Shown here piece by piece: positions 1-64,000 of a DNA stretch of 64,000 nucleotides (positions are counted from its first letter, which is position 1; each line of letters starts with the position of its first letter). The notes beneath the pieces are model-generated. The model was not told the origin of the DNA. It made no database searches and was given only the letters and a program-made list of their open reading frames with translations. The position numbers and the translations under genes were made by a program. The stretch lies in contig CAKKNE010000001.1 of assembly GCA_918797485.1 (NCBI GenBank), forward strand, positions 3,038,001 to 3,102,000. Reading direction: 5' to 3'. Source of the DNA: Pelagomonas calceolata (lineage: Eukaryota > Sar > Pelagophyceae > Pelagomonadales > Pelagomonadaceae).

Positions 1-1
1 A

Positions 2-3000
2 GCCAAAAACTTAGAAGTAGAGACGGCCGTGGAAGATCTCATCTCGGAACTCGCGAGATACCCCCTATGTGACGACGATACCTTGGATACCGAAGCCATA
101 AATTTGTTAAGAGTCCATTACAACAAGATGCTCTACACGGCGCTCTTGAACTGCGTCAAGAACTCGCTCAATAAGATGAAGGCGAGAGTCTGTGTAAGAG
201 GTGGCGGCACGGGTTTTCTCTTCGTCCAGCGGCCGTTTTTTACGGTCGACGTCCAGCTCTCCGTGCCTTCGGTCAGGCTAGCGCCGTCGTTAGATGACGT
301 CCAGCGGGCCATCAATAGGTCTGCGGTCGCCGTGTTGGGGTGTGCGAAGCGCGTCTTCAACTGGGGGCAGCTCGGCCTGCCGGACGAGCGGAAGTCAGCT
401 TTTTTTGATCGTTTAGGTAGAGATACGGAGATCGTGAAGATCGCCCTCTTGTTGACGGGCGCTCTCCATGCGACAAAAAATCAAGTGCAAGATTGCCTAT
501 CAGCGTTCAAGCAGTACGACTGGTTGTGGAAAGATGATAGAGATAAGCACTACTCGCGTTTTACGGCTCGGAACCCGAAGCTCGAGGACTTCGATAAGCA
601 GTTGCAGTACTTCATGTCCGTCGAGGAAGCCATCACAAGGATCACGCCCATGACGAACATCGGCGCACTCACCTTGAACACGGCAAATTACAAGCTACAG
701 TTGCGGAACGAGTCGCGCCAGTGGAAACAAATATATTCTACTAAAATACATCATATGGCTAGAGATGCGTTACGCGGCTTGTTAGACTACATAAGAACAA
801 CATCAACAAAGCTCCACACGGAGGTCACGGATTTGGACACTTTGAGATATGTGATGACCGTGCTCAAAGACGTGAGGGAGAAGGAGTCGTCGATAGAGAT
901 GGAAATAGCACCCATCTTCGACATGTACGCCATGCTGGACCACTACCTGCCCGGTGGGCTCGTGGATCAGGACGAGATGGACCAAAAGAGTGTGCTGCGG
1001 CCGTCGTGGCACAAGCTCGCCGACTTAGCTGAAGATGTGGCCGACGAGCTCGGCAAGATCCAAGGGCATTATAAAAAGAAATTAGTTTTGGATGTGCGCG
1101 AGTTCAAGCAGGACTGTAGTGATTTTAGAAGTGATTTCGAGCGTAATGGCCCTGGGGCGCCCGGGTGCTCGCCCGAGGAGGCCGTGGAGCGGTTGAAGCG
1201 TTATAAAAATGAATTGGACGTGCGCGAACGGAAGATGGACATGTACATTGCGGGCGAGGAGCTCTTCGCGCTACGCACGTCGAAGTACCCGGAGATGGCG
1301 CGCACGCGGAAGGAGGTCGGTTTGTTGGACCAGCTCTACGGTTTGTACCTCGACGTCCTCCAGTCCGTCGAAGTCAACCAGTCGACGTTGTGGATTGATG
1401 TTCCGGGAAGATTACAGGAAATGACCGACGAGGCCAATCAATTTGACCTGCGATGCAAAAAAATGCCGAAACGGCTGCGCGAGTGGCGGGCCTACGAGGA
1501 TTTACGGGCGAAGCTCACGGACTTCCAGGACCTGCTACCTCTCATATCAGAGCTGGCCAAACCTTCGGTCAAACCTAGACACTGGAAGGAATTGTTTTCG
1601 CAGGGCGGTTTTACGCTCCCATATGACAAGGAGGCCTTCCAGCTCCAGGACATCTTCGAGTCGCCCATTCTTACATGGAGAGAGCAGGTCGAGGAGATCT
1701 GCGAGGGCGCCGACAAGCAGCTGGGCATCGAGACCAAACTCAATGAATCCCGAGAAACGTGGTCTCATACGACATTTACGTTCGGCCGGTGGAAGGGTCG
1801 GGACTGTCCCATCCTCCAGGCGTTTGGCCAGATCATCGATGATTTGGAAGAGGCCCAGATGAACATGCAGACCCTGCTGAGTATGCGCCACGTCGGGCCG
1901 TTTCGGGAGCCCGTGCAGGAGCAGCTCACGGCTCTCAGTGACACGGCGGACACGCTGGAGCTGTGGATCAAGGTCCAGCTGCTCTGGACGGCTTTGGAGA
2001 GCGTCTTCATGGGCATGTATCAGTGTCCAAACTTCGACACGACGTCCCTTCGACACAATCGACCGTATCCAGAGAGACCCCGAGTTGAACTTTGATTGAA
2101 CCACGCAGGCGGCGACATCGCGAAGCAGATGCCCCTCGAGGCCAAGAAGTTCCTCAAGGTCAGTGACTCAGCGTGATTTCCTTCAATTTCTCAACTTGAA
2201 GTTGCGTCGACGGCGTCATGTCGCCCTCATCATGATCATCGGAGCGTCGACGCGCCTCGCGAGTGCACATCGATGGGTTTCGCGACGCGGTCGTTCGACG
2301 CAGGTCGACCGCGACTTCGTGAAGCTCATGGCCAAGGCCGAGCAGACGCAGATCGTGTTGCAGTGCTGCGCGAACGAATTGCTGAAGAACACGCTGCCGG
2401 TCTTGTATGATGAGCTCGAGCGGTGCCAGAAGTCTCTCGAAGGGTATTTAGAACAAAAAAGGGCCATCTTCCCGCGGTTTTACTTCGTGTCGAATGCTGC
2501 CATACTCATAATTTTATCTCAAGGCTCCGACCCGTTGCAGATGCAGCCCTACTACGAGAAGGTGTTCGATTCGGTGAACCAAGTGGAACACGACAAGAGC
2601 GACAAGGGCAAGATTTTGGCCATAAAAAACATTTCGGGTTCCGACGAGGAACGGGTCAAGCTCGCGAAAGTCTGTCTTGCGAGTGGTAGCATCGAAGTGT
2701 GGTTAGGAAAACTAGTCATAGAGATGCAAAAGACGTTAAAAGCGTTGTGTGAAACCGCAGCAGCACAATGCGCGGAGATGTCGCTCGGCGACTTTGTGGA
2801 CGCGAACTGCGCGCAGTTCGCTTTGTTGGGCATCCAGTTCAACTGGACGGCGCAGTGTCAAGAAGCTCTTGAGAAATCGAAGCAGAACAAGGCTATCGTG
2901 CAAGACACGAACCGGCAACAGTTAGTCGTGCTGCAGGAGCTGTCGTCGTGGTGTCTCAATGACCTCAAAACCAAAATGAACCGCCGGAAGATCGAAACGT

Positions 3001-6000
3001 TGGTTACTATTCATGTGCACCAGCGCGACGTGTTTGAAGACTTAGCGAGGTTGCACCGCTCGAGGAAAGGAGGGTTAGATGCAGGGGATTTCGAGTGGCT
3101 CAAACAAGCGCGCTTCTACTGGCGCCCCGACGCCAAAGATGATCACGGTCCGTCCGCCTGTGTGGTCGCGGTCTGCGACGTCGAGTTTACTTATAGTTTC
3201 GAGTACCTAGGATGCAAGGAACGACTCGTGATCACGCCGTTGACCGATAGGTGCTATATTACATTATCACAAGCTTTAGGAATGCATCTGGGAGGTGCTC
3301 CCGCGGGCCCCGCCGGCACGGGCAAGACGGAGACGGTCAAGGATCTAGGGAGAGCGCTAGGTGTCTTCGTGGTCGTCACAAATTGTACGGACCAGCAAAG
3401 GTACACGGACATGGCCAAGATCTTCAAGGGTCTTTGTCAAGGTGGCTTGTGGGGGTGTTTCGACGAGTTCAACCGCATCGAGTTACCTGTCCTGTCGGTC
3501 GTGGCCCAGCAGGTCTTAGCTATAACGAACGCGAAACGAGTGGGCGCGAAATCGTTTTCGTTCCCGGGCGACCCCCAGGTCATCGGTCTCATCCAGAACG
3601 TCGGCTACTTCATCACGATGAACCCGGGCTATGCTGGCAGGCAGGAGCTGCCCGAGAACCTCAAAGTCTTATTTAGATCTGTATCGATGATGGTCCCGGA
3701 CCGCGAGTTATCAGTGTGGAAATCATCTCGGCACCGCGGCCCTCGGAGAGGCCCAAACTCGGCCACGACCTCCGACTGATAGTTGAGACCGTAGTGAGAG
3801 AGAAACACCTCACTCCGACCCCAACACACCTCAAATTGAAGCGCAACTTGAACTTTGATGTCCACGCAGGCGAGATCATCATGAAAGTTAAATTGTGTTC
3901 CGTCGGTTATAGTAAATTCCCGGAACTTGCCCGGAAGTTTAATGTTTTGTACCGATTGTGTGAACAGCAACTCTCGAAACAGAAACATTACGACTTTGGA
4001 TTAAGGAACATCCTCAGTGTTTTGAGGACGGCCGGTGCGACGAAACGGAAAGAATTGGAAGCTGACGAGGAGTTGCTCGTCATGCGTACTTTAAGGGATA
4101 TGAATTTATCAAAATTTGTGGCGCAAGACGTGCCTTTATTCTTATCTCTACTCGCGGACCTGTTCCCGCAAATCACCATTCCCCAGGGCGGGGGACACGA
4201 AAAAGTGCAGGAGACACTCACAAGTGTCATAGACAAGTACCGACTCATCGACCACGATAGTTGGCGGCTGAAGGTCATCCAACTCTACGAAACGACGTTG
4301 GTAAGGCACGGCATCATGCTCGTCGGGCCCCCTGGAGCAGGAAAATCCAATATAATAAACGTGTTGCAAGACGTATTGTCGAGAGTCCTAGGCATAGCCC
4401 ACAAGCGCGTCCGGATGAACCCGAAGGCCATAAGGGCGGAGGAGATGTTCGGCGAGACCGACCGGTACGATCTCGGCGTCCCACGTCGGTGCCTTCACTT
4501 CAATACGACTCGTGTCCATCTCACGATGCCGGGGGTGGTTTCTTTTTTGCTGAAGAGGCCGTTCGGACCGTATTCACGAGAGATGCTCCGCGCAGGTTGA
4601 GCGGCGAGTGGATCAGCGGCATCTTCGCGGCCATGTGGGGCAAGTTCAACGATCGGGCGCGGAAAGATAATACCTGGATTTTATGTGACGGTCCTGTTGA
4701 TGCCGTGTGGATCGAAAACTTGAATACGGTGCTCGATGACAACAAGATCCTCACATTAGCCAATGGTGATAGAATACCCATGACGGACAACGTCAAGCTC
4801 ATGTTCGAGGTTGAAGATTTAAGGAACGCCTCTCCTGCGACAGTATCTAGAGCAGGGATCATCTTCGTCAGTGCCTCAGATTTGGACTGGGAACCAATAC
4901 TAAAAGCCTGGCTGAATAAATGCGACCCCGTGCACCACCCGGACATGCTGCGGGAGCACTTCGAGAACTACCTGGGCCACTGTACATCCCTCAGGGATTG
5001 CGGCCTGGCCTTCGAGTGGCTCCGGGCGAACTGCAACGTGCCCATTTCCGTCAGTAGGGTGGGCATGGTCGAGAAGACGCTGACCTTGATGGACGCATTA
5101 TTATCATGTATGGAGATCAGTGAGTCGATCGACGACGCGCATCACGAGCTCGAGCGGTGCGTGCTCTTCAGTCTGACCTGGGGCGTTGCTGGCTTACTTG
5201 AGAGTGATGATCGATTGAAGTGGGACGCCTGGCTGCGGGAGATGGACTCGGAACCGACGAACATGCCTCTCCACGTCGCACAAGGCGAGTCCATCTTCGA
5301 GTACGGCATCGACCATGAAACGATGGAGTGGGAGCGGTGGAGTACGCCGGTCTACAAACCTCCCCGTGGGGATGTGGAGGACTGGTCCGGTGTTTTGGTG
5401 CCCACGCTGGAAACAACTAGATGTGGCTACATCTTAAGTCAACTACGTAGTAGAGAAACACCAGTACTGCTCCTAGGCGGGTCCGGCACGGCGAAAACCA
5501 GTACGGCCTACATGTTCTTCGACTCCTTAGAAACGGAAAAGAACATCATTAAAAAGATGAACTTTTCCTTTGCTACCACTCCTGGCTCCTTCCAAGGTAG
5601 CATCGAGGCCGAGCTCGACAAGCAGGGCGGCAAGAGTTATGGACCACCAACGGGTAAAAGGATGACCATCTTCTTAGATGATTTATCCATGCCTGAAGTT
5701 AATACGTGGGGCGACCAGCCGACTCTCGAATTAGCTCGTCAATTGGTCGAGACGGGTGGAGTTTGCTTCCTGGACAAGGACAAGAGGGGAGATGTCAAAG
5801 AAGTAAGGGGCGTGGATTATGTTGGAGCGATGGACCTGCCGGGAGGGGGCAAGAATGACATCCCCAACAGACTGAAAAGGCATTTTTTCATGCTGACGGT
5901 CGTGACGCCTTCTCCCTCGTCGGTAGCCGCTATCTATGGTATATTGTTGCAATCCAGATTCGACGCGAAAGAATTTAAATATTTAGGGGGGGAGTTCCCG

Positions 6001-9000
6001 GGCTTCGTGGCGAGGATGCCCCCGACGACGATGGCTTTATTTAAATGGTTAAGGGAGAAGATGCTGCCCTCACCGACGAAATTCCACTACACGTTCACGC
6101 TGAAGGATCTTAGTCGTTTATTCCAGGGTATCCTGCGGACGCCGAAGTCGACGTACACGCAGGATTCTGTGTTGGTGCAGTTGTGGAGACATGAAGCGGA
6201 AAGAGTGTTCAGTGATAAGTTGGTCAATTTACAGGACAAGGACAAGTTCAAGAAGGAGCTTGATCTCGTTTCCAAACAGTTGACCGGGGCCGCACCTGCC
6301 AAAGGGAAAAAGGACCGGCCGCCGTCGGCGCTGAAGTCTCCTACCAAAAGAGGTAAATCCGTCTCACGGCCTGGTTCAGCGCCAGCCGCCGATATTCATT
6401 CGCGCTGCGTCGCTCCCGCACTGTTTGTGGACTTTCTTAGAGATGACGAGTACGACGAGGACGGCATCCTGGCGCGATCTCGGCGTTTTGATTAGTAAAG
6501 GTGCCTTCACTTCCTTGGACGTGTCCATCTCACGATGCCGGGGGTGGTTTCTTTTTTGCTGAAGAGGCCAATTCGTGATGCTCCGCGCAGGTCGCCGAGG
6601 CGCCGAAGATTTACGAGGTCGGCGGCGACATCGACTCGTTACGTACTCGATCGAAGCATTTCCTCAACCTCTACAACGAGGAACATCCAGCAAGACAGAT
6701 GAATTTAGTTATTTTCGACGACGCGCTGTTGCATCTAGTTAGAATCTCGAGAGTGCTGGGCATGCCTCGAGGTAACATGATGCTCGTCGGCGTCGGCGGC
6801 TCCGGCAAGCAGTCCCTCACCCACTTAGCCTCGTACATGGCCGGCTCCGTGCCCTTCCAGATCGTGCTCACGAAACAATATAACCTCGCGACGTTCCTCG
6901 ATGATCTTAGAATGATGTACAAGACCGCAGGACAGCAACGAAAAAAAGCTACGTTCATCTTCACGGACTCGCAGATCAAGGATGAGAACTTCTTAGAGTT
7001 ACTCAACAGTCTACTCATGACGGGCGAGATCCCCGGCCTCTTCCCGAAGGACGAGCTCCAGATCATGGCGTCGGACATCCAGCAATATGCGCCCAAATCA
7101 GTACCGGTGGACACGCCGGAAAGTCTCGTGAAGTTCTTCTTCGACACGGTCCGTAGGAATTTACACGTCGTCCTTTGTTTTTCGCCGGTCAATGCGAAGT
7201 TCGCCGATCGCGCGCAGAAGTTTCCTGGGCTCATCACGGGGTGTGCGATCGACTGGTTCCTGGGCTGGCCCAAGGAAGCGTTAAGAGCTGTTAGCGAAGG
7301 TTTTGTCGGAGACATGCCCATCATGTGCTCTGATACCGTGAAAAGTAACTTGATCGAGCACATGGCCTTCGTCCATAACTGCGTGGTGGAGTGCTGCGGC
7401 GAGTACTTCCAGAAGATGCGGCGGCACGTCTACCAGACGCCTACCTCCTATTTGGCCTTTTTACAATTTTATAAACGAGTCTACGCGACGAAGTTACAAG
7501 AAGTAGAAAGGAAGGCGTCGAACGTGCGCGTTGGTTTGGAGAAGCTCGCGAAGGGCGCCGAGGACGTCGAGAGCATGAAGGTCGTGCTCGCGGACGAAGA
7601 AGTCAAGCTCCAAAAAGCGAATGAAGATACCACAAAGATGCTCGGTAAACTACAAAAAAGCAGCATGGCCGCCAAGAAAGAAGCTGATATTGTCAATGAC
7701 ATAAAAAAGGGCTGCGAGGAGGAAGCCCACAAGATCGCGCTCGAGAAGGCCGACGCGGAGAAGGATCTCGCGAAGGCGATGCCTTTTGTGGAAGAAGCGG
7801 AAAGAGCTGCCAATTCGATCAAGCCCAACGACCTGAACGAGGTCAAGAAGCTCGGGAAACCTTCCGACATCATCAAGCTCGTGTTCGACCTGGTCGGTTT
7901 ACTGAAAATGGAAAAGATGGTCAAGACGGAGACCGCGGAAATTACGATGGGTGCGGCCGCGGCGCCGCAGCTCGCCTTCCCTTCATTGGCATGAGTCGCC
8001 TTCGAGAGAGGAGGTCGCGGGTGGTTTCTTTTTTGCTGAAGAGGCCGTTCGGATCGCGAGACCCGCGCGCAGGCATCGGGAAAGAAAAGCGGACCTTCGG
8101 CTTCATCAAGGATAGTTTTAAAAATATGCAGGGCGGCATGCTCGCCGACTCGTCATTTCTCAAAAATATTTTCTACTTCAGTAAATACGAAAAGGACATG
8201 ATCAACGACGAGACGATCGAGTTCATGCGCGCGCGCGGCGTCCCGTGGTTCAAAGTAGGTTTCACGCCATCGACGCGCTTCGTGTCCATCAGACGAGGTC
8301 GTGGGTAGTTTTTTTTCGATTTTTGAGGCAGTTCGAGTGACCGCGATGCCCCGCGCAGGCAACCCTATTTAGATATTGAGGAGTACAACACGCTCGTGGC
8401 GAAGAACGCGTCGAAAGCTGCCGAAGGCCTGTGTGCGTGGACCAAGGCCATGTGTAGCTACCAGGCGGCCTCGAAGATCGTCAAGCCGAAGCTCGAGGCC
8501 CTCAAGCTCGCCGAGGCGAAGCTCGCCGAAGCGCAAAAAGAACTCGACAAGGCCGAGGCCAAGCTCCAGGGCGTCATGGATGTTTTGAATAAGCTCCAGA
8601 AGCAGTTCGAGGACCAGATGGCCGTCAAGGCGGAGATCGAGGCCGGTGCGTTTGCGGCGTCCGACGCCGGGGGTCGTTTCTTACCGCGATACGCGCAGGC
8701 GCCAAAAAGACGCGCGACAAGATGCAGCAGGCGACCGATCTCATCGGCGGGCTGGCCGGCGAGCGGAAGCGCTGGACCGAGGACAGCGCCAAGTTCGACG
8801 CGACGAAGACGGCGCTCGTCGGCGACGTCGCCGTCGGTGCGATCTCGGCGTCCCGTTGTTTAGAGACGCCTTCACGCCATCGACGCGACTCGTGTCCATC
8901 AGACGATGCCGGGGGTGGTTTCTTTTTTGCTGAAGAGGCCATTCGGACCGAACCGCGATGCTCCGCGCAGGCTGCGCGTTCGTGTCGTACTGCGGGCCCT

Positions 9001-12000
9001 TCAACCAGGAATTTAGGGATTACATCGTGGAGAAGAAGTTGACGGCTGACCTTCGCAAGAAAGATGTCCCTTGTTCTCCGTCCCTAGATGTCATTAGTCT
9101 GTTAGTTGACGTTTCCGAGACTTCCGATTGGGCTTTGGCAGGACTACCAGGGGATCCTCTCAGTATCCAGAACGGCATCGTGGTGACACGATCCTCGAGA
9201 TATCCACTGCTGATCGACCCCCAGGGCCAAGCGATCAAGTGGATCCGGCAGCACGAGGCGGAGCGCTTACCTAACTTTGGTGTTACTGCACTAAATAATC
9301 CAAGAATAAAGGATCAATTGGAGTTCGCCATGGCCGAGGGCAAGGCGTTGATCGTGGCGGGCGTCGAGGAGGAGCTCGACCCCATGCTTGACCCAGTGCT
9401 CAACAAGCAGTGGATCCAGAAGGGGAAAAGCAAGTACATCAACCTCATGGACAAGCTCTGCGAGTTCCAGGAGACCTTTGCCTTGTATTTGATTACTCGC
9501 TTACCGAATCCGCATTTTAGTCCAGAGGACCAGGCCAAATGCGTCGTCGTCGACTTCACTGTTACCAGGAAGGGCTTGGAGGAGCAGCTTTTGGGGAGAG
9601 TGATTCAGAAGGAACAGCGGTCCTTGGAGGAGCAGCTGTCGTCGGTCCTGAACGACGTGGCGACGAACACGAAGGCACTTTTAAGGTTAGATGAGCTATT
9701 ACTGGAAAGGCTGTCGGCGAACACGGGTAACCTACTAGATGACGAAGAACTCATTGCGGTGCTGGCCGAAACCAAAACGAAAGCCGTCGAAGTGAATGAG
9801 AAGTTGCTGGCCGCGGGGACGACGCGGGCGTCGATCGACGAGAAGCGCGAGCAGTACCGGCCGGCCGCGACGCGCGGTTCCGTGCTCTATTTTGCGATCG
9901 TGGACATGTCCCAGGTCAACGTCATGTACCAGACCAGCCTAGATCAGTTCCAGGGGCTGTTTGACTCGAGCATGGACCTCGCGGAAAGAGCGTCGCTCGC
10001 GTCGAAACGCGTGGCCAATGTTATTGATACGATGACGTACATCGTCTACCGCTACATTTCTCGTGGCTTATATGAGAAAGATCGACTGAGTTTCAAGCTT
10101 TTAGTGCTGTTCAACATTTTGGTGACTGCTGGCAGATTAACACCATCGGAGGTCACGCTGTTCCTGAAGGGCGGCGCGGCCCTGGATATCAACGCCGTGA
10201 AACCGAAGCCCGTGCCCTGGCTCACGGACACGGCCTGGCTCAATATTGTGCAACTGTCCTCGGATCAAGGGGCAATCGTCTTCCGCTCGTTGCAGGACGA
10301 CGTGCTAAGGGACGACGCGAAGTGGAAGGCCTGGTATAATGATAATGAGCCGGAACGACAGCCCATACCGGGCAACTACCAACCTAGATTCGAGGCCGAT
10401 CCGAACGGCGATTTCTACAGGATGCTCCTCGTCCGGTCACTCCGAGAAGACCGGACCATCCTATGTGTGGACGACTTCATCACGCGCCTCGAAGCCATCG
10501 ACGTCGCCGGGACGAAACTCCCCTGCATGGGCGGGAAGTTCACGCAACCCGTCACCGAAACGATCGAGATGACGTACGCAGACATGTCGACGACGATACC
10601 CATCGTGTATCTGTTGAGTGCGGGCGCGGACCCCACGGATACCGTCGAGACCTACGCTCGCAAAAAGAAGAAGCACATTACCTGTGTCAGCATGGGGGAA
10701 GGCCAGGAGCCCGTCGCGCTGCGAGCGATCAACAGTGCGACGGTCGAGGGCATGTGGGTCATGCTCCAGAACTGCCACCTCGGGCTGCCCTTCATGGAGG
10801 GCCTCGAGGAGCTTTTGGGCAAGATTAGAGTCAATGAAGCCACGTTACCTGATTTCCGATTATTTATTACCACGGAACCGAATCCCAAGTTTCCCATCGG
10901 GTTGTTACAATTAGCTGTTAAGGTTACTTGTCAGCCTCCTAGCGGTTTACGGGCGGGTCTCATGCGTTCGTATACTGTTATAGTGGACCAAGACCGGTTA
11001 GAGCGAGTGGAGACGGCGCAGTGGCGGGTCCTGGTCTATGCCCTATGTTTCCAGCATTCCGTCGTGCAGGAGCGTCGCAAGTACGGCGCCATGGGCTGGT
11101 GCGTGCCGTATGAATACAACGATGGAGACATCAACGCTTGTTTACTCTTCTTGGAACGACATTTGTACCAAGGGGCGTTGAGCTGGCCAACTTTACAATA
11201 CATGGTCGCCGAGGTGCAATACGGCGGCAAGATCACGGACGATCTTGACAGGAGACTATTCCGAACGTATGCGAACCAGTGGCTCACAAGTGCGACGACG
11301 AAACCCGGCTTCGCGTTCCGGCCGTCCGAGACCTTGCAAAAAATCGAAAACGACTTTGGGTATGGCTGCCCGCCCGGCGACACGCACGACGACTACGCCG
11401 CGTTTGCGAAAACATTGCCTTCTGTCGATTCGCCGGAGGTCTTCGGGCTCCATCCGAACGCCGACCTCGCGTTCCGCAACAAGGAGGTGCGGAACTTATT
11501 AGCTACTATTTTGGAAACGCAGCCGAAAGGAGGCGGTTCGAGTGGAGGTGGCCCGACGCGAGAAGACGTGGTCTACGCGAAGTGCGAGGAGATTTTGTCG
11601 GGCATACCCGAGGACTACGTCGAGGAAGTTTATGCGAAGGCCCTGGATATGAGTCAACCGCTGGACGTGTTCCTGAACCAAGAAATTCAGAGGTTGCAGC
11701 TCGTGATTGGGTCGGTGCGACAAAAATCAAATACCATCTTGGGAGCTATTAGGGGCGAAGTCGTAATCACGCAACAGATCATCGACGGGATCAATGCGAT
11801 CTTCGACGCGAAGGTGCCCCACGACTGGGTCTTTTCTCCCGCGGGAGATGAGGTGTCGTGGCAAGCTCCCACTATCGGGTTTTGGGCGTCCGGCCTCGGG
11901 GCGAGAGATGACCAATTACGCAAATGGATCGCCGGCAAAGGAAGACCGAAGTCCTACTGGTTCCCGGGCTGGTCGAACGCGGCGGGTTTCCTGACGGCGG

Positions 12001-12419
12001 TCCAGCAGGAGGTGACTAGACGGCATCGCAATGAGGGCTGGGCGTTGGACGGCGTTCGCGTCGATAGCGAAGTCACGGAGTACGACCGCGCGGAGCAAGT
12101 CCGTGCGCCTCCCCCAGAAGGAGTTTATATCAGTGGACTATCGTTGGATGGGGCCATCTGGGACAAGTCGGGAGCTTGTGTCGCCGAGGCGAAGCCGAAG
12201 ATTTTGTTCTGCGAGATGCCCGTCCTCTTCGTCACGGCCGTGACGAAGACGGCGAAGAAGTCGAGCGACTTGGGCCCCTTCGGCGGTTTTAGTTGTCCGG
12301 TCTACAAGTACGTCCGGCGGACGGACAAGTACATCATCTTCATGGTCAACCTGCCGTCCCAACAGAAGCCGGACCACTGGATCCTGCGGGGCGTCGCGCT
12401 GCTGTGCTTTACGTCCTAA
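2..12419 (+). CDS. Axonemal outer-arm dynein heavy chain (DNAH5/DNAH8-like), 3' ten exons, 5' partial
   Basis: ATP-driven motor of the flagellar outer arm. The visible coding part is exons 2-2012, 2109-2158, 2304-3702, 3870-4464, 4596-6471, 6591-7950, 8073-8226, 8359-8645, 8699-8836 and 8971-12419. They sum to exactly 3773 codons including the stop. The frame is open at base 2, so roughly the first 800 or more residues lie upstream. In order: linker; AAA1 Walker A GPAGTGKT (3306-3329), followed by GCFDEFNRIELPVLSV; AAA2 GPPGAGKS (4325-4348); AAA3 GGSGTAKT (5476-5499); AAA4 GVGGSGKQ (6789-6812); coiled-coil stalk with the microtubule-binding tip (about 7490-8830); AAA5/6; and the C-terminal domain ending GVALLCFTS. 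The AAA1-AAA2 wording (VPDREIIMKVKL, HYDFGLRNILSVLRT) is closest to the DNAH5/8 (Chlamydomonas gamma) class as I remember it. A basic Ser/Pro-rich insert sits between AAA3 and AAA4. Introns 6-9 interrupt the stalk; the last exon is 3.4 kb without introns. Confidence 0.95.
2013..2108 (+). mobile_element. Dynein intron 1 (96 bp, GC-AG), introner family 2
   Basis: Splicing restores the dynein reading MGGDIAKQMP. The donor is GCATGT and the acceptor CCACGCAG. It shares TATCAGTGT near its 5' end and TTGAACTTTGAT near its 3' end with intron 3, so both look like copies of one element. The outer blocks are loosely inverted repeats of each other (ATCA..GT..CAA on opposite strands). Confidence 0.75.
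2159..2303 (+). other. Dynein intron 2 (145 bp, GT-AG)
   Basis: Donor GTCAGTG, acceptor TTCGACGCAG. Splicing joins KKFLK to VDRDFVK. The first three bases, GTC, are repeated at the start of the next exon. It contains a CAACTTGAAG block loosely like family 2, but I cannot assign it firmly. Confidence 0.85.
3703..3869 (+). mobile_element. Dynein intron 3 (167 bp, GC-AG), introner family 2 with visible target duplication
   Basis: Splicing restores VPDREIIMKV, a conserved dynein stretch. GCGAG occurs both at the first five bases of the intron and at the first five bases of the next exon, as expected for a target-site duplication. The GC donor therefore comes from the target copy and the AG acceptor from the element. 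The TATCAGTGT and TTGAACTTTGAT blocks match intron 1. Confidence 0.75.
4465..4595 (+). mobile_element. Dynein intron 4 (131 bp, GT-AG), introner family 1
   Basis: Splicing gives EMFGETDRLSGEWISGIF. It starts GTACGATCTCGGCGTCCC and ends ATGCTCCGCGCAG. The 40-base core at 4521-4560 is identical to that of intron 5 (6530-6569) and differs at two bases from intron 9 (8901-8940). Confidence 0.9.
6472..6590 (+). mobile_element. Dynein intron 5 (119 bp, GC-AG), introner family 1
   Basis: Splicing joins DEDGIL to VAEAPKIYEV. It starts GCGCGATCTCGGCGTT and ends GATGCTCCGCGCAG. It carries the identical 40-base family core at 6530-6569. The donor is GC. Confidence 0.88.
7951..8072 (+). mobile_element. 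Dynein intron 6 (122 bp, GT-AG), diverged introner family 1
   Basis: Splicing joins EITMG to IGKEKRTFGF in the stalk. The 5' third (GTGCGGCCGCGGCG) has diverged, but 8021-8046 matches the family core without a mismatch, including the T-run. It ends CGCGCAG. Confidence 0.85.
8227..8358 (+). mobile_element. Dynein intron 7 (132 bp, GC-AG), introner family 1
   Basis: Splicing joins TIEFM to QPYLDIEEYN. It starts GCGCGCGCGCGGCGTCCC, aligned base for base with the first 18 bases of intron 9. It shares the CACGCCATCGACGCG and GTGTCCATCAGACGA blocks with intron 9 and ends CCCCGCGCAG. Its core has several substitutions, so it is probably an older copy. Confidence 0.82.
8646..8698 (+). mobile_element. 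Dynein intron 8 (53 bp, GT-AG), internally deleted introner family 1
   Basis: Splicing joins VKAEIEAG to AKKTRDKMQQ. It starts GTGCGTTTGCGGCGTCC, keeps GACGCCGGGGGTCGTTTCTT from the core, then jumps to GCGATACGCGCAG. It looks like a full element that lost about 80 bp but kept both splice sites. Its length is not a multiple of three, so it must be removed. Confidence 0.8.
8837..8970 (+). mobile_element. Dynein intron 9 (134 bp, GT-AG), introner family 1, fullest copy
   Basis: Splicing gives VGDVAVGCAFVSYCGPF. It starts GTGCGATCTCGGCGTCCC, has the CACGCCATCGACGCGAC block and the core at 8901-8940, and ends GATGCTCCGCGCAG. The exon resumes at GCTGCG, similar to the intron start GTGCG, possibly a decayed target duplication. 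Confidence 0.9.
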
Positions 12420-12524
12420 GAAATTACGGAATAGTATCTCTAGTTTTATGGGGAGGCATGATCCTTACTTGCCGGGGGACGCGCCGCGGACTTGTGCGCG
12501 CGCGCGATGTTCACGGATTCTCGT

Positions 12525-12740
12525 CTAGCCGAACGGGTGGAGCTGGGGCCCGGGCGGCGCGCGTGGCGGCGCGGGCCTGCGCCGCGGCGTCGCCCGCGCC
12601 GCGTCCTCGAGCGACGCCTGGAGCGCCAGCTCGAGGGCCGCGTCGTCGCCGTAGCCGTTGTTCTCGTCGACCCGCGTGATCGGGCTCAGCACGGGCGCGT
12701 CGAGGCGGCGGAACTTCCGGCACGGGCGGCTCATCATCAC
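12525..12740 (-). CDS. Short ORF with a ubiquitin-interacting motif (possible gene remnant or terminal exon)
   Basis: A 71-residue ORF starting MMMSRPCRKFRRLDAPVL. Its middle, DDAALELALQASLEDAA, fits the UIM consensus (acidic cluster, hydrophobic-x-x-A-x-x-x-S-x-x-acidic). The rest is Pro/Arg-rich. No upstream exon is recognisable, because the region just beyond belongs to another remnant on the opposite strand. It could be the broken end of a UIM protein or a chance ORF in GC-rich DNA. The UIM match is the only support. Confidence 0.3.
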   Translation of the reverse strand: MMMSRPCRKFRRLDAPVLSPITRVDENNGYGDDAALELALQASLEDAARATPRRRPAPPRAPPGPQLHPFG

Positions 12741-12768
12741 GGGCGACGCGTTGATGAGGAAAATTTAC

Positions 12769-12975
12769 GGGGAGGTGCTCTGTCGAGCTGACGGCGCCAC
12801 GCTCGACGATCTCCGCGAGGCTGTGACGACGCTCGAGGACACTCTACGGCTCGCGCGGCGCGTGTTGGGCGGCGCGCACCCGATTACAGGACTGATAGAC
12901 AAAGAATTGCGAAACGCGCGAGCCGCGCTCCGCGCCCGCGAAGCCGGGAAGAGAGTGGTCTTCGAATACAAATAA
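12769..12975 (+). pseudogene. Fragment of a MYND/TPR family protein (C-terminal TPR tail only)
   Basis: The translation contains DLREAVTTLEDTLRLARRV followed by LGGAHPITGLIDKELRNARA. It closely matches the last 50 residues of the MYND/RING-CH/TPR gene at 15598-16767 (DLREATTTLEDIERTTRRV, LGGAHPLVRTIERNLQEARG). The zinc fingers and remaining TPRs are absent, and the 5' side is unrelated sequence. It is best read as a duplicated, truncated copy of that family. Confidence 0.5.
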
Positions 12976-13091
12976 CTATTTCACGTGCATCCACTATGTA
13001 GAGGGATGAGAGGGGTAGTGGTAGGCTCTCTGGCCTTTATTATCAGCAACAACTTACCCCGCGCGGGAGAAGGCATGCCGCGCGCGCCCGC

Positions 13092-13466
13092 TTACATGTC
13101 GTTCTTCTTCTGGATCCACGCCGCGACGTGGAGGCCCCACGAGACGGGCACGCAGAGCGAGCCCGCGATGTAGAAGGGGTTCACGGTGGCGGCCGTCAGC
13201 GGCGCGCCGAGCTGCGACGCCGAGACGCAGTACAGGCCGACGAGGAGGAAGATGCCCGACATCGGGCCGAGGAGGCCCGACGGCGCGTTCGCGAGGTTGC
13301 CCAAAACATACGAGGGCGGCGCCTCGCCCTCCCAGTACGTGTCCTCCATGACCATGGCGGCGCGCGTCGGCCGGCGCGCGGCGACGCGGCGCGCGGGGAG
13401 CGGCGCCCGCTTCGACACGAACGCCGCAGCGCCCGTGAGCAGCGCGAGGAGCGCGAACCGGGCCAT
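13092..13466 (-). CDS. Small plastid-targeted membrane protein, function unknown
   Basis: 124 residues. The N-terminus has a signal peptide (MARFALLALLTGAAAFVSKR) with an AAAF cleavage context, followed by an Arg/Ala-rich stretch. That is the bipartite leader used for import into four-membrane plastids, with Phe at the predicted cleavage point. The mature part (from about MVMEDTYWEGEAPP) has two hydrophobic segments, around SGIFLLVGLYCVSASQLG and FYIAGSLCVPVSWGLHVAAW, and ends in basic residues. It is probably a two-pass plastid membrane protein, perhaps a small photosystem- or import-associated subunit; I do not recognise the family. Confidence 0.75.
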   Translation of the reverse strand: MARFALLALLTGAAAFVSKRAPLPARRVAARRPTRAAMVMEDTYWEGEAPPSYVLGNLANAPSGLLGPMSGIFLLVGLYCVSASQLGAPLTAATVNPFYIAGSLCVPVSWGLHVAAWIQKKNDM

Positions 13467-14145
13467 CGTGCTGCGACCTGCGTAAACGAGGGGTTCGGTT
13501 CGGCGGCCGGTCCGGTCTCCTTTCTTGGTCAGAGGTGTGCGTGACGTGTGTGTAGTGCGCCATCGGTGCGAAGCCGTCGGGGCGGACGGCCAGCGCGCGG
13601 CGTGCGGCGGCTGGACCAGGCTACGTCCGCCTCGTGCCGAATTCTCGAGGTATGAGATTTGGAGAGCGCTTCGGATAGCTAGCGATGCCTCCAGCGGTCC
13701 ACGGCGTGCGGCGGCATCGCTGAGGAATACAGAAGCTTTTGGGCGGCCGCGCGTCCGTGGAAGGAGCGCTTTGCGCGCACGAGCAGCTGGTACCCCATCT
13801 CAGCCGGAACGCAGCCGTTTCGCAAAAAAATTGGTGCGTACGTCCACCCAGGCACGAGAACGTCCACCCAGGCACGAGAACTCGACGAATATCGACGCAG
13901 CGTGCGAGCAAATGAGCAAAAACCGGAGCTTGAGCAGAGCCAGGAAAACCTACTAGCTTGATCGTGCGGGTCGCGAAATGGCCTCCGGTCTACGACTCGT
14001 CTCAACGCCCCAACAGCCTCCCGAATATCCTTCCCAGTACATCCCACACTCGCTCCCGCCCCGAAGAAGCGCCGCGCAGCCCCTCGTCGTGCGCCGCGGG
14101 CCAGAGTCCATCGAGATGTCCATCGGCTACGACACAACACCCAAC
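13467..14145. other. Gene-free stretch with a perfect 20-bp tandem duplication
   Basis: No convincing coding sequence on either strand; the ORFs here are Arg-rich and look like GC shadows. It holds the promoter side of the plastid membrane protein gene and the 3' flank of the glycosyltransferase gene. The one clear structure is a 20-bp unit repeated head to tail at 13841-13860 and 13861-13880. Confidence 0.6.
13841..13880 (+). repeat. Perfect 2 x 20 bp tandem repeat
   Basis: The unit CGTCCACCCAGGCACGAGAA occurs twice in immediate succession without mismatches, in intergenic DNA. It is probably a recent slippage or replication duplication. Confidence 0.9.
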
Positions 14146-15429
14146 TTACGCATTCGGATCGACGGGGTGCGGCCCCGGCGGCGCGTCGTCGCCCCTGCAC
14201 ATACTCCGCCGGTCGGGATGCGTCTTACAGAGGCGGAACTGCTGCCGCAGGAAGTTCCCCTCGCCGGCGACGAGCGCGAAGGAGTCGCGGACCGTCTCCT
14301 CCTTTCCAGACGTAGGATCCGCGATCTGAAACAACTCCACGCTGGAATGCCCCCCGTGCTTCCAGTGCGACCGGTGCTTCACGCACTGACTCCTATCAAA
14401 ACAGCACGACGCCTTTGTTACATCTGTGATGCGGTGCACTTTTTTCGGCGCGTTTCTCCCAAATTCCTGCATGGCCTTCGTGCCCGCCGCCACACCTAGT
14501 ACTCTTCCATTGCCCCAATCGAACGGCTCGGGACCCATGTCCACTCTCCTTGGAACTGGAGATATGCGATGCGGCAGAACATGGTTCGGCACTTCCGACG
14601 ACGCGATATGTAACAAACGATTGACATCTCGCACGTGTAAGATCTGGTCCGACTCCGTGTAAAAGACGTACTCGAACCGAGACCATTTTGGGTTATTCAA
14701 CATCGCCTGCTGGGCCGTGTGCACGGTCGCGAAGCCTAGCCGAGAAGGTTTCGGCAAAGTGTAGTAGTGCAAGACGTCGTAGAAGCCCAGGTCATTTTGT
14801 GGATCAGTTACGTACTCATAATCCGGTTTCGTGGCGACACACACGGTATAATGAGGGAACGTAGGTTTCAAGGATTCTACCGTCTTCCTCAGGTAGATGC
14901 GACGACTCGCGAGCGCGGAGTGGCCGCTGTCGCCGCCTTTTGTGGCGTAATAGGGCATGATCACGACCACTCTGTCCGATGACGTGCCCGAAGGATTCAC
15001 TTGAGACGTGCGGTGGAAGGTCTGCGTCTTGATGCGAGCTAAGGATCTATCTCTGAGTAACGAAGCGTCCTTGAACAGTCGACGCTCGTACCAGGACAGG
15101 TGTTCTACAAAAAAGTCGAATAAGTCCACAGTCTTCAACAATCTGTTTCTTTTGAACATGTAGTTCGACGCGCCCTCCATATTTCCGACGCCCTTGTGCA
15201 ATCTGGTCTCCGGCACGAGGTGCTTGAGAAATACACTTTTCTTACATAAAAATGCTGCCGAATACGCTTCGCCGGCCTCCGGGCACTGGTACGTCCCCGC
15301 GAAACTGTGGTCGCCGTCCTCGTCGGTGGCGTTGAGGTGGCGCCGCCGGTCCCTCACGAAGGCCGCGACGTCGGCGCCATGGGGCCTCGCATAGAGTGGT
15401 GCGGCGAGCAGCAGCACGGCCGCCCGCAT
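14146..15429 (-). CDS. Secretory glycosyltransferase-like protein
   Basis: 427 residues from the ATG at 15429, chosen because it opens directly on a signal peptide (MRAAVLLLAAPLYARPHGAD); an in-frame ATG at 15480 would add an unlikely leader. The middle has VVVIMPYYATKGGDSG, then a long helical segment, then YVFYTESDQILHV. This is the layout of a GT-A type nucleotide-sugar transferase with an acidic metal-binding motif (ESDQ in place of DxD). Cys pairs near the C-terminus (SCCFDRSQC, RSMCRG) suggest disulfides, fitting a Golgi or ER location. Exact family and substrate are unknown. The donor-site assignment is inferred from motif position, not from a match to a characterised enzyme. Confidence 0.65.
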   Translation of the reverse strand: MRAAVLLLAAPLYARPHGADVAAFVRDRRRHLNATDEDGDHSFAGTYQCPEAGEAYSAAFLCKKSVFLKHLVPETRLHKGVGNMEGASNYMFKRNRLLKTVDLFDFFVEHLSWYERRLFKDASLLRDRSLARIKTQTFHRTSQVNPSGTSSDRVVVIMPYYATKGGDSGHSALASRRIYLRKTVESLKPTFPHYTVCVATKPDYEYVTDPQNDLGFYDVLHYYTLPKPSRLGFATVHTAQQAMLNNPKWSRFEYVFYTESDQILHVRDVNRLLHIASSEVPNHVLPHRISPVPRRVDMGPEPFDWGNGRVLGVAAGTKAMQEFGRNAPKKVHRITDVTKASCCFDRSQCVKHRSHWKHGGHSSVELFQIADPTSGKEETVRDSFALVAGEGNFLRQQFRLCKTHPDRRSMCRGDDAPPGPHPVDPNA

Positions 15430-15597
15430 CGCTGCCCGCTGGCTGCAGCAGTCGCTCTCGATGCTAGCGAGGCAGCCCACACGCCGGGCCGAGCCCTATC
15501 GCGCCTCGATCGCGTCGAGCAAAAATTGCGGCCTCGAGGCTCGACCCGCACGAAGCCGGTCGATTTGCAAGCCGAAGTAGACATATGGACCGTCTTA

Positions 15598-16767
15598 TTA
15601 CGCACCCCCCGCCGTCATCGCGCCCACCCCCTCACGGATGGACTCGACGGCGCCGCTTTCGCGGGCGTAGAGCGCGCCTCGCGCCTCTTGCAGATTTCGT
15701 TCAATCGTCCGTACAAGAGGGTGCGCGCCACCGAGCACGCGCCGCGTGGTCCGTTCTATATCCTCGAGCGTCGTCGTGGCCTCGCGGAGATCGCCGCGCG
15801 TGGCGGCCGGGTCATCGTAGAGCGCCGTCGCGTACATCGCCCTCATCTTGAGCGTCTGGTTACTTTCTCCGAGAACGCGTCGCGCCACGGGTATCGTTTT
15901 CCGCATCAGAGACTTGGCTTCTTCGAAGCGCTTTAGGCAAAGAAGGGAATTCGCGTAGTTGTGGGCCGCTAGGAGGGTTTGTTCATGTTCCTCGCCGTTG
16001 AGCTTCACATATCCAGAAAATACATCTCCCATCAACCGCAGTGCCTGTTCGTTCCGTCCGAGCTTTTGATGCGAGTTCGCAATGTTGCGCCGCATGGCAA
16101 GGATTGTCTCTTCTAGCCCGCCAAAGCGCCGCAGCCTAGCCAACTCGGCCTCTCTCACGGACAACGCGTCCTCGTGAAGATTTACATTGGATAGACCGCT
16201 ACCAAGCAGCGCCATCGCAGCTCCCGGAATCCAGTGCCCCTCCGGCCGTCCGACGTACGTCTTCCAGCACGCCCACCCGAGCGCGCACGCCACGGTGCCA
16301 TGGTAATCTTGATTGCACAGGCTGCATTTGTGCCACCGCGTCCATCTTTCATTCATCGCCTTGTCGCCCAAATTATTCTCCTCGGCCTCCGCGAACAAAA
16401 TCTTCGCCTGCTCCGCCAGGCACGACACGTGCGCGAAGCCCGCCGTCCCGCGGCAAGCGCACCCTCGCACGAGGCCCTCCTTCGTCTTCCAGTGGAGGGC
16501 TTGCGTGCAGATGTAGCACGTCTGGCCCTTCGTGTCCTCCGCGCACGCCGCCGCGACTGCTACGGCCTCCGTGTACTTCTTATTCGCATTATACTGCTCG
16601 GCACCGCCTCCTTTTTTAATCAGTCTACACAGCTTGTCGTGCCCGCCCTCTTTCCAGTGCTGCACCTGGCAGGCTGCCCCGCAGTAGCGCGTGCTGCAGC
16701 GGCCGCATTTCTTGCCCAAAGTTAGGCCAAGGTCGACAGCGCAAAATGAGCATTGCGTGAGGAGCAT
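15598..16767 (-). CDS. MYND zinc finger / RING-CH-like / TPR protein
   Basis: 389 residues from the ATG at 16767 (MLLTQCSFCAVDLG); a further in-frame ATG at 16815 is less likely because the zinc finger begins immediately after the chosen start. Domains: MYND finger (CSFC, CGRC, YCGAACQVQHW, HDKLC) at about 6-48; a second Cys/His cluster (CYICTQ, GCACRGTAGFAHVSCL, HKCSLC) at about 85-160, which resembles a RING-CH; then kinesin-light-chain-like TPRs to the end (ALRLMGDVFSGYVKLNGEEH, LGGAHPLVRTIERNL). It probably acts as a protein-protein adaptor or E3-like factor. A truncated relative of its tail lies at 12769-12975, so this is a multi-copy family in this genome. Confidence 0.75.
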   Translation of the reverse strand: MLLTQCSFCAVDLGLTLGKKCGRCSTRYCGAACQVQHWKEGGHDKLCRLIKKGGGAEQYNANKKYTEAVAVAAACAEDTKGQTCYICTQALHWKTKEGLVRGCACRGTAGFAHVSCLAEQAKILFAEAEENNLGDKAMNERWTRWHKCSLCNQDYHGTVACALGWACWKTYVGRPEGHWIPGAAMALLGSGLSNVNLHEDALSVREAELARLRRFGGLEETILAMRRNIANSHQKLGRNEQALRLMGDVFSGYVKLNGEEHEQTLLAAHNYANSLLCLKRFEEAKSLMRKTIPVARRVLGESNQTLKMRAMYATALYDDPAATRGDLREATTTLEDIERTTRRVLGGAHPLVRTIERNLQEARGALYARESGAVESIREGVGAMTAGGA

Positions 16768-17351
16768 CGTGTTACAGTAATTGGGCTGCCCGCGTAATGT
16801 GGAACTCGTGAGCAAGAGAGCTCCCAGCTAGCGGCTGTGAGGCACTAGCCCAGGCCCAGCGGCAACCGCAGGGCCTCGGCCGGCCCTGGAGGGCTCGTGG
16901 GCCCCGAGCAGGACGAAAATTTTACGGCGCGTGGCCATCCTAGTGGGATTCCTAGTACCCTTTTTAACAGCGGCCGGCCATATCACCTCCGGTCTACCCC
17001 AGCGCCGCATCGCAAACAGCCCCGCAAACGCAGCGCGCGCGCACACAGCCCCCGTACCACCCAATAAAGCCCCCGGGGCAGCCCCGCGGCAATCCGATTG
17101 CGCGCGGCGGAGCACCGAGCCTCGGCAGCCCTGAGAAAAAACTGCCTGCCGGTCGAAAAAAATACCCGCCCGCATGCGCCCCGACCACCCGGAAGGGCCC
17201 TGGGTCGCCCCCGTCCCGAGCCCCGCGCAAGGAGAGCCCCCGACGCGCGCCTGAAGGGACTTCCGCCTCACCGCCGCCCATCGCAGGTCCGGCTCACCCC
17301 CGGTCCCTCCTCGCACAACCTCTTTCACCAACCACCTCAAAAGCAACAACC
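16768..17351. promoter_or_regulatory. Divergent promoter region between the MYND gene and alpha-tubulin
   Basis: 584 bp between two divergent starts, with no coding sequence. It contains a copy of the CTAG-ended motif (16827-16849) on the MYND side and a CCAAT sequence at 17061-17065, about 285 bp before the tubulin ATG. Just before that ATG lies CAACCTCTTTCACCAACCAC, a pyrimidine/CA-rich leader without G, as often seen before highly expressed genes. Confidence 0.5.
16827..16849 (+). promoter_or_regulatory. CTAG-ended near-palindromic motif, copy 2
   Basis: GCTAGCGGC then TGTGAGGCACTAGC. It matches the copies at 46748, 54482 and 57434 at most positions and lies 60 bp upstream of the MYND gene ATG. 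Confidence 0.45.
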
Positions 17352-18713
17352 ATGCGCGAGTGCGTCTGCCTTCACATCGGCCAGGCCGGCCTCCAGGGCG
17401 GTAACGCCTGCTGGGAGCTCTTCTGCCTCGAGCACGGCATCCAGCCCGACGGCCAGATGCCCTCGGACAAGACCGTCGGCGGCGGCGACGACGCCTTCAA
17501 CACGTTCTTCTCGGAGACGGGCGCCGGCAAGCACGTCCCGCGCGCGGTCTACGTCGACCTCGAGCCGTCGGTCTGCGACGAGATCCGCACGGGCACGTAC
17601 CGCCAGCTCTTCCACCCCGAGCAGATCATCTCGGGCAAGGAGGACGCGGCCAACAACTACGCGCGCGGCCACTACACGATCGGCAAGGAGATCGTCGACC
17701 TCGTCCTCGACCGCATCCGCAAGCTCGCGGACAACTGCACGGGCCTCCAGGGCTTCCTCTGCTTCCACGCCACGGGCGGCGGCACGGGCTCCGGCCTCGG
17801 CTCGCTCGTCCTCGAGCGCCTCTCGGTCGACTACGGCCGCAAGTCCAAGCTCTCGTTCTGCATCTCGCCGGCGCCGCAGATCTCCAACGCCGTCGTCGAG
17901 CCCTACAACTCCGTGCTCTCGACGCACGCGCTCCTCGAGCACACGGACGTGACGTTCGCCCTCGACAACGAGGCCCTCTACGACGTCTGCCGCCGCAACC
18001 TCGACATCGAGCGCCCGACGTACACGAACCTCAACCGCCTCTTCGCCCAGGTGGCCTCGTCGCTCACGGCGTCGCTCCGCTTCGACGGCGCGCTCAACGT
18101 GGACATCACGGAGTTCCAGACGAACCTCGTGCCGTACCCGCGCATCCACTTCATGCTCACGTCGTACGCGCCGGTCATCTCGGCCGAGAAGGCGTACCAC
18201 GAGCAGCTCTCCGTCGCCGAGATCACGAACTCGGTCTTCGAGCCGGCCGGCATGATGACCAAGTGCGACCCGCGCCACGGCAAGTACATGGCGTGCTGCC
18301 TCATGTACCGCGGCGACGTCGTCCCCAAGGACGTCAACTCCTCGGTCGCCACGATCAAGACCAAGCGCACGATCCAGTTCGTCGACTGGTGCCCGACGGG
18401 CTTCAAGTGCGGCATCAACTACCAGCCGCCCACCGTCGTCCCCGGCGGCGACCTCGCCCGCGTCATGCGCGCGGTCTGCATGGTCGCCAACACGACGGCC
18501 GTCGGCGAGGCGCTCTCGCGCATCGACCACAAGTTCGACCTCATGTACGCCAAGCGCGCCTTCGTCCACTGGTACGTCGGCGAGGGCATGGAGGAGGGCG
18601 AGTTCTCCGAGGCCCGCGAGGACCTCGCGGCCCTCGAGAAGGACTTCGAGGAGGTCGGCGCCGAGACCGCCGAGGGCGAGGGCGAGGAGGAGGACTTCGG
18701 CGAGGAGTACTAG
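17352..18713 (+). CDS. Alpha-tubulin
   Basis: 453 residues, full length and without introns. It forms the alpha/beta heterodimer of cytoplasmic and axonemal microtubules. Visible hallmarks: MREC start; Lys40 in the PSDKTVGG loop (the acetylation site of flagellar microtubules); the GTP-binding GGGTGSG signature; the alpha-type residues around [14 protein letters not shown]; and an acidic tail ending GEEY with a terminal Tyr, so it is a substrate for the detyrosination cycle. Codon use is extremely biased to C- and G-ending codons, far more than in the dynein gene, which indicates high expression. The long antisense ORF across it is a by-product of that bias. Confidence 0.98.
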
Positions 18714-18866
18714 GTCCGCCCGCGCGCCGCACGGTCGATGGGCACCCGTCCGTCCCGTGCGTGTATTTTCGTTCGCACCCGCATCGCACCCGCAAAAGAT
18801 CGCTACTCGCCGCTCCGTTGAAGACGCTTCGTTGTGTAAACCGATTAGTAATTACAAAACAGGACA

Positions 18867-20093
18867 TTAACCGTCGACGACCGCCCCCTCCACGACCGCC
18901 CCCGCGACCGGCACCGACGCCCCCTCCGTCGTGTAGTAGATCAGCGAGAACCGCTCTCCATCGTAGGGCGTGACCCAGTGCGGGAAGCGCCCGTCGACCT
19001 TGGCGAAGCCGAAGCGCGTGTCGACGTGCGTGACCTCCCTTACTCCACTCTCGACGGCGATGCGGCCGCCGCCCGTAAACTCGCCGAGGGCCAGCGCGTA
19101 GAAGGGTGCCACATTCTCCGTGTCGATGTGCGGGCTGCCCCTAAAGTTGCCCGTGACTGCTAGGGAGGTGAACGTCGCCGCGTAACTTGCGTCGGCCTCG
19201 GTCAACGCTTGGACGGCTAGATCCCAGAGCTTTTGATGTTTCTGGCGCTTCTGCGTCGCGAGCTTGGCTTTCGTGGATTCGGCGTTATACGAACCGTCGG
19301 CGGCGCGAAAAATTGTATTTGGCGCGTGAAAGGTGATGTATAATTCTGCGTCGACGCGCGGGCGCTCGCGTCGACTCCCGGGCGTGCTGTTCACTAATTC
19401 TTGGGTCCGTCGGATCTCCGCGAGCAGTGCGGACGCCGTGGCCGCGGATACTTGCCGGACGGGCCGCACCCTCCGAATGCGTCTTTGATCGAAGAGCCCC
19501 TCGCGTAAGTAAGCCGTAAGTAATAACGCCATGATCACGCTCCGCGGCGCCTCCGGGTCCGTCTGGACGGAAAACTCGTCCGACAATCTTCTACGTAATT
19601 GCGGCGTCGACCAGGGCTGGAGCTGGGCCTCGAGCGTTTCGGCGTCGCGCGTCGCCGCGCAGTCGACCGTGCCGGCCGGTGGGAGCGGCGCCCGGCGCGG
19701 CGAGACGAGCACCTTTGTTTCAGTTGTGCATCGCGCGGAGATCTCCTCCCTGACAACGTCTCCTGTCAGCTTGGTGTTGAACCGCAGGTCGAGCAACGCG
19801 AGCGGCGCTTGAATTTTCTCCGGCAGGCCGGTGCGCCGTAAGTGATTCGAATATAATAATAATTCCTTGAGTCGGGGCAACGCGGCGACGGCGTGCGGCA
19901 GCACTCGCACTTTATTCCTCGACGCGTCGAGGCGCTCCAAGTTGAGGAGCGCGCTGCACGGCGCGAGATCTGTGATCCGGTTGCGCGTGAGATTGAGAAC
20001 TAGTAGAGTTGTGGGCAGAGGTGGCAGGGCGGTGAGCGACCGGGACTGGAGGTCGAGTGCGTCGTCTTGCTGCTGCAGCTCTTGTGCAGCCAT
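18867..20093 (-). CDS. LRR / 2-oxoglutarate-Fe(II) oxygenase-like fusion protein
   Basis: 408 residues. Residues about 10-125 are leucine-rich repeats (LVLNLTRNRITDLAPCSALL, NLERLDASRNKVRVLPHAV, LKELLLYSNHLRRTGLPEKI). The C-terminal 170 residues look like a 2OG-Fe(II) dioxygenase. His322 and Asp324 (SPHIDTE) would form the HxD motif, His372 (FPHWV) the distal metal ligand, and Arg381 (ERFSLIYYTT) would bind 2-oxoglutarate. All four ligands are in the right order and spacing. The LRR part may present a protein substrate. The oxygenase assignment is by motif only. Its start faces the ankyrin gene across a shared promoter that contains a CTAG motif. Confidence 0.65.
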   Translation of the reverse strand: MAAQELQQQDDALDLQSRSLTALPPLPTTLLVLNLTRNRITDLAPCSALLNLERLDASRNKVRVLPHAVAALPRLKELLLYSNHLRRTGLPEKIQAPLALLDLRFNTKLTGDVVREEISARCTTETKVLVSPRRAPLPPAGTVDCAATRDAETLEAQLQPWSTPQLRRRLSDEFSVQTDPEAPRSVIMALLLTAYLREGLFDQRRIRRVRPVRQVSAATASALLAEIRRTQELVNSTPGSRRERPRVDAELYITFHAPNTIFRAADGSYNAESTKAKLATQKRQKHQKLWDLAVQALTEADASYAATFTSLAVTGNFRGSPHIDTENVAPFYALALGEFTGGGRIAVESGVREVTHVDTRFGFAKVDGRFPHWVTPYDGERFSLIYYTTEGASVPVAGAVVEGAVVDG

Positions 20094-20426
20094 ACTAGTG
20101 CGGTCCGATGGCCCCCAGAGTTACTGCATTGATGCCGGTACGTATGAAACGCGTCCAACGTGTCTTTTACGCAGCAATTATGGGCCGCAAACTCCCGCTC
20201 GTCGACTTTGGCTGGATTCCTAGTGTGTTACAGACTGCTAGGTCAGTTTTTGGGCGCACAAGTGTGGATCTCTGCTTGCACGCGCCGGCCGCGTGATTGC
20301 TGCAGAGCATCCTAGAGCTATTCGCAGCCAGCTGCATTCGTGCAGAGAATTACGGCCGCGTGTGAGCCACAGAGCAAGAGAGCGCCCACAGCCGCCCCGC
20401 AGCCATGCTGCATGCATCGTCGTGCG
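20094..20426. promoter_or_regulatory. Divergent promoter region, LRR/2OG gene and ankyrin gene
   Basis: 333 bp between divergent starts. No coding sequence is evident beyond a possible N-terminal extension of the ankyrin ORF. It contains the CTAG-ended motif at 20219-20242. Confidence 0.45.
20219..20242 (-). promoter_or_regulatory. CTAG-ended near-palindromic motif, copy 3
   Basis: On the minus strand it reads CCTAGCAGTCTG then TAACACACTAGG, aligning with copies 46748 and 57434. It is 126 bp from the LRR/2OG start and 185 bp from the ankyrin start. Confidence 0.45.
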
Positions 20427-21311
20427 ATGATTCCTGACGAAATAGCGGATGCTGCGTTCGACGGTGATAAGGACACAGTGGTAGAGTGGCTGGACGAGCA
20501 CCCGGAGCGTGTAAACGACACCGACAACGCCGGAGCGTCGTTCCTCTTACTATGCGTTGATAATGGAATAAAGCGAGAAGAACAGCTTGAACTGGTCTGC
20601 TACCTCTTGAGTCGAGGGGCGGATCCAAATCAAATGTGCCTCCTAATTGACACCGAAGACGAAGAATTCAACGTGGAAGGATATATGACTCCGTTTTATG
20701 CCATTTGTTCCGCAAGCAATTCTCCTCTCGTCCAGCACGCTGTCGCTTCTTTTCTTAGCGCCGGCGCCGACCCAAACTTGAGGCTCAGGCTGGCCGACTC
20801 AACCCCTGAGCCCAACACAAGCCCTCTCATGGGAGCGATTCGCAGCTTCGTTGCATCGCATGGCGGGACATCATGGCAGCTTCCCGTCGTCGTGCGCTTG
20901 CTGAGGGCCGGCGCATCGCTAGACAGCAGCTTTGAGGGGGAGCTGTCGGTTGACGAGTGGATTGCAGCTGAGCAACGGCAACGTCCCGAGGTGATCGAGG
21001 ATCAAGTGCAATTTCAAGCTGTAATTACCTTGATCCGAGGCGTCCGCGCCGCGGGCTCGTGGAAAAAATACTGCCGGGCACGGGCCCCGCACCGCGAGAT
21101 ACTGGCGCTACGGAGCCTCGCGATGCGGGGCTACATCACCCCGTATCAAAGGCGTCGCACGCGAGGCGCTGAGCACAAGATAGCAATCGCCTTCGTCGCG
21201 CGCCTCGGCGACAACGGGATCGTCTGGAACATCCTGTCCTTCTGGCGCGACCCCGACGATATTGAAGACATAACCCTAGGAAACGGGGATGTGGTAAGAG
21301 TGTATTCATAA
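20427..21311 (+). CDS. Ankyrin-repeat protein
   Basis: 294 residues from the ATG at 20427 (MIPDEIADAAFDGDKDTVVE). Earlier in-frame ATGs at 20340 and 20412 give an unlikely Cys/Pro-rich leader. About four ankyrin repeats of the degenerate stramenopile type: DAAFDGDKDTVVEWLDEH, ELVCYLLSRGADPNQ, HAVASFLSAGADPNLRLR, PVVVRLLRAGASLDSSF. The C-terminal 90 residues are basic (SWKKYCRARAPHREILALRS, YQRRRTRG), then end with a short conserved-looking block, VWNILSFWRDPDD. It is probably a binding scaffold with no enzymatic domain. It converges on the IQ/WW/LRR gene with only 10 bp between stop codons. Confidence 0.75.
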   Translation: MIPDEIADAAFDGDKDTVVEWLDEHPERVNDTDNAGASFLLLCVDNGIKREEQLELVCYLLSRGADPNQMCLLIDTEDEEFNVEGYMTPFYAICSASNSPLVQHAVASFLSAGADPNLRLRLADSTPEPNTSPLMGAIRSFVASHGGTSWQLPVVVRLLRAGASLDSSFEGELSVDEWIAAEQRQRPEVIEDQVQFQAVITLIRGVRAAGSWKKYCRARAPHREILALRSLAMRGYITPYQRRRTRGAEHKIAIAFVARLGDNGIVWNILSFWRDPDDIEDITLGNGDVVRVYS

Positions 21312-21321
21312 AACAGCACAT

Positions 21322-24300
21322 TTAGTCATCGTCCGAATCCGACTCCTCCTCGCGCTGCCTTCTGGGATCGTAATCCCCGATCTTGAACTTCCTACATAAC
21401 TTGTCCGCTTCGCGCGCCATCTTCGTCATCTCGCCGGGGTTGTACTCCTTCTGCGCATCAAACCCAATCATCTGGAAGACGTCCTCCTCCGTCTCCGGGA
21501 GGACCTCGCCGTCCTCGAAGTTCGTCCCAAACACTTTGTTCTCCCTCATTTCACCGCGCGCCATGGCTTGATAATGTTTCACGGGCACGGGCGGCACGTA
21601 GGTCTTCGGGTTGAACACGATGCGCCGGCGCATGCGACATCGTTCCAGCGCCTCGGCCTGCGCGTCGTCGCGCCGCTTCTTTCTTTCTTCCTCGTCATCT
21701 ACTTCGGCCGTCTCCGCGTCGATCCTCAGAACGGCCAAGGCGTCCTCGGCCTTGATGAACCTCGTTTGATCCGGCTCCCACCTTAAATCATCGGAATCGT
21801 CGCTGTCCGACGAACTCTCTTCGACTTTTTTCTCCTCTTCGTCACTCAGGTCGTCGGTCTCGCGCGTGTGGACCGTGATGGACGTACCCTTCGTGAACTT
21901 CGTGGACTCGTCATCGCTGAGTTGCGTGGCCACCGTCTGTTCGTCCTCTGTAGAACTTTCGGCGGAGGACCAGCCCTCTTCCTCGTCGTCACTCAGTCCT
22001 CCGGTGACCATCGTCCTCGTCTCGTCTTCGCTGTCGGAGTACTCCTCCAAGCCTTCTTTCAACTCCATCCTCTTCGCCTCGGCCTGCTCGTCCTTGATCC
22101 TTAGCCAAGTTCGTTCATCTTCAATGACTAGTCGCTCCGGAAACTTTTCGGCCATGCCTGGTGGTAGTAATGACTCGACATTCGGCTCGTCCCAGACCGT
22201 AACGCCCGTCTCCCTATGGACCCAGTACGGCTCGTCGCTCCACTCGTCGACGAACTTGTCGTACTTGTCCACCGTCCATTGAGCTAGTTCGAGCGCAGCG
22301 ACGCAGTCCGCCGCCCACTTCAGTTCATCTCTTTGAGCACAGAAGACGTCCTTCGCTCGTCTCTTGGCCTCTCTACGAGCCCATTTCCGCCACCCTCGGA
22401 ACACCTCGAGGGCGCCCATGCCGGACCAAGCGCCGCTAATCTTCCGCATCGCCGCGTGCTCCTTCCTAACCTCGGCTTCCGCTTTTTTGAGTTGTTTATC
22501 GATGTAGCGCGTGTGCAGGTCATGACTAAGCTCTTGGGCGAGCTCGGCCTCCGCCAACAGATTAGTGCTAGCAGGTTCAAAAAGTTTCATAATTCCCACA
22601 GCCTTGTGCCATTCTTTTGAGTCGCGATTCTTTTGCGCGGCCTTGATGGCGCGTTGCCTCGCTCGTTCATTATAACGAATATCGCGATCCTCAGGCATAT
22701 TTTTCAGAGTTGTGAGCACTTCCTTGATCTGCCTTTTTATGGTTTCTTGCGCGTAGCCTTCCGTGGTAGATTCCTTCGGCTCCAAATCATCTTTGAGACG
22801 TTTATACAGCTCGGCTTCGGCCTTGCCTCGTCGCGCCCGTAGCTTTTTATCTTTATCATCAAATCGCTTCTCGATCCTCGCTAATTTCGCCTTGAGCTTG
22901 TTGTCATAGTTCTCGTTGAATTCAATCCTTCTACGTTCGTCCATCTCGATGGCCGCCCGCTTCACAGCTCTTTTCCTAAACCTCTGGATGCCTTCCTCGG
23001 AGTGACAAAACGCCGTCGCGGCGACGCGCGCATTTTCCACCGCTTGTTGAATAGCGGCTTCTTCGCGTTTACGCTCGTCCATCATACGCTTTTCTCGTTG
23101 GAGGATCACCCTGCACTTGAATAGATCAGCCCGCCTTTTACACATCCAGCCCGGCTTGGGTGGAACACAGACTTTTTTATTGCCGTCCGCATCCACACAC
23201 CGACACCTTTTAAACATGCAGACCTGGTCCTTCATATACACTTTACCTTCCGCATCTTTATAATCTTCTAGGACTTTCTGCACCTCGCTCCTCGAAAACG
23301 GCATCGCCGTGACCCGATGCTTGTCGACGCGCTTCTCGGCCCAGGCATCTCTCAAACCAGGCAGCATCTCGTCCCAGAACTTGTCCCAGACGACCTGGAA
23401 CCAGACGGCACCGCTTCGCTCCACGCCGGCCTCGAAGTAGCCCTGGTGCGCGATCGACGGTCTCACCTCACCACACTGCTCCATGAAGTCCTGCATGGTG
23501 GCCACGACGCGATGCTTCCTCGCAAACAACGCTTGTTTTTGTCTTTTCCTAAACCAGTTCCTCACGGCCTCGGCGCCTTGTAATAGTGTATCAGGTGTGG
23601 GATACTTCATCCCCGGGTTCGCGTCCATCCGCAATTCCACCAATGAAGTAAGCATATAAAAGTTCCAGGGTAACGCCGCCATGGGCGCATTATGATCGAG
23701 CCATAAAGATTTCAAGCGAGGTAGGCGCGATATCGACTCGGGGAGCTCTTCAATAATATTTGCACATAATTTAACTGTGGTGAGACTTCGAGAGTCGCCG
23801 AAATTGGAAGGTAGGAAGGAGATCCTGTTGTCGTTCGCTGATAACGCAGTGAGGTTGATCATGTTCGCGAGGCACCGAGGCAGCGCCACCAACTTGTTGT
23901 GGTTGAAGCTTAAAGTGTGGCACGTCATCCTCGACAGAGTTTCTGGTATTCGTCGAAGATCGTTGCAGTCCGCCACGACCCGCTCTAACCTTGTGAGATT
24001 ACCGAACGTGAGTGGCAGCGTTTGCAGTCGATTCGTAGCTATATCTAAATGCCTCAAGTGCGACAAGTCACCGAGTCGGTCCGGTAATTCCGTAAGTTGA
24101 TTCCTCAACAGATTCAGGGCGCTCAGCTTCGCGAGGTCGCAGATGCTGTCGGGTAGTTCCGTCAGTCGATTCGACGCTAGCGTGAGCTGTGTTAATTGTG
24201 TGAGCTCCTTCCCAGCTCTCTCAGGAAACCTATCGAGTCCATGCGCCACGAATCGCAACGCTTTTAACGGTCTCCCATAATTCTCGTGGAAGTCGTAGAT

Positions 24301-25102
24301 TTGGTCCGGGAAATCCCCGGCGCCCTTGTTGAGCATGTTGAGCTCGCCGGCCTGCGTGGACTCTCGTGTGACCGCGACGACGGCGCCGCGGCGCCGTGGG
24401 ACGCCATCGACGCGACCCCGGCAACTTATAGTACGATTCAGACGCCGCGTCACGCACCTCGCGCGCGAACTCGAACGCGTCGCCCCAGCGCTTGTCGAAG
24501 AGCGCCCTAGCGGCTCGCGCCGCCTCTTCATCTCTCCTTCTTTTCCCGACGGCGTGCTTCTCCTTGATGATGTCGATGAACACCTGTCGCTTCGCCTTTT
24601 CCTCGGCCCTATTTTTTTGATATTCCGCATTGGCCGCGGCCAAAGCCTTCATGGCGGCCTCGTCCCGAAACGCGATGGGCAGGCCGTGCCTATCCGGAAC
24701 GTGGGGCGCGCACCACGTCACTTGGCTTGGATCGTCGCGTTTCGAGTAAAAAAAGGTCCCGTCCGGGGTCACGTGCTTCTTGTAGGGGTGCCGCTGCAGC
24801 AACTTCATCCGTCTCCCCTTCCGCCAGTTCTTCTGGATGCGTAGAATGGCATCTAGCTCTTGTTCATTACCAGAGACCCAATCCCAGACCATGAGTCGTA
24901 CGGCTTCTTCTTTGTGGACGAACCGCACAGAACCGGCCGTGTCGATGGACCTTCGTCGACTGTGTTTGGACGAGCCCCGGCTCTCCATGGAGGCCCGCGA
25001 CCGTCGTCTACTGTGAGCCTCATCCTGGCTGCCTCTACTGGCTCGGCTGGCGCGGCTCGGCACGCTGCCGCGGCTGACCGGCGGGAGACCGGTGGTCTGC
25101 AT
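21322..25102 (-). CDS. IQ / WW / leucine-rich-repeat coiled-coil protein
   Basis: Two exons (25102-24458 and 24351-21322) give 1224 residues. Order: Ser/Arg-rich N-terminus; an IQ motif (ILRIQKNWRKGRR, about 86-98) likely to bind calmodulin; a WW-like segment (about 106-136) lacking the first Trp; then, from exon 2, roughly ten LRRs (LTQLTLASNRLTELPDSICD, LSALNLLRNQLTELPDRLGD and so on); a Cys-rich patch (CMFKRCRC, KVCVPPKPGWMC); a long charged coiled coil; a second, complete WW (WSDEPYWVHRETGVTVWDEP); and an acidic Ser/Glu/Asp tail. It is probably a cytoskeletal or flagellar scaffold, judged by the IQ/LRR/coiled-coil mix. I know no named orthologue. Confidence 0.8.
24352..24457 (-). other. 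Intron of the IQ/WW/LRR gene (106 bp, GT-AG), possible introner
   Basis: Donor GTGCGTGA, acceptor GTCCACGCAG, phase 0; splicing joins FEFARE to AGELNMLNKG. It shares GTCTGAATCGT and GTCGATGGCG-CC with the intron of the flavoenzyme gene (51229-51304). Its TCGCGTCGATGGCGT block is the reverse complement of a block in dynein introns 7 and 9. Confidence 0.85.
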
Positions 25103-25396
25103 GGGTGTTTTTTTTATGTTTTTACGAGTGCGGCCATCGTCCGTGCGCCCTTGTGTACAGCTCGTTACGCCCAGCGCTCATCATGTCGTTTTGGGGCTGC
25201 CCCCGCACGCTAGCCGCGCGCTCGGCGAGGCTCGCCACGCCGTCGCCGCGAGGGTTCCACTGCTCGTCGTCCGTCGAAAGTCAATATTCGTCCAGAACGA
25301 ACCAGGATTACATATGTATATTTTTACACGACTTCGACGAGCGAACGACGAAGCGGCGCCGCGGTGTCCTCCCGCGGCGACAGCTTCTGGGGAATT

Positions 25397-25582
25397 TCAG
25401 CACCGCTTTGGCCGGAGGCCGCGGCGCCGCGTCGGCATCGACCGCGTCGCGATCGCAAGCTCCGCGTGGAGAAAGCTCTGCTCCTCCAACTTTGTGTTGA
25501 TGGTCGTCGGTGTGTCCGACGCCAACTCTAAGCGGGCGACGGCGGTCGCTACGCACAGTAGCAGCGTGGCGAGGAGCTTCAT
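25397..25582 (-). CDS. Possible short secreted protein, function unknown
   Basis: A 61-residue ORF that opens with a good signal peptide (MKLLATLLLCVATAVARLEL) and then a short basic tail ending GLRPKRC. Nothing in it is recognisable. The signal peptide is the main support. It could also be the first exon of a longer gene, because the tail looks like intron read-through (Arg/Pro-rich), but I could not find a following exon. Confidence 0.35.
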   Translation of the reverse strand: MKLLATLLLCVATAVARLELASDTPTTINTKLEEQSFLHAELAIATRSMPTRRRGLRPKRC

Positions 25583-26232
25583 GGCTCGGTTGGGCGCTGG
25601 TCGCCTGCGATGGAGGAATTGAGACCACGGCGCGAGCGCGGGGGGTGGGGGTGGTCCTCTCGTGGGCCGACAACGTCTGTCGCCCCGGCCGCGGCCGCCC
25701 CAAGCCCGCAGCACTTTTTCCTTCTATGGGTGATTGTGTCTCTGCTGAGCCGCCGCAGCTGCTCGCAAGCGGGCGTTGCGGCGGCTACACCATGATTGCT
25801 TCTCCGAAGCTACCGTTTATGTTTATCGACGCCGGCGCTGTGCGTTTGCGCTCCGATTAGCTCAGAGCATCAAACCGGCCGCCACTGAAGCTCCAAGTTC
25901 GAAGCCCCGGCCAAAGCCTCCCAGCACGCGTCAATCACCAACGCGAAGGCTGCCGGGGCGTCTGAGCAGCCAACAAGAGCAGGACGGAGTTCAACCATGC
26001 CCTGGAGCTGAGGCAGACTGCAGGGCAAAAAAGTCGCTCATTCATCGACATTTGTGGCTGTGTGAGGCAGCAGGTGTGCTCAATCAGGTCACGGTGGGCA
26101 CCGGTGAAGCGCTGAGGCCACGACAAGCGGTGCAACTTTGAGCATCTCCCAGCACACCACTGAGAGCACCACCTTGACACGCAGCATACGCGTCGCAACA
26201 CCACCGTGACACGCAGCATACGCGTCGCAACC
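25583..26232. other. Intergenic region with a duplicated block before the FKBP gene
   Basis: 650 bp without a supportable gene. Both strands carry only short Arg/Pro-rich ORFs. At its right end lie two near-identical 32-bp blocks in tandem, directly before the FKBP ATG. Confidence 0.55.
26168..26232 (+). repeat. Tandem duplication (about 2 x 32 bp) in the FKBP 5' region
   Basis: The block GACACGCAGCATACGCGTCG plus flanks occurs twice, with one visible substitution (ACCACCTTGAC versus ACCACCGTGAC). The second copy ends exactly at the FKBP start codon context, so the duplication lies in its 5' leader or core promoter. Confidence 0.85.
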
Positions 26233-26790
26233 ATGCGCGCCGCCTGCCTATGTATTGCCATTTCATCGGTGCAAGCTCTTGCCCCCACAGCAAAGCGACG
26301 GGACGTCGGCGCATTTTTGGGAGGCGCCGCGCTCACCACACTCGCGCCGCGCCCCGCACTAGCAGATGTCAAGGTCGACCCCAACTCCGTAAGAACGACC
26401 AAAGGCGGCGCGAAATATGTGATAGTCAAGGAAGGTAGTTGCCCCCTCATCGACCCGAGCGGCGCGCTCGGCAGCTGCTACCCACGCCCCGAGTCGTACA
26501 TCACGATCGACTACACTGGCTTCCTGCCCAATGGCCAGGTCTTCGATTCGACAGAAAAGAAGGGCGGCAAGCCCCTCTCCTTCCGCCTGGGCGAGCGCCA
26601 GGTCGTTCCTGGGATTGAGCAAGTGGTGGCTCAGATGAAGCCCGGGGAGGAGGTCCAGGCGCTCTTGCCGGCATCACTAGCTTACGGCGACAAGGGCGTC
26701 TGCACGGACGACGGCGAGTGCCTCATCAAGCCCGGGACGAACCTGAAGTACTTCATCCGGCTGAACCGGGTCGCGGCGGCGGCGGGGTAG
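26233..26790 (+). CDS. Thylakoid-lumen FKBP-type peptidyl-prolyl isomerase
   Basis: 185 residues from the ATG at 26233 (AACCATGC context); an upstream in-frame ATG at 26206 would spoil the signal peptide. Leader in three parts: signal peptide (MRAACLCIAISSVQALAP), a short transit region, and a twin-Arg thylakoid signal (KRRDVGAFLGGAALTTLAPR, PALA cleavage), so the protein should end in the lumen through the Tat pathway. The FKBP fold follows: YITIDYTGFLPNGQVFDST, VVPGIEQVVAQMKPGEE, LPASLAYGDKG, LKYFIRLNRV. It carries the Cys-containing inserts usual for lumenal FKBPs (EGSCPLIDPSGALGSCYP, GVCTDDGEC), which may form disulfides. Role: folding or assembly of photosynthetic complexes. Confidence 0.9.
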   Translation: MRAACLCIAISSVQALAPTAKRRDVGAFLGGAALTTLAPRPALADVKVDPNSVRTTKGGAKYVIVKEGSCPLIDPSGALGSCYPRPESYITIDYTGFLPNGQVFDSTEKKGGKPLSFRLGERQVVPGIEQVVAQMKPGEEVQALLPASLAYGDKGVCTDDGECLIKPGTNLKYFIRLNRVAAAAG

Positions 26791-26810
26791 GGGTAAGGTC
26801 CGTCGTGAAA

Positions 26811-27191
26811 CTACTTACTAGGTGCAAGGTAGCGAAACCGCACGGCCGTGCCGACGAGCAAGACTGAGGCCGCGCCGAACGCCGCGTCCGAGCCGGCCGC
26901 GGCCGCGAGGGCTCCGAAGCCCGCCGAGCCCGTGAGAAGCCCGAGGTCGCCGCAGACGCGGAGCAATGCCAGGGCGCCCGCCCGCTCCTCCTCCGGCACC
27001 GCGTTCGCGGCGGCCGCCGTGGGCGCCGAGCCCAGGACGCAGGACCCCAATCCCTGCACCGCCATCGCCACTGCGACGAACTCGTAGCCGTGGTGGGACG
27101 CCCACGGCAGGTAGGCGAACGCCCCGGCCGTCGCGAGCAGTGCCGGGACGATGATGTTCGACGGCCCAAGCTTGTCCGCCACTTTCGCCAC
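26811..27191 (-). pseudogene. MFS transporter, C-terminal fragment
   Basis: 126 residues equivalent to the last third of a major facilitator superfamily permease: VADKLGPSNIIVPALLATAG, then helices through FVAVAMAVQGLGSCVLGSAP, EEERAGALALLRVCGDLGLL and AAFGAASVLLVGTAVRFRYL. There is no ATG at the start of homology (the first codon is GTG), and the 240 bp up to the next same-strand gene hold no further transporter exon. It is therefore most likely a 5'-truncated remnant, although the surviving frame is intact and hydrophobic, so loss may be recent. Confidence 0.55.
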
Positions 27192-27432
27192 TGGTCTCCT
27201 CCAAGCTTTTTTGCAAAGTTTGCAGTCGTTTCGAAGCCAGCGCGCGGCGCGGCGCGGCGCGGCAATTATCGGCTATATCTTCAATGAATGAGCCGCCGTA
27301 ACAATCTCGTTTTTTACATGAAAACTTGGTGCCAAACAAAGCAGGTTGCTTTGCTAAATCCTGAGCGAGGAGGGTGGGAGGGGGCATGCGAGGGGAGAGC
27401 ACTCATACACCCAGACCACTCCAATAAGAACT

Positions 27433-30400
27433 TTAGTCCCCCGCGAACTGGTCCACGAACTGTTGTCCTGCGACGTCGAAGCCCGGCACCGCGCCGCGGA
27501 AGGACCCCTTCGTATTCTTCGTGCGGCCTTCACTGAACCCCCCCTTGCCGACGCCGGCCTTCGGGGCAGCCTTCGTATAGGGCGCGTGGTTGCCGATGGA
27601 CGCCGAGCTGGGCTTCGGCGTCCGCGCCAGCGCCCTCCTTTCCCGCTCGAGCCGCTTGTTTCGCTCGTCGCCGTGGATCCGCGCAGCTCTAGGAGGCTTC
27701 TCCATGACTGCTTGATCGCGCGCCCGCGACGCGTTCATCTGCAACAGTATCGACCGCCGCTCCTGGGCCAACGCCAAAGCCCGCGCCTCCACCCGCCTCA
27801 AATTGTCGTCCAGGGACCCGTACCTCGCTTCCGCGTCGGCCCGCAACCCAAGCCGCCGCTCCTCGGCGATACGAGAGGCATTTAACCGGTTCCAGGCCTG
27901 CTGGTCCGCCTCGATCTCCGCCCTCCGATACTGATCCGTCGGCGGCGGCGGCGGGCCTCGTTCCGCCGCGTCCCGCAGATCCGCCTCGAGGTTCTTCTTC
28001 TCGGCTCTTGTCAATGGTGGAGGCGCCTCCCGATGCAGTTGGGCGTCGGCGCGCGCGTCCGCCGCCTGCGCCATGGCGACTTCCCTCATGACAACTTCCA
28101 CGGACGGCTTTGGTCTTCTACGTAACGCGCTCCGCGCCACAACGGTCGCCCTCGATTGGATCCAGAACTGCGCTAATTTGGTCGGCCACTTGGCCCGGCC
28201 TCTTGAATGAGCACAAGTGAGAGCATGCGCCGGCGCATCTACCGCGGCGCACGTCGCGTCGCAATAGTACACTTCATCACACAAAGCGCACTTCGCCATG
28301 GGCGTGCCGTCGGACCCGTAAAAGCTCCGGATGCCACACGCCGCACATTGGGCGACAGCTAAATTCTGGGGCACGCTGTCATCGTTTTGTCTTGGGGCGT
28401 CATCATCATACAGCGCCGTTCTTCCTCGCATCTCCTCGTGGATAACTTTACCTTTGACGCCGAAGTTCGCCAGTCTCGATTCTTTGGTCCTGTAGATGTC
28501 CCGCAACGCGCGTCGTATTTTCGCGTTTTCTCGGCGCCGTTCCTTGTCCTCGCGTTTCCGGATGATCGCCGTGTGGCAGTGCCTCGGCGCTTTTATGTGT
28601 CGAAAGTCCAACACCCCTTTGACGTTCCGGATCTTCTCAGATAGTTGTTTGTTGCGCTTATCCACCAGATCCTGGCGTCTTTTGCGATCCTTCGTGCGCG
28701 CGTTCGAGATGACTCTCCCTCGTATAGGTACCGGCACTTGATAGATGTCGCCCGATCCTCTACGTCTACTTTTGGCTTCTTCAAGAGCACGAATGAACGC
28801 GACGTAGAACGTTAACGAGCGAGGATCCGATACGTCCGCGAGCCTGCCGAGGTCGGCCTCGACCCTCGCTGAAACTACTGAAGGTTCATGTAGCATCGGT
28901 GTGCATAAGGGCGTGGACGAGAAAGCATCATCATTCACGATAGCCTTGCGAGAAACGGGCCCGGCGCTGTTGAAGACTCGACACGTCACTTCCAATCGAG
29001 ACCCGCCGAGGTCGGCCTTGACGACCCTAACTTGCGAAGGATCGACGTCACATCGGGATGATAAACGATCCCTGATCCCATCATCAATTTCTATAGCTAG
29101 CGAAGGGTCTTCATCTAACGCTATCAACAGTTTGTTCGCATCGAGCTGGCACTCAAAAACCACTTCGACGGAACTACAGTTCCGGTGGTGCTTCGTGAGC
29201 TTCTCTGTACTTTCAAAAGCTCTTCGACAGAAGACGCAACTCGGCCGCGTCCGCTCGAAGATCCTCAATGCCTCTTCTGAATAAGCGTCGCGGTCGGCCT
29301 TGGGCGTGACGCGCGTCGGCATCGGCAATGAAGGTGGTGTTGGTGGCACAACCTCGTCTTCGCTCTCCGACGAGTCGCCGAAGCACAGGTCGTGCTTCCT
29401 TCGTGTTGTGTTATTCTCGCGGAGCCACCTCTGATAACATTTCGGGACGTGCAGAGCCAGGGACGCGAGTAGACACCGCCGCCCACAGAGGTAGCAGTGG
29501 ACGCCCTTGCGGTCCTGGACTTCTTCTTCCTGCACAACGGGTTCCGGGAGACACTTGTCGCACTTCGACATATGCCTCTTAAGCTTTTCTTCTCCAGTCA
29601 AGCCCATCTCAAACACTAAACCGCACCCAGTACACTTGGGCTGGGCTTTACACGCTTTGCAATGGGCAGCCAACTTCCCGGGATCCGCAAAGGTCCGGTC
29701 GCAGGTCGGGCAGCGGTTCGGCGCATTCATCTGATAGTACCGCTCGGCCGCCTCCGAGTAGGCTTTCAAGGCGTCAGATGCGGCCGCGGGCCCCGGCAGG
29801 CGGCACCATCCTTTCGAAGGGAGCGGCCTCCTCCAGGCCGTCGGCCGGTAGCTTTCTCTCCGTAACCAGCGCTTCCTACAACTCAAAACGTGGTCCCGGA
29901 TCGACTTTTCTGATTCTCTCGTAGAGCCGCAACAATAGCACATGCGGATGATTCTTCTAGATGAATCCTCCGCCTCGACGTCGTCCTCGAAGTCGTCACC
30001 GTAGTCATCTTCATCAGACTCGTCACTCGCCTCATCATCTACAACGTCATTGTCCCCGAACTCACAAACGGCGGGAGCCGGTGGCGGCGCGTTCTGGAGA
30101 GAAGCTTGTTTTTCATCTTCAACGGCGTAGAAGCGTCGCAAACAGCTCCGGAAGTGGAACGGCAACGACCGCGGGTGCAGCACGTGCCGCCCGCACAGAT
30201 GACAACATACGCCACCTTTCGACGACACGGGCTGGCCCAGATCCTTCTCGAGGGCTCGTAAACGCTTCCGTTCGAGGCGCTCGTACAGTAACTGAGAGCA
30301 GCAGCTCCGCATGTGTTGTTCGAGCTTCGCTTCACTTTCAAAAGTTCTGCCACACCGCTCGGCGGGGCACATGTTCTGGGCATCGGTGTTGAATTGCCTG

Positions 30401-32856
30401 GCGACGGCGGCGTTCCATAGCGTGATTTCTTCCCTTGAGGACGAAGAGGTAGGAACTTCGAAACCTTCGGGCGGCTTCACAGTTATGGTAGTGCCGTCGA
30501 TGGCGCGCTGCGCTTCATAGCGCGCCTTGCACCCCTGGACATGGAACCCGAAGCCCGCGAGCGTGGCGCAGGTCTTGCCGCACACATAACATTTCGGGGA
30601 CAGGTCGTGCGGCCTTCCCACCACATCTTCCTCCTCCTCTTTGGACGCCTCGGCCATGAGCTCGGGGCAGCACTTCTTCGCGTGCTTATCCCTAGCTTCC
30701 GGGTCACTGAAAGTTCTCTCACAACCATAACACTTGACCAATGAAAGTTTCTTGTGCAAAGCTAGTGCTATCTCCTCGTACTGCTCCCGCCGTACGACAT
30801 CATCCTGGGGCGGGGGCCACAGATCACTCGGCGGGAACTCGAGAACTCTTTGAGCTTTCACAGGCAATTTTTCGTTGCACTGCGTCCATCGCGCGGCGCA
30901 CGCCCGCGTGTGCCGGCCTAGACCCGCCGTCCCGAAGCGCTTGCCGCAGATGAAACATAGAGTGGTAGGGTCCCTCGCGCCGGACTCCGTCCTCGCAAAG
31001 ACTGTCGACGTTTTGACCTCCTCGCCCTCACATAACTTTGATAATTCGGCGGGGCAGCACCTTTTTACATGGCCCTTCAAAGCTTGTAATTTCTCAAACC
31101 CGCGCCCGCAGCCCGGGCAACTTAATACATTTCGTTCCTGCTTCACGGCCGCGTTCCACTCATCTAGCGCCTTGCCCGGCTTCGTCGGTAGCGGTAGGTC
31201 CGGCCAGCACGGCGCCATCTGCCTCTCCGACACGGGTTTCAAGGCTTCTTCGGCTTCGAACTGCTGCTTGCACGCGTCCAGGTGCTTGAGGAAGGACCCG
31301 AGCAGACACCGTCGCCCGCAGATGGGGCAGAGCGCCGCCGCGTCATCAACTTTCCTAGACTCCTCCGGTACATTTATGATGTTCTTCTCCCCCTGGCAGC
31401 GCCGCGCGTGCTTGTCCCGCGTCTCACGCTCGGCGAAGGTCCGTCCGCAGAACTCGCACCCGAAGTGCGAGGACGTCCCAAAAACTTGCGTGGCCGCGTT
31501 ATTCCAGGTTTCTAGTAATAGTTTGGCGGCCGCGTCGGCGGCTCGTGACGCATGTTCATCCTCGACATCCCGAAACTCCTCGTCCGGCTTCCTACCACGC
31601 CTCCGGTAGAAATCCGTACCTAGGGGCGGCATATCGACCGAAGGACACGTCGGCACGGGCCGCATGTCCTCGCCCAACGGTCGGTTCCTCTCGAACAGCT
31701 CCCACCGCGCCGTGCACCGCCGGACATGCCTCCTCAAAGAATTCACCAGACAAGCCTTGCCGCAGACGTAGCAAGTCGCGCCGAAGGCTTCTTGGATAGG
31801 GTCCGCCCTCATGGCGCCTTCTCTGGTTTCATGCCATGCTATTTGATCATCAGTAGACTTCCGGGACACTTCTACGACTTCGTCTCCGGTCAGCCCGGCG
31901 CACCGCCGCTCATGCTTCTCCCTTGTTACAGGATCGACGAATTTCCGACCGCAGACGCCGCACTGCGCGGACGCGCCTCGCCTCGACGCTTCGACGTAGA
32001 TGCTTCCACATAAACGGTTGTACGCGTTCAACGCGGCCCGGTGCGCCTTCACCGATTCTTGATCGAGCAGGTCCTCCTCGACGGGCCGCCACGGCGGCTG
32101 TTCCGGGCAGGGCCGCCTCTCGTCAAGGGGCCGCGCGTTTTCCGCGCGGCGCCACCTCCCTTCGCACGCCTCGGCGTGGCTCTCGAGGCCGTGCGGCAGC
32201 GTCGCCGAGCCGCAGAACACGCAGACCGCGGCGCGCGTGCCGACGCCCGCGAGGATTTTTGCGACGGCTGGGTCCGGGTCCGACAGATACCGCGTTTTGA
32301 TGGACTCGGTTCTTTCAGATACGGCCCACGACTCGGCGCCCGTGATGGCCGGCCGCGCGGCCTGCTTGTCCTCGGGCTCGCCGAACTTCAGGCCTCGATC
32401 CGTGACGCCGACGCACCGCTTCGCGTGGGCGTCGCGCGCCGCGACGCTCGCGAAGCGCCGGTCGCAGTGTAAACATTTGGGAAGGGACGCCTCGAAGGCC
32501 TGTCTAGCAGCGACGTTCCAGGCCCGGATGTGGCTCGTATCCGTAGGATCCGTCGGCGGCGCGACGGACGGCCGCGTCGGGAGTAAGGTGGACGCGTCGA
32601 GGCGGTGCGCCGCGCGCGCGGCGCGCTCGCACTTCTTGAGGTGCGGAGCCAAGGACGCCGGCGTCAGCACGCGCTGGCCGCAGACGTAGCAGAGCACGCG
32701 GCCGCGCGCGTCGTCGACGTCGTCCTCGGTCCTGGGCGGCGGCCGTTTCGCTTCGCTCCGGGCCCGGCCGACGCAGACGGCGAGGTGGCTGCCGAGCGCC
32801 GCGTCGGTGGCGAAGATGGCCGAGCAGACGGGGCATTGACGCTCGTCGTCCGCCAT
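27433..32856 (-). CDS. Giant C2HC zinc-finger array protein with MYND-like finger
   Basis: 1807 residues in one exon. I count 19 fingers of the C-x2-C...H-x4/5-C (C2HC, ZC2HC1/ZNF474-like) type. They largely alternate between two subtypes: one like CEFCGRTFAERETRDKHARRC and one like CYVCGKACLVNSLRRHVRRC followed by RW. This suggests growth by duplication of a two-finger unit. After the array (about residue 1270) come a low-similarity segment, a very basic helix (KRRQDLVDKRNKQLSEKIRN), and a MYND-like cluster (CAACGIRSFYG, CALCDEVYYCDATC, HALTC). The end is an Arg-rich coiled coil. ZC2HC1-type fingers are best known from animal testis/ciliary proteins, so a flagellar role is possible but only inferred. 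Such a long array is unusual. Confidence 0.8.
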   Translation of the reverse strand: MADDERQCPVCSAIFATDAALGSHLAVCVGRARSEAKRPPPRTEDDVDDARGRVLCYVCGQRVLTPASLAPHLKKCERAARAAHRLDASTLLPTRPSVAPPTDPTDTSHIRAWNVAARQAFEASLPKCLHCDRRFASVAARDAHAKRCVGVTDRGLKFGEPEDKQAARPAITGAESWAVSERTESIKTRYLSDPDPAVAKILAGVGTRAAVCVFCGSATLPHGLESHAEACEGRWRRAENARPLDERRPCPEQPPWRPVEEDLLDQESVKAHRAALNAYNRLCGSIYVEASRRGASAQCGVCGRKFVDPVTREKHERRCAGLTGDEVVEVSRKSTDDQIAWHETREGAMRADPIQEAFGATCYVCGKACLVNSLRRHVRRCTARWELFERNRPLGEDMRPVPTCPSVDMPPLGTDFYRRRGRKPDEEFRDVEDEHASRAADAAAKLLLETWNNAATQVFGTSSHFGCEFCGRTFAERETRDKHARRCQGEKNIINVPEESRKVDDAAALCPICGRRCLLGSFLKHLDACKQQFEAEEALKPVSERQMAPCWPDLPLPTKPGKALDEWNAAVKQERNVLSCPGCGRGFEKLQALKGHVKRCCPAELSKLCEGEEVKTSTVFARTESGARDPTTLCFICGKRFGTAGLGRHTRACAARWTQCNEKLPVKAQRVLEFPPSDLWPPPQDDVVRREQYEEIALALHKKLSLVKCYGCERTFSDPEARDKHAKKCCPELMAEASKEEEEDVVGRPHDLSPKCYVCGKTCATLAGFGFHVQGCKARYEAQRAIDGTTITVKPPEGFEVPTSSSSREEITLWNAAVARQFNTDAQNMCPAERCGRTFESEAKLEQHMRSCCSQLLYERLERKRLRALEKDLGQPVSSKGGVCCHLCGRHVLHPRSLPFHFRSCLRRFYAVEDEKQASLQNAPPPAPAVCEFGDNDVVDDEASDESDEDDYGDDFEDDVEAEDSSRRIIRMCYCCGSTRESEKSIRDHVLSCRKRWLRRESYRPTAWRRPLPSKGWCRLPGPAAASDALKAYSEAAERYYQMNAPNRCPTCDRTFADPGKLAAHCKACKAQPKCTGCGLVFEMGLTGEEKLKRHMSKCDKCLPEPVVQEEEVQDRKGVHCYLCGRRCLLASLALHVPKCYQRWLRENNTTRRKHDLCFGDSSESEDEVVPPTPPSLPMPTRVTPKADRDAYSEEALRIFERTRPSCVFCRRAFESTEKLTKHHRNCSSVEVVFECQLDANKLLIALDEDPSLAIEIDDGIRDRLSSRCDVDPSQVRVVKADLGGSRLEVTCRVFNSAGPVSRKAIVNDDAFSSTPLCTPMLHEPSVVSARVEADLGRLADVSDPRSLTFYVAFIRALEEAKSRRRGSGDIYQVPVPIRGRVISNARTKDRKRRQDLVDKRNKQLSEKIRNVKGVLDFRHIKAPRHCHTAIIRKREDKERRRENAKIRRALRDIYRTKESRLANFGVKGKVIHEEMRGRTALYDDDAPRQNDDSVPQNLAVAQCAACGIRSFYGSDGTPMAKCALCDEVYYCDATCAAVDAPAHALTCAHSRGRAKWPTKLAQFWIQSRATVVARSALRRRPKPSVEVVMREVAMAQAADARADAQLHREAPPPLTRAEKKNLEADLRDAAERGPPPPPTDQYRRAEIEADQQAWNRLNASRIAEERRLGLRADAEARYGSLDDNLRRVEARALALAQERRSILLQMNASRARDQAVMEKPPRAARIHGDERNKRLERERRALARTPKPSSASIGNHAPYTKAAPKAGVGKGGFSEGRTKNTKGSFRGAVPGFDVAGQQFVDQFAGD

Positions 32857-33282
32857 CGTTCACCTACTTGGTGCCCCAGGAATCGGTCCGATGCCAACGC
32901 TTCCGTCGCTGGGGCCGCACGTCTCGTATCCCGTCGCGCTGCGCGAAGCGGGCAGCCGTGCGGCTCGGCACAGTTCGTGCAGCAGGACCAACCGGCGGTG
33001 CCGGCTCCAGCAAAACCTGGCTAGTGTGCTAGAGTGCAACGAGGGAAACATCCGTCGGGGGCGCCGGGCAGGAGTGCTGCTCGCACCCCACACATATCAT
33101 TTTTTCACAACCCGCGCGCAATATTCCGGCTGGATTGCTTGGGGCAGCTTGTGGGCAGCTTCATTGGCCGCAAGCCCACGCCGCGCCAGTAGAAGCTGCA
33201 GTGCGGGTCCCGGCTCGAGCCTGCACGCCAGTGAAAGATAGGCAGCCGCCAGGTGCATTGAGGCAGCCCCTTACAGGCAGCG
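32857..33282. promoter_or_regulatory. Divergent promoter region, C2HC array gene and ankyrin/RING gene
   Basis: 426 bp without a gene. It contains a short double CTAG (CTAGTGTGCTAG, 33021-33032), a contracted form of the motif seen in other promoters here, and CA/GC-rich leader sequence before 33283. Confidence 0.35.
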
Positions 33283-35064
33283 ATGGGCTGCTGTCTATCA
33301 TTGGGCAACGCCGCTCTGCTGTATGACGCCTGCGAGAAGGGCAAGGTCGCCCTGGCGCGGGTGTTGCTGGACAATGGCGCGGAGGTCGACCGGGCGTGCG
33401 AGGACGGTCGGACGCCGCTCTACATCGCCTGCCAGCAGGGCCACGTCGACGTGGCGCGGCTATTGTTGGAGCGCGGGGCCGTGGTCGACAGCAGCGCCCT
33501 CTGTGAAGGCGACACGGTAGAAGCAAAGTATCGAGGCCGGAGATATTATCCCGGAAAGATCAGCCGGGACTGCGGCGAGGGAAAGTATGACATCGCTTAC
33601 GACGACGGAGACAGGGAGAGGGGCGTCGAGGCGCGGCTCATCCGCAAGCTATTACTCTCACCGCTGTACATCGCCTGCAAGAACGGCCACGTCGACGCTG
33701 TGCGGTTGTTGCTGGACAACGGCGCGGAGGTGGACCGGGCGGATAAGGACGGCGCGACGCCGCTGTACATCGCCTGCCAGCAGGGCCACGTCGACGTGGC
33801 GCGGCTATTGTTGGAGCGCGGGACCGTTCTCGACGAACACGGCAGCAGCGCCCTCTACGAAGGCGCTGCGGTAGAGGTTAGGTATCGAGGCCGCGAGAGA
33901 TACTACCCTGGAAAAATCAGCCGCAACTGCGGCGAGGGAAAGTACGACATCGCTTACGACGATGGAGACAGGGAGAGGGGCGTCGAGGCGCGGCTCATCC
34001 GCAAGCTATCACTCTCACCGCTGTACATCGCCTGCAAGAACGGCCACGTCGACGCTGCGCGGCTGTTGCTGGACATCGGCGCGGAGGTCAATTGGGCGAA
34101 CAAGAACGGTCACACGCCGCTATTCGTCGCATGTGAGCACGGCCACATTGACGCGGCGCGGCTCTTGCTGGAGAAAGGCGCAGAGAAAAAACGGGCGAGT
34201 AAGAACGGAGAGACGCCGCTGTGGATCGCCTGCCAGAAAGGCCACTTCGCCGTCGCGACGCTGTTGCTGGACAACGGCGCGGCGGTCGACCGGGCGGACA
34301 AGAACGGTCAAACGCCGCTGTACGCCGCCTGCCGGGAGGGCCACGTCAACGCGGCGCGGCTGGTGCTGGAGAAAGGCGCGGAGGTCGATCGGGCGAGGAA
34401 GAACGGCGAGACGCCGCTGTGGATCGCCTGCCAGAAAGGCCACTTCGCCGTCGCGACGCTGTTGCTGGACAACGGCGCGGCGGTCGACCGGGCGAATAAG
34501 AACGGCAGGACGCCACTGTCCATCGCAAAGCAAAACTGCCACTCGTACATCGTCGGGCTCCTCGAGGAACATCTTTACCCGCTGCTTGCCGCCGCCAAGA
34601 CCGGCGACGTCGACGCGATGGCACGGCTCCTCGACGGCGGCGCCGAAATCAACCAGGCGACGGAGAACGGCACGACGCCACTATGGACCGCCTGCGAAAA
34701 CGGCCACGTCGACGCGGCGCGGATGTTACTGGACAAGGGCGCAGAGATTGACCGGGCGAACGACGAAGGCTCGACGCCACTGGACATTGCGAAGCGTCGG
34801 CAACATCACGCACTCGTCGCGTTGCTCGAGCATCACCTAGCACGCGCACGACCGCGCCTCCAACGGCAGCAGTCGGACGTCCAGTGCTCTATCTGCCTCG
34901 AGCCGTACAGCGACCGCGCGTGGACGAAATGCAACCACAGTTTCTGCCGCGAGTGCATCACGCGAGTGTGTCGGACGAACCCGCCGGCGAATCGAGCCCC
35001 GTGTCCGTTTTGCAGGCAGCCCGTGCTCTTGCGCGAGATCAAGAGACGACCATACGAATACTAG
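33283..35064 (+). CDS. Ankyrin / Tudor-like / RING protein with myristoylation start
   Basis: 593 residues. It starts MGCCLSLG, a classic N-myristoylation plus palmitoylation signal, so it is probably membrane-anchored. About 13 ankyrin repeats (TPLYIACQQGHVDVARLLLE type) are interrupted twice by a 50-residue Tudor/agenet-like insert (VEAKYRGRRYYPGKISRDC, KYDIAYDDGDRERGVEARLI). It ends in a C3HC4 RING (CSICLEPYSDRAWTKCNHSF through CPFCRQPVL), so it is likely an E3 ubiquitin ligase with ankyrins as substrate arm. The module ankyrin-Tudor-ankyrin is repeated at about 345-357 bp spacing with only a few base differences, and a 198-bp ankyrin pair (34201 and 34399) is nearly identical. Duplication was therefore recent. 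Confidence 0.8.
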   Translation: MGCCLSLGNAALLYDACEKGKVALARVLLDNGAEVDRACEDGRTPLYIACQQGHVDVARLLLERGAVVDSSALCEGDTVEAKYRGRRYYPGKISRDCGEGKYDIAYDDGDRERGVEARLIRKLLLSPLYIACKNGHVDAVRLLLDNGAEVDRADKDGATPLYIACQQGHVDVARLLLERGTVLDEHGSSALYEGAAVEVRYRGRERYYPGKISRNCGEGKYDIAYDDGDRERGVEARLIRKLSLSPLYIACKNGHVDAARLLLDIGAEVNWANKNGHTPLFVACEHGHIDAARLLLEKGAEKKRASKNGETPLWIACQKGHFAVATLLLDNGAAVDRADKNGQTPLYAACREGHVNAARLVLEKGAEVDRARKNGETPLWIACQKGHFAVATLLLDNGAAVDRANKNGRTPLSIAKQNCHSYIVGLLEEHLYPLLAAAKTGDVDAMARLLDGGAEINQATENGTTPLWTACENGHVDAARMLLDKGAEIDRANDEGSTPLDIAKRRQHHALVALLEHHLARARPRLQRQQSDVQCSICLEPYSDRAWTKCNHSFCRECITRVCRTNPPANRAPCPFCRQPVLLREIKRRPYEY

Positions 35065-35080
35065 TAAGTATTATTCATAA

Positions 35081-38000
35081 TTACAGCGTGGTCGTGTCCG
35101 GCGGCGGCCCGGGCGGCGGCGGGCCCGGGGGCGGCGGCGGCGGCGGCATGGGCGCGCCGGCCGGCCGCGTGGGGACGAGCTCGACGCGCCGCGCGCGCGG
35201 CTTCACGAAGACGTCGGGCTCGTCCGTGGGCTGCGTCGCGAGGTCCGATGACCCGGAGTCCATCTCCTGGAGCCGCCGCAGCGCGGACCGCGCCGCGTCC
35301 CGCTCGTCGGCCGCGGCCGGCGGCGTCGTGTCCGCCGGGGGGAAGAAGGCGCCGTCTTGCGGGGAGGGCGTCTCGTCGGCCGGCGCCTCCTTCGCGTCCT
35401 CGCCGCCCACGAAGAAGTCCGCCTCGCCCCGGTACGCCATGGACAGCCGCGCGGACACGCGCCGCCGCTCCTCCCTCGAGGCCTCGTAGGGCTGCTGCGC
35501 GTCCGGGACCCGCAGCGTCATGCGTCTTCCAGCCAACGACGCGCGCCGCACGGCGCGCACCTCCTCCTCCTTCTCCCTCGCGCGCCGGCCGCAGCATTTC
35601 CGTTTGATGGGCTCGTCCTCGACGTCTTCGTCGCCTCTTAGCATCGCCGCGAGCTCCGCGTCCGCGTCCAAATCGCCCCGATCCCGCAACGCCGGCTGCG
35701 TGTACAGCGCGGCATCAAATCTTTGAGAGACCTCGCTCTGGACGGAATGGTCCCTAAATCTCGATTCATCCAGAGGCAGTTCCCGAGACGGCTTCTCGTA
35801 GGCCTCGCGCGCGAACCGCCCGAAGGCCACGACGATCAGTGGGATGGGCGCGACCATCACGGCGTAGCCCCACAATTTCACGGACGCGAGCCAGAACAAC
35901 ACTACGATGTTGGACACCGTCAGCCCGAACAGCACCCGGTCGACCATGCGATAGTAGAACAGCCCACCGGACTCATACACCGGCATGTGCACGTACAGTA
36001 TCAAATAGCGAAACGCGCACTGCACGAGCACGAAATAGATCAACGCTAAAAAAGAAAGGACCGGCGCGAAGACCCAGAACGTGCAAAAGATCGTGAACGT
36101 CATCATCACCTGCGTGGCAATCCAAGGTCAAGTCGTGTCAGAGTCGCGGCGCCGAGATAGCGAGACTCACCTTCGGGAAGGCCCAGCCGTACAGCATGCC
36201 TGGTAGTTCGGGCGGCTGGACCGTGTAGAACTTGAATCCACGAGAAACGAGGGGCCAGGTCCTCAATAACCATAGTGGTGAGGCCCCACACTGAAACGCT
36301 AACAACTTCGCAAAATAAAAGGACACGCGGGGCGTGCCCTGCCCGACCATCTGGACGAACGCTAGTGGCGACTGCCAGGCCTGCTGTAGATGCTCAAGTA
36401 TGGCCGTGATGAATATGGCCACGTAGACATTCACGAACTGAAATCGGAAAAAACGCTCCACCACTGACAGGTCGACTTCCGAATGCGACTTGAGCCGCTC
36501 GTAGAAGCGCGCGATCGTCTGGAAGATCAACGGTAGTAAATTCAAAATAGACAACAAGAGCAGGATAGGAATTATGGAAGCGAACGCCCGCGCCGTCGCG
36601 CTCTCGGGGTCAAACCCGAACAACTTATCCGCTAGGATTGCGGAAGACGAGCAGAACGTGACAACAGTAGCCCAGAAGATCGTCAAGGCCCCCAGTCCCA
36701 GCTCGATGACCCACTTTCGTCTCGTAACCGCTTCAGTCGGTAAAAAAACGTTCTCCCATATAACATCTCGAGGTTCGGGCGCATCTCGAGCCGTCATCGC
36801 AAACGGTTGGGCGGCCAGCAAGGAATGGATCGCTTCGAGCTTCGCCGTCGGTTTCGTGAAGGTGACGAAGGCGGTACTGCTAGGTCGAAACCCCTCCATC
36901 TGCACACTCGCTTCGTCGATATGTGGACTACAAGGCAATGCGATCCTTAAAAAGGTAATCAATAATGAGTACAACCCATCTTTCAGGGCGTCGAAAGTTG
37001 ACATGTAGGGATAGTCTTTTATATACTCTTTCGACCTTCGACACAGGTCTTTTATTGAGCTTCTGAAGGGTAGCGACGCGATCGTGACGAGCCAATGACC
37101 GGTCGCCGTGCCCCTCCCGACAATTCGTTTCCAGCCCTTCTCTCGTCTTTTTTTGAGGCGTTTGTTCGCCTCTTCTCTGGCGTCTCTCCGACGCATCGCG
37201 TCGCGATCAGATCCCGGCGAATCATGGACCGTAACACTGGTTTCGGACCAGCCCCGCCCGTCCCGCGTCAAAATACAGCTAGGTAATCTCCCTCGCGTCT
37301 GGACCTGCTCCTCATCATCATCTGACGACAACTCGTCGTCCACCCTCCAAAAGCAGCCCCGCCAGGTCTTCCACTTCTTCTCCACTGTTTGAGGAGCAGA
37401 AGGCCTCAACCACCACTCGCGCCGAGGTTCCTGCATGACTTTATTCATTTTCGCGAAGTGTTCTCGGCGGATCGCTAAATCCAGATCCTTGACCAGTCGA
37501 TCGTAGTACGGTACGCTATCCACGTAGTAGTCGTCCGGCAGCACACCACGCAAGCATGAGCAGGAAGGACCGACGTCGCAACATCCTATAGTTAGATGTT
37601 GTACGACTGGCACTCGCGCGTCGCGCCTCTTCCTACAAAACCATCGTCTCTGGGGTCTCGGACTCAGGTCGCCCAATGTTGTACTGGTAGCTTCGGAGTC
37701 CGTCTCCTCGATGGCGTAGGATAGGCGTCTTGTCGCCTCCCGCGAGACGTCTTCTATCGCTTTACCTCGCTCCGTGCTATCTTGGCGCGCCCCGACACTA
37801 CGTCTACGAGCCGCTTCCGAGGGCGACTCCTCGTCGTCAAAGTCCAATCGTTGTACAGGCTCTTGCAATGTCTCCAAATCTTGAAACCAAATCGCGTTCC
37901 GCACGCGCCGCCACGGACTTCTAGGTCTAGGAGGCAAGCGTGACAAGGCGTCTCCCCCATGCCGCTTGACGAGCTTCTTCTCCGCGTCTCTCGCGAGCTT

Positions 38001-38930
38001 GGCGCCCCTTTGCTTCGCATCTTCCCAAGCGGCATGCGCTCTATCTCGCCTCGCCACGAGCTTATTTAGTTCTCTTAAGTCACCGACCATGGGCTGGGCC
38101 GAATGCACCGTGCCCGCGCCACACAAATGTTCAAATTTTCGTCGAAGAGCTTTTCTTGATCTCAATCTAGGAGGTACGCGTTCGACTTTGACCGTCAAAG
38201 CTCTCTGAGCGTCGACCGGGTCCGCATCTCGATGTGAACTAAGGCCAGATGTCAAATACCAGTGCCGCAGGTGCATAAATCTTTGATAGTTCGCCGCTAG
38301 ACCCGACAGCGCTCGTAGCGTGAACAGCCACGCACATAAAACAATAAGTATGAATCGAAAGTCCGAATGCCCGTTCGCACACCCGGGAAACAGGGGCAAG
38401 TTGTCCCGAACTTCTTCGGCCTCGTCGTCGTTGACTGGAAATCTACACTTGATGTTTAATACGGTATTGAGCGAAAAGGACCACCTATCTCCCCTCTCTG
38501 AGTCTTCTAGAGCCGCTAAACCTCTCCCGGTCCTATAGGACGGTACTAAGACCAGAAGCCCAACAATCGTGCAGAAGAAGCATTGGTTCGTGGCAAATCG
38601 CAAAAAGTAAATAATCACGAGCCCATCCACTCCCGAATACCTCAAAAACGTCTCGTCGGGCCAGCTCCGCAGGACGGCCACCAACCATCCTAAAGGATAG
38701 CGAGGGGGCGCGTCTGGCGTCTTCGGGGCTTGATACTTCTTGTGGACCAATCGCGGCTCGTAGACCCACCACATCTTCAAGCGGAGGACGTCGAACAATA
38801 CGAGTAAACAACAAAATAACCCAAAACTCAAATAGAAGGCCACGTACAGCGAGTCGCCGGACCAGGTTTCCGGGGTCGGCGCGAGCGTGGGTTGAGGTGT
38901 AGGCTTGGGCGTCGGCGCGGGCGTCGCCAT
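35081..38930 (-). CDS. OSCA/TMEM63/CSC1-type mechanosensitive cation channel
   Basis: Two exons (38930-36171 and 36109-35081), 1262 residues. The start at 38930 has an ACCATGG context; the longer upstream frame is basic and unlikely. Family layout: N-terminal helix (LYVAFYLSFGLFCCLLVLFD), two further helices around FLRFATNQCFFCTIVGLLVL and FILIVLCAWLFTLRALSGLA, a large cytosolic loop, PSSTAFVTFTKPTAKLEAIH before DVIWENVF, then the pore-region helices (FASIIPILLLLSILNLLPLI, FFRFQFVNVYVAIFITAILE, FCTFWVFAPVLSFLALIYFV). The cytosolic loop is unusually long, and the C-terminus carries a charged tail of about 220 residues ending in polyproline. Expected role: calcium-permeable osmo/mechanosensing. 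It converges on the ankyrin/RING gene with 16 bp between them. Confidence 0.85.
36110..36170 (-). other. Intron of the OSCA-type gene (61 bp, GT-AG)
   Basis: Donor GTGAGTC, acceptor GCCACGCAG, phase 0; splicing joins GWAFPK to VMMTFTIFCTF. It contains ATCTCGGCG near its 5' end, as dynein introner family 1 does, so it may be a short relative. The next exon starts with GT. Confidence 0.85.
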
Positions 38931-39378
38931 GGTTTGTTTGCTTTGTTGTTGATGCCACGGCCGACGACGCGTGCGGTTTGCGCCGCCGCCGCGGCGCCGG
39001 AGCCAGGCAGTGGCGAGTGACCCTGGGTCCAAGGCGGTGCCTACGCGGGCAGCGCAGGCGGCGCGACGACGGCACGGACTCGGATGAAGCCCCCGCGTGT
39101 CCGCCAGGTCCTGCACGCGGCAGCACCACGGCTTGGCACAAGTCACAATGCCAATAATTATTTTGGACAAGCAAAAGCTCTCTAGGAACCCGTACCCTGG
39201 GGGCCCGCGCTCGGCGCGGCGTAGAAGTCGTGGGGACGCCTCGCCGAGGCGAGGAGCGATATGGCGCGCGCCACCATCGTTCGGGTATTGCTGAGGCTGC
39301 GCATCGCATCGCGCGGCTGCCCATATTGATCAGAATTGCAGCGGCAGCAGCAGCAGCGGGACCGCATCGATCGATGCC
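38931..39378. promoter_or_regulatory. Divergent promoter region, OSCA-type gene and glycosyltransferase gene
   Basis: 448 bp between the two divergent starts. I see no gene, no copy of the long CTAG motif and no clear box element. A CAG/GCA-rich run (GGCAGCAGCAGCAGCGG) lies just before the glycosyltransferase ATG. Confidence 0.4.
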
Positions 39379-40917
39379 ATGACCCGCCGAGCCGTCTGGG
39401 GCTGCCTCCTGGCGGCCAGCGTCCATGCCCGGCCCGACTGCCTCGTGGAGCTGGGCGGCGTCGCGGGCTACGTCTCGACGCAGGTCGACGTCCTCTCGCC
39501 GGAGCATGGAAAGCGCTACACGGAGGGCGAAGCCATTCCCCTGGGGCTGGAGGTGCAGGCCTGGCCCGTGGACATCGCGGCGCGGCGCGACGTGCGGCTC
39601 TGCGTCGTCCTCGACGAGCTGGAGCCGGCGTGCATTCCCGTCCTCGACCAGTCATTGCCGACGTTACAGGATTTGGGAGTGGGCGAGCACTTTGTCGAAG
39701 CGTATCTAGCTCTCGACAATAAAACGAGATTAGACTGCAACCTCGCGGAGCACGACTCCGTCATTTTTACAGTGGAACCCCCGAGGAACGCGACCACTAT
39801 TCTGTTAAGTGAGCTCCCCGACAAGAGCCACGTCGACGGGTTGCTGGTGAAGGTCCACGTTTTTCAAGTAGCGGTTGTGGAAGACCTGCGGACCTGGGTG
39901 AAGCTCGTGGACGAGCATGGTATTGTGAGAGATAAGCAACCGTGCCGGGCCTACGTGACGGCCATGCGGCGGGCCTGCGGCGATTTGCGGGCGCCGGCAC
40001 CGGGCATTTATACCGTGGAAGCCGACGGGGCGTCTTCGATAGAGGTGCACGTCCGCGGTGACACGGGAGGCGATGTAACGATAGTCTCGGCGGCCGACGC
40101 GAAGTACTTTGAGCGGTTATCGAACTTTATCGGAAGTGTCCACTTCTGGGAGCCGTTTCTTCATATTGATATTTATGACCTCGGGTTATCGTCTGACCAA
40201 CTTACACATGTACAAGAGTGGGACCGCACATCATTATTCAAGACGTCGTATACGGATATACCGCTGGTGGGCTGGAAATTCTCAGTAGTCTTGGACGCGT
40301 TGACACGTCATACAAAAGTGCTCTGGATGGACGCGAACGCCGAATTGCGACGGCCACTCACGGCGATCCGCCATTCACTAGACGAGACGGGCTACTTTTT
40401 AACTGTAGCGGGCCACCGCTTCCCCACGCCGAAGACCGTGCGACCGGCTACATTGCAACATTTCGGTTGTCGAGCGGCCTTCGCCTCGATGCCCGAGTGC
40501 ACGTCGGCCTATTTGGGGGTTGTCCGCGGTTCAGAGTTGCATGCCCTCCTCCCTTCCTTAGACAAGTGCGCATCTTCCAGAGCTTGTCTGTACCCTAAGG
40601 ATGCCGTGGGCAACACGAACCAACGGCGGGACCAGAGCGTGCTGAACGCCGCGCTCTGTCATTCCACGATAAAATGTGACGCGGACCGCAAGTTCTGGAT
40701 GTGGGCGGGCCAGAAGGTCTTTACTCCTACCGAAGATCCATCTTCCTGGAACTCGTTGGTGCTCTTTTCGAGGCGGGGCCACGGCGCGCCCTATTCACCG
40801 AGGGACGTCGCGGCGTGGAACGCCAAGCGGCGCGCGGCCGCCGCGAGCGCGGTCCCTTCTGTTCCCCAGAGTGCGGAGCGGCGCTTACCGGGTGGGTGGC
40901 ACCTGGGGGACCTGTGA
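39379..40917 (+). CDS. Secreted or Golgi glycosyltransferase-like protein (GT-A fold, DUF1647-like)
   Basis: 512 residues. Signal peptide MTRRAVWGCLLAASVHARPD, then a beta-rich N-terminal domain with several Cys. The C-terminal half has the layout of a nucleotide-sugar transferase: VTIVSAADAKYFERLSNFIG, FLHIDIYDLGLSSDQLTHVQ, WKFSVVLDALTRHTKVLWMD followed by ANAELRRPL. In WMDANAEL the DxN/E pair stands where DxD normally binds the metal. RRDQSVLNAALC near the end is typical of this group. No transmembrane anchor is seen beyond the leader. Substrate unknown. It is unrelated in detail to the glycosyltransferase-like gene at 14146, but both point to an active cell-surface glycan pathway. Confidence 0.7.
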   Translation: MTRRAVWGCLLAASVHARPDCLVELGGVAGYVSTQVDVLSPEHGKRYTEGEAIPLGLEVQAWPVDIAARRDVRLCVVLDELEPACIPVLDQSLPTLQDLGVGEHFVEAYLALDNKTRLDCNLAEHDSVIFTVEPPRNATTILLSELPDKSHVDGLLVKVHVFQVAVVEDLRTWVKLVDEHGIVRDKQPCRAYVTAMRRACGDLRAPAPGIYTVEADGASSIEVHVRGDTGGDVTIVSAADAKYFERLSNFIGSVHFWEPFLHIDIYDLGLSSDQLTHVQEWDRTSLFKTSYTDIPLVGWKFSVVLDALTRHTKVLWMDANAELRRPLTAIRHSLDETGYFLTVAGHRFPTPKTVRPATLQHFGCRAAFASMPECTSAYLGVVRGSELHALLPSLDKCASSRACLYPKDAVGNTNQRRDQSVLNAALCHSTIKCDADRKFWMWAGQKVFTPTEDPSSWNSLVLFSRRGHGAPYSPRDVAAWNAKRRAAAASAVPSVPQSAERRLPGGWHLGDL

Positions 40918-41228
40918 AGTATAGTTATTGTGCTTTTTTTGCGGTGCTAGTATGTTGATACGCTAGTTAATCGCACGGGACTTTCCCTCACGAAGGCCGC
41001 GAAGTTGGCCGCGCGCGCGGCTCTGAGCCAGCGCGACGGCTCACGAAGAGCTCGCAGCGCCGCCGGCCTCCTCAGTCCGTGGCCTGGCCCAAATACTCGC
41101 GCGGCGTCAAACAGCGGCGCTGAAGCAAAAGCACGTTAATAGCCGCTAGCTCAGCCGCGCGCGGCGCTTCGGTCCTGCGGGGCGGCTTCTGCGACTTCCG
41201 AGACGCCTGGGACGGCGACGGTGGCACT
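40918..41228. promoter_or_regulatory. Intergenic region upstream of the helicase/RING gene
   Basis: 311 bp with no coding sequence. It contains a weak copy of the CTAG-ended motif (40946-40966), 263 bp before the helicase ATG. Confidence 0.35.
40946..40966 (-). promoter_or_regulatory. CTAG-ended motif, weak copy
   Basis: On the minus strand: CTAGCGTATCAAC then ATACTAGC. The CTAG spacing is 16 rather than 18; the ends are conserved and the middle has diverged. Confidence 0.25.
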
Positions 41229-44200
41229 ATGCCGCCGCGCCGCAAGAAGTTCCAGGTCCCGCGCAAGACGACGTCGTCCGAGGCGCCGCCGCGCCGCGTC
41301 GTCACGCCGCCCGCGCCACCACCGGGCCGGCCGCGGTCGGCGGGGGCGCAAGCGCCAACACCAAACCGCGCCGCCTCGCGCCCGCTCACGGCGGAGCAGC
41401 AGGCCGCCGTCGACGCGCCATTAACCGAACCGCTCGCGATCGTCGCCGGCGCGGGCTCCGGCAAGACCGAAACGTTGACGCGACGGGTCGCGCGGGCCGT
41501 CGCCGAGGGGGCCCGGCCGGCTTCGGTACTGGTGCTCACCTTCTCGAACAAGGCCGCGCGCGAATTATTAGAAAGACTGCGCGGGTTGAATTGTGGCGGC
41601 GTCGAGGTGCGGACGTTCCACGGCTTCTCGCTGCGATTGTTGCGACGATTTGGGGATGAGGCCAATTTAGGGAGAGATTTCGTCATCCTGGGCGACAGCC
41701 AACAGAAAGCTCTCGTGAAGAAGTGCTGCCAGGAAATTACGCGCGACGAGGACGAGAACGATGTGAGGAGGGCGTGGGCGCTGATCAAGCGGGCGCGGTC
41801 GCGAGGCGTCTCGTCAAACGATCTCGATGGTAGTGTCGGCGCGATCTTCCGCTTGTATCGTTTGAAGTTAAGAGCCATGCGCGCCGTCGACTTCGACGAC
41901 GTCGTCGATGCGGCGGCGTTTGCGTGCTCGCAGCAAGGTAGATGCGGCGCCTTCGTGCGGTCGCGTTATACTCAAGGTTTTGTCGACGAGTGGCAAGATA
42001 CATCGAGGAACCAACTCGCGTTACTGGCGTCGATTTTTGCTGGGGATAGAGCTCCCTTGACAGTGGTCGGTGACGACGACCAAGCCATCTATGGTTGGAG
42101 GGATGCATTACCGGCGGCCTTCGACGCGTTCCGGCGGGTGTTTGAAGGTGCATCCGTGCTACCGCTCACGAGAAACTACCGGAGCGGCGGCCACGTCGTC
42201 GCCGCGGCGCGCGCCGTCGTCCGCAAGGTCGCTGGGAGGGTCGACAAGGACCTCTGGACGGCGCGGAGCGACGGCGAGCCCGTGGCTGTCTTGAGAGTCG
42301 AGGGCGGCCCCCAGGCCGAGGCTCGCGTCGTCGCGCGGCGCATCCAGCGGTTGCTATCAAAGTGTCGACCGAAGGATGTAGCGGTGCTGTGTCGGAGCGC
42401 GTCTCCCGCATTACGACTGGTCGAGAAGCGGCTTACTGAACTACACATCAAGTGTAGGGTGGTGGGCGGGCAGCGCTTCTTCGAGCGGCCGGTCGTGCAC
42501 GCGGCGCTGAGTTATTTGAGGTTGGCGCGGAATGAATTGGATGACGCCGCGGCCGAGACCGTTTTATTACAGAGACCCGGCCTCGGGCCGAAGACGCTCG
42601 ATAGGATACGGTCGGACTTGCCGTTGCTTGGGGCGTGTAGAGCGGCCCTCGAAAGTTCACTGAATGAAAAGACGCGGACGGCGATCAACGACGTGCTCTC
42701 GGCCTTAGATCGCATCCACGACACGCTGCACACGTCGCCGCGGCCCCTTCGAAGCGCATTGAAGCTCCTCGATCCGCTTATCATCCCTCCGGCCCAGGAA
42801 CCGGGCGACGAGGGCGTGGATGGTGAGAAGGCCAAGAAGCGGCGCGGCGAGCGCGCCGTCGCGGTAGATTTACTAGAACAACTACGACGCCTCGCGGCGC
42901 AGAAGGAGGACGAGTCGACCGAAAATGAAGGCCCATCGTTACTACGCGAGTTCCTCGACACTTGTGCCTTGGACGCGGGTGATGGTGATGATGATAGTGA
43001 CGAGGTGTCGCTGACGACGATCCACCGGGCCAAGGGTCTCGAGTGGCCCCACGTCCTGCTCGTGCGGGCGAACGACGGCGTGCTGCCGGCGTCGGCGCGC
43101 GCGAGCGACGCCGCGGACGGCTGCGACGCCAAGGCCGCGCGGGCGCTGGCGCCGCGCGACGACGCGAAGCGGCTCGAGGAGGAAAGGAGGTTGTTTCACG
43201 TCGCGATCACGCGCGCGCGCGAGTCGTTTGTGGTCACGCACGCGACGCGGGAATTGGAGGGCGACGGCGAGGCGCGGCCGTCGCCGTTCTTAAAGGACCT
43301 GCCGGCGGCGTGCGTGCGCCGCGAGACCGTTTCTTCTGAAACGGCGTCGCCGCCGCCGCCGCCGCGACGCCCCGGGCCGCCGTTGAAAGGGCCGCCCGTG
43401 CCGTCCTTCCAGACGGCCGCCTCCATCACGGCCGCCGCGCCGGCCCCGGCGCCGCCGCCGCCGCCGCCTCCCGAACCGACGCCGCCGCCGCGCGTCCGGT
43501 GCCGCGTGCACCGCGTGGCCTGCGTCCGCCGCGAGGACGGCTCGCACGTGTGCGCGCTGCCGGCCGAGCTCGCCTGCGGCTTTGTGCTCGGTCCTGGGGA
43601 GACGGCGCCCGACCCGGTGCTTTATCCGGCGTCCTTGTCTTCGCGTGGGTATCGAAGCCATCACCATTGTCACACGCAGGCGCGGGGCCGCATCACGACC
43701 TTCTTCCAGCCGCGCGTGCCCCCGGCCACGCCATCTGCGCCTCCGCCGCGACAGTCGCTGCTGTCGCCGGCCACGACGACGTCGCGCGGGTCCGCCTCGG
43801 CGTTCCTGCCGCCGGCCCCGTCGCCGGCCGCGGCGTTCCCGGAGGCCGCGGCGTCGCCGTTGCCGGCGCCCGAGCCGCCGTCGACACAGGACTTCGTCGA
43901 CTGCCTCGACGACTTCGAGGCGCGGCAAAGCGCCGCCGACGCCGCGTCGGACGACGACGGGGACCTGACGCAGCCCTACGTGCCGCCGAGCTCCGCCGCG
44001 TTCGAGTTGCGCCCCGCGCCGGCCGGGCATCTCTGCCCCCACGGGAACGGGCCCGGCTGCGCCGGGTGCGCGGCGCGGCAGCGGGGCGACGCCGTCGTGG
44101 CCGCCCCGGCGCCGCGCCGGCGGTCCTTCGCCTGCCGCGACGTGAACGATCGCGACGTGAACGCGGCGCCGCCGCCCGTCGTGGCCAAGGCCGCGCCGCC

Positions 44201-45311
44201 CGCGCCCGCGCTGCCGCCTCGGCCAGCCGAGCCGCCGGCACCAGCCGAGCCGGTCGCGCCGCCCGCGCCGTCTCCTGCGCCGCCACTACCCGTCGAACCG
44301 CCTCGGCCACTCGAGTCGCCGCCACAGGCGGAGCCCGCCGAGCCGCCCGCGCCTGCGCGAGTCGAGCGGCCGGCACAGGCCGAGTCGCCCGCACCAGCTG
44401 GCGCCGCGGCGCCAGTCGAGCCACCCGCCGACGACGCCTGGGCCCCGCACCGGAAGGCCGCGCGGGAGGGCGGCTTCTACGAGGTCTGTCCGGACTTCGA
44501 CGCGCAGCTCCAGTTCGCCCTCGACAACGCCCAGGAGGGCGACCTCGACGGCATGGAGGCCGCGGCCGCCGCGACCACGGACGCGCGCGAGCGGGCCGTC
44601 TACGCCTACATCGTCGCCGCCGTGCGCGCGCTGGCCGTACCCGCGGAGCCGGCCGCGCCAGCCGCGCCGCCGCTACCCATCGATCCACCGGCGGAGCCCG
44701 CCGAGCCGCCGGCACCGCTCGCCGCTCCCGCCGAGGAAGCGCCGGCGCCCGTGCCGCCGTCGCCGCCGCCCGAGTGCGCCATCTGCCTCGGGGAGATCGA
44801 CGACGGGGCCCAGGTCCTCCGGTGCGGCCACACGTTCCACTCCGAGTGCATCGGCGAGCTGGCGGACCATGCGCCTATGGCGGCGCCGACGCGGCGGTCG
44901 CTCCAGGTGTCCTGCCCGCTCTGTCGAAACGTGGCGCGCGAACCGGCGCCCGCCCCAAAAGAAGACGACGAGGCCGACCTCATCTGCCGGCCGCGGAAGG
45001 TGCCGAAGAAGCGGCGGCGCCGCGCGCCCAAGCCGCCGCCCGAGCCGCCGGGCGCGAAAAAGAAGCGCGCCCACGAGAAGATCGCGCCCTACCGGAACGA
45101 CTTCTGGGCGCACCTCAACGGTGCCATCGAGAAGAAGAAGAGTCAAAAGCCGCGGAAGAAGAAGAAACCGGACCTCGTCCCGGGCCAGACCTTCCTCAAC
45201 TTCGCGCCGCGGCCACCGCCGCCGCCGGGCCCGCCGCCGCCCGAGGACTCGCCGCCGCCGCCGCCGCCGCCGGAGGTAATCGACGTCGACGCGGACCTGA
45301 CGCAAGACTGA
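41229..45311 (+). CDS. UvrD/Rep-type SF1A DNA helicase fused to a C-terminal RING
   Basis: 1360 residues. Helicase motifs: Walker A AGAGSGKT (73-80), Ia VLTFSNKAAREL, motif II VDEWQDT (Asp253), motif III VVGDDDQAIYGWR, motif IV LTRNYRS, motif V TTIHRAKGLEW, motif VI FHVAITRARE. This fits a 3'-5' translocase of the UvrD/PcrA/Srs2 class. Then come long Pro/Ala linkers, a Cys/His patch around VRCRVHRVACVRRE, and an RITTFFQPR motif resembling a degenerate PCNA-binding box. A RING follows at 1183-1232 (CAICLGEIDDG, CGHTFHSECI, CPLCR). The tail is Lys-rich (KKRRRRAPKPP, a likely nuclear signal). Inferred role: recombination or fork repair with built-in ubiquitin ligase activity. The fusion is unusual. 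Confidence 0.85.
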   Translation: MPPRRKKFQVPRKTTSSEAPPRRVVTPPAPPPGRPRSAGAQAPTPNRAASRPLTAEQQAAVDAPLTEPLAIVAGAGSGKTETLTRRVARAVAEGARPASVLVLTFSNKAARELLERLRGLNCGGVEVRTFHGFSLRLLRRFGDEANLGRDFVILGDSQQKALVKKCCQEITRDEDENDVRRAWALIKRARSRGVSSNDLDGSVGAIFRLYRLKLRAMRAVDFDDVVDAAAFACSQQGRCGAFVRSRYTQGFVDEWQDTSRNQLALLASIFAGDRAPLTVVGDDDQAIYGWRDALPAAFDAFRRVFEGASVLPLTRNYRSGGHVVAAARAVVRKVAGRVDKDLWTARSDGEPVAVLRVEGGPQAEARVVARRIQRLLSKCRPKDVAVLCRSASPALRLVEKRLTELHIKCRVVGGQRFFERPVVHAALSYLRLARNELDDAAAETVLLQRPGLGPKTLDRIRSDLPLLGACRAALESSLNEKTRTAINDVLSALDRIHDTLHTSPRPLRSALKLLDPLIIPPAQEPGDEGVDGEKAKKRRGERAVAVDLLEQLRRLAAQKEDESTENEGPSLLREFLDTCALDAGDGDDDSDEVSLTTIHRAKGLEWPHVLLVRANDGVLPASARASDAADGCDAKAARALAPRDDAKRLEEERRLFHVAITRARESFVVTHATRELEGDGEARPSPFLKDLPAACVRRETVSSETASPPPPPRRPGPPLKGPPVPSFQTAASITAAAPAPAPPPPPPPEPTPPPRVRCRVHRVACVRREDGSHVCALPAELACGFVLGPGETAPDPVLYPASLSSRGYRSHHHCHTQARGRITTFFQPRVPPATPSAPPPRQSLLSPATTTSRGSASAFLPPAPSPAAAFPEAAASPLPAPEPPSTQDFVDCLDDFEARQSAADAASDDDGDLTQPYVPPSSAAFELRPAPAGHLCPHGNGPGCAGCAARQRGDAVVAAPAPRRRSFACRDVNDRDVNAAPPPVVAKAAPPAPALPPRPAEPPAPAEPVAPPAPSPAPPLPVEPPRPLESPPQAEPAEPPAPARVERPAQAESPAPAGAAAPVEPPADDAWAPHRKAAREGGFYEVCPDFDAQLQFALDNAQEGDLDGMEAAAAATTDARERAVYAYIVAAVRALAVPAEPAAPAAPPLPIDPPAEPAEPPAPLAAPAEEAPAPVPPSPPPECAICLGEIDDGAQVLRCGHTFHSECIGELADHAPMAAPTRRSLQVSCPLCRNVAREPAPAPKEDDEADLICRPRKVPKKRRRRAPKPPPEPPGAKKKRAHEKIAPYRNDFWAHLNGAIEKKKSQKPRKKKKPDLVPGQTFLNFAPRPPPPPGPPPPEDSPPPPPPPEVIDVDADLTQD

Positions 45312-45356
45312 AGAACTAAGAATTATGACTGTACAACTTTATTCACAACAACAAGA

Positions 45357-46643
45357 CTAGTTCTCGACGCCCAGGACGACGGCGAGCGACAGCCAGACGC
45401 CCGCGTTGACGACCCAGATGGCCACGACGCCGGCCCACTGGAGCACGTCGATCGATTCCGAAAGCGTATGGATCCGCCGGTAAAATAGCGGCGAGCAGTA
45501 GCCGTCCAGGAAACGCACGATCCACGTCGCGAAGACGACCACCAATGCCGCGATAGGGTTCCGCGGTCTGCCCACCACACCACAAATCAAGGACGCGAGC
45601 GCCACCGCTAGGCAGCCCGCGGTCACGACGGCGTCGGACTTCGCCACGTTGATCGGCGCGTCGCGCCGCATCGCGAAGAGCGCGCCCACGAAGCACGTGA
45701 TCAGCGAGCCGCTGACAGCGACTGCCAAATACGCCGCGCCGTCCTTGGACGCCTCCGGCGCGGTCAGCGACGCCGCGTAGGGCAGGAACGACCGCAGTAA
45801 CACCCAGGAGGCCAGCTGGTAATATGCTCCCGAGTACGCAAGGCGTCGACATTCCTGCGTGCGCGCTTCCCGGTCCTCGTCGGGCACCCGTCGTGACAAG
45901 GGCGGCATCTTGAGCGAGAGGAGCCGCGTCTCGGCCCAGGTCGCGTCTTCTTCTTCCTCCTCGGACAGCGCGACGTCGTCCGGGGCCGCGGGCGCGCCGA
46001 ATCCGCCGCCACGTTGCGGCGAGAGCTCGCAGCCCTTGGGCGACTCGGTCTCGCCCGGCGCGGCCTTGGCCACGCGGCCGATGGCGTGGAAGGCCGCGAC
46101 CGGCAGGACCAGGAGCCCCGCGAGGCAGAGGAAGAACGGCGTCGGGCCGAACTCCCGCCGCACGCTGTCGACGCGCTGCAGCAGCGCGAGGAAGGCCGGG
46201 AGCAAAGCGCCCGCGTTGCCGCCGGCCATGAGCTCGACGATGCGCGTGGCGCGCCCGGTCTCCGCCGCCCAGGGGTTCAGGGCGAGCTGCTGGAAGTTGC
46301 CCACGAGCGACGTGGCGAAGACGCACAGATAGAGCGCGACCGACGCGCCGCCGACGCTCTGATGCCAAAAAAAGGCCAATATAAGTGCGGTGGCGAGCTG
46401 CGCGTAGACGGCGCCGCCGACCCAGGTGCGCAGCGACCACTGCACTCGGCGCTGGACGACGGCGTGACCCGGCACGACGACCGTGTTGGCAACGGCGGAC
46501 ACGGCGGTCAAGTACGTGGCGAGCGCCAAGCCTTCCGGTTGCGTGCGGTCGAACAGTGCCACCTCCGCGAAGATTCCATCGAGTAGGAGCCAGGACGGGC
46601 CTAGGCCCAGGGCGGCGTAGCTGAGGGAGCGGCGGTCGAGCAT
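45357..46643 (-). CDS. Multi-pass membrane transporter, SLC52 riboflavin-transporter-like
   Basis: 428 residues from the ATG at 46643; the upstream ATG at 46694 would put a His-rich leader in front. About 10-11 hydrophobic helices in two halves, separated by an acidic cytosolic loop (ALSEEEEEDATWAE). The first helix region, LGLGPSWLLLDGIFAEVALF, then QPEGLALATYLTAVSAVANT, resembles the start of eukaryotic riboflavin transporters (GSW..INGIW.ELPL..LPEGW.LPSYL). The second half (YSGAYYQLASWVLLRSFLPY) is compatible but weaker. The call is by recalled motif similarity only. It converges on the helicase/RING gene with 45 bp between them. Confidence 0.5.
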   Translation of the reverse strand: MLDRRSLSYAALGLGPSWLLLDGIFAEVALFDRTQPEGLALATYLTAVSAVANTVVVPGHAVVQRRVQWSLRTWVGGAVYAQLATALILAFFWHQSVGGASVALYLCVFATSLVGNFQQLALNPWAAETGRATRIVELMAGGNAGALLPAFLALLQRVDSVRREFGPTPFFLCLAGLLVLPVAAFHAIGRVAKAAPGETESPKGCELSPQRGGGFGAPAAPDDVALSEEEEEDATWAETRLLSLKMPPLSRRVPDEDREARTQECRRLAYSGAYYQLASWVLLRSFLPYAASLTAPEASKDGAAYLAVAVSGSLITCFVGALFAMRRDAPINVAKSDAVVTAGCLAVALASLICGVVGRPRNPIAALVVVFATWIVRFLDGYCSPLFYRRIHTLSESIDVLQWAGVVAIWVVNAGVWLSLAVVLGVEN

Positions 46644-46747
46644 CGCTGCAGCAGCGACGTGCGCCAGCAAGTGACAGCGGTTGCTGACCTCCACGCAGTG
46701 TGGGCTCGAATGCAGGCAGTGTTTGCGCCGCTGCGCCTTACAACCGA

Positions 46748-46771
46748 GCTAGCGGCATGTAAGACACTAGC
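46748..46771 (+). promoter_or_regulatory. CTAG-ended near-palindromic motif, copy 4 (best-preserved)
   Basis: GCTAGCGGCATG then TAAGACACTAGC. It lies in a divergent promoter, 105 bp from the transporter start (46643) and 53 bp before the ATG at 46824. Confidence 0.5.
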
Positions 46772-46823
46772 AATTACAAAACTGGCTGCCAACTGGCAAG
46801 CCTGGCTGCCCGCTGCTCGCAAA

Positions 46824-47666
46824 ATGGAGGTCTTCGTCGTGCATTACGACAAGTTGGAGGTTGGCAGGAACCACTGCTACGCAACCGACGCCGAGGTGGT
46901 TGGTGTGTTCCTGCAGCTCTGCAACGCGATCCGGCGCGCAAGGGAGAAGGCTGTCGAGATCCGAGAACGTTTCGACTACTTTGCGGAAAGCGAGAACCCT
47001 CTCAACAATACCGACGAAAATAATTTTTGGTGGGACGGGACACGGCCCGACGATGTGGGACGCACCATCGAGGACAGGGTCTACGTTCGCCAGTACCCCA
47101 CCAGGGACCAATTGCCCACCAGGGACATGACCTTCGAAGCCGCCGAGCCGTTCCTGGCCGCGATGAAGCAAGGCGAGCTCGTGGCTGCCATTGGCAGAGC
47201 TTGGGACCAATCTCCGGCGTTGCGCAGCCAGTTGGAGGCCGCGACGGCGGACACGTGGAGCCGGGCAGCCGACCAGCGCAAGATGCTGGCGCACAATTGG
47301 GAGGAGGACCCGAAGCCGCGATACGGCGAGACGGGTCCCATTCGTTTCAAGGACGCCCCTGCTACTGTGAACGTCGGTAACTTGTGGCACGGGATGTCGA
47401 TGGCGGGAGTCAACGACTTGCTTGATGGGGGGGACTTAGTATGGGAAGACGAAGACGGCGAGGAGGGCGGCTGCGACGAATGCGGCGCGCCCGGCTCGAC
47501 GTGCACGGTGATTCTCGAAGCGAACCGCAAGGGCACCCTGCGGCTCGTCGCCGAAACTCAGATCATGTGCTACTGCAATTCCGATTCCGCCGAGGTCGCT
47601 TGCACCGACCGCGCCACGTTCCGGATCGCGGCGCCGGCGCGGAAGACTAAGCGGAAGGCTAGGTAG
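46824..47666 (+). CDS. Protein of unknown function with a Cys-rich C-terminus
   Basis: 280 residues from the ATG at 46824 (MEVFVVHYDKLEVGRNHCYA). In-frame ATGs at 46659 and 46710 exist, but the extension covers the promoter motif and the divergent neighbour's leader. Mostly helical and charged, with ENPLNNTDENNFWWDG and a W/H-rich middle. The last third has a Cys cluster (CDECGAPGSTC, IMCYCNSDSAEVAC) that could bind zinc. The end is basic (ARKTKRKAR). I do not recognise it. Confidence 0.6.
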   Translation: MEVFVVHYDKLEVGRNHCYATDAEVVGVFLQLCNAIRRAREKAVEIRERFDYFAESENPLNNTDENNFWWDGTRPDDVGRTIEDRVYVRQYPTRDQLPTRDMTFEAAEPFLAAMKQGELVAAIGRAWDQSPALRSQLEAATADTWSRAADQRKMLAHNWEEDPKPRYGETGPIRFKDAPATVNVGNLWHGMSMAGVNDLLDGGDLVWEDEDGEEGGCDECGAPGSTCTVILEANRKGTLRLVAETQIMCYCNSDSAEVACTDRATFRIAAPARKTKRKAR

Positions 47667-47806
47667 GAGAGGTCCCGGCCTCGCGTGTAAGTCTCGTCGT
47701 GTCTTTTTTTTTTTTTGAATAATTATTATCGGTTGGATCTTCAGTGCTCAGCACTTCGCCCTTAGACAGCTGCCCCAAAGCACATTAAACGAGCGCAAAC
47801 ATCACC

Positions 47807-48442
47807 ATGGCAGCCCGTCGTGCCCTTCTTGACCTGCTTGAACGCGCCGTACAGCTTCTGCGCGAAGGAACGACGCCGGGCTGCACCAACCTCACGAAGC
47901 CCGAGCTGCGCGAATTAGCGGCGACGGCACGAGCGCTCGCGGCGGGCGCTGAGGCCGAAATCGAGGTGACTACCTTGCAGCAGCGCGTCCTCAACTACTA
48001 CACGATCCACGGCACGAGCTACGAAGGCTGCAACATGAACGACGTCGCCGCGAGCCTCGGCATCGACCTGGCCAAAGTCCGGTCGGCGGTGGACTTCCTG
48101 GAGGACGAGGGCGAACTCTACTCGACGATCGACGAAGACCACCACAAGTTCACAATGGAGGAGGAGGAGCTCGCGGCCGCGGCGCAGCTCCCGCTCCGCG
48201 AGGAGAAGAAGGACGTGTCCCGTTGTGTGGTTTGCATGGATGCCACTGCTAACATGTCGTTTGTCCACGGGAACACGGCTCACTTGGCTACCTGCGAGGC
48301 ATGTGCGAAAAAATTCAAAAGACATAATCAGCTCGGAGCATCGGGAGCGGTCAGCCGCATATCGTCCCCGCCCGCCACTAGCATTGCTGACAGATGCCCC
48401 GTATGCCGCCAAGGTATCGAACGCATTGCCAAGCAGTTCTAG
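47807..48442 (+). CDS. RPA32C-like winged helix fused to an MDM2/IAP-type RING
   Basis: 211 residues. N-terminal 50 residues are helical. Residues 55-116 match the winged-helix C-terminal domain of RPA2: LQQRVLNYYTIHGTSYEGCN, MNDVAASLGIDLAKVRSAVD, FLEDEGELYSTIDEDHHKFT. Residues 140-200 are a RING of the MDM2 kind (CVVCMDATANMSFVHGNTAH, CEACAKKFKRH, CPVCRQGIERI), with a 20-residue Ser/Ala insert before the last CPVC. In RPA the winged helix docks repair factors (UNG2, XPA, RAD52, SMARCAL1). Here it lacks the OB fold, so this protein may bring ubiquitin ligase activity to RPA32C-binding partners. It lies near the helicase/RING and UBA/PUB genes. The start is in an ACCATGG context. Confidence 0.8.
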   Translation: MAARRALLDLLERAVQLLREGTTPGCTNLTKPELRELAATARALAAGAEAEIEVTTLQQRVLNYYTIHGTSYEGCNMNDVAASLGIDLAKVRSAVDFLEDEGELYSTIDEDHHKFTMEEEELAAAAQLPLREEKKDVSRCVVCMDATANMSFVHGNTAHLATCEACAKKFKRHNQLGASGAVSRISSPPATSIADRCPVCRQGIERIAKQF

Positions 48443-48726
48443 GAAGTTGGGAAGAAGGGGGATGGTAAGAAAGGGGCGTCACGGTCCGACGAAATCCCGT
48501 AATAAATTATTTTACACATTTTGGTAATTTCGGGGGAATGGGAAACTAGGGGGAACGCGACTCGGATGGATTTTCAGTCTCCCAGCCCCGGGGGTGCTCT
48601 GTTTTGATGCGACTCAGGTCGAATGACCTGGGGAGTGTCAAAACCGACACCCCCTACTCTCTCCACCACAAGGCCACCGCCGAGTAGATACATACGCTTA
48701 AGAAACCCTCCCCCTATAATAGTAGA
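48443..48726. other. Convergent intergenic region with paired hairpins
   Basis: 284 bp between converging stops, longer than the usual 10-45 bp here. Two adjacent inverted repeats: CAGGTC-GAAT-GACCTG (48615-48630) and GTGTC-AAAACC-GACAC (48635-48650), the second extended by GGG/CCC. A CCCCGGGG palindrome lies just upstream (48585-48592 area). This could be a structured 3' UTR or a small non-coding RNA; I recognise no known RNA family. Confidence 0.35.
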
Positions 48727-49890
48727 CTAGCACGCCCCCGCGACGTACGCCGCGTGCGCCTTCTCGAGCTTGGCCAGCGTCTCCTCGAGCAACGCCTTAT
48801 TGGAGTCCCGCACAGCTAAAGTTAACTCAAGGTGCGTCTCGTCCTTGACGAAGCCCACGGCTTTCAGTAAAGCAATCCCACCAACTAAACCAGAGACACG
48901 TTTCTTGAACGCCGCATTGTCCAACGGTATCTTTCTATATTTTTCGTCCTGGTCTCCTTTGTTGATTGCGTTCCGTAAATACGCCCCTAGCGTCTTCAAA
49001 CACGTGCCGCCGTCGCCGGCCGTCTTGTACTTTTGAATTGTACCGATAGCCTTGTCGACTTGTTCTGGAGGAGGCAGATCTATTTTCTTCGGTGGTGCAG
49101 GAGCAGGAGCAGGCTCATCAGTCGTAGGACAGGCGTCGTTCCGCCGGTCGTCGTTCTGATCTATGGAAGGATTGTAGCCGTCGACGCCCAACTTGCCCGC
49201 GAGCCGACCGCCGCGCGCCCTTCTCTCCGCTTTATCTTTGGCGATCTCCGCCCGCAACCGCTCCCGCTCCTTCTTCTCGGCAGCTTTCTCCCGCTTGATG
49301 CGGTCGATCTCCCTTAATCTTTGAGCCTTGGCGAGCTGCTCCTTCGTCTTGATCGACTCCTGGCCCTGCTCTCTACGTTTCTTCTCTCTATCAATATCTT
49401 CTACTTTTTCCAACCCTTCCCTTTCAGCGCGACGCTGCGCCGCCAAGGCTTTCAGCTCCGCGACCTTCTGTTTTTTTCCTTCTTCGGTCAGAGGCTTTTT
49501 TACTTCTGTGGTCTCCTCGAACTGGGTTCGGCCCGTTCGCTCCGCGTAGGCCTGGGCCTCCATGGCGTTGCGGAACAGCCTTCCGGTCTCGACGCATTTT
49601 ATGGATTTCGCGACTTGGACCGGGCCGCTCGACGCGAGTGTTTGCCCTTTTGGCACCTTCTTGATGGGCTCGTCGATGTCCCCGTCGTTCTCATGGGACA
49701 GTAACCAGTCCAGGGCGCTTTCCACGTTCTTGCTGCCGGCCATCAAGGCCTTTCTCGCGCGGAGCTCGGGGAAGCCCATGGACTTGACGTCCTCCAAGAG
49801 CTTCTCGTCGACCATCGGCAGGACGAGTTCCTCGTCTTGGGGTGCCGGCGGCGGCGCGTCGGCCATGGTCACGTCGGTGTCCTCGGCCAT
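48727..49890 (-). CDS. UBA / PUB-domain protein, probable Cdc48/p97 cofactor
   Basis: 387 residues from the ATG at 49890 (MAEDTDVTMADAPPP). UBA domain near the N-terminus (LLEDVKSMGFPELRARKALM, VESALDWLLSHEND), then the CVETGRLFRNAMEAQAYAER motif followed by TGRTQFEE that follows UBA in UBXN1-type proteins. A long charged helix follows, then a C-terminal PUB domain (AIGTIQKYKTAGDGGTCLKT, LGAYLRNAINKGDQDEKYRK, GIALLKAVGFV). PUB binds the C-terminal tail of p97/Cdc48 and UBA binds ubiquitin, so the protein should link ubiquitylated clients to Cdc48. The UBX domain is replaced by PUB. Confidence 0.85.
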   Translation of the reverse strand: MAEDTDVTMADAPPPAPQDEELVLPMVDEKLLEDVKSMGFPELRARKALMAGSKNVESALDWLLSHENDGDIDEPIKKVPKGQTLASSGPVQVAKSIKCVETGRLFRNAMEAQAYAERTGRTQFEETTEVKKPLTEEGKKQKVAELKALAAQRRAEREGLEKVEDIDREKKRREQGQESIKTKEQLAKAQRLREIDRIKREKAAEKKERERLRAEIAKDKAERRARGGRLAGKLGVDGYNPSIDQNDDRRNDACPTTDEPAPAPAPPKKIDLPPPEQVDKAIGTIQKYKTAGDGGTCLKTLGAYLRNAINKGDQDEKYRKIPLDNAAFKKRVSGLVGGIALLKAVGFVKDETHLELTLAVRDSNKALLEETLAKLEKAHAAYVAGAC

Positions 49891-50083
49891 GACTGCTGCG
49901 CGCGAGTAAGACTCCTGTGCCTCTGGCAGTGACCTAGTCACTGGCTCGGCGACGGCGTGAAGGCGCACTGCTTCGCAGCGCTGCTGTGCTTAACGTCCAG
50001 TGCTGGATCTATGCGTCAGATCGCGAAACTTTGCTCTCACCTGGCAGAGCTGCGGCCCGCGTTTTTGAGAGGTCTTTGAGAGT

Positions 50084-50108
50084 GCTAGTGTGTCTCTCGA
50101 TACGCTAG
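50084..50108 (-). promoter_or_regulatory. CTAG-ended motif, diverged copy
   Basis: On the minus strand: CTAGCGTATCGAG then AGACACACTAGC. It lies in the divergent promoter between the UBA/PUB gene (194 bp away) and the lumenal protein gene (73 bp before its ATG). Confidence 0.35.
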
Positions 50109-50180
50109 GATTATCGAAGGCAGAGCCATCAATCTGGACTATATACGCGCAGGGTAGACCACCAAGGCAAACTTGAAGCT

Positions 50181-50855
50181 ATGTACAAGCTCTTGCTTAT
50201 TGCAGCCAGTGCGACGGCTCTGCAGCCTAGGCCGCAGAAGACCCTGGAGGCGCTGAAAACGAGCCGGCGTGACCTGCTGGGCTTAACAACCATCTTGGTC
50301 GCGCCGGCAGCGCATGCCGCGACGTCCGAGGAGCTCAAGGCCATGATGGGCGGCCTCCAGTCCGAACTGTCGGACGAAAATCTGGCAAAGGCCCGCGGCG
50401 TCGCGCAAAAGGACGACGGCGGCGGCTTCGGCATCGAGCTGCCGTCGGTCAAGGCCCCGAGCTTCGCGCCGAAGGAGGGCAAGCCCAAGCCCAAGCCCAA
50501 GGCGAAGCAGGCGGCGAGCGGCGGCGCCGCGCCGGAGGTGCAGAGAATCGAGGTGCCCGACGTCGCCGGCGGTTTTGGGGATTTCGGCGCGGCCCAGCGC
50601 GAGGCGGGCCGCAAGCGTGCCGAGGCCATGCGGAACCGCGCCTTCTCGCCGGAGCGGGAGAAGGAGGAGATGAAGCCGGCGCCGGCGGACTCGTCGGAGG
50701 TCGCCAGCGGCGCAGTCTACGACGAGCTCCGCGCGAAGCGCGAGGCGCAGCGCGCGGCCATGGAGGCGCGCGAGGAGCAGCGCAAGTTCAACCGCCTCAC
50801 GCCGGCCGAGCAGGCCAAGTACCGCGCCGCGGGCAAGGCGCCCAAGGGCAAGTGA
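50181..50855 (+). CDS. Thylakoid-lumen protein of unknown function
   Basis: 224 residues. Signal peptide MYKLLLIAASATALQPRPQK, short transit stretch, then a twin-Arg thylakoid signal (TSRRDLLGLTTILVAPAAHA with AHA-A cleavage), so Tat-dependent lumen import through a complex plastid is predicted. The mature part is unlike known lumen proteins: Ala/Lys/Pro-rich (KPKPKPKAKQAASGG), then a Glu/Arg-rich helix (YDELRAKREAQRAAMEAREE). No domain recognised. It may be a coiled scaffold. It converges on the flavoenzyme gene with 35 bp between them. Confidence 0.75.
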   Translation: MYKLLLIAASATALQPRPQKTLEALKTSRRDLLGLTTILVAPAAHAATSEELKAMMGGLQSELSDENLAKARGVAQKDDGGGFGIELPSVKAPSFAPKEGKPKPKPKAKQAASGGAAPEVQRIEVPDVAGGFGDFGAAQREAGRKRAEAMRNRAFSPEREKEEMKPAPADSSEVASGAVYDELRAKREAQRAAMEAREEQRKFNRLTPAEQAKYRAAGKAPKGK

Positions 50856-50890
50856 GCCCCTCTTGACGTATTGCGCTCCTAACTAGCGCC

Positions 50891-52238
50891 TTACCATTGC
50901 TCCCCGACCCTCTCGTCGCCCCTGGCCCGGCCCCGTTTCGGCGCGCGCCGCATGAACCGCCGCGGCGAGAACGGGTCGAGCGAGGGGATAGCCTTGACGC
51001 GGCCGTCCGCTAGGAGCTCGCTGATCAGCAGCCCCGTCACAGGCGCCCAAAGGATGCCCCAGCAGTTGTGGCCGTAGGCGCAGACGACGTTCGCCGTGCC
51101 GGGGACGAGCCCGAGCACGGGCATCGCGTCCGGCGCGCACGGGCGCATGCAGGCCTGCTCGATTTTTGGAGTCTGCCCGCGCGCGAAGGGCGCCATGCCC
51201 TGGAAAGAAGCCACGGCGGCGGCGACACCTGTGTGGAGGACGCGTCGAGCGTCGTCGCGGCGACGGCAGGGCGCCATCGACACGATTCAGACACGGCTAC
51301 CGACGGTCCGGGTTCGCCTTCATCAGCGACGCGTCCTGGAGGTCCCCACCTTCGCGCAGCCGCGCTCCTCGCACGTGGTCCGAGCCGCCGATGCCGCACA
51401 GGTACACGCTCCCGTCGACGCGCGGGTACACCTCCAAATGACAACTGTTCGAGTCCTCGGCGCAGAAGAGAGCGCAGGGTTCTGCGGCGACCTCCGGCGA
51501 GCCCTCGAAGACAATCGACGACGAGTATACGCCCTCCAGCGGCACGGAGAGCCCTGTCTCGGCGCCGATCCAGTCCTCGAGTAGTACACTCCATGCGCCC
51601 ATGGCGCACACAACCGCGTCGCAAGGGACCGTTGTGCCGTCCACGTTTACACCGGTACAGGCGTCGCCGTCCATCTCGAGGCCGCTCGCGCGCCCCTCCA
51701 CCAATTTGGCGCCGCTCGCCGCAAACAGGGCCTCGCAGAGCTCCTTTGGCACGACCTGGGCCGTGTCCGGGTCCATGAGCTTGGCGCCCGTGTCCTCCTT
51801 GTCGAGCCACGCCGGCGCGTCGGGCGAGAACGGCGCCTTCGCGGGCTTGTCGGCCGGCGGCCAGCCCCGCAGGCCGAGCTCGCCCGTCACAGATAACGTC
51901 TTGATCTTGCGGTAGGTCTTGAGGTTGAGCGTCTTCGCCAGCTCGGCGTGGAGGTCGAACGACACCTCGTGCAAAGGCCTCGTCGGCCCGGAGCCCCAGC
52001 CGCGGGCGAGGAAGCCACCACCTTTGCCGCTCGCTGCCGCCGCTACAGAAGTTCGCTCCACAATCGTCACGTCCTGGAAGCCGCGCTGCTTGAGGTAGTA
52101 GGCCGACGCGCAGCCCTGCAAGCCGCCGCCCAGGATGACCACCTTGCCTGAGGGCTGCAGCGGCAGGCCGCGCGCTGCCATTGAAAGCGCCGCCGTTTTC
52201 ACGAGCAGGGCCGCCGCAGCGACTGCGACGCGCATCAA
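50891..52238 (-). CDS. FAD-dependent amine/D-amino-acid oxidase family protein
   Basis: Two exons (52238-51305 and 51228-50891), 423 residues. A short hydrophobic leader (MRVAVAAAALLVKTAALSMA) is followed by the dinucleotide-binding motif VVILGGGLQGCASAYYLKQR (GxGxxG) and ERTSVAAAASGKGGGFLARG, characteristic of the DAO/TAM family. The C-terminal exon has PVLGLVPGTANVVCAYGHNC followed by WGILWAPVTGLLISELL, the second FAD-contact segment (G..N..YGHNCWGI). Most like the FOXRED1-type or plant and algal DAO-like oxidoreductases; substrate unknown. The leader suggests organelle or secretory targeting. Confidence 0.8.
51229..51304 (-). other. Intron of the DAO-family gene (76 bp, GT-AG), possible introner
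   Basis: Donor GTCGGTAG, acceptor CCTCCACACAG; splicing joins MKANPD to RVAAAVASFQG. It shares GTCTGAATCGT and GTCGATGGCG-CC with the intron of the IQ/WW/LRR gene. The downstream exon starts GTGTCG, partly repeating the intron start. Confidence 0.85.
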
Positions 52239-52464
52239 TTTCTTAGCTCTCGCGCTCGTGCGCGCCGCAGCTCACTCAGAGAGCTGCTTGCGGGGGAGAG
52301 CAGCTCTCACAACTGAAAGCGATCGCATGCCAGGAGGCGGTTTTTATCAACTGGACGCGTAACATTAATGAACACGCGTTGAATTAGCCGACTGACCGCA
52401 TTCGTAACACACCGCTGGTTGAGACAGTGACAGCGTGCTGCACACCACTGCACAGGCCGGCGGT

Positions 52465-54435
52465 ATGCGCGCGCGTGGTGCATTGCTTGCGCTGGTCGGG
52501 CATTTGCTGGCGGAGGCGCTGTTACGCGCGCCGGTTCAGGCTCCCCAGCCGCTCGCGTCGCGAGAGCCGCCACTCGTCGACGAGCCACCATTCGTCGACG
52601 GTGTCGAGGCGTGGCTTCGCACACGCGGCATCGACTACAACGCGGCGGCGCGCGGCCGCCGCGAGACCACGCTCGTCCTCGGCGATAATAACTTGCGCCT
52701 CCGGCTCCTGCCGACGCCACGTTCGCCCGAGGACTGCCTCGACCCCGGCTCGTCGGCCCGCCTCACGGACGCCGCCGAGGCCGAGGGCTCCTCGATAATT
52801 CATCTCCACGAGGACACGTGGCGACAAAGAGGAGACATCGTGCGCGACCGGCTGCTGAATCGCGTCCAAGCGACGCAGCGCGTCTACGCGCGGAAGACGA
52901 CGGCGCGCTCGATCGCCGCCGAGGAGGCGATAGCCTTCCTCGACGCACACCATCTGTGGGGCCCGACGAACGCCAAGTACGCCTACGGTCTCTTCCTCCA
53001 GGACGATTTAATAGCTGTGGCGACGTTTACGAAGCGGAAGCTCGTGAAGCGCGGCCGTGGGTCAAAGAGGCGGACGCACGAGCTCCTGCGGTTCTGCGCG
53101 CGGCGGGACATGCGGGTGGTCGGCGGCATCACAAAATTGCTGTCGGCCTTCAAGAAGGACCGGGACGTCGACGACATCGTGACGAACATTGACCGGGACT
53201 GGGGCGGCGGCGCGGGCTGGCGGGCCATCGGGTTCGAGACCGTGGAAATCATGCCGCCGCTGCCGATGGCCATCGACGCGAACGAGGGCCGGCGTCGCTT
53301 CCTCTGCGGCCGCTCTGTTGGGATTCATCGGCCAGGTCTACCGGACGACCTCGTGGCTGAACTCGCCGCGTCGGCCGACGGAGCGACAGAGCGGGTCGCG
53401 GCGCGAGGTTTGAACTTAATTCACGACTCCGGCGTCGAGCGGCTGTTGCTCAAGGTCTCCGAGAGCCAGGAGAGCTGTGAGGACCTCTGGACAACCCAGC
53501 GCCCGCGGAAGAACGGCTACTACGGCCCTACGGCGCTCCCGGGCATTGCGGCGCTCCTCGATGATGCGAGACGCTTCCCGCCCGGCGACGACGAGAGCCA
53601 CGACGTAGCTGCGTGGTTCAGAGCCGCAGGCTCGCACAGCGACGCGCGCGTGCTCGCGTCGCAGGCTAGTGACTTTGGTAATAGCACAGTCGAGCTTCGA
53701 GAGAGGAATGGCGGATGGCGCACGCTCGGGCTAAACTGCGACGACGGGCGGAATATCTACCACGGCATATACAACGCCGACGACCCGACGCTCCTCCTCG
53801 CGGAGCACCTGCGGACGGCGGCGGCCCTCTTCGTCGCGGCGCTACCGATTGATCGCCCGCTTCGTTTTCTGCATTTGGGCCACGGCGCTGGGGTGCTGCA
53901 GCGCTACCTCCAGGCGGTCCTGCCGGGCTCCGACCACGTGTCCGTTGACCTCGACGGCGCCGTCCTGGACGTTTCCGCGTTCGAGGCGCCGCACGCGGGC
54001 CGCGCCGTTCGAGGAGACGCGTTAGATTACGTGCTACGCTCCGAAGAGACCTACGACGCGATTTTCGTGGACATCTTCGACGAACAAAACGTCTGCCCGG
54101 CGGCGTTCTCGGGGGCGATCTTCCTGGACGCTGCCGCGTCTAGGCTGGCGGATGACGGCGTGCTGATCCACAACCTCCATATCGGTGGCAAGAAGCGCGA
54201 CGCCGCGGTCGCGCGAGCCGAGGACGCTCTGGCGAGGCACTTCCACGCGGCTTATCGCGCCGACTCGGTCGACTCATCGCCCACGGGCGGCAACGCGCTC
54301 CTCGTGGGCGCGAAGCGGGCGCTCGGACGCGCGCGGATCCACGAGAACGCGACGCGCGCGGGCTTAAAATTTGACGCGGGGACGCGGGTTCGGCGACTGG
54401 TGCGGTTGTGCTGCAACGACGATGTTTGTACGTGA
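52465..54435 (+). CDS. Fusion of a phage-type Hef-associated/GNAT-like domain with a spermidine-synthase-like methyltransferase
   Basis: 656 residues from the ATG at 52465, where a signal peptide begins (MRARGALLALVGHLLAEALL); an in-frame ATG 10 codons upstream is also possible. Residues about 130-275 (RVYARKTTARSIAAEEAIAF, YAYGLFLQDDLIAVATFTKR, HELLRFCARRDMRVVGGITK) resemble a domain I know from phage proteins linked to Hef-like homing endonucleases, with a GNAT/Mom-like flavour. The C-terminal 220 residues form a Rossmann SAM/dcSAM-binding domain like spermidine synthase (FLHLGHGAGVLQRYLQAVLP, HVSVDLDGAVLDVS, YDAIFVDIFDEQNVCP). The combination suggests viral or phage origin of the first half. 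Function unknown. Confidence 0.65.
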   Translation: MRARGALLALVGHLLAEALLRAPVQAPQPLASREPPLVDEPPFVDGVEAWLRTRGIDYNAAARGRRETTLVLGDNNLRLRLLPTPRSPEDCLDPGSSARLTDAAEAEGSSIIHLHEDTWRQRGDIVRDRLLNRVQATQRVYARKTTARSIAAEEAIAFLDAHHLWGPTNAKYAYGLFLQDDLIAVATFTKRKLVKRGRGSKRRTHELLRFCARRDMRVVGGITKLLSAFKKDRDVDDIVTNIDRDWGGGAGWRAIGFETVEIMPPLPMAIDANEGRRRFLCGRSVGIHRPGLPDDLVAELAASADGATERVAARGLNLIHDSGVERLLLKVSESQESCEDLWTTQRPRKNGYYGPTALPGIAALLDDARRFPPGDDESHDVAAWFRAAGSHSDARVLASQASDFGNSTVELRERNGGWRTLGLNCDDGRNIYHGIYNADDPTLLLAEHLRTAAALFVAALPIDRPLRFLHLGHGAGVLQRYLQAVLPGSDHVSVDLDGAVLDVSAFEAPHAGRAVRGDALDYVLRSEETYDAIFVDIFDEQNVCPAAFSGAIFLDAAASRLADDGVLIHNLHIGGKKRDAAVARAEDALARHFHAAYRADSVDSSPTGGNALLVGAKRALGRARIHENATRAGLKFDAGTRVRRLVRLCCNDDVCT

Positions 54436-54481
54436 TAAATTTTGTAGACAGAGGCATCTGGTAGGTTTTAGCGTTTGGGCC

Positions 54482-54505
54482 GCTAGTGTCTTACCGGCCG
54501 CTAGC
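54482..54505 (-). promoter_or_regulatory. CTAG-ended near-palindromic motif, copy 5
   Basis: On the minus strand: GCTAGCGGCCGG then TAAGACACTAGC. 90 bp before the ATG at 54595, between tandem genes. Confidence 0.5.
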
Positions 54506-54594
54506 AAGACTCGAGTGCCGAGCTCAAAAGCGGGACTACAGGGCTAGACCCGTGCGAGTGCAAGGTTTTGCACGTTTGCGGCATTGCTGCAGCC

Positions 54595-55671
54595 ATGCGT
54601 AACCAACACCGTGTATATCAAGCCACGGCGCGCCCCAACACCAAGCTGCCGCTGAAAACCCTGCTCACGAGCCACCTCCACCTCGTGATAGCGGCAGCCG
54701 TAGAGAGCTACACGCTGGTCACGCGCACGACGCTGCCGTTCGCCGTATCCCTCGTAGTCAAAGCCTGTTGGCTCTGGGAGTTCCACTTGAGAGCAGAAGA
54801 GGCGACCTTCGGTGCCCGCATCCTCATACAATGGTGCTACCACCTGGCCGTCGCCTTCGCCCTGTTGCCGGCGACGGGCGCTGCCATTAAATTGGCAGGA
54901 GGCTTCACGAACACGACGCCCTTCGCCGACGCCATCGCGAAGGTCACGTCGCTCGACGGCTACGTGGCGCTGGCGTCCGCGGTGCGCGGCGGCGACTGGG
55001 CCTTCCGCGCGCTGCGGGCCCAGAACACAACTGATACGAAGTGGGGCGTGTTCCTGGCTGTGTGTGCTGGAATCGAGGTGTCCGCTTTGAGAAAATGTAG
55101 GGAGCGCGCGATAGATGTGGCATGCGACGTGCCGCCGCTTCCCGTCGGTCCGCTCAAGCGGTTGCGCATGCTGCGACGGCATTTAAAAAATGAGGCCATC
55201 GCACCACCCTCGACGTGCGACGCCCAGACGGACGTCGCGACGATCGCTTGCATCGCTGGCGTTATTGCTTTGATAGATGGAATAGCGCGCTTCGTCCGGA
55301 GCGGCCGTGGCGCGCCGCGCCGCGCGACGCATCTCATGGTGCGCGTCGCCGCGAACCCGCTTTTACCTTTTTTGGGCGTGGCGGCGCGCTGGCTCGACGC
55401 CGACGTCGTGCGGCCGTTTTCAATATTACGAGTTGCCGTCGGCCTCGATGCGCTACGCTCAGCTGCCGCCGCGGCGTGGCGCGGCGACGCAGGGGGCGCG
55501 GTCGAGCCGCCGCAGCCCTCGACGCCGCCGCCCTCGCCCCAGCGGCGGCGGACCACCGAAGATCGAATCCTCCACGGAGTCGACGCTCACCATCGGTCCT
55601 CGGCGGGCGGTATTTATGGCGACGTCGGGCGGTCGCCGCCGCGGTCCCCGCGGCGGAAGCTCGTCCTCTAG
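54595..55671 (+). CDS. Multi-pass membrane protein of unknown function
   Basis: 358 residues from the ATG at 54595 (MRNQHRVYQATARPNTKLPL); the earlier ATG at 54568 is also in frame. Five to six hydrophobic segments: HLHLVIAAAVESYTLVTRTT, LPFAVSLVVKACWLW, LIQWCYHLAVAFALLPATGA, VATIACIAGVIALIDGIARF, HLMVRVAANPLLPFLGVAAR, separated by basic loops. It ends in a Pro/Ser/Arg-rich tail with repeated SPxR sites (SPQRRRTTED, RSPPRSPRRK). I do not recognise the family. It converges on the PGAP1-like gene with 23 bp between them. Confidence 0.65.
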   Translation: MRNQHRVYQATARPNTKLPLKTLLTSHLHLVIAAAVESYTLVTRTTLPFAVSLVVKACWLWEFHLRAEEATFGARILIQWCYHLAVAFALLPATGAAIKLAGGFTNTTPFADAIAKVTSLDGYVALASAVRGGDWAFRALRAQNTTDTKWGVFLAVCAGIEVSALRKCRERAIDVACDVPPLPVGPLKRLRMLRRHLKNEAIAPPSTCDAQTDVATIACIAGVIALIDGIARFVRSGRGAPRRATHLMVRVAANPLLPFLGVAARWLDADVVRPFSILRVAVGLDALRSAAAAAWRGDAGGAVEPPQPSTPPPSPQRRRTTEDRILHGVDAHHRSSAGGIYGDVGRSPPRSPRRKLVL

Positions 55672-55694
55672 TAGGGTATCTAATTTTGTCACAA

Positions 55695-57236
55695 TTACCT
55701 TCGCACAACAAACTCCGCGCCGAGGTCCAAGAGAGCGACGACGCCGAGGGCCTCGAGGGCCTTCGAGGGCTCCCCCGCCGCCGCGCCGTACGCCGCCCAG
55801 AGCGCGCCGAGGCGCCTAGAAAAACGGCGCCGCCGCCCGGCCCCGAGCCCGATACATACCAGTGCCGCGAGCGGTTCGGGCGACAGAAATCGGCGAGCCG
55901 AGGCCGCGGAAGCCAGGGACGGCAGCGATGATAATGCTGCGGCCCAGAGCGGGCCGCCGTCGGCCGTCGAACAAAACCAGGCGGCGGCGTAGAGGCCCAG
56001 GGCCGGGTGGACACCGCACAGGGCCGCCGCGGCCCACCGCACCGTAGCCACTTTCCGGGCCACGACCTCCGCGCAGGCGCCGTTCGACACCGCCTTCGCG
56101 GCCCGGTTGGCCGCGGGGCCGAGCGCCGCTCCCAATGGAATCGCGACGACGTACGCTAACACCACAAGCAGCAGCGCCAACGCCGCCTTCGAGAGTCCAT
56201 CGGGTTCCACGAGAAACGCCGTCAATGCCGTAAACGTATACACGTCGCCGGGCGCCAGCGCGGCCGCGATTAGTAAGGATGGCACGCGCGGCACTAAAAA
56301 AGAAGCCAGCTGCGACGCGCCCGCCGGGCCGCCCCGGAAGTGGCGCCGCGCGGCACCCAGGGACGCGCCCGCCGTGTCCGAGCCTCGCAGTTCGGTAAGT
56401 TTCTCCCAATTTTCAGAAGGCGCGTGCACGACGTGTGCTACCCTCGTGATGAGTTCGTTGCACCAGCAGGCGCACTGGTGGTCCACTCCCCCAATATGGG
56501 CCGCGCCGGGCAGGCTCGATGCCTCGACGCCGCCGACGAGCCAACTCGGCGCCTGCCAGTCGCGCGGCCCGCCACTTATCTTGGCGAGCGGTGTTTTGTC
56601 GGGAAGCGGGTAGATCCCTGCCAAATGCCGCTCGAAGGCGAAGGGGTGCGCCGCCAACGGCGTCGCGAGCGCGACGACGGCGGAAATCGTTTCTGTTTGA
56701 TCCGCCGCTAATAATCCGACCACCCCACCCATGCTGTGGCCCACCACCACGACTTTCGAACTGTGGCGCTTCGCCAGAATCTTGGTGACCCGCTTCGCGA
56801 AGCGCGCCTGCCTCCTCACAATCCGGCCGTCGAAGGCCGACCACTCTCCTTTAAAATCGCAGGCGTAGACCGCCGCGCCTTTTAGTAGGTCGACCTCGTG
56901 GCCCAAACTTCTAACTTGCCTTGCGTCGCCGGCGTTGCCCGGCAGGAACAATATCGCACCCTCCTTAGCCTCGTAGGGGTCGCGGCCGCGCTCTCGATAC
57001 CTAAGTACGCCGTAGCGCCCGTGGTTGATCTTCGCGTCCTCGTAGTACGGCCACATGCGCGTCATCGTGCAGCCGTTTTGTATGGATGCGGCGCCGATTG
57101 GTATGATTGCTATTAGTGCGGCTAGTACTGCCGTCGCGATCACTAATCGGGCGCGCGACGGTGTGTACGGCGCATCGTGGGGATGAGCTATCTTGTCGAG
57201 TGTTGTATGTTTGGCTGTTCGGCTGCGTGTGCGCAT
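55695..57236 (-). CDS. PGAP1/Bst1-like GPI inositol-deacylase
   Basis: 513 residues from the ATG at 57236 (MRTRSRTAKHTTLDK). An N-terminal membrane anchor (ARLVIATAVLAALIAIIPIG) is followed by CTMTRMWPYYEDAK, the conserved PGAP1 entry motif, then ILFLPGNAGDARQVRSLGHE, a lipase core with GHSMGG (nucleophile Ser), and several C-terminal membrane helices. The enzyme removes the inositol acyl chain from GPI anchors in the ER and assists quality control. It is shorter than animal PGAP1 (about 920 residues) because the C-terminal domain is reduced. Its promoter side carries the CTAG motif at 57434. Confidence 0.8.
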   Translation of the reverse strand: MRTRSRTAKHTTLDKIAHPHDAPYTPSRARLVIATAVLAALIAIIPIGAASIQNGCTMTRMWPYYEDAKINHGRYGVLRYRERGRDPYEAKEGAILFLPGNAGDARQVRSLGHEVDLLKGAAVYACDFKGEWSAFDGRIVRRQARFAKRVTKILAKRHSSKVVVVGHSMGGVVGLLAADQTETISAVVALATPLAAHPFAFERHLAGIYPLPDKTPLAKISGGPRDWQAPSWLVGGVEASSLPGAAHIGGVDHQCACWCNELITRVAHVVHAPSENWEKLTELRGSDTAGASLGAARRHFRGGPAGASQLASFLVPRVPSLLIAAALAPGDVYTFTALTAFLVEPDGLSKAALALLLVVLAYVVAIPLGAALGPAANRAAKAVSNGACAEVVARKVATVRWAAAALCGVHPALGLYAAAWFCSTADGGPLWAAALSSLPSLASAASARRFLSPEPLAALVCIGLGAGRRRRFSRRLGALWAAYGAAAGEPSKALEALGVVALLDLGAEFVVRR

Positions 57237-57782
57237 TTTGCTAGCTTGTGCCGCGCGTGGCGCGTTGGTTTTATGGCAGCCAATATGCTTTTTGGGCCTG
57301 CAGCAGCCGCACGTGTGGTGGTTTTCGGCGCCAAGTTCGACGGTTGCAGGAATGCTTCGCGAGAGGCCCTTCAATCGCTTATCGCTGCAACTGGTTGTCC
57401 AACCGCGAGCTTGTATATCGAGGTGTGAAGCTAGCTAGCGGCCTGTAAAGACACTAGCAAGCAAGGAGCCTGTTCAGGCGCGCGACTACGCCGTCTTGGG
57501 GAGAGAACGAGCTCTCTGGCAGCCCTCGAAGGGTCCGAGCTCGAGCCTCACTGCCAGACCGGCGCTGGGCAGCGCCGGCCAAGCAGCGCTACAGACCAAG
57601 GCGCAAACGCTGCCCGCAAAGAGCTGCAGCACACACACGCGCGAAGAGTAAGCCCTAAGCACCAGGGCACGACCGTTGGAGGCGCCCACCCGCCAGGGAC
57701 CGAGGACCAGCACCCAGGCTGCCCTCCCCAGGACCCAGTGCCACCCACGCCGCCGCGGCGCCCCAACACTTGAAGCACCAAG
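57237..57782. promoter_or_regulatory. Divergent promoter region, PGAP1-like gene and SF-assemblin gene
   Basis: 546 bp without a gene. Contains the CTAG-ended motif at 57434-57458 and a Pro/Ser-type ORF that looks like a GC shadow. The stretch before 57783 is CA-rich. Confidence 0.45.
57434..57458 (+). promoter_or_regulatory. CTAG-ended near-palindromic motif, copy 6
   Basis: GCTAGCGGCCTG then TAAAGACACTAGC. One base longer than copy 46748 and otherwise nearly identical. It lies 198 bp from the PGAP1-like start and 325 bp from the SF-assemblin start. Confidence 0.5.
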
Positions 57783-58610
57783 ATGGCGCCGAAGAAGGCC
57801 AAAGCGCAGACCACGTCTGTATTGGGCGATGTCGGCGCCAAGCCGAGCGTGGACCACGCGGCGACCGCGCAGAAGCTCCAGACGCTGCTCGACGGCTTCG
57901 AGCCTTTTGATGATGCGATGCGCGAGGAGACGCGGTTGAGGCGAGAAAAGGACGCCCGGAAGATCGCGGCCATGAAGGCCGAGATGAGCCGGTTGGAAGG
58001 GCTCCTGAGGGACCAAGTGGCGATCACGGACTCTCAACAAAGGTCGCTGCAGAAGCATTGCGATGCGGAGTTGGTCAAAGCTTATCAAGCTTTCGCGGAA
58101 TTACTCGAACATCAGGACATCGAAGTGCATAAAAGGCTGGACACGTACGACAAGCGGGCCGATGCGCTGGAGGAGCGGTTCGCGACCGAGAAAGCTAGAA
58201 TACTAGAAGAGATCGAGGCGGAATCTCAACGCTTGTCGAAGTTGTTAGACGAGTTCCAGGAGGCCTTCGAGGAGGAGGTGAGGGTACGGAAGGCTCGCGA
58301 GGAAGTCATATTGAGACAGATGGACCAGCACGAGCGCCACATCACCCAGAACTTTGATGTCGAGTACGAAGCTCGTGTCAAACGCGTCAAGGAGATCCAG
58401 GAGGAACTGGTGGCGTGCATGAAAAGTCGAGTCGCGGCGGACGTCGAGTTGGATCGAGTGTGTCAAGAAGAAGTGGACAAGATCCAGACACTCATTGATG
58501 CCGAAGTCAGTCAAAGGGAGCGGCAGGACGACAACATCATGCGCGCGCTGGACCAGTACACGGACAAGATGCAGGCGTCGCTCGAAATAGTGAACTCGAC
58601 GAACGCGTAA
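57783..58610 (+). CDS. SF-assemblin / beta-giardin family protein
   Basis: 275 residues. A short basic non-helical head (MAPKKAKAQTTSVLGDVG), then a near-continuous coiled coil (DGFEPFDDAMREETRLRREK, AKILEEIEAES-type heptads such as KARILEEIEAESQRLSKLLD, VKRVKEIQEELVACMKSRV) ending EIVNSTNA. Length and head/rod layout match SF-assemblin, which builds the striated fibres attached to flagellar basal bodies. With dynein and alpha-tubulin in the same window it supports a flagellated cell or life stage. Confidence 0.85.
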   Translation: MAPKKAKAQTTSVLGDVGAKPSVDHAATAQKLQTLLDGFEPFDDAMREETRLRREKDARKIAAMKAEMSRLEGLLRDQVAITDSQQRSLQKHCDAELVKAYQAFAELLEHQDIEVHKRLDTYDKRADALEERFATEKARILEEIEAESQRLSKLLDEFQEAFEEEVRVRKAREEVILRQMDQHERHITQNFDVEYEARVKRVKEIQEELVACMKSRVAADVELDRVCQEEVDKIQTLIDAEVSQRERQDDNIMRALDQYTDKMQASLEIVNSTNA

Positions 58611-58882
58611 GAAATCCATGTGAGTCTCTCTGAAGCGCGGCGATGGCGTGCTTGCGAGATACGCGCGCGTAGCGTGCTAGCGTGCGGGTTGCAATCAAAT
58701 GGCGCCGCCTGGGGCAGCATAGGGCTCGCTACACCACCCTCAGGTGCAGCCTCGCAGCACCTCGTCACGGCTGCCCCACAGGAGAGCCAGCACACTCATT
58801 TGGAAGTGGAACATAATAGGCGCCACCGACGCCATCGACGCGAACATTAGGCGCCACGGACGCCGTCGACGCAAAATAAGAA

Positions 58883-60232
58883 ATGGCACACTTCCAGGAG
58901 AAGCTTTTTGACGCCTACGACGCGGCCGAGGAGGACTACGAGACCCACCTCGCCACGTATGTCGAAGAGCTGTCCGCCAAGCGTTTTGATACCGCATTGG
59001 AAAGTTGTGACGGGATGCTCGAGGCGTCGCCGAAGGACGCCGAGGCCGCTCTCTGCAGAGCATTGGTCCACGCGTTGCGAGGTGATGACGACGAGGAGGA
59101 CGATGACTACTGCACGCTCTGGCTGAAGCGGTGCGACCGGTGGCGCGTCGACGGCGAGGACTGCATGGGCGTGCCGTGGGGCGAACGAGCACAGAGGGAC
59201 TTCCCGCCGGCCAAGCTTAAACAAAGGCCAGCCTGGCAGAAGGCGATTTTGGACCTCGACAGACCTGCTGCTTGTGATGATGCCCAGGCCGCAAGGCGCT
59301 TCCTGGCAAGATGCGCAAGACGGCGCGACGCGGCGCCGGAGCCTCCACAAATGCCTGTGGTGGAGATCACGGAGTCGACGGCCGCCCAGACCGTCCTGGA
59401 TCACGTCGTCGACCACGGCGAGCTCCCCGAAGAAATGGAAGATGATCGACCGCTCGTGACGGTGAGCCAGGGTTTAGATGAAGAGACCTTCCAGACGTTG
59501 AAAGCGGCGTTGGTGAACCACCCTCGCTTACAAAACGCGGATAGCGAAGCCCTGGGCGCGTCGTTTGCGGGCTCGTCGGGCTTCGTCGTGCGCTTCGACG
59601 GCTGGGGCGGCGTCGACGCGACGGCGAAGAAGCTCTGGGTGCGCTCGGAGACGCGGCCGCTCGTGCCCTTCTTCCGGCGGTGCGCTGATAAAGAGTGCAC
59701 GGGCTTCGTGCTGAACGTGCTCGTCGTCGCGCCGGCCGAGGACGAGGAGGAGGTTGTTGTAGATGAAAACGCGCCCGAGGCCGTCAAGCTTTTATTGAGA
59801 AAGAAGGCGGAGGAATCAATAGATGAGCAGTACGCCGTGGGCTGGCACCGCGACGCGACGCTGGGCCTCAAGCCCGGCGCGGACGCGGCGCCGCCGCTCG
59901 CGCACCGCGTCTCCGTGCTGTACGTGGCGGTGCCGGAGGCGACGGGCGGCGAGCTGTGTCTGCGGAATGCGGATCGGCCGCCCTGGCGGTCCGAGCGCGG
60001 CGTGATCGACCGCGAGGTCGCGCCGAAGCAGAACCGACTCGCGGTATTCAGGGGCGACGCGGAGCACGCCGTACGACGGGTCACGAACGTGACCAAGGCG
60101 GACGCCAGCTTTCCCAAGGGCCACCGCGTGTCCCTCGTGCTCGAGCAGTATCGGGTGCCGCCCGGTCTGCGGGAATTCACGATGCATTTTGAGATCGTCG
60201 AGGGGAAGGACTACGAACGAGTAAGTGACTAA
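58883..60232 (+). CDS. 2-oxoglutarate-Fe(II) oxygenase with a TPR-like N-terminus
   Basis: 449 residues. N-terminus has a short TPR-like helical pair (TALESCDGMLEASPKDAEAA, LCRALVHALRG). The C-terminal half is a prolyl-4-hydroxylase-type 2OG oxygenase: His322 and Asp324 (GWHRDATLGL), distal His395 (GDAEHAVRRVTNV) and Arg415 (GHRVSLVLEQYRV), with VLYVAVPEATGGELCLRNAD between. All metal and co-substrate ligands are present, so it should be active; substrate unknown. It is a different architecture from the LRR/2OG gene at 18867. Confidence 0.75.
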   Translation: MAHFQEKLFDAYDAAEEDYETHLATYVEELSAKRFDTALESCDGMLEASPKDAEAALCRALVHALRGDDDEEDDDYCTLWLKRCDRWRVDGEDCMGVPWGERAQRDFPPAKLKQRPAWQKAILDLDRPAACDDAQAARRFLARCARRRDAAPEPPQMPVVEITESTAAQTVLDHVVDHGELPEEMEDDRPLVTVSQGLDEETFQTLKAALVNHPRLQNADSEALGASFAGSSGFVVRFDGWGGVDATAKKLWVRSETRPLVPFFRRCADKECTGFVLNVLVVAPAEDEEEVVVDENAPEAVKLLLRKKAEESIDEQYAVGWHRDATLGLKPGADAAPPLAHRVSVLYVAVPEATGGELCLRNADRPPWRSERGVIDREVAPKQNRLAVFRGDAEHAVRRVTNVTKADASFPKGHRVSLVLEQYRVPPGLREFTMHFEIVEGKDYERVSD

Positions 60233-60532
60233 GTTTACAAATCAGTGATACGCACGCTCATGCTTTGTTGCAAATGATTGAGCGCGAGCGAGCGAGCGAG
60301 AGGGAGAGCTAAACGAGCGGATAGCTAAAGAACAACGGTGTAGTAGAGAACGAGGAGGACTGTGGACGCACACTGACCTCCTCCTCAGGGTCCTGGGGAG
60401 CTAGACCTGCTCGTGCATACATTAATTTTAAGCTCCAGCGCAGCTCCAGAAAACAAACAGGACTTCTCGTGTGAGGGTGGTTTCTGGAGAAACCGGGTAA
60501 AGTGAGTGGTGCGCGAACGACCGAGAAGAGAT
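60233..60532. other. 3' flanks of the 2OG gene and histone H2A
   Basis: About 300 bp with no gene. It holds a GAGC/GAGCGAGC-rich short repeat (60280-60300) and, at its right end, the H2A 3' stem-loop. Confidence 0.6.
60479..60494 (-). promoter_or_regulatory. Histone mRNA 3' stem-loop of H2A
   Basis: On the minus strand: GGTTTC-TCCA-GAAACC followed by ACCC, the SLBP-type histone stem-loop (six-bp stem, four-base loop), about 40 bases after the H2A stop. The element CGAGAAGTCC follows and is shared exactly with the H2B side, so it may be the histone downstream element read by U7 snRNA. Confidence 0.8.
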
Positions 60533-60919
60533 CTACTTCTTCGACTGCGACTTCTTGGGGAGAAGGTTCGCGTGGATGTTCGGCAGGACGCCGCCGCCGG
60601 CGATGGCGACGGAGCCCAGGAGCTTGTTCAGCTCCTCGTCGTTGCGGACGGCGAGCTGGATGTGGCGCGGGATGATGCGCGTCTTCTTGTTGTCGCGCGC
60701 GGCGTTGCCGGCGAGCTCGAGGACCTCGGCGCAGAGGTACTCGAGGACGGCGCCCATGTAGACGCCCGAGGACATGGAGGTGCGCGGCGCGCGGCCGCGC
60801 AAGTAGCGCGTGAGGCGCGCGCACGGGAACTGGAGGCCCGCCTTGGCCGCCGTCGACGTGCCGCCGCCGGAGCCCTTGGCCTTGCCCTTGCCGCGGCCGC
60901 CTTTTCCTTTGCCAGACAT
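60533..60919 (-). CDS. Histone H2A
   Basis: 128 residues, intronless. [15 protein letters not shown] tail, histone fold ([60 protein letters not shown]). Ends [11 protein letters not shown]: it has SQ where H2A.X has SQ-acidic-hydrophobic, but the following residues are basic, so the site is atypical. Packages nuclear DNA. Histone 3' stem-loop present. Only 38 bp separate its ATG from the coding part of the neighbouring H2B. Confidence 0.95.
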
Positions 60920-60957
60920 GATTTGAGTGAAGTGTGTAGACTGCGAGGGGCGGCGGC

Positions 60958-61221
60958 GTGAGCGCGAAGGTCGAGCGAGCGACAGACACGGGCATCTCGT
61001 CCAAGGGCATGGTCGTCATGTGCAACTTCATCCAGGACCTCTTCGAGCGCATCGGCAACGAGGCCGCGAACGTCTGCCGCTTCTCCAAGAAGCAGACGCT
61101 CAGCTCGCGCGAGGTCCAGACGGCCGTCCGCCTCATCCTCCCCGGCGAGCTCGCCAAGCACGCCGTCTCCGAGGGCACCAAGGCCGTGACCAAGTTCGAG
61201 GCCGCCACGAACAAGAAGTAA
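60958..61221 (+). pseudogene. Histone H2B, 5'-truncated
   Basis: The frame from 60958 matches H2B from the [20 protein letters not shown] block to the end ([37 protein letters not shown]). The first roughly 50 residues of H2B (basic tail and first helix with YxxYIYKVLKQVHP) are missing. There is no ATG at the start of homology, and an in-frame stop lies at 60937. Only the 3' half of the histone fold remains. No upstream exon is visible, because the divergent H2A gene begins 38 bp away. Either a deletion removed the promoter and 5' end or the assembly is collapsed here. Confidence 0.8.
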
Positions 61222-61274
61222 ACGTCCGCCGCACCCCGCGGCGCTGGCGCTTCTGGCTCACCCATTTCACACCC

Positions 61275-61290
61275 GGTTTTTTCAAAAACC
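61275..61290 (+). promoter_or_regulatory. Histone mRNA 3' stem-loop of H2B
   Basis: GGTTTT-TTCA-AAAACC followed by ACCC, matching the SLBP consensus, about 55 bases after the H2B stop. CGAGAAGTCC follows as in H2A. Retention of the stem-loop and element indicates that the H2B locus was recently a normal replication-dependent histone gene. Confidence 0.8.
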
Positions 61291-61403
61291 ACCCTCACGC
61301 GAGAAGTCCCGTTTTTGTTCTGAGGCTCTGTTTCCAAATCTGGTTCCTTTCGCAGCGATGACGTCTAGACTAGATTAAGAGGTTACAAGTGACTGAAGCC
61401 TCC

Positions 61404-63608
61404 TTAGGACGACTCGGGCACCGGCTTGCCGACGCAGCCCTTGCACTTCCTCTTCGCGGCCTTCGCCTTGAGTTGTTTCGCGGAGAAGGCCGACGGCGGG
61501 AGGTGCGCCCTGCAGACGCTGCAGATGCGCGCGTCGCTGCCGGCCCCGGGCGGCGGCGGCGCCGTGAACGCTATGGCCGCCTTTGCGGCTTTGACCTTGC
61601 GTTCGATCTCGGCGCGCTTGGCGGCGGCGGCCTCGCGTTGTTTCGTTTTTTCCTCCTCCTCCTCGCGCCAGGCGTTGGCACGCTCGTTCGCCTTGCGCTC
61701 GCGCTCGCGTTCTGCCTCAGCCTCGGCCGCCGCCGCCCGTCGTTTGTCCGCCGCGGCCTTGGCCGTCGCCGCTTCCTGCTCCTTCTGGGCGGATTTCGCC
61801 TTGGCTTGTTGTGCCTTTTTGGCGTCCGAAGCCTTCTTGTCCGATATAGCTTTCTGAGCCTCCTCAGACTTCTTTTTCGCCTCGGCGATCTTGGCGTCCG
61901 CCTCGGCTCTCGCGAGTGCGGCCTTGGCTCTAGCCTCCTGAACGCGCTTGTTCTCCGCGACCTTGGCTGCTCGTGCTTTCCGTGCTTCCTCGGCGATACC
62001 TGCCGCCTTGGCTTCTGCAGCCTTCTTTTCATCGGCTTCGCGTTTGGCCCGGGCCTCGGCGTCTCGCTTCGCCTTGGCAGCCTTCGCCTGGGCCCGTTGC
62101 TCATCTGCCGCGCGTTTTCGTTCTGCTGCGGCCTTCTCCTCGGCCTTGGCTAGCTCTTCCATCTCGCGCTTCGCTTTCGCGGCCTTCTCGTCGGCGCGTT
62201 TCTTCTCGAGCCAGGTCAAGTCCGCTCGTTCCTTCTCTTTCTTAGCTTGAGCGGCTTTCGCAGCCTTCGCGCGCGCCTCGGCGAGCTTTTTCATCTCCGC
62301 GACCTTGGCCTTAGTAGCCTTAGCAGTCTCCTCCTCGGCCTTGCGTCGCGCGGCTTCATTCTGGGCCTTCTCGGCGCGGCGCGCTTCCTCCTCCTTGCGC
62401 GCGGCGGCCCTCGCCTTCCTCAGTTCCTCCTGCTTTCGAATTTCAAGTGCCTTGGCCTCCGCCTGCTTCGCAATTCTTTCGGCCTCGGCGGCGGCCTTCG
62501 TGGCCTTCGTGGCGGTACTCTCGGCCGTCGCCGCGGATGCCTTCGCCTTGGCGCGGTTCTTGCGCAGCGACGACTGCCGCAGCGCCTCGCGAGCTTCTAG
62601 AGCTTCCTGGGCCTCCGCGTCGTTGAGACGTTTCTGTTCCGCGATTCGCTCCAGTTCTGCATCATGAATCTTCTTCTGGCGGCGCGCCTCCGCTTCGTGG
62701 ACCGCAACCCTCGCACGCTCGGCCTCCTCTCTTTTAGCGTCGGCGCGCCGCCGCTCCTCCGCCCGTCGCAGCGCCCGCTCCTGGCTCTCCTTGATCCGAT
62801 CTTCTAGGCGCGGTTTACGCTGTACTTCCAAATTCGCCGGCTTCAGCGACAGCAGCTTCCCATTATCTAACTTGACCCCGATGCGCTCGCCGTCGCGCTT
62901 CGGGATCACGACGCCCTCGCAGCCGTTGTGCTGCGCCGCCTTCTCCAACCCGACGATGCGCACGCGGTGGCCCGCGCGCACGGGCGACTCGTCGGACGCG
63001 TCGCTCACCGGCGACCGCGGCGAGGGCGGCCCGCGGCCCTCGTCCCAGGCCTTGGCCAGGGCCTTGACGGGCGTGGACGGCGACGCGATCGGTTCTGGGG
63101 GAGACGCCTTCGTGGTCGCGGGCGGCGGCGGCGGCGACGAGAAAGTTGTCGGAGGCGGCGGCGGCACCTCCGGCTCCGGTTCTGGGGGAGGCGGCGCCCG
63201 GGCCATTTCGCCGGACGACATGGTCACGACTCTATGACCCTGCGGCGTCGCCGTCTTGGTGGAGTTCGCGCGGCTCACTTGCGGGACCGGCTTGTGTCGC
63301 GCCGGCGCCGGCAGCCGCGCGCTCAGCGCGTCGAGCTCCGTGGTCAGCTTGGCGACGCGGACGGGCGTGGCCGCCTTCGGGGCCGTTCGGGCCTTCGGCG
63401 GCAGGGCGTCCCAGGACCGGCGCCGCGTCACCGGCGCTTGTGTTGGCGAGCCGTTCCCCACGAGCCAGCTCGTCGGCTTCGGCTGGCCCCTGACAAAGGT
63501 CGTGCACGGCTTCTCCGCGGCTTCGGGAACCACTTCCTCGAAGTGCCCCTTTATAAATTCGTCGTCGGTCTCCGCAAAATCATCATCCTTCGACGAGCTG
63601 CAGCCCAT
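61404..63608 (-). CDS. N-myristoylated coiled-coil protein with a Stc1-like zinc finger
   Basis: 734 residues. Starts MGCSSSKDDD, a strong N-myristoylation/palmitoylation signal. Then a Pro-rich region, a small SH3/KOW-like domain (HRVRIVGLEKAAQHNGCEGV, VKLDNGKLLSLKPANLEV), and about 400 residues of Ala/Lys/Glu-rich helix (KRADEKAAKAKREMEELAKA type) that could form a single alpha helix or long coiled coil. The C-terminus has a C4 zinc finger (ICSVCRAHLPPSAFS, KRKCKGCVG), like the Stc1 domain. It is probably a membrane-tethered scaffold. No orthologue is known to me. Confidence 0.75.
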   Translation of the reverse strand: MGCSSSKDDDFAETDDEFIKGHFEEVVPEAAEKPCTTFVRGQPKPTSWLVGNGSPTQAPVTRRRSWDALPPKARTAPKAATPVRVAKLTTELDALSARLPAPARHKPVPQVSRANSTKTATPQGHRVVTMSSGEMARAPPPPEPEPEVPPPPPTTFSSPPPPPATTKASPPEPIASPSTPVKALAKAWDEGRGPPSPRSPVSDASDESPVRAGHRVRIVGLEKAAQHNGCEGVVIPKRDGERIGVKLDNGKLLSLKPANLEVQRKPRLEDRIKESQERALRRAEERRRADAKREEAERARVAVHEAEARRQKKIHDAELERIAEQKRLNDAEAQEALEAREALRQSSLRKNRAKAKASAATAESTATKATKAAAEAERIAKQAEAKALEIRKQEELRKARAAARKEEEARRAEKAQNEAARRKAEEETAKATKAKVAEMKKLAEARAKAAKAAQAKKEKERADLTWLEKKRADEKAAKAKREMEELAKAEEKAAAERKRAADEQRAQAKAAKAKRDAEARAKREADEKKAAEAKAAGIAEEARKARAAKVAENKRVQEARAKAALARAEADAKIAEAKKKSEEAQKAISDKKASDAKKAQQAKAKSAQKEQEAATAKAAADKRRAAAAEAEAERERERKANERANAWREEEEEKTKQREAAAAKRAEIERKVKAAKAAIAFTAPPPPGAGSDARICSVCRAHLPPSAFSAKQLKAKAAKRKCKGCVGKPVPESS

Positions 63609-64000
63609 CGCTGCCGGTGCTGCTTTGCGGGGCTGCCCCCTCTATGTGAGCTGTAGATGTATGTGGCGGCGGCGCGCGCGGTGCTCTTTCCGGCGCACCG
63701 TTGCAATTGCAAGCGCGCGCAGTCCTTCGTGTTGCGTGGGCGTCGCCGCGGGCTGCGTCGACGGCCACGCTTGTTTTCGGCCCGCCTTGCAAACAGATCG
63801 AATGCGAGAACGGCGGCGGGTTTTGTTGGTGAGGAGCGCGTCGAGGGGTCGGTGCGAGCGGTGCGGGGGCGCCGGCAGGAGGTCTGCATTTCGCCGCGCT
63901 AGAGCCGGTGTACGCTAGGGCATTAACTCCTCCCATCGCAGCCACCCGCGGGAGCAGCGGGTATAGCTGCATCTCGAATTGATAACGTTGCCGCATCGCT
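63609..64000. promoter_or_regulatory. Upstream region of the Stc1-like gene
   Basis: 392 bp to the window edge without a supportable gene. A diverged CTAG pair (63898-63919; CTAG spacing 16) is the only element of note. Confidence 0.3.

Follow-up and report, generated by a model that had tools for sequence, protein, structure and literature searches.

Introns 4, 5, 6, 7 and 9 of a dynein heavy chain gene, and probably also intron 8, are very likely copies of one introner that multiplied from splice site to splice site. We directly observed the copies themselves, unrelated sequences flanking them, a reading frame that stayed unbroken after their removal, and the lack of any further copy in the window, which means the whole stretch of 64,000 nucleotides that was analysed. 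This group of introns, designated family 1, fits a self-spreading intron of the kind known from aquatic microbes. The origin of new spliceosomal introns is an old open question.

The window was taken as nuclear DNA of a eukaryote and had a G+C content of approximately 61% (mean of 32 rows); an alpha-tubulin gene and a histone pair were also recognized in it by reading translations rather than by family search. The dynein gene is located at positions 1-12420 on the + strand, with its 5' part beyond the window, and was assigned to an alga-like outer-arm axonemal dynein heavy chain, as Protein Data Bank searches with four stretches covering the nine junctions gave outer-arm heavy chains as the top matches. 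Removal of nine modelled introns left an open spliced frame of 3772 residues, and the protein was collinear with solved dyneins over the tested stretches. In the alignments shown against solved structures, eight of the nine junctions were located inside matched stretches and were free of gaps at the junction itself. The junction of intron 6 was in a region of weak conservation and close to alignment gaps, and the ends of this intron therefore rest on the reading frame and the family alignment.

All six introns of interest are on the + strand and were modelled as intron 4 (4465-4595, 131 nt, GT-AG, phase 2), intron 5 (6472-6590, 119 nt, GC-AG, phase 0), intron 6 (7951-8072, 122 nt, GT-AG, phase 1), intron 7 with a diverged core (8227-8358, 132 nt, GC-AG, phase 2), the short intron 8 (8646-8698, 53 nt, GT-AG, phase 1) and intron 9 (8837-8970, 134 nt, GT-AG, phase 1). 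A start of intron 7 at 8229 was rejected as it broke the frame, which is kept open by 8227. The six were all in the sense orientation and could be removed with the reading frame preserved, and we infer that they are spliced as modelled. The positions of introns 4-9 reported in a preliminary description of this DNA, made from the sequence alone, agreed with the gene model.

Judged from sequence similarity, the assignment of introns 4, 5, 6, 7 and 9 to one family of copies of a single intron was secure. A profile built from all six introns recovered the five long copies in a search of the window with E values of 1e-26 to 5e-36 (89-119 bits), while the highest score across 10 shuffled windows was 6.7 bits. 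When each intron was left out of the profile in turn, the five long copies were still detected with E values of 5e-25 (intron 4), 5e-19 (intron 5), 3e-14 (intron 6), 1e-18 (intron 7) and 1e-31 (intron 9), and chance likeness of these five was ruled out by the shuffles, the profile and the leave-one-out values. Intron 8 is probably the sixth copy. It reached E 0.011 in the search with the six-intron profile, although it was itself part of the model, and in the leave-one-out search it gave E 1.2, with no stand-alone match window-wide. In pairwise comparison, its similarity was matched by 0, 0 and 1 of 5000 shuffles against introns 4, 5 and 9, and by 404 and 1483 of 5000 shuffles against introns 6 and 7, respectively. 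The earlier proposal of six copies of one element thus stood for the five long introns and became a probable one for the sixth; likewise, the 53-bp deletion form that had been seen in intron 8 was confirmed in its length and is better described as a probable short member. The profile search covered both strands of the window and detected no further copies of family 1 outside the dynein gene. Within family 1, identities in the multiple alignment were between 0.64 and 0.85. For introns 4, 6 and 7, the closest of the other long copies was intron 9, and for intron 5, introns 9 and 4 were approximately tied, as would be expected if intron 9 were a source copy or the least decayed copy.

The sequences shared by the introns included both ends. 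The six introns began with GY-R-CG or a close form (GTACG, GCGCG, GTGCG, GCGCG, GTGCG and GTGCG, in order), and all six ended with CGCGCAG, exactly as the preliminary description had it. The sequence RCGATCTCGGCGTCCC was complete in introns 4 and 9 only, and RCGATCT following GY in introns 4, 5 and 9 was part of the copied unit and not of the target. The 40-base core noted previously was also reproduced, as positions 4521-4560 were identical to 6530-6569 and agreed with 8901-8940 at 38 of 40 bases, and the identity between introns 4 and 5 extended to 50 bases (4511-4560 and 6520-6569). A 28-nt core with a predicted hairpin at 4533-4560 on the + strand recurred identically at 6542-6569, 8019-8046 and 8913-8940, that is, in introns 4, 5, 6 and 9, whereas intron 7 retained 18 of the 28 bases and intron 8 aligned over 15 of them. 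With up to three mismatches allowed, this 28-mer gave four occurrences, all exact, compared with none in 100 shuffles. RNA structure was considered as the cause of the core and rejected, because the introns were predicted to fold no more stably than shuffled sequences in spite of the hairpin (z of 0.47, -1.43, 0.20, -0.62, -1.19 and -0.79 for introns 4-9). The window contained no match to a curated RNA family at the Rfam gathering score.

The identity was patchy in some of the pairs. Unevenness was tested in six of the 15 family pairs, three of which were uneven: introns 4/5 agreed at 50/50 positions in the 50-base core and 41/61 outside it with 28 gapped columns (P 1.5e-6), introns 4/9 at 48/50 and 59/76 (P 0.0047), and introns 5/9 at 48/50 and 49/69 (P 5.5e-4). 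The pairs 4/6 (P 0.23), 6/9 (P 0.21) and 7/9 (P 0.83) showed no unevenness with the same core. Exchange between copies or constraint on the hairpin could be the source of the patches. As the mismatches were unevenly spread in three of the six tested pairs, overall identity orders no copies in time, and the full, diverged and deleted copies, previously presented as a natural series for the life cycle of an introner, are to be regarded as states and not as a demonstrated course.

Similarity among the copies was high right up to the splice sites, and the exon flanks were unrelated in register. The intron ends agreed at 191/260 positions in the first 18 columns of the multiple alignment and at 146/165 in the last 13, compared with 166/600 positions over the 15 pairs in the exon flanks from -20 to +20, where each pair shared 5 to 16 of 40 positions. 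The view that copies of one element occupy three phases and unrelated positions in the exons was accordingly upheld, and we infer that these sites were once empty. A permissive aligner (+1/-1), applied with 20 exon bases added, kept both ends within the limits of an introner survey (PMC9860276) in four of the 15 pairs; the other 11, including all five pairs with intron 8, overran into the exon or ended early, in some cases at the variable part. This result tells against a clean pass, but more weight was given to the column counts of the multiple alignment.

Twelve introns in the window were compared, nine from the dynein gene and a single one from each of three further modelled genes, while unmodelled genes may hold more. 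At least 17 pairs beat 200 of 200 shuffles among the best 30 of the 66 pairs, and 12 of the 66 were re-tested with 5000 shuffles. A second group consisted of intron 1 (2013-2108, +, GC-AG) and intron 3 (3703-3869, +, GC-AG) of the dynein gene and a modelled intron of another gene (36110-36170, -), with 5, 0 and 0 of 5000 shuffles reaching their similarity; they had their last 22-28 bases in common, and intron 1 was placed here by its last 24-28 bases. A third group linked the modelled introns at 24352-24457 (-) and 51229-51304 (-) of two further genes (0 of 5000 shuffles), the start of the latter being picked to hold the frame. Links between the groups were weaker, with 19, 46 and 59 of 5000 shuffles for introns 1/4, 5/36110-36170 and 6/24352-24457, respectively. 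Counting intron 8, 11 of the 12 modelled introns resembled another; intron 2 did not. Two genes contribute to each of the second and third groups, whereas family 1 is within one gene in the window. A one-gene family side by side with two two-gene groups allows transposase-driven copying to be tested sharply against splicing-driven copying.

The dynein gene contained 411 of the 2461 sense GGY sites, as counted in 27 gene intervals hand-set on open frames with a few small genes omitted, and the probability that five further copies fell in the same gene by chance was 1.3e-4. The gene may merely be tolerant of introns, since three of the six introns outside family 1 were also found there; with the dynein share set to one half, the probability of clustering was 0.016. 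Lowly expressed genes are described as preferred by introners in the accessible part of the survey (PMC9860276). Introns 1-3 and then 4-9 followed each other along the gene unmixed, which is one arrangement in 84. These figures for clustering and order are only suggestive, because the finding was picked for looking striking.

Sequences beyond the window were also searched. The core patterns had no match in two collections of viral and prokaryotic sequence, viral_contigs and genome_contigs, and intron 4, the one of the six copies searched there, had none in phages. A 20-mer match in the viral contig L001 (37.5% GC) was attributed to chance, as the surrounding profile match was weak (10 bits) and fell at the 20-mer itself. 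No dynein relative was found for exon 10 in viral_contigs or for exon 5 among 104 pattern-matching stretches in genome_contigs, nor was tubulin found in viral_contigs. Because the collections are viral or prokaryotic, these negatives are weak.

The strongest competitor of RNA-mediated copying is a non-autonomous DNA transposon moved by a transposase, which we regard as possible and somewhat doubtful. Such elements have precedent, since signs of DNA movement were described in 59.2% of 130 introner families and most introners move as DNA in the opinion of the survey's authors, as far as the available portion shows (PMC9860276). The next exon started with GY in all 12 modelled introns (P 5.7e-5 for Y given G), consistent with a possible 2-base GY duplication in family 1, although the pattern was noticed after the fact, the background was the composition of the dynein exons only, and two of the starts (intron 3 and 51229-51304) had been chosen by homology or frame. 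Beyond GY, no target duplication was detected in family 1: positions 3-8 of the intron start and of the next exon agreed in 4/36 cells, the common bases directly after GY mismatching the target, and in 16/72 cells over all 12 introns against a permuted mean of 14.8 (P 0.40). Six copies are too few for a firm judgement on target duplication, as the survey calls such duplications only in families with at least 15 genic copies and inverted repeats only from six bases, in the part available (PMC9860276). None of the six introns had a terminal inverted repeat of at least 6 bases or a significant inverted repeat within 40 bases of its ends, the lowest value being that of intron 7 (30/300 shuffles). 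Fold prediction pairs approximately five end bases in introns 5, 8 and 9; in intron 7, such pairing starts at the fifth base. Repeats this short would be classed as ambiguous by the same part of the survey (PMC9860276). The GCGAG that opens both intron 3, outside the family, and the exon following it would suit a transposon, whereas a longer target duplication with an inverted repeat, considered as a plan for all introns, suited intron 3 at best and not family 1. The confinement of all copies in the window, on either strand, to the dynein gene is a further point against this explanation.

Two other explanations were considered. Gene conversion may have homogenised older introns, the sites being old and the sequence alone being copied between introns of the gene. 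The higher identity in the core than outside it in introns 4/5, 4/9 and 5/9, and the 28 identical bases shared by introns 4, 5, 6 and 9 though intron 6 had diverged elsewhere, are what conversion would leave. Conversion after insertion accounts equally for these patches, half of the tested pairs were even, and both ends were alike too, so that unrelated old introns would have required conversion up to the splice sites; we thus consider this explanation improbable. Still more remote, and almost to be dismissed, are a segmental duplication within the gene, an error of assembly, and chance. The flanks of two of the 15 pairs (5/9 and 6/8) aligned with scores reached by 1 of 300 shuffles, but neither alignment was in register with the junctions, and the unrelated flanks in register next to alike intron ends speak against segmental duplication. 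The collinearity of the protein and the differences among the copies argue against duplication and assembly error, and chance cannot account for the five long copies.

We lean slightly to copying of the spliced intron by reverse splicing near its own gene over the DNA transposon. In favour are the one-gene confinement of family 1 in the window, the likeness that reaches the splice sites beside unrelated flanks, and a duplication of no more than a possible GY, with the reverse splicing proposed for Micromonas and Oikopleura introns as precedents (PMC3879977). If family 1 is an introner, an RNA route is a little better than evenly probable, and the combination of introner and RNA route, the best explanation overall, has about an even chance of being correct. 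The excised intron would reverse-splice into exon sequence ahead of GY, either in its own transcript, followed by reverse transcription and recombination into the gene, or by direct entry into the DNA of the transcribed gene; the copies would afterwards diverge, swap patches and shorten. In all six modelled introns, the copied unit was the whole intron, on the sense strand only, with the predicted mRNA unchanged, as for an RNA type of movement, but selection could give a DNA element the same appearance. Entry of a lariat into single-stranded DNA at R-loops is a variant described in the accessible text of PMC8469720, and such entry would presumably favour the gene of origin. More tentatively, and with the odds clearly against it, the introner may multiply in cis, the excised intron re-entering mainly its own gene or transcript while others receive none. 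If so, such families would escape survey filters directed at similar introns of similar proteins, and local intron multiplication may therefore be commoner than thought.

Family 1 shares several features with the introners of diverse eukaryotes covered by the available part of the survey (PMC9860276), including several similar introns, lengths of 119-134 nt for the long copies against family medians of 30-654, GC 5' splice sites in two of six introns against 0-50%, and the sense orientation at new-looking sites. It differs from them in that all copies in the window are in one gene. With five secure copies and a sixth probable one, family 1 exceeds the at least four similar introns per genome that the survey asks for, and its confinement within the window to one gene departs from the demand for copies in genes of dissimilar proteins. 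As this filter is aimed at paralogues, the departure is no argument against movement. Similar introns were removed by the survey when their proteins were also similar, a step that, as we read the part available, drops or fails to count one-gene families (PMC9860276). A literature search with most subscription journals outside its reach found no report of at least five introner copies confined to one gene.

Introner elements of Micromonas, for which reverse splicing has been favoured or proposed, are likewise in the sense orientation with conserved sequence, but by description are genome-wide in contrast to the single gene of family 1 in the window (PMC3879977, available part). The near-identical introns of Oikopleura dioica resemble family 1 in that copies in the same gene were attributed to reverse splicing; they are pairs in an animal with many non-canonical introns, compared with five or six copies here (PMC3879977, same part). 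In Aureococcus sp., an example in the accessible survey text shows a target duplication of 8 bp and lengthens the transcript by 12 bp, and neither feature was seen in family 1 (PMC9860276). The pelagophyte introners, with which the preliminary description compared family 1, may be likened to it by their setting in GC-rich genomes of algae whose genes contain few introns (PMC9481584, PMC9860276, parts available), while the introns of Pelagomonas peak near 210 bp in the available part of PMC9481584, unlike the lengths in family 1.

GC was found in place of GT at the start of four of the 12 modelled introns, a high share; these were introns 1 (2013-2108), 3 (3703-3869), 5 (6472-6590) and 7 (8227-8358) of the outer-arm axonemal dynein heavy chain gene. 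The sequence GCGAG opened both intron 3 and the exon following it, and was the longest direct repeat between an intron start and the next exon start among the 12 introns. This repeat may represent a target-site duplication, in an intron group other than family 1, the set of dynein introns regarded as copies of one intron.

The intron at 24352-24457 (minus strand), located in a gene other than dynein, contains a 16-base stretch that was found again on the opposite strand within intron 9 of dynein (8874-8889), and before the gene at 58884 (58828-58843). A second 16-base stretch before the same gene (58859-58874) matched dynein intron 2 (2159-2303) on the other strand. These short matches possibly correspond to a shared mobile fragment.

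The divergent histone H2A/H2B-like pair was accompanied by a 57-base inverted repeat (60442-60498 and 61271-61327, 84% complementary), with one arm 3' of each gene and a small hairpin inside each arm; neither arm had a match in Rfam. The H2B-like frame (60961-61224) seemingly lacked the N-terminal part and start codon, unless an exon is located elsewhere. The tRNA-Ser called by ARAGORN at 59827-59906 on the minus strand lay within an open coding frame, and was probably a false call.
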